Below, piece by piece: positions 1 through 20,240 of a stretch of DNA of 20,240 nt (position 1 is the first letter of the stretch; each line of letters begins with the position of its first letter). This stretch comes from a virus, in IMG/VR virus record IMGVR_UViG_3300047322_001102, positions 1 through 20,240 of that record. One strand, given 5' to 3'. The notes beneath the pieces were generated by a model. The model was not told the origin of the DNA, ran no database searches, and saw only the letters and a list, made by a program, of their open reading frames with translations. The translations under genes were made by a program, and so were the position numbers.

Positions 1-240
1 GGCGAGGCTGTCCGTATCGGCAGCGGCCAGCTGCACCTTCAGCGAACCGCCGGGGCCATCGACGATGGTGATCCCCGTGCCGACCGACTTGCGGATCACC
101 GCATCGACGTCGGCGTCCTCGGCATGCCGCTTCGCGGTGAACCGGATGGCCGCCCCGGTGATGTTCACCGCGGTGCCGCTCGAGGTCACGAGAAAGCTCC
201 ACGCCTTGGCATCGCCGCGGTACATCGTCAGGTCACTCAT
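1..240 (-). CDS. Baseplate upper protein-like N-terminal domain (BppU family), partial
   Basis: Eighty codons are open from an ATG at 240 to the left edge with no stop, so the C-terminus is outside the window. The protein begins MSDLTMYRGDAKAWSF and continues with NITGAAIRFTAK, DADVDAVIRKS and GTGITIVDG. This is the pattern of the immunoglobulin-like N-terminal domain of BppU-type baseplate/fibre proteins: a YRGD start, an 'ItGAaIrFTAK' strand and an 'AVIrKSvGtGIti' strand. In that family the domain attaches distal receptor-binding parts to the tail tip. The start overlaps the stop of the upstream fibre gene by four bases (ATGA), so the two are probably translationally coupled. The family call rests on recalled motif resemblance; what lies C-terminal is unknown. 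Confidence 0.7.
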   Translation of the reverse strand, partial: MSDLTMYRGDAKAWSFLVTSSGTAVNITGAAIRFTAKRHAEDADVDAVIRKSVGTGITIVDGPGGSLKVQLAAADTDSLA

Positions 241-1196
241 GCGACCGCCGCCGAGGGTCCCAAGTCGCGCACCGTTGCTGCTGGCCCCAGGTCACGCACC
301 ACCGCCGTCGGTCCCAGGTCGCGCACCGTGGCCCGAATGTCGCTCGGCAGCTGGACTGTCGGCACCTGCATGCCCGCCGCCGTGATGACACCGCCGCCGC
401 TGGCCACGATCGTCATGCGCCGGCCGCTCGACCGGAGCAGCGCAACAGTACCGCCGCCGGTGGCTGCGACGATGGCCGCGCGACCGCTCGACCGGAGCAG
501 CGCAACCGTGCCACCACCGGACAGGACGGCGGTGCCCGTGACGGCTGGTGGCGCCGCCTTGTAGGTGGCGATCGCCGCCCCGTAGATGCGCGACGTCGAC
601 CAGGTCGCCTTCGTCGAGTAGGTGCCGGTCGCAGCGACGATGCGCCACAGCGGGTGCACCTGCTGGATGATGCCCACGCTGGCCGCAGTCGAGAGTTGGT
701 TCCAGACCGGGGAGACGACCTCGGGCGTGAACGCGGTGACGCTGCTCTGGTGGCCGACCATGCCGATCAGCAGCTCGTTCGCCTGTGACGTGGTCCCGGT
801 GGCACCGCTGTCCGCAGCCGTACCAGCAATGAACGTCGCTCCGACCTGCTGGTCCAGCCATGAGCTGGTCGCGAGCCCGGAGAACTCCGCCGCGACCGCG
901 GAGTGAGCGGTGTTGTTGTTGAACGTGATCGTGATCGTGTCGGCGGCGACGAGGGCCGAGGTCAACTTGGACGACCAGATCGTCTGCCCTTCGCCAGTGC
1001 CGTTGGACACGTGATCGGACTGCCAGGTGTTGCTCTTCGAGTCGGCGATGCCGGTGCTCCATCCGCTGCGGCTCGCATCGACGAGCACCAGATGGTTGCC
1101 GACCGTCGTGGTAACGGCGCCGAGAGTCAGGATGAGCGTGAACGAGCTTGACGGCGTGGCGCCCAGCGCGACTTCCTGGACAAAGGCGATGGCCAT
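237..1196 (-). CDS. Tail fibre/minor tail protein with C-terminal tandem repeats
   Basis: This is a 319-residue protein starting MAIAFVQEVALG, three bases after the stop of the upstream structural gene. Residues 1 to about 215 are rich in Ser, Thr, Ala and Gly with alternating beta-type sequence (TLILTLGAVTTTVGNHLVLVDA, then ELLIGMVGHQSS), typical of jelly-roll-like phage adhesin domains. No catalytic motif is visible. Residues from about 215 change character: a 20-residue unit containing GGGTVALLRSSGR occurs twice with a degenerate third copy, followed by three 9-residue units containing VRDLGP. The repeats suggest an extended fibrous or linker region. Position between a small structural protein and a BppU-like protein supports a tail-tip or fibre role. 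The exact function is inferred from context. Confidence 0.65.
   Translation of the reverse strand: MAIAFVQEVALGATPSSSFTLILTLGAVTTTVGNHLVLVDASRSGWSTGIADSKSNTWQSDHVSNGTGEGQTIWSSKLTSALVAADTITITFNNNTAHSAVAAEFSGLATSSWLDQQVGATFIAGTAADSGATGTTSQANELLIGMVGHQSSVTAFTPEVVSPVWNQLSTAASVGIIQQVHPLWRIVAATGTYSTKATWSTSRIYGAAIATYKAAPPAVTGTAVLSGGGTVALLRSSGRAAIVAATGGGTVALLRSSGRRMTIVASGGGVITAAGMQVPTVQLPSDIRATVRDLGPTAVVRDLGPAATVRDLGPSAAVA
256..336 (-). repeat. Three tandem 27-bp units in fibre gene
   Basis: Units at 256-282, 283-309 and 310-336 are near-identical 27-mers encoding VRDLGP plus three variable small residues (TAV, AAT, SAA). They lie at the very C-terminus of the fibre-like protein. The reading frame is kept, so copy number could change without breaking the gene. 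Confidence 0.85.
421..540 (-). repeat. 60-bp tandem repeat (2 copies plus degenerate third) in fibre gene
   Basis: The 40-base segments beginning at 421 and 481 differ at only a few positions and are spaced exactly 60 bp apart, giving a 20-residue protein repeat with core GGGTVALLRSSGR. A weaker third copy (VASGGGVITAAG) lies just to the left, around 361-420. The repeat preserves frame. Confidence 0.8.
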
Positions 1197-1199
1197 CGT

Positions 1200-1565
1200 C
1201 TACGGATCGTTCAGGTCGAAGTCGACGTCGGTCAGGGTGTAGGTGCCCTGGCCTGCGAAGACCTCGTCGGTGACGTCCTTCTTGGCATACCTGACCGTGC
1301 CGGCCGTATTCCAGAACGAGACCCACGAGACGGTCGTGCCCGCCGGCACGTCGAACACCGGACCGGTGCTGTCGTCGATGGCTCCGCCCGAGGCGGCGTT
1401 CCACGCGATGGCCTTCCGGGCGTAGGCAGGCGAGCCGCCCGTCAGCTCGTTCGAGGCGCTGTTGGCGCCGCCGGGATCACCGGTGTGCAGAGCCGCCCTG
1501 GTGACAAGGGCGCCGAGGGCGTCGAGCATGGCGTTGCGCGCCGTCGTGTCGTAGTCGTTTGCCAT
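1200..1565 (-). CDS. Small phage structural (tail-associated) protein
   Basis: This is a 121-residue protein beginning MANDYDTTARNAMLDAL. It carries the segments LHTGDPGGANSASNELTGGSPAYARKA and PVFDVPAGTTVSWVSFWNTAG, a pattern I recognise from small structural proteins found beside fibre genes in many phages; its biochemical role is not established. No signal peptide or membrane segment is present. A GGAG ribosome-binding sequence lies about 8 bases upstream of the ATG. The gene leads a three-gene group (this gene, the repeat-bearing fibre, the BppU-like gene) with gaps of three bases or fewer, which suggests co-translation of tail-tip components. Confidence 0.65.
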   Translation of the reverse strand: MANDYDTTARNAMLDALGALVTRAALHTGDPGGANSASNELTGGSPAYARKAIAWNAASGGAIDDSTGPVFDVPAGTTVSWVSFWNTAGTVRYAKKDVTDEVFAGQGTYTLTDVDFDLNDP

Positions 1566-1588
1566 TGGTCAGCGCTCCCTGGAGGTCG

Positions 1589-1783
1589 TCACGGTGGCGG
1601 CGCTCGCCGGATGCGCCAGCCGATGGCGGCCAGCAGGGTGCCGATCGCGACCAGCACGGTGCCGCGCTCGGCGACGCCCAGCGCGCCGGCGGTCAGGATC
1701 GCCCCGATGAGCACGAGGCAGATGGCGATCAGCGCATAGAGCGCGGCGCTGGCCGGATCAAGGCTCACGGCGATCCAGGCCAC
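1589..1783 (-). CDS. Holin-like two-TM membrane protein
   Basis: This is a 64-residue protein from a GTG start at 1783. Residues about 11-35 (ALYALIAICLVLIGAIL region) and 42-56 (TVLVAIGTLLAAIGW) form two hydrophobic segments separated by a short charged loop (VAERG). The tail is positively charged (RIRR), then prolines. Size, two-segment topology and a basic C-terminus fit class II holins, which open the membrane so that lysin reaches the cell wall. It lies one small gene downstream of the lysin candidate, the usual lysis-cassette pairing. Holins share little sequence, so the assignment rests on topology and context; another small phage membrane protein is possible. Confidence 0.6.
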   Translation of the reverse strand: MAWIAVSLDPASAALYALIAICLVLIGAILTAGALGVAERGTVLVAIGTLLAAIGWRIRRAPPP

Positions 1784-1789
1784 GTCCAG

Positions 1790-1933
1790 CTACTCGGCGA
1801 GGGTGGGAGCGTCTGCGTCGGCCTCGGCCTCATCGAGCTCATCGTCGGCGGCCTCTTCCTCGGAGGGCGCCTCGATGACCTCGTCGGGCTCGGGCTCGCC
1901 CTCGGGGTTGGCGTCGGTGCGCAGGTCGGTCAT
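1790..1933 (-). CDS. Acidic 47-residue protein of unknown function
   Basis: The reading frame starts MTDLRTDANPEGEPEPDEVI and ends APTLAE before TAG. It overlaps the stop of the upstream lysin gene by four bases (ATGA) and precedes the holin-like gene, so it is probably translated as part of the lysis cassette. About 40% of residues are Asp or Glu, with almost no basic residues; it is likely disordered. I recognise no family. A very similar acidic small protein (16984-17160) occurs downstream of the capsid gene; low-complexity acidic composition alone could explain the resemblance. Its reality is supported by the exact overlap and the filled gap rather than by homology. Confidence 0.6.
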   Translation of the reverse strand: MTDLRTDANPEGEPEPDEVIEAPSEEEAADDELDEAEADADAPTLAE

Positions 1934-2607
1934 GGCGTTGGCTCCTCCGTCCACTCACGGGTCGGCAGATAGCCGAACTGGCCGTAGCTCTTGCCCACCA
2001 GGTCGTGGCGCCACATGCGCGCCAGCTGGCGGTCGGTGTAGATGTCGAAGTCGGGGATCGCCGGGCGGGCCGGCGAGCCGTGGTCGGGGTCCATGCCGCG
2101 GATGCGGTACTGCGACTTCTTGCGCAGCCAGCGGGCGCCGAACACGGCCACGGCATGGTTGCCGCTGAAGCCGAGGTCGCTGCGGCCGCCCTGGATCGCC
2201 TCGTTGTTCTTGGCCACGCCGGCGTCCAGCGGATAGAGGCCATAGGGCACGGCGATCAGCGCGGGACCGAGGTTGCGCACGACCTGGATGAGGCCGTTGG
2301 TGGTGGGCGGGCTGGCCATCCGGAAGGTCGCCGTGTAGGGCAGCTTCCAGTGGGCGATGACGCGATCGCAATGGCCGCTGTTCATGCCCACGTCGCCCTG
2401 CGTGTAGCCGGCCGCCGCGCTGACCTCGTCGATGGTCACGTCCTGCCCGGTCCACAGGTAGATCAGCGACTGCCACACGACGTGGGTGCAGGCCTCGCGG
2501 CCGTTCGAGGTGGTGCCGTCGTGCTTCTGCCCGAACTGGGCCCAGGACTTCTCGCGGTAGATCTTCTCGAGCTTCCGGCGGCGCTCGAAGGGCTTCACGA
2601 TTCGCAC
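1930..2607 (-). CDS. Putative endolysin, cysteine-peptidase-like (C39/papain-type)
   Basis: This is a 225-residue protein. Candidate catalytic residues are Cys in REACTHVVWQSLIYLW (near residue 40), His in SGNHAVAVFGARW (near 150) and Asp in RGMDPDHG (near 172). The Cys at the head of a helix, followed by a His-containing strand and a later Asp, is the order of papain-like peptidases such as C39. Such domains in phage lysins cut peptide crosslinks of the cell wall. Context supports lysis: a holin-like membrane protein follows with one small gene between. The start is uncertain: GTG at 2607 has only a weak AAGAG upstream, and a second GTG at 2598 is possible. A non-lytic cysteine peptidase or virion-associated enzyme cannot be excluded. 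Confidence 0.55.
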   Translation of the reverse strand: MRIVKPFERRRKLEKIYREKSWAQFGQKHDGTTSNGREACTHVVWQSLIYLWTGQDVTIDEVSAAAGYTQGDVGMNSGHCDRVIAHWKLPYTATFRMASPPTTNGLIQVVRNLGPALIAVPYGLYPLDAGVAKNNEAIQGGRSDLGFSGNHAVAVFGARWLRKKSQYRIRGMDPDHGSPARPAIPDFDIYTDRQLARMWRHDLVGKSYGQFGYLPTREWTEEPTP

Positions 2608-2613
2608 CGGCTC

Positions 2614-2637
2614 TTGTCAGCGATGTTGTCAGTCATG
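2614..2637. repeat. Candidate integrase arm-type sites (left pair)
   Basis: Two tandem 12-bp units, TTGTCAGCGATG (2614-2625) and TTGTCAGTCATG (2626-2637), lie between the lysin start and the attP core. The same unit pair recurs on the other side of the core at 2757-2780. Paired short direct repeats flanking a tRNA-type core are the usual form of arm-binding sites for phage tyrosine integrases. Binding itself is inferred. Confidence 0.6.
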
Positions 2638-2673
2638 TTGCTGACACCAGGCACCACCGTGAGCGTGCAATCG

Positions 2674-2728
2674 TGGTGCGGAAGGAGGGACTCGAACCCT
2701 CACGCCCTCACGGGCACCAGCTCCTAAG
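2674..2728 (-). other. attP: attP core: 3' part of a tRNA-Leu (UAG anticodon)
   Basis: Read on the minus strand, this segment is the 3' portion of a class II tRNA: anticodon loop CTTAGGA, 3' anticodon stem GCTGG, a long variable arm with GCCC/GGGC stem, T arm GAGGG-TTCGAGT-CCCTC, acceptor strand CTTCCGC, discriminator A and CCA. The 5' half of a tRNA is absent; upstream sequence is the integrase stop codon. That is the expected form of an attP identity block that restores the host tRNA on integration. An inverted repeat GCACC (2714-2718) / GGTGC (2732-2736) is centred exactly on the 7-base anticodon loop, marking the probable strand-exchange region. Confidence 0.88.
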
Positions 2729-3886
2729 TTAGGTGCGCTGAGCACGATTCACGACCTCGTCAGTCTTGTTGTCAGTCATGTCGGTCCCCAGCATACGGTC
2801 CATGCCATCGGCTGCGTGACGTTTCGCGGCTTCGGCGATCCCGCCGTAGACGTCCACGGTGGTGCTGATGGTCGAATGCCCGAGCATCGACATCACCTGC
2901 CGGAGGTCACCGCCCGACTGCTCGAGCATCAGCGAGGCGGCGGTATGGCGCAGGTCGTGGAACCGAACCTGGGGCAGGCCCGCGGCCTTGAGGGCAGCCT
3001 GGAACTCGCGGGTCACCTCGGCGGCGGGCAGCGGCCTGCCGTCAGGCCGGGCGAACACGACCGTTGCGCTGGTGGCCTGGCTCCGGTGCTGGGTGAGCGC
3101 CTCGATCGCCAGCTGCGAGAGCGGCAGCGTGCGCCGGCTGCGCTCGGTCTTGGGCTCGTCCCAGGCGAAGGTGCGCGGGCCCAGCTGGCGCAGGCTGGCG
3201 TTCACGGTCACCGTGCCGCGCCGCAGATCCACCTGCGGCCAGCGCAGGCCGAGGAGCTCGCCGCGGCGCATGCCGGTGGTCAGGGCGAGCACGTACAGGG
3301 CGTGGCGCTGATGCTTCGCCGTGGCCTCGAGGAAGGCGCGGGCCTCCTCGAGCGTGAGCGGGCGGACCGGCCGCCGCACCACCCTGGGCGAACGGATGAG
3401 GCGCGCCACGTTGCGGTCCGTGATCTCCCAGCGGACCGCCGCACCGAGCGCGCCCCGCAGGATCTTGAGCGCGTGCTTGGCCGTCTGCGGCGAGCGCTGC
3501 TCGAGGACCAGGGCGACCATGCGCTGGACGTCGGCAGCCTCCAGCGCGGCGATGCGGATGTCGCCGATGGCGGGCGCGATCCACAGCTCAGCGACGCTCC
3601 GGTACGCCTCCAGCGTCCGCGGCCTCAACTGGTGGGCCGCCTCGTCCGCCAGCCAGCGGTCCAGGAACCCGGCCACCGTCTCGCGGCTTGCGGGCCGGCG
3701 GGAAGTAGACGACGTCGGCAGTTCCCGGAGGCGGCGCCGGACGTCCTCCGGGTCGGTCCCGGTCACGTAGCGCCTGCCGATGCCCGGGATGGAAAGGCTT
3801 CCGATCCAGCGGCCGTCGCTCGCCCGCTGGTACATCGTCCCGGTCCCCCAGGCGCGGCGGGGTCTCTCGCTGTTCGAGCCAGGCAT
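2729..3886 (-). CDS. int: Tyrosine recombinase integrase
   Basis: This is a 385-residue integrase. N-terminal residues 10-45 (RRAWGTGTMYQRASDGRW) are the arm-binding type common in actinophage integrases; residues about 65-155 are the SAM-like core-binding domain (ETVAGFLDRWL onward); the catalytic domain follows. Catalytic residues visible are Arg207 in TTGMRRGE, Lys246 in EPKTERSRR, His310 and Arg313 in FHDLRHT, His337 in MLGHST and the nucleophile Tyr347 in TVDVYGG. All are present, so the enzyme looks functional. Its stop codon touches the tRNA-derived core, and one pair of candidate arm sites lies within its last codons. The ATG at 3886 is inside the longer excisionase frame, implying coupled translation. 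Confidence 0.97.
   Translation of the reverse strand: MPGSNSERPRRAWGTGTMYQRASDGRWIGSLSIPGIGRRYVTGTDPEDVRRRLRELPTSSTSRRPASRETVAGFLDRWLADEAAHQLRPRTLEAYRSVAELWIAPAIGDIRIAALEAADVQRMVALVLEQRSPQTAKHALKILRGALGAAVRWEITDRNVARLIRSPRVVRRPVRPLTLEEARAFLEATAKHQRHALYVLALTTGMRRGELLGLRWPQVDLRRGTVTVNASLRQLGPRTFAWDEPKTERSRRTLPLSQLAIEALTQHRSQATSATVVFARPDGRPLPAAEVTREFQAALKAAGLPQVRFHDLRHTAASLMLEQSGGDLRQVMSMLGHSTISTTVDVYGGIAEAAKRHAADGMDRMLGTDMTDNKTDEVVNRAQRT
2757..2780. repeat. Candidate integrase arm-type sites (right pair)
   Basis: Two tandem 12-bp units, TCGTCAGTCTTG (2757-2768) and TTGTCAGTCATG (2769-2780), lie inside the last codons of the integrase. The second unit plus neighbours matches a 15-bp stretch at 2624-2638 exactly. 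Together with the left pair they bracket the core in the same orientation. Confidence 0.6.
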
Positions 3887-4028
3887 CGAGCGATTCCCTC
3901 CGAAAGCGGAGCGTCCGAGGAGTCACGCGGATCACCGGGATCACGCCCTTCTCGACCCAATCATGGACCGTGCCGTTGGTGACCGAGAGCAGCTCGGCGA
4001 CCTCGGACACGGTGAGCAGCTCGCTCAC
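3588..4028 (-). CDS. xis: Excisionase/recombination directionality factor-like HTH protein, with long overlap into int
   Basis: Starting at GTG 4028 (GTGA overlap with the upstream gene), the protein reads MSELLTVSEVAELLSVTNGT, then VHDWVEKGVIPVIRV and LRFRRESLDAWLEQRE. This is a winged-helix MerR-like excisionase domain of about 55 residues (HTH_17 type), which bends attP DNA and directs integrase to excise. Family members normally stop soon after 'W...RE'. Here the frame stays open to 3588, giving 146 residues and overlapping int by 299 bases; the added part is Pro/Arg/Gly-rich and looks like an out-of-frame reading of integrase. The first 58 residues are confidently coding. Whether the tail is made as protein is unclear. 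Confidence 0.75.
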   Translation of the reverse strand: MSELLTVSEVAELLSVTNGTVHDWVEKGVIPVIRVTPRTLRFRRESLDAWLEQRETPPRLGDRDDVPAGERRPLDRKPFHPGHRQALRDRDRPGGRPAPPPGTADVVYFPPARKPRDGGRVPGPLAGGRGGPPVEAADAGGVPERR

Positions 4029-4285
4029 GCCAGCCGTCCCAGGCCGGCCGCACGCATGATCGGCAGGCGCTCCTCGACCGGCAGGTCCTGGAGCACCGCG
4101 GCCAGCGAGGAATCGAGGCGGCGCAGCTTCTCTGCGGCGCCGAAGTAGAGGTCGCGGGCGGTGGTGGCGCGGGCCAGCGCGCCGTCCATCTCGGTGCGCA
4201 GCCGGTCGAGCTCGTCGCGCGTCGCGGACACCTCGCGGGCGAGCATGGCGGCGGCGTTGTGGCGAGCGGTGTCGGCGCTGGTCAC
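4025..4285 (-). CDS. Small coiled-coil protein of unknown function
   Basis: This is an 86-residue protein from GTG 4285, with GTGA overlaps at both ends (the 198-residue gene upstream, excisionase downstream). The sequence is strongly helical: ARHNAAAMLAREVSATRDEL, then DRLRTEMDGALARATTARDL and AAEKLRRLDSSLAAVL, with heptad-like spacing of Leu, Met and Ala through residues 10-70. No membrane segment, Cys cluster or DNA-binding motif is visible. I do not recognise a family. Its place directly before xis-int suggests early expression with the recombination genes. Confidence 0.65.
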   Translation of the reverse strand: MTSADTARHNAAAMLAREVSATRDELDRLRTEMDGALARATTARDLYFGAAEKLRRLDSSLAAVLQDLPVEERLPIMRAAGLGRLA

Positions 4286-4878
4286 GACGTCGACTTCGAC
4301 CGCGGCGACCAGCCGCGCTCATCGCGGGCCTCGGCTGCGCTAGCAGCTTTGAGAACGTCGTCCACGATGGGGTCGTTCTCATCGAACAGATCGCAGACTC
4401 GGATGTCTGGGTTCTTACCAGTGGCGAACCACAGGTAGCCGAGCAACCTGCCAGCCTCCCGCTCCGCGCTGGCGGGTTGCGTGGCGGTGTGGTAGCCGCG
4501 AGCGCAACCGGGACCGCAACCCGCGCTGGCGGGTGGCGTGGCCTCTCGGTAGGACCATCCGCGAATGGCCGCTGCCAACGATGGCTTCGGCGCGCTGGCG
4601 GGTGGCGTGGCGGCTCTGAGGGCTGCGTATACGCGGTCACCAAGCCCAGAAAGGCGTTCCGCAACGCCGAGGGAGACTGGATCGCCCGCCGTTCGCAGAA
4701 GTAGACAGGCGTCGTTGATCGTGTCCATGTCGGCCTCCCGCAGCAGCGCGTCGGGGGCGGTCATGGCTTCGGCTTCGATGGCGAGGATGTACTTGGTCAG
4801 GTCGAGATCGTCGGCGTCGATTGCCAGCTTGCGCAGCGCACGTCCCGCTGCCGTTCGTGGCTCCTTCGGTGCGGTCAC
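4282..4878 (-). CDS. Early protein of unknown function carrying a thrice-repeated peptide
   Basis: This is a 198-residue protein from GTG 4878 (GTGA overlap with the small zinc-type gene), ending at 4282 with a GTGA overlap to the next gene. Residues 1-88 look like an ordinary helical domain (LRKLAIDADDLDLTKYILAI). Residues 90-96, 113-119 and 132-138 read ATPPASA, ATPPASA and ATQPASA, separated by unrelated linkers (one containing CGPGC). Residues 145-198 return to ordinary sequence (GYLWFATGKNPDIRVCDLFD). The peptide repeats come from a DNA repeat described separately. I do not recognise the family. The ends appear intact, so the repeats look inserted into a conserved frame. Confidence 0.6.
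   Translation of the reverse strand: MTAPKEPRTAAGRALRKLAIDADDLDLTKYILAIEAEAMTAPDALLREADMDTINDACLLLRTAGDPVSLGVAERLSGLGDRVYAALRAATPPASAPKPSLAAAIRGWSYREATPPASAGCGPGCARGYHTATQPASAEREAGRLLGYLWFATGKNPDIRVCDLFDENDPIVDDVLKAASAAEARDERGWSPRSKSTS
4465..4611. repeat. Three interspersed 21-bp repeats within a coding gene
   Basis: Copies lie at 4465-4485, 4522-4542 and 4591-4611, all in the same orientation. The last two are identical and the first differs by one base; the shared core is GCTGGCGGGTGGCGTGGC. Start-to-start distances are 57 and 69 bp, both divisible by three, so every copy is read in the same frame and encodes ATPPASA or ATQPASA on the minus strand. The intervening sequences are unrelated. 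Confidence 0.85.
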
Positions 4879-5048
4879 TTGGCGCCGTCCACGACCGGCC
4901 ACTGCCGGCCCTTCGCCTCGACGCGCCGGTAGCACGCCTCCCGGTCACGGCAGCGCTCGATCGCCTCGAAGCTGCCATCCAGCCAGCGCACCACGACCGG
5001 CCTCACGTCGTAGTCGACCAGGCCGCAGAGGGCGCACTCGCGTCTCAC
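4875..5048 (-). CDS. 57-residue putative zinc-binding protein
   Basis: GTG at 5048 overlaps the upstream stop (GTGA), and the stop at 4875 overlaps the downstream GTG in the same way, so both ends are locked into the operon. The protein reads MRRECALCGLVDYDVRP, then ERCRDREACYRRVEAKGRQW. Four cysteines in two pairs (C5/C8 and a later pair five residues apart) suggest a small treble-clef or zinc-ribbon fold. Such mini zinc proteins are common in early regions of phages of GC-rich hosts, usually without known function. Confidence 0.7.
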   Translation of the reverse strand: MRRECALCGLVDYDVRPVVVRWLDGSFEAIERCRDREACYRRVEAKGRQWPVVDGAK

Positions 5049-5593
5049 CGTCGCCCCTTCGCGACCGCGGGCAAGATCGCCGAGATGTGCTCGGGTCCCG
5101 TCGTCCTCTTCCTGGTCGTTTCAGATCCGTTCGCGCCGCGGCGTACCGAACCCGTAGACGATACCGATTCCGATACCGATTCCGATAACGAACGTGAGAG
5201 TTCTACAGACTTGTCCGTACTTCTACGTACAGCCCTACCAGTAAGCAATATTGCGCATCGGGATTCGTGTTTCTTGCGGATAAAGAACGATTGCGTGCCC
5301 CCGGAGATGCGATAGGTGGGGATGGTGGGGATAACTGCGTGCAAACCGCAGTCCAGGAGCTGGACGCGACCCGCGGAAACGAGCTGTTCCAGCTCCAAAA
5401 CGACGTGGCGGTTTCGTTTTCCGGCCGGTTCGAAGCGATAAAGGGCACTCGAGATCTCATTTGAGTGGAAATCGAGGTATCCCCCGTCGTCGGCCAGGTT
5501 CCACAGACCGATGTACGTGAGGCGTGCGCCGACCGATAGCCCGGCCATCGTCGCGTCTTCCCAGAACTCGGGACGGATGAGGCGCGATCTCAC
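5045..5593 (-). CDS. Replisome organiser/replication initiator-like winged-helix protein
   Basis: This is a 182-residue protein from GTG 5593 (GTGA overlap upstream and downstream). Residues 1-85 carry the recognisable start of phage DnaD-like/replisome-organiser N-domains: SRLIRPEFWEDATMAGLSV, then GARLTYIGLWNLADDGGYLD and SSALYRFE. This domain binds origin DNA and recruits host replication machinery. The usual C-terminal helicase-loader region is not obvious; residues about 130-182 are Ser/Val/Glu repeats and a basic, Thr-rich tail. The low-complexity stretch is encoded by hexamer repeats that may be the origin (see separate entry). Placement after exonuclease and RecT in the early operon fits a replication role. 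A plain DNA-binding regulator is the alternative. Confidence 0.7.
   Translation of the reverse strand: MRSRLIRPEFWEDATMAGLSVGARLTYIGLWNLADDGGYLDFHSNEISSALYRFEPAGKRNRHVVLELEQLVSAGRVQLLDCGLHAVIPTIPTYRISGGTQSFFIRKKHESRCAILLTGRAVRRSTDKSVELSRSLSESVSESVSSTGSVRRGANGSETTRKRTTGPEHISAILPAVAKGRR
5159..5194. repeat. Iteron-like hexamer repeats, candidate replication origin
   Basis: Six consecutive hexamers run CGATAC, CGATTC, CGATAC, CGATTC, CGATAA, CGAACG. They lie inside the replisome-organiser-like gene. Directly to the right, 5195-5290 has about 46% GC by hand count, well below the surroundings. A 9-mer differing from a DnaA box by one base (TTATCCCCA on the minus strand) is at 5326-5334. Iterons plus an AT-rich stretch inside the initiator gene is the arrangement of the lambda origin within gene O. 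Origin function is inference. Confidence 0.45.
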
Positions 5594-5817
5594 CAGTCCA
5601 CCAGGTAGCCGTGCTCGGTGTTGCGGAACACGCCGGCCAGCAGTGAGCCGACCCTGCGGAAGGGCCGCTGGGACAGCTCGTACTCCATGCCCCCGCGGGC
5701 CCGCCACAGCTGGTGAGGCGTGGTCGCGTTGTGGGCCGCCACGCCGAAGGCGATCTCGTCGGCGATGCACACGACCTGGGTGCCACAGATGCAGGGCTTC
5801 ACGACCGGTTTGCTCAT
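5590..5817 (-). CDS. 75-residue early protein of unknown function, cysteine-containing
   Basis: The ATG at 5817 overlaps the RecT stop (ATGA) and the stop at 5590 overlaps the next GTG. It reads MSKPVVKPCICGTQVVCIADEI, then HQLWRARGGMEYELSQRPF and VFRNTEHGYLVDW. Three cysteines near the N-terminus (C9, C11, C17) and a later His could bind a metal, but the spacing is not a standard zinc ribbon. No family recognised. Operon position between RecT and the replication protein suggests an accessory role in replication or recombination. Confidence 0.65.
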   Translation of the reverse strand: MSKPVVKPCICGTQVVCIADEIAFGVAAHNATTPHQLWRARGGMEYELSQRPFRRVGSLLAGVFRNTEHGYLVDW

Positions 5818-6551
5818 CGCTTCCAGCTGCCCTCGGGGCCGACGTGGTTGCCGAGATGCCCCGCCTCGCGCTTGCAGCGGCCCAGCTCGAGGTGCGTCTC
5901 AGCGCAGTTGGCAACGGGACCGGAGGACTGGGGGGAAACCTCCGGCCCCGTTGTTTCATTGCCGTCGGGGTTGGTGCTCTCCACCTCGACGGCTTCGACA
6001 TCGACCGCCTCGCGGGCCTCCTGCGCCCTGGCGGAGGCACGCTCGGCCAGCGACGGGACGGGCGCTGCGGATGTTGCCGGAATGTCAACGTCGAAGCGCT
6101 CGTCGACGGTGGGCGCGGAGATGTTGAAGGCGCGCCGCAGACCCATCGACTCGGCCGACTTGATGGCCATCTCCGGGCCGTAGGCGGTGTTCTTGCCCCT
6201 GATCGGGTAGCGCCCGCTGTAGACGAACGGGTGGCTCATGTCCTTGCGCCAGACCGTGGCGGTGCTCTTCCAGTAGTCGCCCTCGATGACCGGATCCGTA
6301 GTCGCCATGCCATCGAACTGCCCGCTGCGGTGGGCGATCCAGAGGAGCGCATCGCGGGTGATGAAGGGCTTGCCGTCGACCAGCACGAGGTGCTTGAGCA
6401 TCAGGTCCAGGTCGTAGCGGTTCGCGATCGCGATGGCCAGCTCGCGCTGCTCGGGCGCTGCCCGGTCGAGGCCCACCGCCTTGAGCAGCGCCAGCTTGCG
6501 CCGCTGCTCCTTCTCGTCCTGCTCGGACCTCACGGCCACGGGATTGACCAT
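5814..6551 (-). CDS. recT: RecT-family single-strand annealing protein
   Basis: This is a 245-residue protein. The core, residues about 40-140, shows the RecT/Bet-like signature: GKPFITRDALLWIAHRSGQF, DYWKSTATVWRKDM, and YGPEMAIKSAESMGLRRAFN. RecT pairs complementary single strands made by its partner exonuclease, the product of the gene just upstream, in phage recombination and concatemer formation. The annealing domain is followed by a variable acidic linker and a C-terminal motif with Cys, His, Cys, His and His (CAETHLELGRC, then GHLGNH), resembling small zinc knuckles of phages from GC-rich hosts. AAGGAGG upstream of the ATG is a strong ribosome-binding site. The exonuclease stop is one base away from the start. 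Confidence 0.88.
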   Translation of the reverse strand: MVNPVAVRSEQDEKEQRRKLALLKAVGLDRAAPEQRELAIAIANRYDLDLMLKHLVLVDGKPFITRDALLWIAHRSGQFDGMATTDPVIEGDYWKSTATVWRKDMSHPFVYSGRYPIRGKNTAYGPEMAIKSAESMGLRRAFNISAPTVDERFDVDIPATSAAPVPSLAERASARAQEAREAVDVEAVEVESTNPDGNETTGPEVSPQSSGPVANCAETHLELGRCKREAGHLGNHVGPEGSWKR

Positions 6552-6552
6552 C

Positions 6553-7482
6553 TCATGCCTCCTTCACGACGTAGAACGGGCGCCTGCCCGGACTGATCGC
6601 CGTATGCACCGAGACCAGCGCATCTCGCTGATCGTTCGGCAGTTGCCGCAGTAGTCCCCCCGCAAGTGACTTCCAGTCGGTCTTCTCGATGTCCTTGGTC
6701 GTCTTCCAGCGCACCGTGAAGCCGGGCCCCACCAGCCGCGCGTGCTCGCCCATGCGCGCCTGCACAGCCGACTGGATGCGCTCCTCGGCCTTCTCGATGT
6801 CCTCCTTCGCGGCGTGCAGCCGCAGCAGCTCCAGCACGGCCTCCGCGAGCTCGTCGTCGGCCACCATCTCGGTGCCGTCGTCCTGCGGGTAGTCGCGCCG
6901 GATGCGCGCGGCGTCGCGGCTGAAGGGCCCGCCCGCGGCCAGCCGGTAGCGGAAGTTGTTGGCCACGGCGACGAGGTCCGCGAACAAGCGCTCGTCAAAG
7001 CGCACCTCGTCCCCTACGGAGACGCTGTCGGAGCCATGCAGCACGGCCACGTCGGCCACCGGAAAGCCCGAGACGCCCAGCGCCCATTGCACCTGCGCCT
7101 CGACGTCCTGGGGCAGCCCGTCGATGAACCTGGTGCGGCTGTTGGTGTACTTGGCCTCGACCAGCCGGCGCTCGCCCACCACGCGGAAGTCCGGTGAGGC
7201 GGCCGCCCACTCGATGTCGGGATGAACCCACATCCGGCGCACCGGTCGAATGCGACGGCCGCTGAGCCGACTGTAGTACTCGCCGATGAGGCCCTGGAGC
7301 GCCGTGCCCATCTCCATGGGCAGTGTCCAGCCCTGCGGCTCGGCGTTGCCCAGCTTCTCGTCGGCCAGATCCGCCTCGCACTTCCAGGGCGACAGGCCGA
7401 GCAGCACCGGGATGTCGGTCGAGGTCACCAGCGAGCGACGGGCCTCGAGCCATTCCGGCGTCCCCTGGCGAAGGCGGGGCAT
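6553..7482 (-). CDS. YqaJ/lambda-exonuclease-family viral recombinase
   Basis: This is a 309-residue 5'-3' exonuclease-type protein of the PD-(D/E)XK fold. Visible motifs, numbered from ATG 7482: GTPEWLEARRSLVTSTDIPV (N-terminal family signature), Asp98 in AASPDFRV, Glu109 and Lys111 in VEAKYTN, and Gln130/Gln132 in EAQVQWALGVSG. The catalytic Asp-Glu-X-Lys set is complete. It produces 3' single-stranded tails for RecT encoded next door. I chose ATG 7482 over an in-frame GTG at 7500 because the stop of the upstream mini-gene overlaps it as TGATG. Residues about 215-250 form a helical charged segment. Confidence 0.9.
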   Translation of the reverse strand: MPRLRQGTPEWLEARRSLVTSTDIPVLLGLSPWKCEADLADEKLGNAEPQGWTLPMEMGTALQGLIGEYYSRLSGRRIRPVRRMWVHPDIEWAAASPDFRVVGERRLVEAKYTNSRTRFIDGLPQDVEAQVQWALGVSGFPVADVAVLHGSDSVSVGDEVRFDERLFADLVAVANNFRYRLAAGGPFSRDAARIRRDYPQDDGTEMVADDELAEAVLELLRLHAAKEDIEKAEERIQSAVQARMGEHARLVGPGFTVRWKTTKDIEKTDWKSLAGGLLRQLPNDQRDALVSVHTAISPGRRPFYVVKEA

Positions 7483-7568
7483 CACCGCCGGTCCCACCAC
7501 GCTTCGACGACCATCGTGACCAGCACCATGACCTCGAGCGCGCAGAGCAGGATCGCGATCGCGATCAC
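7482..7568 (-). CDS. 28-residue single-membrane-segment peptide
   Basis: The GTG at 7568 overlaps the stop of the HTH gene (GTGA) and the TGA at 7482-7484 overlaps the exonuclease ATG (TGATG). The peptide starts MIAIAILLCALEVMVLVTMV and ends with EAWWDRR: a hydrophobic segment of about 21 residues followed by aromatic and charged residues, the look of a tail-anchored membrane microprotein. No family recognised. The two exact overlaps and the exclusively hydrophobic composition argue for a real gene; function is unknown. Confidence 0.55.
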   Translation of the reverse strand: MIAIAILLCALEVMVLVTMVVEAWWDRR

Positions 7569-7777
7569 GGCGCGCCCTCGATCACGATCGGCCGGCGCCC
7601 GTCGCGTGTGATGCCGTACTTCGTCCGCCACATCTGGATAAGGGCGCGGTCGACGCCGAGGGCATCGGCGATCTCGCGATCGCTGTGGCGCTTGTCGACG
7701 TAGAGCTCCCGGAGGAGGCCTTCCATCTCGCGGCCGGTGCTTCGCTCCAACAATCTCTCGGCGAGCGTCTTGCGCAT
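7565..7777 (-). CDS. Small HTH regulator at head of the early operon
   Basis: This is a 70-residue protein starting MRKTLAERLLERSTGREMEGL. Residues 24-58 form a homeodomain-like or sigma-region-4-like helix-turn-helix: ELYVDKRHSDREIADALGVDRALIQMWRTKYGITRDG. It lies divergent from the repressor-like gene and is the first gene of the leftward early operon, so it could play a Cro-like role or control early transcription. Direct family membership cannot be named. The ribosome-binding sequence is weak (GGGAT close to the ATG). Confidence 0.7.
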   Translation of the reverse strand: MRKTLAERLLERSTGREMEGLLRELYVDKRHSDREIADALGVDRALIQMWRTKYGITRDGRRPIVIEGAP

Positions 7778-7914
7778 ATCCCGTATTAGGGCATACTCGC
7801 CGTGTTATTGCAATAGCGACGTTTGGACAGTTATCCCCCGGATTGCCGCGCGGCCACCATGTCGCCGCGACAGTCCCGGTTCAGCTTGCCTTCGGCCTCC
7901 GTAGCCTCCAGCTC
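7778..7914. promoter_or_regulatory. Divergent switch region with palindromic operator candidate
   Basis: This 137-base intergenic region separates the leftward early operon from the rightward repressor-like gene. It contains the perfect 10-bp palindrome TATTGCAATA at 7806-7815, and GTTAT occurs at 7804-7808 and again at 7830-7834. It is locally AT-richer than the flanking genes. Promoters for both directions should lie here, but I see no convincing -35/-10 pair. Confidence 0.45.
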
Positions 7915-8262
7915 GTGACGAGCGAAGCGGAGATGCAGCAGCGTCTCGCATACGCGATTCGCGCGGCCATGGCAGTGAAGGACTGGAAGCCGCCGGATCT
8001 CGCCCGCGCCATGAAGCGGGACCCGAGCACCACGGCCAGGTGGGCGGATGGGACGTCGGTGCCCAGCCTGCTCGTGCTCAAGCAGCTCGCGGAGGTGCTC
8101 GGAGTGCGGCCGGAGTTCCTCTACGACCCGCCGCCCATCCCGGACTACCCGCTCAGTGAGTACCTGGTGCGTGAGGCGACGGCGACCGGGGTGGAGGAGG
8201 GGATTGCGGCAGCAGCTCGTCCGCGCCGGCGTCGCGCAGCCGCCCCAGGGTCCGAGCCGTGA
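7915..8262 (+). CDS. Repressor-like Cro/CI-type HTH protein
   Basis: This is a 115-residue protein if started at GTG 7915. Residues about 7-70 form a lambda-repressor-type HTH: MQQRLAYAIRAAMAVKDWKP, then PDLARAMKRDPSTTARWADG and SLLVLKQLAEVLGVRPEFLY. The C-terminal part is short and basic, without a LexA/CI-type Ser-Lys autoprotease, so induction would need another route. It is one of only two genes pointing right and faces the early operon, the classical position of a prophage repressor. The start is uncertain: an upstream TTG at 7843 would add 24 poorly conserved-looking residues, and ATG 7933 would shorten it. None has a good ribosome-binding site. Confidence 0.75.
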   Translation: MTSEAEMQQRLAYAIRAAMAVKDWKPPDLARAMKRDPSTTARWADGTSVPSLLVLKQLAEVLGVRPEFLYDPPPIPDYPLSEYLVREATATGVEEGIAAAARPRRRRAAAPGSEP

Positions 8263-8317
8263 GACGGGCAACCGCACGACGGTGCTCGGCAAGGATCTGC
8301 TCGACGGGGGTGGCCAT
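8153..8317 (-). CDS. Possible 54-residue late protein, antisense to repressor C-terminus
   Basis: Starting at ATG 8317 the frame reads MATPVEQILAEHRRAVARLT then ARTLGRLRDAGADELL before a proline-rich tail. Third codon positions over the first 38 codons are about 87% G or C, like genuine genes here, whereas the opposing repressor tail is less biased. The start resembles minor-head-protein N-termini, but only loosely. It overlaps the repressor coding region by 110 bases on the other strand. The ribosome-binding site is weak. It could be a decayed remnant or a chance frame. Confidence 0.25.
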   Translation of the reverse strand: MATPVEQILAEHRRAVARLTARTLGRLRDAGADELLPQSPPPPRSPSPHAPGTH

Positions 8318-8356
8318 CGGTTCCGAGTCTATCGAACGCCCGTGCGGTTTGGAAGC

Positions 8357-8545
8357 ATGCAGATGCTGAGACGCTACGGCTGGCTCGGGCCGGCCCTGAT
8401 CGTCCTGGTCTTCGCCCTCTCGTTCCTCGTCTGGGTGCAGCTGCAACCCAAGGCCACCCCGTGCTCGGCTGACCCGGCGCTCGCATCGGCGGTCCGGCAG
8501 CAGTGCGCGGTCTTCGAATCGATGGCCGCCGACCGCACCCCCTAG
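8357..8545 (+). CDS. 62-residue single-TM membrane protein
   Basis: ATG at 8357 is preceded by GGAAG. Residues 8-28 (GWLGPALIVLVFALSFLVWV) form one membrane segment after a basic start (MQMLRRY), then a short exposed tail with two Cys (TPCSADPALASAVRQQCAVF). Predicted topology is cytoplasmic N-terminus with the Cys-containing domain outside. It is probably transcribed with the repressor from the switch region, as a lysogenically expressed membrane protein would be, for example in superinfection exclusion; that role is inference. Its TAG overlaps the end of the convergent fibre gene by four bases. Confidence 0.5.
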   Translation: MQMLRRYGWLGPALIVLVFALSFLVWVQLQPKATPCSADPALASAVRQQCAVFESMAADRTP

Positions 8546-9150
8546 ACGCCGACGCGGTACATCTGGAAGTAGGGCACCTCGACGAACGTGGTGCCGTCGA
8601 CCGTGCGCGAGGTGCCCGAATCCTGGTAGGCATCGACCTGCACGTAGTCGCCGGCCGCCAGCGAGACGAGCCTGCCGATGTAGATGCCCGTCCCGGTCGT
8701 TCCGCCGGTCACCGCGCTCACCCGGGTGACGGCGATGTTGGTGGTCCCGTTCAGGAGGATGCGCAGCGCGCGCCGCCCCGTCGTGTTGGTGTCCCAGACG
8801 ATGTTCGCCGCGACCTGGTAGTAGCCCGCGAGGCCGGATGGGACGATCAGCCGCTCGGGGTTGGTGGCGTTGTTGTGCATGCCGGCCCCGGCACCGTTCG
8901 CGGAGTCGAAGTCCTCGCTGGTGAAGAGGATCGGGGTCCACGTCGAATCGGTGATGGTCTGGTCGGTGGCTCGCAGCGTGCTCACGCCCGCGATGGCGCC
9001 CTGGACGCTCCGCGCGAGCGTCGCGGAGGTCATGCCGTAGAGCGCGAGCAAGTCCTTGATCCACTGCTCGTTGTCGCGGATCTGCTCGTTCAGCTCGGCC
9101 GCCGTGAGCGCCGAACCGGCGACCCACGTCTTGGGCGTTGTCCAGGGCAT
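8542..9150 (-). CDS. Tail fibre/receptor-binding-type protein with jelly-roll C-terminus
   Basis: This is a 202-residue protein. Residues 1-40 (MPWTTPKTWVAGSALTAAEL then NEQIRDNEQWIKDLL) are a widely shared N-terminal segment of phage fibre proteins that likely forms a trimeric coiled coil. Residues about 60-200 are beta-rich with TNPERLIVPSGLAGYYQVAA, RRALRILLNG and LAAGDYVQVDAYQD, matching the C1q/TNF-like trimeric jelly roll used as a receptor-binding tip. AAGGAG upstream of the ATG is a strong ribosome-binding site, and the gene follows the tail hub gene by ten bases. It is the last gene of the right-hand late block. Confidence 0.75.
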   Translation of the reverse strand: MPWTTPKTWVAGSALTAAELNEQIRDNEQWIKDLLALYGMTSATLARSVQGAIAGVSTLRATDQTITDSTWTPILFTSEDFDSANGAGAGMHNNATNPERLIVPSGLAGYYQVAANIVWDTNTTGRRALRILLNGTTNIAVTRVSAVTGGTTGTGIYIGRLVSLAAGDYVQVDAYQDSGTSRTVDGTTFVEVPYFQMYRVGV

Positions 9151-9160
9151 CTCGGCTCCT

Positions 9161-11677
9161 TCAGTACGCCAGCAGGGCGGATGTGTTGAGCATCGCGCCG
9201 CTGTCGAGCTCGATCCAGGGTGCGCCGGCGGGCGTGGCCTCGAGGTTGTAGTTGAGGGCCCAGGAGCGGGCGCCGCTGTTCATCTCGCCCTGCAGCCCGG
9301 TGATGATGGCCGGCTGTGAGCTGATGCCCCAGCGCGCGGCGACGAGCGTGACGTGGTCGCCGATCCTGCGCTGGAGGCTGGACGGGAAGCGCTGCTCGAC
9401 GCGCACGGTGGGCTGCGGCAGGCTGCCGGCGTAGCGCCAGTTGCGATGGTTGCCGATGCCCTCGGCCATGCCCGGCGAGCCGATATAGGGCGTCTGGATC
9501 GAGGGGCCAGAACGGTCGCCGGCGTCCACGATGCCGGCGTAGTCGAGCTGCTCGGCGGTCATCTCGTCGCCCGGCAGCCAGGGTGTCGCGGCGAGGGCGA
9601 AGAAGGTGACCGTCAGCCCGGCGGTCGCGAACAGCTCCAGTACGAGGTGGCGCGGATAGGATTCGATCTCGGTGATGATCATCAGCGCCTGTGCGGCCGC
9701 GTTGACCGACAGCGAGGTACCCGACATGGGCACGCTGAAGTCGAACACGAACTGGGGCGATTCGCCCGCGGCCATCGAGAAGGGCACGAACGCGCCCGGG
9801 TAGATGCGCACCTTGCGCACCTTCTTGCGGCCCTTCTTGGTCCAGCGCGTGATGCGCTCGATGGTCATCTCGGGGATGTTGTCGTCGGTGCCGAAGGCGG
9901 GGTTGAGGTAGTGCAGGTAGGGGTCCTCGAGGTCGTGCGGCCAGACGGACGGGTCGACCGCGCTGACCACGTAGCCGAAGCCCGTGCCGTCGTCATCGGG
10001 TGCGCTGTCGCGCTCGTATGACTGCCACGGCACGTACTGGTGGTTCTCCAGCGCCTCGTCGCTGGCGAGCACGCCACTGAGGTCGGCGAAGTCGTCGTTG
10101 AATGTCTCGGCCGAGATGGTCGCGTCGGTGAGCGTGGCGCGCTCGATCGTGCTGTACTGCCAGAGCACCTCGGCCTGGGCATGCGGCTGCACCCAGTGGA
10201 GTGTGCCGGTGGCCTCGTTGTAGGCCTCCAGCACCGAGAGCGCCGACTGCGATTCGTTGCCGCCGAAGAAGTAGCTCGACTCGAGGCCCAGCGTGGTGAG
10301 GTTGAGCCGCGAGCCGGGCACCGACTGCTGCAGGGCGATCCGGCGCATGTCGCGGTAGCTCTCGTTCTCGAGGAAGCCGATCGAGAAGTCGAGCTGCCCG
10401 ATGTCGAAGAGCGGGTCCTGGCCGCTGAGCTCGGTGACGAGCGCGTCGCCGTCGGGCACGATCCGCCGGACGGTGCCGTAGAAGAGCGGGTAGATGACAT
10501 TGGCGTAGGTCGCCCGCGCCCAGATCCGGCGGCCGGCCTTGAGCAGTCCCGCCAGCGGGGAGGCGGCGTTCTGGGGGAAGAAGCGGCGGCCCGAATCGTT
10601 GAGCGTGACCTGGAAGGTGCCCGGTGGCATGCGCGGCGACTGGCCCTGCTGCCCCTGCGTCCAGGTCATCGTGGCGAGGTACGGCGAATCGACCACGTCG
10701 AGGGTATCGAACACCTCGACCAGGCCGAAGCGCATGGTCACCACCGCAGCCGAGGCGTTGGAGATCGCGGCGCAGGCATCGCGCCGGTTGGCCGAGGGCG
10801 ACCAGTCGAGCTCGAAGATCTGCCACGCGGTGGTGAGCGCGAAGGTTGCATCGGCGCGATCGGCGGGCGTGCCCAGCGAGCCGAAGCGGAGGCGCATGTT
10901 GGCGACGCCCGAGACGGTGCACGCCGCCACCCGGAGGCGGTAGGTGCGGAACTGTGAGAAGAGGCTGTTGCCCAGCGAGTAGCCCGCGCCGCTGCCGCTG
11001 ACCGCCGTGGTGACGAGGGTGGCGCTGTGCGGGTCCGAGGCGTCCATGCTGACCGCGACCCGCGTGAGGCTGGTGGGGGCAGCGGCGATGGCGGCGCCGC
11101 CGATGTCCCAGCCGGTCGTGTCGGCGCGGAAGTTGCCGTTCTCCAGCTGCGAGAAGGAATCGAGGGTGTAGACGCGCACGTTGTCGATGCGCACCGTCAG
11201 CGCAGCCGCGTAGCCGTTGGTGATCGCCAGCTGGACGTCGGTGCGGTTCGCGGTCGGCTGCCAGACCACGCGGTAGGGCGTCCACTTGTCACGCAGCACG
11301 ATGTCCTGCTCGGCCTGGTCAGCAGAGCCTGCCGAGCCGAGGATCAGCCGCGCACGCGCGGCCCCGCTGACCTGCTTGAGGTACACGAGCGCCACGTAGG
11401 CCGTGCCGTAGGTGGCGTGGGCAAAATAGATGTCGGGCGAGAGGTCGACGTGGACGCCCGACATGTCGGTGGCCGTGGTCACCAGCTCGCCGCAGGCCGT
11501 GCCGGTCTGGAAGTCGGTGGTGATGCGCGTGATGGAGCTGCCCGCGGCATTGATGCCCGCCCCGATCTGCCAGCTGCCGGTCGTGGCCTCGAAGCCCGGG
11601 TTGTTGATGCGGTTGTACTGCTCGGGCTGCCACAGCACCCGAACGTGCGGCAGCGGCGTGTCGTCGTAGACGGTCAC
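9161..11677 (-). CDS. Tail hub/minor tail protein with two CBM4/9-like domains
   Basis: This is an 838-residue protein from GTG 11677, overlapping the tape measure stop (GTGA). Residues 1-22 precede two tandem galactose-binding-like modules: residues about 23-165 (NRINNPGFEATTGSWQIGAG ... VRIDNVRVYTLD) and about 170-310 (LENGNFRADTTGWDIGG ... MRFGLVEVFDT). Both have the 'N-G-F-E ... GW' opening and 'VRVYD'-like close of CBM4/9 modules. From about residue 320 the protein resembles siphophage hub/baseplate proteins: PGTFQVTLNDSGRRFFPQNA then LLKAGRRIWARATY and YPLFYGTVRRI. The modules could bind surface polysaccharide. An apparent longer upstream frame overlaps the tape measure gene and was not used. 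Confidence 0.78.
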   Translation of the reverse strand: MTVYDDTPLPHVRVLWQPEQYNRINNPGFEATTGSWQIGAGINAAGSSITRITTDFQTGTACGELVTTATDMSGVHVDLSPDIYFAHATYGTAYVALVYLKQVSGAARARLILGSAGSADQAEQDIVLRDKWTPYRVVWQPTANRTDVQLAITNGYAAALTVRIDNVRVYTLDSFSQLENGNFRADTTGWDIGGAAIAAAPTSLTRVAVSMDASDPHSATLVTTAVSGSGAGYSLGNSLFSQFRTYRLRVAACTVSGVANMRLRFGSLGTPADRADATFALTTAWQIFELDWSPSANRRDACAAISNASAAVVTMRFGLVEVFDTLDVVDSPYLATMTWTQGQQGQSPRMPPGTFQVTLNDSGRRFFPQNAASPLAGLLKAGRRIWARATYANVIYPLFYGTVRRIVPDGDALVTELSGQDPLFDIGQLDFSIGFLENESYRDMRRIALQQSVPGSRLNLTTLGLESSYFFGGNESQSALSVLEAYNEATGTLHWVQPHAQAEVLWQYSTIERATLTDATISAETFNDDFADLSGVLASDEALENHQYVPWQSYERDSAPDDDGTGFGYVVSAVDPSVWPHDLEDPYLHYLNPAFGTDDNIPEMTIERITRWTKKGRKKVRKVRIYPGAFVPFSMAAGESPQFVFDFSVPMSGTSLSVNAAAQALMIITEIESYPRHLVLELFATAGLTVTFFALAATPWLPGDEMTAEQLDYAGIVDAGDRSGPSIQTPYIGSPGMAEGIGNHRNWRYAGSLPQPTVRVEQRFPSSLQRRIGDHVTLVAARWGISSQPAIITGLQGEMNSGARSWALNYNLEATPAGAPWIELDSGAMLNTSALLAY

Positions 11678-13518
11678 GCGCCGATCCGGGTCATCTCGCG
11701 CCGCAGGTGGGGCGCCAGCGCCTGGGCGATGCGCTCGCCCTCCATGGGGCTGGGCGGGTAGGCGCTGTGGAAGTGGACGTGAATGCCGCCGCCGCTCGGC
11801 ACGTTGGGCAGGATGGTGCCGTTCTGCGAAGGCACGAAGACCTCGGCATGCTGCTCGCCCACGAGGTAGGGCACGCCCGCCATGACGGGTCCACCGGCGG
11901 CACGCCCGCCACCCAGCAGCGGGTGGCGGGTCTGGTTGTAGATGTCCACGTTGACGCGGACCGTCCTGCCCGTGATGGAGTCGATGAGCGCCTGCTCGGC
12001 CTTGACCGTCGCGTCGATCTCGGCCACCAGCTTGGTGTCGCCCTGCTTCTGCGCGGTGAGCTTCTCCCGTTCGGCCTTGCGGATCTGGCCCTTCAGCCAC
12101 TTCACGTATTGGTCGTCGGCGAAGGGGTGCTTCAGCGCCCAGGCGATATCGGCCATCGCTGCGCGCACCTCTCCCTTGCCCGATTCGATGACGTTCTTGA
12201 TGCTCGTGGGGAAGGTGGCCGCCGCCTTGACTGCCTTATTGAGCCCGGCCGCGAACTCGTTGCCGACGTGTCGCTGCGCATCAGCGAAATCGGAACTCAT
12301 GAGCTTGACCGCAGCACCCGCGGCGCCCGCCGACGCGGGCATCTGGTCCTGGGTGTCGATGAGCTTCTGGAGCGATGCCCGGATCTCGTCCTGCGTCTGT
12401 CCTGCGTCGATGCCGGCCTGCACGTAGTTGTCGAGCGCCTGGCCGGTGACCCCGAGCTTGTCGCCCAGGTCCTGCATCTGGTCGGCCCACAGCTTGGCGT
12501 CGGCGCGCTGGTCCCACAATCCGGCGAGGCCGGTCAGGTGCTCCTCGATGGCCAGCAGGCCGATGACGGACTTGTCGCCGCTCTGCGCGATGGCATCGCC
12601 GACCTGCTGCGCGCCGGCGGCGGTCGCAGGTGCCTGGCCGGCCATCTGCTTCCAGGTGTCCAGCTGCGCCTGCACGGCATCGCTGACCGGCGGCACCACG
12701 CCCATCATCTTGGTGAACCAGGTCGCCAGGTCCGCCAGCGGGCCGGCCAGCGCGCCGCCGATGTTCTCCTCGAGGTTGCCGAAGGCGACGTTGAACTTGG
12801 AGACTGCACCCGGCAGCGTGTCGCCGAAGGCCTTGGCGGACCCGCCGAACTCCTTGTTGAGCTCGGCGAGGATGACCTTCTGGGCGCCGGCGACGTCGCC
12901 CATGCGCGTGAAGGCGGCGATCTCTGCCTTCTGCTGCGCCGTGAAGGTGACGCCGACACGGGTCAGGGCAGTCAGTCCCTTGAGCGGATCGTTGAGCGCC
13001 TTGCCCAGCAGGATCGCCTGCCCGGCGGCATCCCCACCCATCGCCTGGGCCATGTCCGCCATGACCCTGGTGGTCTGGGTGAAGACGTCGTTGCCCGCGC
13101 CGGCAGCGTCCTTGATGTTGGTGAACGTCAGGAGGAGGTTCTCGCCCTTCTGGATCGCCTCGTCGTCCTGCCCGGAATAGGACGAGACGGCGTTGGCCAG
13201 GTTGCCGATCTGGTCGGCCGTGACTCCAGCCGCATCGCCCGTGGACTTGAGCACCGCGACGGTCTGCGCCTGGATGACCTGCGACTCGCCGAATGCCTTG
13301 ATGCTGTCGGCCACCACGTTGCCCAGCACGTCGATGCCCTTCGAGACAAGCGCGATCGGGTTGAGCATCTGGCCGAAGGACTGGCCCACGCCCTGGAGGA
13401 CGGAGCCCATCAGGCCGCCCTTCTTGGCCATCGTGTCGAGGCCGGCGACGAACTTGGAGATGTTGCCCGAGGCGAGGTCCTGGGCGACGATCTTGAGGGT
13501 GATCGTCTCGTCAGCCAT
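11674..13518 (-). CDS. Tape measure protein
   Basis: This is a 614-residue protein after the tail chaperones. It starts MADETITLKIVAQDLASGNI and shows typical tape-measure composition: long helical Ala/Gly/Gln-rich stretches, a hydrophobic segment near residues 40-75 (GVGQSFGQMLNPIALVSKGI) and a charged C-terminal helix (GQIRKAEREKLTAQKQGD) before a beta-type tail with HVHFHSAY. At roughly 0.15 nm per residue it predicts a tail near 90 nm, short for a siphovirus. The length-to-tail rule is family knowledge; the number is an estimate. The ATG overlaps the end of the shifted chaperone frame by eight bases. Confidence 0.9.
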   Translation of the reverse strand: MADETITLKIVAQDLASGNISKFVAGLDTMAKKGGLMGSVLQGVGQSFGQMLNPIALVSKGIDVLGNVVADSIKAFGESQVIQAQTVAVLKSTGDAAGVTADQIGNLANAVSSYSGQDDEAIQKGENLLLTFTNIKDAAGAGNDVFTQTTRVMADMAQAMGGDAAGQAILLGKALNDPLKGLTALTRVGVTFTAQQKAEIAAFTRMGDVAGAQKVILAELNKEFGGSAKAFGDTLPGAVSKFNVAFGNLEENIGGALAGPLADLATWFTKMMGVVPPVSDAVQAQLDTWKQMAGQAPATAAGAQQVGDAIAQSGDKSVIGLLAIEEHLTGLAGLWDQRADAKLWADQMQDLGDKLGVTGQALDNYVQAGIDAGQTQDEIRASLQKLIDTQDQMPASAGAAGAAVKLMSSDFADAQRHVGNEFAAGLNKAVKAAATFPTSIKNVIESGKGEVRAAMADIAWALKHPFADDQYVKWLKGQIRKAEREKLTAQKQGDTKLVAEIDATVKAEQALIDSITGRTVRVNVDIYNQTRHPLLGGGRAAGGPVMAGVPYLVGEQHAEVFVPSQNGTILPNVPSGGGIHVHFHSAYPPSPMEGERIAQALAPHLRREMTRIGA

Positions 13519-14007
13519 GGGGCACCCCGAGCCTGCGCAAGACGATCTCTCGGGTGGCCCACAGCGAGACCACGGCCTCGGTCGGCTGCTCGCCGGTCAC
13601 GACCCAGGGCGGCACGCCCCAGCCGGATGCCACGTCGCGGACGGTGACCATCAGCGGCCAGCTCACGCGGACGGGCTTGCCGTCGGTTCCGCCGAGCTGG
13701 ATTCGGGCGACGGCGTCGGCGAGGTCGCCCCGGATGCCAAAGGGACGGCCGCCTCTTCCGTGCCCTTCACCCAGTCGCTGAAGACCTGCATCAGGTCGGC
13801 ATCGCTCATCTCCAGCAGCGCGCCCTTCCAGCTCTTGGAATCCAGCGCCGCGGCCACGATGCCGCCCAGCGATTGCAGATACTCGAGGATGTTGCCCTCG
13901 GACTTGAACTGCTCGTTGAGGTCCACCAGCGCCAGCCGGTCGCTGATGTACATCGGGCGCAGGTCCATCCAGCGGCCGTCCGCGAGCGTGATCCGGATCA
14001 TCTCCAC
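13511..14007 (-). CDS. Tail assembly chaperones (G and G-T by -1 frameshift)
   Basis: Frame 0 starts at ATG 14007 (MEMIRITLADGRWMDLRPMY) after a GGAGG site and encodes a 114-residue protein ending at 13663. In the -1 frame a second segment runs to the stop at 13511 (GIRGDLADAVARIQLGGTDG, then VVSLWATREIVLRRLG). The heptamer CCCTTTG at codons 89-90 obeys X XXY YYZ in the zero frame, so a -1 slip would yield a 165-residue fusion. Position between major tail protein and tape measure is the conserved place for the G/GT pair, which coats the tape measure during assembly. The frame-0 extension past the slip is Ser/Pro/Thr-rich low-complexity sequence, as expected of a non-critical tail. Confidence 0.85.
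13738..13744 (-). promoter_or_regulatory. -1 ribosomal frameshift heptamer CCCTTTG
   Basis: Zero-frame codons are CCT TTG; after slippage they become CCC TTT, both fully paired at the first two positions. The heptamer sits 25 codons before the frame-0 stop, and the -1 frame then stays open for 75 codons up to the tape measure start. A downstream stimulatory structure was not identified with certainty. Confidence 0.75.
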
Positions 14008-14020
14008 CTCCGCACAGGTC

Positions 14021-14054
14021 GAGGCGCCCCGAGCGTGCGGGCCCGGAGCGCCTC
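14021..14054 (-). terminator. Intercistronic hairpin after the major tail gene
   Basis: Arms GAGGCGC (14021-14027) and GCGCCTC (14048-14054) form a 7-bp perfect stem with a further CCCG/CGGG pairing inside. It lies in the 63-base gap between the major tail gene and the chaperones. There is no U-tract, so it is better read as an attenuator or mRNA-stability element than a full terminator, lowering chaperone expression relative to the tail tube. Confidence 0.55.
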
Positions 14055-14070
14055 ATGTCGTCCACCGCCC

Positions 14071-15093
14071 TTACGTGATCGAGGGCGAGGTGTTGATGAC
14101 CACCCACTGGTGGTCGCTGGTGAGCACCGTGTCGTACAGCGGCCGGAGCTTGATGTTGGCGTAGATCAGGCCGCTGCCCGAGCCCGCCGCCCCGGTCGCG
14201 TAGGTGTGGTCGTCGATCACGCCGTAGTAGTCGAGCTTGACCGTGTTCTTGGCGGTCGCCGCGCCGACCACGGCGCCCTCGACGAGCAGGCGCACCTTGC
14301 GCACCGTCTTGGCGATGTAGGCGTCGAGCTCGGCCTTGGAGTTGAAGTAGCGCTGGTAGGTGAGGCTGGTGATGCGCTTGGCGCCGCGGACGATCTCGAT
14401 CGCATGGCCGGTGTTGTCGGCGCCGTCGCGGTAGACGTAGCCGTTCTCCAGCTCGTAGGTGGCCTCGGTGATGCGCGTGTCGGGCGTGCTGCCGATGGTC
14501 GCGGTGTCCACGTAGGCCTGCCAGTTGGGGCCGACGGCCGAGGTGATGCTGCGGTCCGACAGCGCGCCCGTGAAGGCCGTCAGCTGGGTCACGCCCGCAG
14601 CCGACATCAGCTCGGCGGTGTAGCTGAGGCCGGTCTCGTCGTCGGCCACGTTCTTGGTCCAGTGGACGGTCAGGTGGTTGACGATGCAGCCCGCCAGCGA
14701 GCCGCCCCAGGTCGAGATGAAGTCGCCGTAGCTGAACTGGATGAGCGCCGACTTGATGTCGTCGCTGGTCTCGGTGGGCAGGAATGTCCAGGTGTAGGCG
14801 CTGGTGTCGGTGATCACGCCCGAGGGCACGGCCTTGACGGCCGTGTTGAGCTGCCAGATGAAGTCGTCGAAGGTGACGTCGCCGGCCATGCTGAAGCCGG
14901 AGCGCTCGAGGCCCGCGTAGTGGCGGCGGTAGGGCGCGTACTTGGCCCATGCCTCGGTGGGGCTGATGGTGCCGACGGCCTGGTTGAGCGTCATGCCGCC
15001 GGGGCGGAAGTAGAGCAGTCGGGTGGGCGTGCCACCCACTCCCCGGGTGGCCTCCAGGGCGGCCCGCGCGCTGGCGAGTACCTCGACGGTCAC
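14071..15093 (-). CDS. Major tail (tube) protein
   Basis: This is a 340-residue protein from GTG 15093, overlapping the preceding stop (GTGA). Segments such as SGFSMAGDVTFDDFIWQLNT, YTWTFLPTETSDDIKSALIQF and LTAFTGALSDRSITS are beta-rich and of the kind found in siphophage tube subunits, including an early 'G..(E)ATRG.GGTPTR' start. Position immediately before the chaperones and after the tail terminator-like gene matches the siphovirus order. It is longer than many tube proteins (200-300 residues); the C-terminal part (ELDAYIAKTVRKVRLLVEGA and after) may be an added domain. The isolated hairpin downstream fits a highly expressed gene. Confidence 0.82.
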   Translation of the reverse strand: MTVEVLASARAALEATRGVGGTPTRLLYFRPGGMTLNQAVGTISPTEAWAKYAPYRRHYAGLERSGFSMAGDVTFDDFIWQLNTAVKAVPSGVITDTSAYTWTFLPTETSDDIKSALIQFSYGDFISTWGGSLAGCIVNHLTVHWTKNVADDETGLSYTAELMSAAGVTQLTAFTGALSDRSITSAVGPNWQAYVDTATIGSTPDTRITEATYELENGYVYRDGADNTGHAIEIVRGAKRITSLTYQRYFNSKAELDAYIAKTVRKVRLLVEGAVVGAATAKNTVKLDYYGVIDDHTYATGAAGSGSGLIYANIKLRPLYDTVLTSDHQWVVINTSPSIT

Positions 15094-15281
15094 GGTGTGC
15101 CCTCCTCAGGCTGCTCGGGCTTGGCCTTGACGCCCTTGGGCGGCTCGGTGGTGAACGCGGGCGGCTCGTAGGCGAGCAGCGCCTTGGCTTCTGCTGCCGT
15201 CACGTCGATCTCGTCGGCGGGGTACGGGTAGACACTCGCGCCCTCGACGGGATACAGGTGGACGGTTGCCTTGTCGGACAT
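15090..15281 (-). CDS. 63-residue small protein, unknown function
   Basis: The ATG at 15281 has a strong GGAGG site 6 bases upstream. It reads MSDKATVHLYPVEGASVYPY, then EIDVTAAEAKALLAYEPPAF and ends in Pro/Lys/Glu-rich KPEQPEEGTP. The motif 'VTAAEAKALLA' resembles small phage head/neck-region proteins that I cannot name. Its stop overlaps the major tail GTG. The low-complexity tail is probably disordered. Confidence 0.6.
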   Translation of the reverse strand: MSDKATVHLYPVEGASVYPYPADEIDVTAAEAKALLAYEPPAFTTEPPKGVKAKPEQPEEGTP

Positions 15282-15290
15282 GTGGACCTC

Positions 15291-15752
15291 CTAGACCGTG
15301 TAGTCGTGGCTGTAGTGGCGAAGCAGGCCCGCCGTGTTGACCGTCAGCACGAGGTAGGTCACCCCGTTCATCTCGAGGTTCTCGGGGCCCGAGTGGCCGC
15401 GCATCAGGAACCAGTCGCAGTTGCCGCCGGCGCTGACGTCGGTGCGGAACAGCACCCGGCAGCGGTCGATCAGCGGGATCGCCTTGCGCAGCGCCGTGGC
15501 GGCGTTCTCCTTGACGATCCAGAACAGCAGGTCCACCTGGACGGGCCACGTCTCGGAGTTGCCCGCGTCGAGGTTGCTGGAGTTCGACCACACGAGGCAG
15601 GTGATGTCCGAATCGAACGATTCGGGGATCGGCTTGACCTGGTCGGGGCTGGCCGATGCCGTGGCGCCGTAGACGGCGGTGACGCCGGTGATGCCCGAGC
15701 TCACGCGGTTGCCCACGTAGTCGAGCAGGTCGGCCAGCGTGCCGGTGCTCAC
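15291..15752 (-). CDS. Tail terminator-like/neck protein
   Basis: This is a 153-residue protein from GTG 15752 (GTGA overlap with the upstream gene). It reads MSTGTLADLLDYVGNRVSSG, then SETWPVQVDLLFWIVKENAA and LIDRCRVLFRTDVSAG. The size, mixed alpha/beta sequence and place between the gp10-like gene and the major tail gene fit tail terminator proteins, which cap the tube and dock it to the head. The family is divergent, so position carries most of the weight. Confidence 0.6.
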   Translation of the reverse strand: MSTGTLADLLDYVGNRVSSGITGVTAVYGATASASPDQVKPIPESFDSDITCLVWSNSSNLDAGNSETWPVQVDLLFWIVKENAATALRKAIPLIDRCRVLFRTDVSAGGNCDWFLMRGHSGPENLEMNGVTYLVLTVNTAGLLRHYSHDYTV

Positions 15753-16159
15753 ACGAATGCCGCCTTGCGGATGATCTCGACGATCTCGGGCTGGCGCTGG
15801 CGCTTCACGACGTCCATGAAGTCGTTGCCGCGCGTCGAGCGCCCCAGGTAGCGGCCACCGGGAGTGACGATGCGGTGTCCGCGGATGACCATCAGCTTGT
15901 ACCAGACCGACGGGCCCACCGACGCGCCGGCCACCTCGAGCGGCCCGACCGGTTTGATGGTCCGCGACTTCACCGAACGGCGGAACGCGCCCGTCCTGGC
16001 CGGCGCACCTGCCCTGACCGGCGTGCGCATCAGGTCGGCCGCCTTGCGGGTGGCGATGCCCAGGCGGACCTGCAACGGCTTGCCGCGGTTGTTGTCGAAG
16101 CGCTTGCGCACGGCTGCGATCTGGCGGGGGCTGATCTCGGCGCTGAGCGTGCGCGCCAC
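15749..16159 (-). CDS. HK97 gp10-like neck/tail-completion protein
   Basis: This is a 136-residue basic protein from GTG 16159. It carries ATRKAADLMRTPVRAGAPARTGAFRRSVKSR, the 'APvrTGalrrSi' pattern of HK97 gp10-like proteins, with a following segment on residue type KLMVIRGHRIVTPGGRYLGR. Such proteins sit at the head-tail junction or help tail completion. Its start lies one base after the upstream stop (TAG-C-GTG), consistent with termination-reinitiation. Confidence 0.75.
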   Translation of the reverse strand: MARTLSAEISPRQIAAVRKRFDNNRGKPLQVRLGIATRKAADLMRTPVRAGAPARTGAFRRSVKSRTIKPVGPLEVAGASVGPSVWYKLMVIRGHRIVTPGGRYLGRSTRGNDFMDVVKRQRQPEIVEIIRKAAFV

Positions 16160-16160
16160 G

Positions 16161-16796
16161 CTAGCGCACCCAGCCGACGGCGTTGCGGGTGTACGGGCTG
16201 CCGGCCGACTTGAGCGACCGCAGGGTGTGCGGCTCGCCCTGCACGAAGAGCGGCGTGCCGTACTGGTTGACGCCCGCCGGCACGCCGCCCTGGGCCCCCT
16301 GGCGATACCACTCGTGGACCATGTCGATGGCCGCCCGGCGAACCATGTGGGGCACCGTCGCGAAGCCCAGCACGCCGGTCAGGCGCACGATCGCGTTGCC
16401 CACCGGGAAGAACAGCGGCGCGCCTGAGCGCGCCAGCTCGATGTCGCCGTAGGGCCAGTTGGCCTCGGGCCCGTCGTTGCCGATGAGGAAGTAGCCGGTG
16501 GTCGGGATGGTGGTGTAGGGCTGGCCCTCGCTGCTGGCGTACTCGAGCGTGGTGATCGAGACGATGTCCACGCCCGGCGTGCCCATCGCGATCGAAAGGC
16601 GGTTGTGGGGCCGGATGATGCGGAACAGGAAGGTGCCCGTGCTGATCGCCGGGTTGCGCGCGAAGCTGCGGTCGCACTCGCCGTCGATGTACGCCGTGGC
16701 GTCATCGAGCAGGTCGGTGAGGTGGGCGTCGCGGGACGAATCGGTGCCGAAGTTCATCGACGCCTTGACGTCGGCCAGCGTCGCGTAGGCGGTCAT
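16161..16796 (-). CDS. Head-tail connector/adaptor protein
   Basis: This is a 211-residue protein whose ATG directly follows the upstream TAG. It begins MTAYATLADVKASMNFGTDS, then HLTDLLDDATAYIDGECDRSF, the 'a.la dvka.l... D..l..ll.dA...I...cgr.F' pattern of gp6-type head-tail connectors. The second half is beta-rich (DIVSITTLEYASSEGQPYTT) with a helix carrying PHMVRRAAIDMVHEWYRQGA. It would form the ring below the portal. It is longer than HK97 gp6 (about 110 residues) and resembles the longer variants of phages of GC-rich hosts. Confidence 0.75.
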   Translation of the reverse strand: MTAYATLADVKASMNFGTDSSRDAHLTDLLDDATAYIDGECDRSFARNPAISTGTFLFRIIRPHNRLSIAMGTPGVDIVSITTLEYASSEGQPYTTIPTTGYFLIGNDGPEANWPYGDIELARSGAPLFFPVGNAIVRLTGVLGFATVPHMVRRAAIDMVHEWYRQGAQGGVPAGVNQYGTPLFVQGEPHTLRSLKSAGSPYTRNAVGWVR

Positions 16797-17006
16797 CTAG
16801 GAGCGCACCTCGCCGGGCGCCCTGGTCGCCTGCTCGACCTTCGACCTCTGGATCACGGCCGGCGCGAACTTGTCGGGCCAGTTCCTGACCCACGGGTGGT
16901 TGGGCGCGAAGAGCTCGCCGGCGCGCACGAAGACCTCCTCGTCGCCCAGGCGGCCCACGAATGATTCGCGGGCGACCAGGATCTCAGGCGTCGGCTGCGT
17001 CGGCAT
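16797..17006 (-). CDS. 69-residue head-region protein
   Basis: It starts MPTQPTPEILVARESFVGRL and contains VRAGELFAPNHPWVRNWPDKF. The pattern 'v.a.esF.g...g....v..G....a.hp.v...p..F' is recurrent in small head-region proteins of phages from GC-rich hosts and perhaps in capsid-decorating ones; I cannot assign a precise role. It overlaps the preceding acidic gene by 23 bases and abuts the connector start. The ribosome-binding site lies inside the acidic gene (GAG-rich, weak). Confidence 0.65.
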   Translation of the reverse strand: MPTQPTPEILVARESFVGRLGDEEVFVRAGELFAPNHPWVRNWPDKFAPAVIQRSKVEQATRAPGEVRS

Positions 17007-17160
17007 CGACCGTCTCGGCCTCGGGTGCGCGGTAGACGTCGGGGTTGAGCTCGTGCTCGGGATCGACCAGCTCGGGTGCCGCCTCGGCCTCGGGCTCGGC
17101 GTCCTCGGCCAGTGCGGCCTTGATCTCCTCGGCCGCCTCGGCCTTGGTCTTGTCAGCCAT
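16984..17160 (-). CDS. 58-residue acidic protein downstream of capsid
   Basis: It has an ATG at 17160 with a textbook GGAGGT site 8 bases upstream. The protein (MADKTKAEAAEEIKAALAED, then PDVYRAPEAETVDADAADA) is Glu/Asp/Ala-rich, with one Tyr and no Cys, and probably partly helical then disordered. Its position in the first gap after the capsid gene, behind a strong hairpin, is unusual for a low-complexity protein with such a good translation start. No family recognised. Confidence 0.6.
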   Translation of the reverse strand: MADKTKAEAAEEIKAALAEDAEPEAEAAPELVDPEHELNPDVYRAPEAETVDADAADA

Positions 17161-17183
17161 GCGTGGATACCTCCGGGGGTGGT

Positions 17184-17220
17184 GCGGCGGGCAGAGGCAA
17201 GGGGTGACGCTGCCCGCCGC
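17184..17220 (-). terminator. Strong hairpin directly downstream of the capsid gene
   Basis: Perfect 11-bp arms GCGGCGGGCAG (17184-17194) and CTGCCCGCCGC (17210-17220) enclose a 15-base loop, starting six bases beyond the capsid stop. There is no U-tract. It probably acts as a partial terminator or protects the 3' end of capsid mRNA, separating high capsid output from the connector genes. Confidence 0.7.
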
Positions 17221-17226
17221 AGTGGA

Positions 17227-18708
17227 TTAGGCGACCTTGACCTGGCGGCCGGCGTCGGCGTTGACCGACTTGGCCGTGTTGCGCCAGTAGGTGAGCACGC
17301 CCCGCTGGAGCGTGGGGAAGCTGGTGGTGGCGTCGAACATCTGGGGGATGACCTCGACGTTCATGCCGATGCGGTCGACGATGATGTACGAGCTGGGATC
17401 GACGAGCACTGCGTTGATCGAGCCCGTAGTGGTCAGCGTCGAGGTGGCGCTGGGCGTCTCCCAGACGGGGTAGCCGAGCAGGTACAGCCCGGTGTTGCTG
17501 CTGCCGTTGGGCGGCGTCATCGGGTTGAGCTGGCCGTTGATGGCGCCCGGGAACTGGATGCCGGCACCCGACCAGTAGCGGTACGTGGTGTCGGCCAGTT
17601 GCAGCGTGCGGATCGTGGGCCGTGACATGAACCAGGCCGCGCGGGCCCGGAAGCGCAGCGGCAGCGCGGCCTCGGCGGCCGTGAAGTCGGCCAGCACCGT
17701 GGTCGACGCAGTGGCCGTGTTGACGGCGGTGTAGGCGGTGTTGAGGAACATGCCCTGGGGGAACACCGTGGCGCCCGTGCCCAGCGTGAACTGGTTCTCC
17801 TCGTAGGTGTCCTTCGATTCGGCGAAGACCTTGGTCAGCTCCTCGCCGATGTCGGGGCGGTCCTGCATGGTCTCGATCGAGAGCGTCGCGAAGCCCTTGC
17901 AGGTCTGCACGGTGTAGGTCGGCTGGCCGAAGGTGGGGCCGCCCTCAGTGGCCGGTGAGGCCTCGAGGCCGTAGGAGACGGTGATCGCGCCCACGGTCAC
18001 GGTGCGCCAGTTGTTGCCGTTGGTGATGGTCTCCTGGCGGCACGTCGCGCGGTAGGGGTTCTGGGCCGTCCAGGCGCCGATGTGGATCATGGTCGGGTCG
18101 AACACGTACGGCACCGCGAAGCCGCCGGTGGTGGTGGTGCCGGTGACGGCCAGGGCCGCGGCGCGCTTCTCCTCGGGCGTGGCCATGGATTCCTTGCCCG
18201 CGAGGTACTTGTTGAAATACCGGCGGTAGGGGGCTCCGCCCGTGGTGACCACGCGGAGCGCCGTGTCGCCGGCGCCCTCGGCGCCCTCGTCGCGGTACTC
18301 GATGATGTGGGTGAGCGCGTCGAGGTCGGCGCCCTTGGGCATCTTCGCGCTGTCGATCGAGCGCCGCGCGTAGTCGCGCAGCTTCTGGGCGTACTCGTCG
18401 CGCGAGCGCGTCGAGTGGCGCAGCTGCTCGACGTCGTAGATGTCCTCGCGCGGCTCGAGGATCACGTTGGGCGGTGTCACGGTGACGCAGTTCTGGGGCC
18501 GCTGCGAGAGGCTCGTGACGTACGCCTTGCGCTCCTCATAGGCGGCCTGGTCGGCTTCGAGCCTGGCCAGCTCGGCCTTGTCGGTGTCCCAACGCGCCTG
18601 CACTGCCGCGGGCAGCGTGCCGGTGTACTCGGTGCTCAGCCGGTCGAGCCCTGAATGAAGCTCGCCGATGCGCGACACGCGCTCCTCGGGGGTGGGATCT
18701 TCTGCCAT
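17227..18708 (-). CDS. Major capsid protein from an internal start (nested in the protease-capsid gene)
   Basis: ATG 18708 (Met250 of the long frame) begins MAEDPTPEERVSRIGELHSG and is preceded by AAGGAGA with nine bases of spacing, a strong ribosome-binding site in the middle of a coding frame. The product would be 493 residues: a helical delta/scaffold region (residues 1-75 of this product, with KAELARLEADQAAYEER), a variable segment, and the HK97-fold capsid (TGTTTTGGFAVPYVFDPTMI, RPDIGEELTKVFAESKDTYE, NQFTLGTGATVFPQGMF). This start matches where ordinary phages begin the separate capsid gene. Whether the full-length fusion, this shorter form or both are made is inference. Confidence 0.65.
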   Translation of the reverse strand: MAEDPTPEERVSRIGELHSGLDRLSTEYTGTLPAAVQARWDTDKAELARLEADQAAYEERKAYVTSLSQRPQNCVTVTPPNVILEPREDIYDVEQLRHSTRSRDEYAQKLRDYARRSIDSAKMPKGADLDALTHIIEYRDEGAEGAGDTALRVVTTGGAPYRRYFNKYLAGKESMATPEEKRAAALAVTGTTTTGGFAVPYVFDPTMIHIGAWTAQNPYRATCRQETITNGNNWRTVTVGAITVSYGLEASPATEGGPTFGQPTYTVQTCKGFATLSIETMQDRPDIGEELTKVFAESKDTYEENQFTLGTGATVFPQGMFLNTAYTAVNTATASTTVLADFTAAEAALPLRFRARAAWFMSRPTIRTLQLADTTYRYWSGAGIQFPGAINGQLNPMTPPNGSSNTGLYLLGYPVWETPSATSTLTTTGSINAVLVDPSSYIIVDRIGMNVEVIPQMFDATTSFPTLQRGVLTYWRNTAKSVNADAGRQVKVA

Positions 18709-19455
18709 TGCTCGGTTCTCCTTGGGTGTCGGGGTGACGGCTGGAGTGTCCGAACGCGTCGGCTGCGGGGCAGTGGCGGGCGGCGGCTCCGGGCTGGCGG
18801 CTCCTCGCGGAGTGCGAGCGACCTGGGCTGAGCGCAGGAGCGTCTCGAACGATTCGGGATCGCGGCTGCGGCGGTAGAAGGCGTCGGTGGTGGAGCGCAC
18901 GCCGGCGGTGGCCGCCGGGTTGGCAGGAAACGTGACCGGCCCGAACTCGTAGACCTGGGCCTCGGTGATGCGGCGCTCGGGGATGCCCTCGGGATTGGCC
19001 TCGGAGCGCGCCGGCCTGTGGTTCCATTCGTCGGACTGGACGCTGAAGCGGAACGAGGAACCGTAGGCGCCCGCACGCAGGCCGTTCATCAGCAGGTCGG
19101 GGATGCCGTCGAAGAGGCCGACCTCGTAGGCCGCGCCCTGCTCATCCTCCGAGAGTGATGCGATGCGGCCCAGGATCATGTTGCCCACCTGGGGATCCTG
19201 GCCGTGGTCGAAGAGCACGCGCATGGGCGCCTTGCCGGCCATGCTCTTGCGGATCGTCTGGGTGAACGCACCCGGAGCGACCGTCTCGAGAAAGCGGCCC
19301 TCCATCGCCGAATCGACCTCGTAGGGCTGGCCGAAGGTCGAGAAGTGGCCGTACATCGTGCGGCCGTCGCCGAGCTCGGGCGCATCGCCGATGGCGCGGG
19401 TGACGGGGAACGGCAGGCGCGCCGGTTCGAGCTGGCTGAGATCGTCAAGGTTCAC
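17227..19455 (-). CDS. Prohead protease fused in frame to HK97-type major capsid protein
   Basis: This is a 742-residue frame from GTG 19455, overlapping the portal stop (GTGA), with GGAGG upstream. Residues 15-190 are a U35 prohead protease: GRTMYGHFSTFGQPYEVDS, His84 in VLFDHGQD and Ser133/134 in RAGAYGSSFRF; a third motif (FGPVTFPANP) is present. Residues 212-249 form a Pro/Thr/Ala-rich linker. From 250 it is delta domain plus capsid. The protease normally cleaves the capsid N-terminal region during maturation. The fusion has no frame break. The linker looks like the former end of a separate protease gene that lost its stop. An internal start at 18708 may release the capsid chain independently. 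Confidence 0.9.
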   Translation of the reverse strand: MNLDDLSQLEPARLPFPVTRAIGDAPELGDGRTMYGHFSTFGQPYEVDSAMEGRFLETVAPGAFTQTIRKSMAGKAPMRVLFDHGQDPQVGNMILGRIASLSEDEQGAAYEVGLFDGIPDLLMNGLRAGAYGSSFRFSVQSDEWNHRPARSEANPEGIPERRITEAQVYEFGPVTFPANPAATAGVRSTTDAFYRRSRDPESFETLLRSAQVARTPRGAASPEPPPATAPQPTRSDTPAVTPTPKENRAMAEDPTPEERVSRIGELHSGLDRLSTEYTGTLPAAVQARWDTDKAELARLEADQAAYEERKAYVTSLSQRPQNCVTVTPPNVILEPREDIYDVEQLRHSTRSRDEYAQKLRDYARRSIDSAKMPKGADLDALTHIIEYRDEGAEGAGDTALRVVTTGGAPYRRYFNKYLAGKESMATPEEKRAAALAVTGTTTTGGFAVPYVFDPTMIHIGAWTAQNPYRATCRQETITNGNNWRTVTVGAITVSYGLEASPATEGGPTFGQPTYTVQTCKGFATLSIETMQDRPDIGEELTKVFAESKDTYEENQFTLGTGATVFPQGMFLNTAYTAVNTATASTTVLADFTAAEAALPLRFRARAAWFMSRPTIRTLQLADTTYRYWSGAGIQFPGAINGQLNPMTPPNGSSNTGLYLLGYPVWETPSATSTLTTTGSINAVLVDPSSYIIVDRIGMNVEVIPQMFDATTSFPTLQRGVLTYWRNTAKSVNADAGRQVKVA

Positions 19456-20240
19456 GGCTTGCCTCCGACTGGCATGGGTGTCTTGCCGTTCGTGGCCGGC
19501 GGGGGAGTTGCTTCGAGTGGTGCCGTGCCCTCGGCCACGGGCTGCTCACCGGGCACTTCGCCGGCGGGCATCTTGGACGAGCCGGGTGCCTGGAGCTGGA
19601 CGCTGAAGAGGCCGCTGTGCTGGCCCACCAGCAGGCCCATGTCCTCGGCCTCGACGGCCTTGATGACGCTGTCGGCCTCGAAGCCCGAATCGACCAGCTG
19701 GCGGATGCTCTGCGCCTTCACGAACTCGATGTCCGCGGCATCCTTGCGGTCCTCGCGCAGGAAGCTGATGTCGCGGTCGTCGTACCACAGGCGCGAGCCG
19801 CCGGGCGGCCGCACGACCGTCTCCAGCGAGCCGGCCATGTTGCGCCACAGCGGCCGGATGGTGCGGTCGGCCACGAGGCGCCGGGCACTGCTGAAGTTGC
19901 CGGCGTTGAGGCTCGAGCCCTGGAGGCCCTCCGACAGGCCCACGATCACGGGATGGACGCCGGCCACGGCCGCGATGCGCGTCTCGCCGGCGCCCTGGGT
20001 GACCTTGAAGTCGAGCTGCTGGAAGTCCGAGCCGATGGGCACGGGCTTGGCGCCGGCGCCGAGGTAGAGCGTCTTGTAGGCGTTGGCGGCGCCCTTGTGG
20101 CCCGCCTCGAAGGCGGCGATCCACTGCTCGAAGGCCTGCAGGCCGATGCCCGGGTCGAGGCTGATGGCCATGTTCACGGTGGCGCCGTTCTCGAAGTAGG
20201 CCAGCTTGTGCGCCGTGGCCGCGCTGTCGGCCATCACCTC
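19452..20240 (-). CDS. HK97-family portal protein, 5' end outside window
   Basis: The frame is open to the right edge and ends at 19452, giving about 262 residues of the C-terminal part. Family motifs visible: AYKTLYLGAGAKPVPIGSDFQ, TRIAAVAGVHPVIVGLSEGL, SSLNAGNFSSARRLVADRTI and LWYDDRDISFLREDRKDAAD. These are typical of HK97-type portals, the dodecameric ring through which DNA enters the head. The C-terminal 45 residues are Pro/Gly-rich and probably disordered. Met and GTG codons near the right edge are internal, not starts. The stop overlaps the protease-capsid GTG by four bases. Confidence 0.93.
   Translation of the reverse strand, partial: EVMADSAATAHKLAYFENGATVNMAISLDPGIGLQAFEQWIAAFEAGHKGAANAYKTLYLGAGAKPVPIGSDFQQLDFKVTQGAGETRIAAVAGVHPVIVGLSEGLQGSSLNAGNFSSARRLVADRTIRPLWRNMAGSLETVVRPPGGSRLWYDDRDISFLREDRKDAADIEFVKAQSIRQLVDSGFEADSVIKAVEAEDMGLLVGQHSGLFSVQLQAPGSSKMPAGEVPGEQPVAEGTAPLEATPPPATNGKTPMPVGGKP

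Follow-up and report, generated by a model that had tools for sequence, protein, structure and literature searches.

A phage protease-capsid fusion gene with a conserved internal start that very probably also encodes its capsid protein separately

The fused prohead protease and major capsid protein (MCP) gene of the viral record IMGVR_UViG_3300047322_001102 (IMG/VR; positions 1 to 20,240, the whole stretch analysed here and called the window) is very probably a nested gene, in which one mRNA would give rise to both the full-length fusion and, from an internal in-frame start, a separate capsid chain carrying its N-terminal delta domain. This reading draws on features that are present in the sequences themselves: a single fused frame, an internal start with a Shine-Dalgarno (SD) sequence at the border between linker and delta domain, the conservation of this site among related fusions, and the appearance of comparable starts in fusion families that are unrelated. 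The relevant features of the window are the following.

19452-20240, minus strand: portal protein gene (PF04860), the upstream neighbour, cut by the window end
19462-19466, minus strand: SD sequence GGAGG serving the outer start (the GTG of the fusion) at a distance of 6 nt
17227-19455, minus strand: fused gene for S78 prohead protease, linker, delta domain and HK97-fold MCP; 742 aa, GTG start
18892-19365, minus strand: S78 protease domain, aa 31-188 (Peptidase_S78 in Pfam; confident AlphaFold2 fold)
18709-18804, minus strand: Pro/Ala/Thr-rich linker, about aa 218-249, predicted to be disordered (pLDDT about 35)
18718-18723, minus strand: internal SD sequence AAGGAG, read from the sequence and conserved in the family
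18706-18708, minus strand: internal start ATG (Met250), 9 nt after AAGGAG, in the least-structured region of the ORF
17227-18708, minus strand: proposed nested capsid gene (delta domain and MCP, 493 aa), in the same frame and equivalent to the separate capsid gene found in split relatives
18127-18708, minus strand: delta (scaffold-like) domain, with AlphaFold2 helices from aa 256
17230-18126, minus strand: HK97-fold capsid core, aa 444-742 (PF05065, TIGR01554, Foldseek match to 9lw6)

An initial annotation, made from the sequence alone, had placed protease and major capsid in one uninterrupted frame, and this holds: 742 codons are open from the GTG to the TAA stop at 17227-17229, and both Pfam domains score above their cut-offs. 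Peptidase_S78 (PF04586; aa 31-188, 66.7 bits, cut-off 21) assigns the N-terminal part to the S78 proteases, whereas the score for the narrower TIGR01543 equivalog (33.6 bits, 59 needed) lies below its cut-off; His84, Ser134 and Glu170 are invariant across 30 aligned fusions, fitting the His/Ser/Glu catalytic site of S78 enzymes. The C-terminal part is an HK97-fold MCP by Phage_capsid (PF05065; aa 444-707, 78.6 bits, cut-off 24.2), by TIGR01554 (111 bits, cut-off 27.5) and by a Foldseek fold match. Membership in the prohead protease/MCP fusion model NF045541 was rejected, the best match reaching 23.1 bits, in the protease part only, against a cut-off of 525. The start of the fused gene overlaps the portal stop (GTGA). 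Elsewhere in the window, a tyrosine-type integrase gene (PF00589) is found at 2729-3886 on the minus strand, and the phage is therefore probably temperate; two scans of genome contigs, carried out in search of the host, found no relative.

AlphaFold2, run with 30 fused sequences, models the protease with confidence, leaves the linker (aa 218-252) disordered and predicts helices from aa 256 as well as a capsid fold; the overall pTM of 0.47 makes the relative placement of the domains unreliable. In this model, Met250 sits where the disordered linker ends, and the first delta helix begins six residues further on. The closest solved relative found by Foldseek is the Mycofy1 capsid (9lw6, E 1.7e-17), with HK97 at about 1e-8. 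The modelled mature chain of 9lw6 covers about 290 of its 543 residues, which align with the capsid core of the window, and the N-terminal region that would match the delta domain is absent from this solved mature capsid, a chain length that fits removal of a delta domain. As the delta domain of the window protein is probably cut off as well, maturation would erase both N-termini, that of the fusion and that of the nested chain.

The internal site lies where the initial annotation had put it, with AAGGAG nine bases before codon 250, a spacing on the long side of optimal. The pattern AAGGAG-N5..10-(A/G)TG occurs three times in the whole window, always on the coding strand, and the other two occurrences (at 9161 and 6564) are ordinary gene starts; for the fused gene, a Markov model predicts 0.015 occurrences. 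Predicted mRNA structure at the site falls in the 1st percentile within the ORF. Synonymous shuffling with the amino acids held fixed nevertheless gives no significance for this single site (p = 0.81); AAG GAG are the usual Lys-Glu codons of the fused gene, so that the window site alone is weak evidence, and its significance is therefore drawn from relatives. A second candidate, AAGGAA followed at short spacing by an ATG (Met424), is seen near 18186 on the minus strand, just 5' of the capsid core (ESMATPEEK); Met424 is not conserved in most relatives.

In the proposed model, ribosomes starting at the GTG at 19455 would produce the protease-delta-capsid fusion, and those initiating in frame at 18708 (ATG) of the same mRNA would produce the delta-capsid chain alone. 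Because both chains share the capsid part, they would be able to co-assemble, the fusion chains equipping the prohead with a limited set of proteases, so that the protease would in effect encapsidate itself, and the nested chain serving as the supply of shell subunits. The packaged proteases would then cut off the delta domains and finally destroy themselves. A variant that differs only in the mRNA would place an internal promoter ahead of the same internal start, so that a shorter transcript carries the internal SD sequence, in the way that herpesviruses make a shorter product from an internal promoter (UL26.5). We consider this variant unlikely, as a scan of positions 17200-20240 found no sigma-70-like promoter, although scans of this kind have little power for GC-rich hosts.

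The evidence for a start at the junction comes from 52 distinct fused protease-capsid genes, including that of the window, collected by scans of IMG/VR and of phage records; among them are true homologues in the Rhodococcus phages REQ1, Madraxi, Jflix2 and Shagrat. A junction was scored as positive when an in-frame start whose anti-SD duplex reached -5 kcal/mol or lower was present between 12 codons before and 3 codons after the start of the delta domain, using a generic anti-SD sequence that may differ from that of the host. By this measure, 50 of the 52 genes have a start with an SD sequence at the junction; of the other 15-codon windows in these ORFs, 15.6% pass, and at the junction itself the +1 and +2 frames pass in 15 and 0 cases. 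Grouping the junctions at 60% identity yields 33 clusters, in 31 of which all members pass (binomial 4e-23), and synonymous shuffles combined over clusters give 6e-9 (median p) or 1.5e-7 (largest p per cluster), all of these values being nominal because the clusters are related. The two exceptions are L037, with a start/SD site 18 codons upstream, and L010 (Shagrat), with an ATG preceded by a weak SD sequence. The capsid model used 10 members trimmed at their proposed starts, and most of the other members were found without that choice.

What is conserved appears to be the site and not the peptide. The initial annotation had let its reading depend on whether AAGGAG and ATG are retained in relatives, and a start with an SD sequence is indeed kept while the surrounding linker residues differ, in fused members down to about 30% identity. 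The start codon varies (ATG in 24, GTG in 26 and TTG in 1), and the SD core is read in differing codon frames, as Lys-Glu, as Arg-Ser or as other pairs. At sites whose position is set by the residues downstream alone, Val is encoded by GTG in all 10 cases, compared with 31% of Val codons in general. Over the family, median mRNA structure at the internal site is in the 6th percentile and GC content in the 3rd, marking an AT-richer stretch. As a side observation, the Rhodococcus phage fusions (L007-L010) have a long linker between protease and delta domain, containing repeated units like WLDAEAEYRDAV and unlike the Pro/Ala linker of the window.

The relative output of the two starts is a separate matter. 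The proposal that the buried site makes the capsid separately gains from the conservation of the start and its SD sequence in fused relatives, but the accompanying expectation of few fusion and many capsid chains finds no support in the sequence. The anti-SD duplex of the outer GGAGG/GTG site (-9.5 kcal/mol) is stronger than that of the inner site (-8.3), and in 42 of 51 relatives the outer SD sequence at least equals the inner one, a count that is biased by using the best of several candidates. In the window, the inner site has the advantage of a better start codon and of less structured mRNA. Since the outer site is as strong or stronger, estimating the product ratio from SD strength was set aside, and any particular ratio of the two putative products goes beyond what the sequence supports.

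A comparable arrangement is seen outside this family. The fusions of Arthrobacter, Gordonia, Streptomyces, Lactococcus-1706 and Faecalibacterium phages form a family of their own, which the window protein did not reach in the phage search. In an alignment of 12 Arthrobacter/Lactococcus-1706-like members, every sequence has a start codon at one and the same internal column (9 ATG, 2 GTG, 1 TTG), with SD duplexes of -6.1 to -11.5, and three Microbacterium/Curtobacterium EE-like fusions have a junction ATG with GAGGA. In several of the Arthrobacter/Lactococcus-1706-like members, another strong internal start precedes a helical region that looks scaffold-like (L084 codon 241, L087 codon 246, L088 codon 254, L089 codon 165, L091 codon 244, L096 codon 171 and L095 codon 186); together with the conserved capsid start, this suggests, at the level of sequence, three nested products in these fusions.

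These data bear on a plain-fusion view of the gene, namely that translation yields nothing but the full-length chain, that the protease cuts itself free of the capsid once the shell has assembled, and that the internal site stays unused. Such a scheme would place the protease next to its substrate on a disordered linker, agrees with the strong SD sequence of the outer start, and is compatible with the window's own site having arisen by coding chance. We regard it as decidedly unlikely, however, because it leaves unexplained why a start with an SD sequence recurs at a single position in 50 of the 52 fused genes, whose linkers differ, and why the same pattern appears in an unrelated fusion family; in addition, a protease on every subunit would be expected to crowd the prohead.

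The nested reading also agrees with relatives in which protease and capsid are encoded separately. The free capsid genes of these split relatives begin at or near the position of the internal start in the fused genes, with a start and SD sequence there, so that the conservation asked for by the initial annotation extends to them. L006, L029 and L032 have protease and capsid genes that overlap in different frames, the capsid start (an ATG with AGGAG) falling within the 3' end of the protease gene; these three splits are possibly assembly errors, since one indel could restore the fusion, and safer cases are L034, with a gap between the genes, and the isolate phages L011 and L012. In the remaining split relatives, the two genes are adjacent or just separated. 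A capsid tree requires seven changes between the fused and split states, with the window nested among fused members, and because split relatives share the same start, fusion and fission probably proceed via frame changes near it. That the internal site is a mere relic of a recent fusion of two genes, no longer needed, would account for this shared start, but such a site would be expected to decay, and its retention in fused members about 30% identical, with the linker changing, makes this the least credible explanation and a very improbable one.

The protease part of the gene is less constant. In L041, L042, L043, L044 and L052, the capsid is preceded by a separate, overlapping gene for a protease that looks ClpP/S49-like by eye, a type seen only in these split relatives, and in L003, L004, L005 and L025 a different S78 subtype is fused to the same capsid family. 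On the sequence evidence, the capsid start is retained and proteases are swapped as a module. E. coli PhiR49_2 and Rhizobium 16-3, which gave protease matches, were dropped as fusions, as their genes are separate; the record of Rhizobium phage 16-3 (L100 3155-4421) contains an annotated ribosomal slip that extends the capsid protein.

In hundreds of phage records, protease-capsid fusion genes are annotated as one product. If they are nested, such annotations miss the main shell protein, and nesting would account for the packaging of a fused protease in a shell whose subunits do not each carry one. Whether protease-capsid fusions of tailed phages are in general nested and also encode the capsid alone, with perhaps three tiers and two internal starts in the Arthrobacter/Lactococcus-1706-like members (protease-scaffold-capsid, scaffold-capsid and capsid) and with capsid modules carrying their own ribosome-binding site through protease exchange, seems to us an evenly balanced question. 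Protease-capsid fusions and nested assembly genes are both known; a capsid that is itself nested in a protease-capsid fusion is apparently new, as no description of one was found in the literature searched, which covered few subscription papers.

That such fusions exist in some phages, as the initial annotation had stated, is well documented: genes for an MCP and protease fusion are annotated in many actinobacteriophages, in clusters AM, AU, AN, EE and DJ and in Rhodococcus RRH1 (PMC5513430, PMC9671004, PMC10652937). They likewise encode the protease and then the capsid in one frame, but are described or annotated as a single product, unlike the nested reading of the window gene, and PMC5513430 does not mention an internal start (the word 'internal' is absent). 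HK97 gp4/gp5 and the mycobacteriophage Mycofy1 (9lw6) share with the window an S78 protease and an HK97-fold capsid with a removable N-terminal delta domain, but their protease and capsid are separate genes, which are fused in the window. Salmonella phage Gifsy-2 reportedly has a tripartite gene (Effantin, 2010) with a ClpP-like protease, a scaffold-like region and the capsid, and thus resembles the window in combining all three in one coding region; membership in this type was rejected because the window protease is S78 and not ClpP-like, and we know of no reported internal start in the Gifsy-2 gene. In lambda C/Nu3 and Mu I/Z, an internal in-frame start in the protease gene yields a protease-free chain with the same C-terminus. 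The likeness to lambda drawn in the initial annotation therefore stands for the internal in-frame start, the SD sequence and the shared C-terminus, all present in the window by sequence, but does not extend to the product itself: the nested product of lambda and Mu is scaffold only, whereas the nested ORF of the window comprises the delta domain together with the capsid core.
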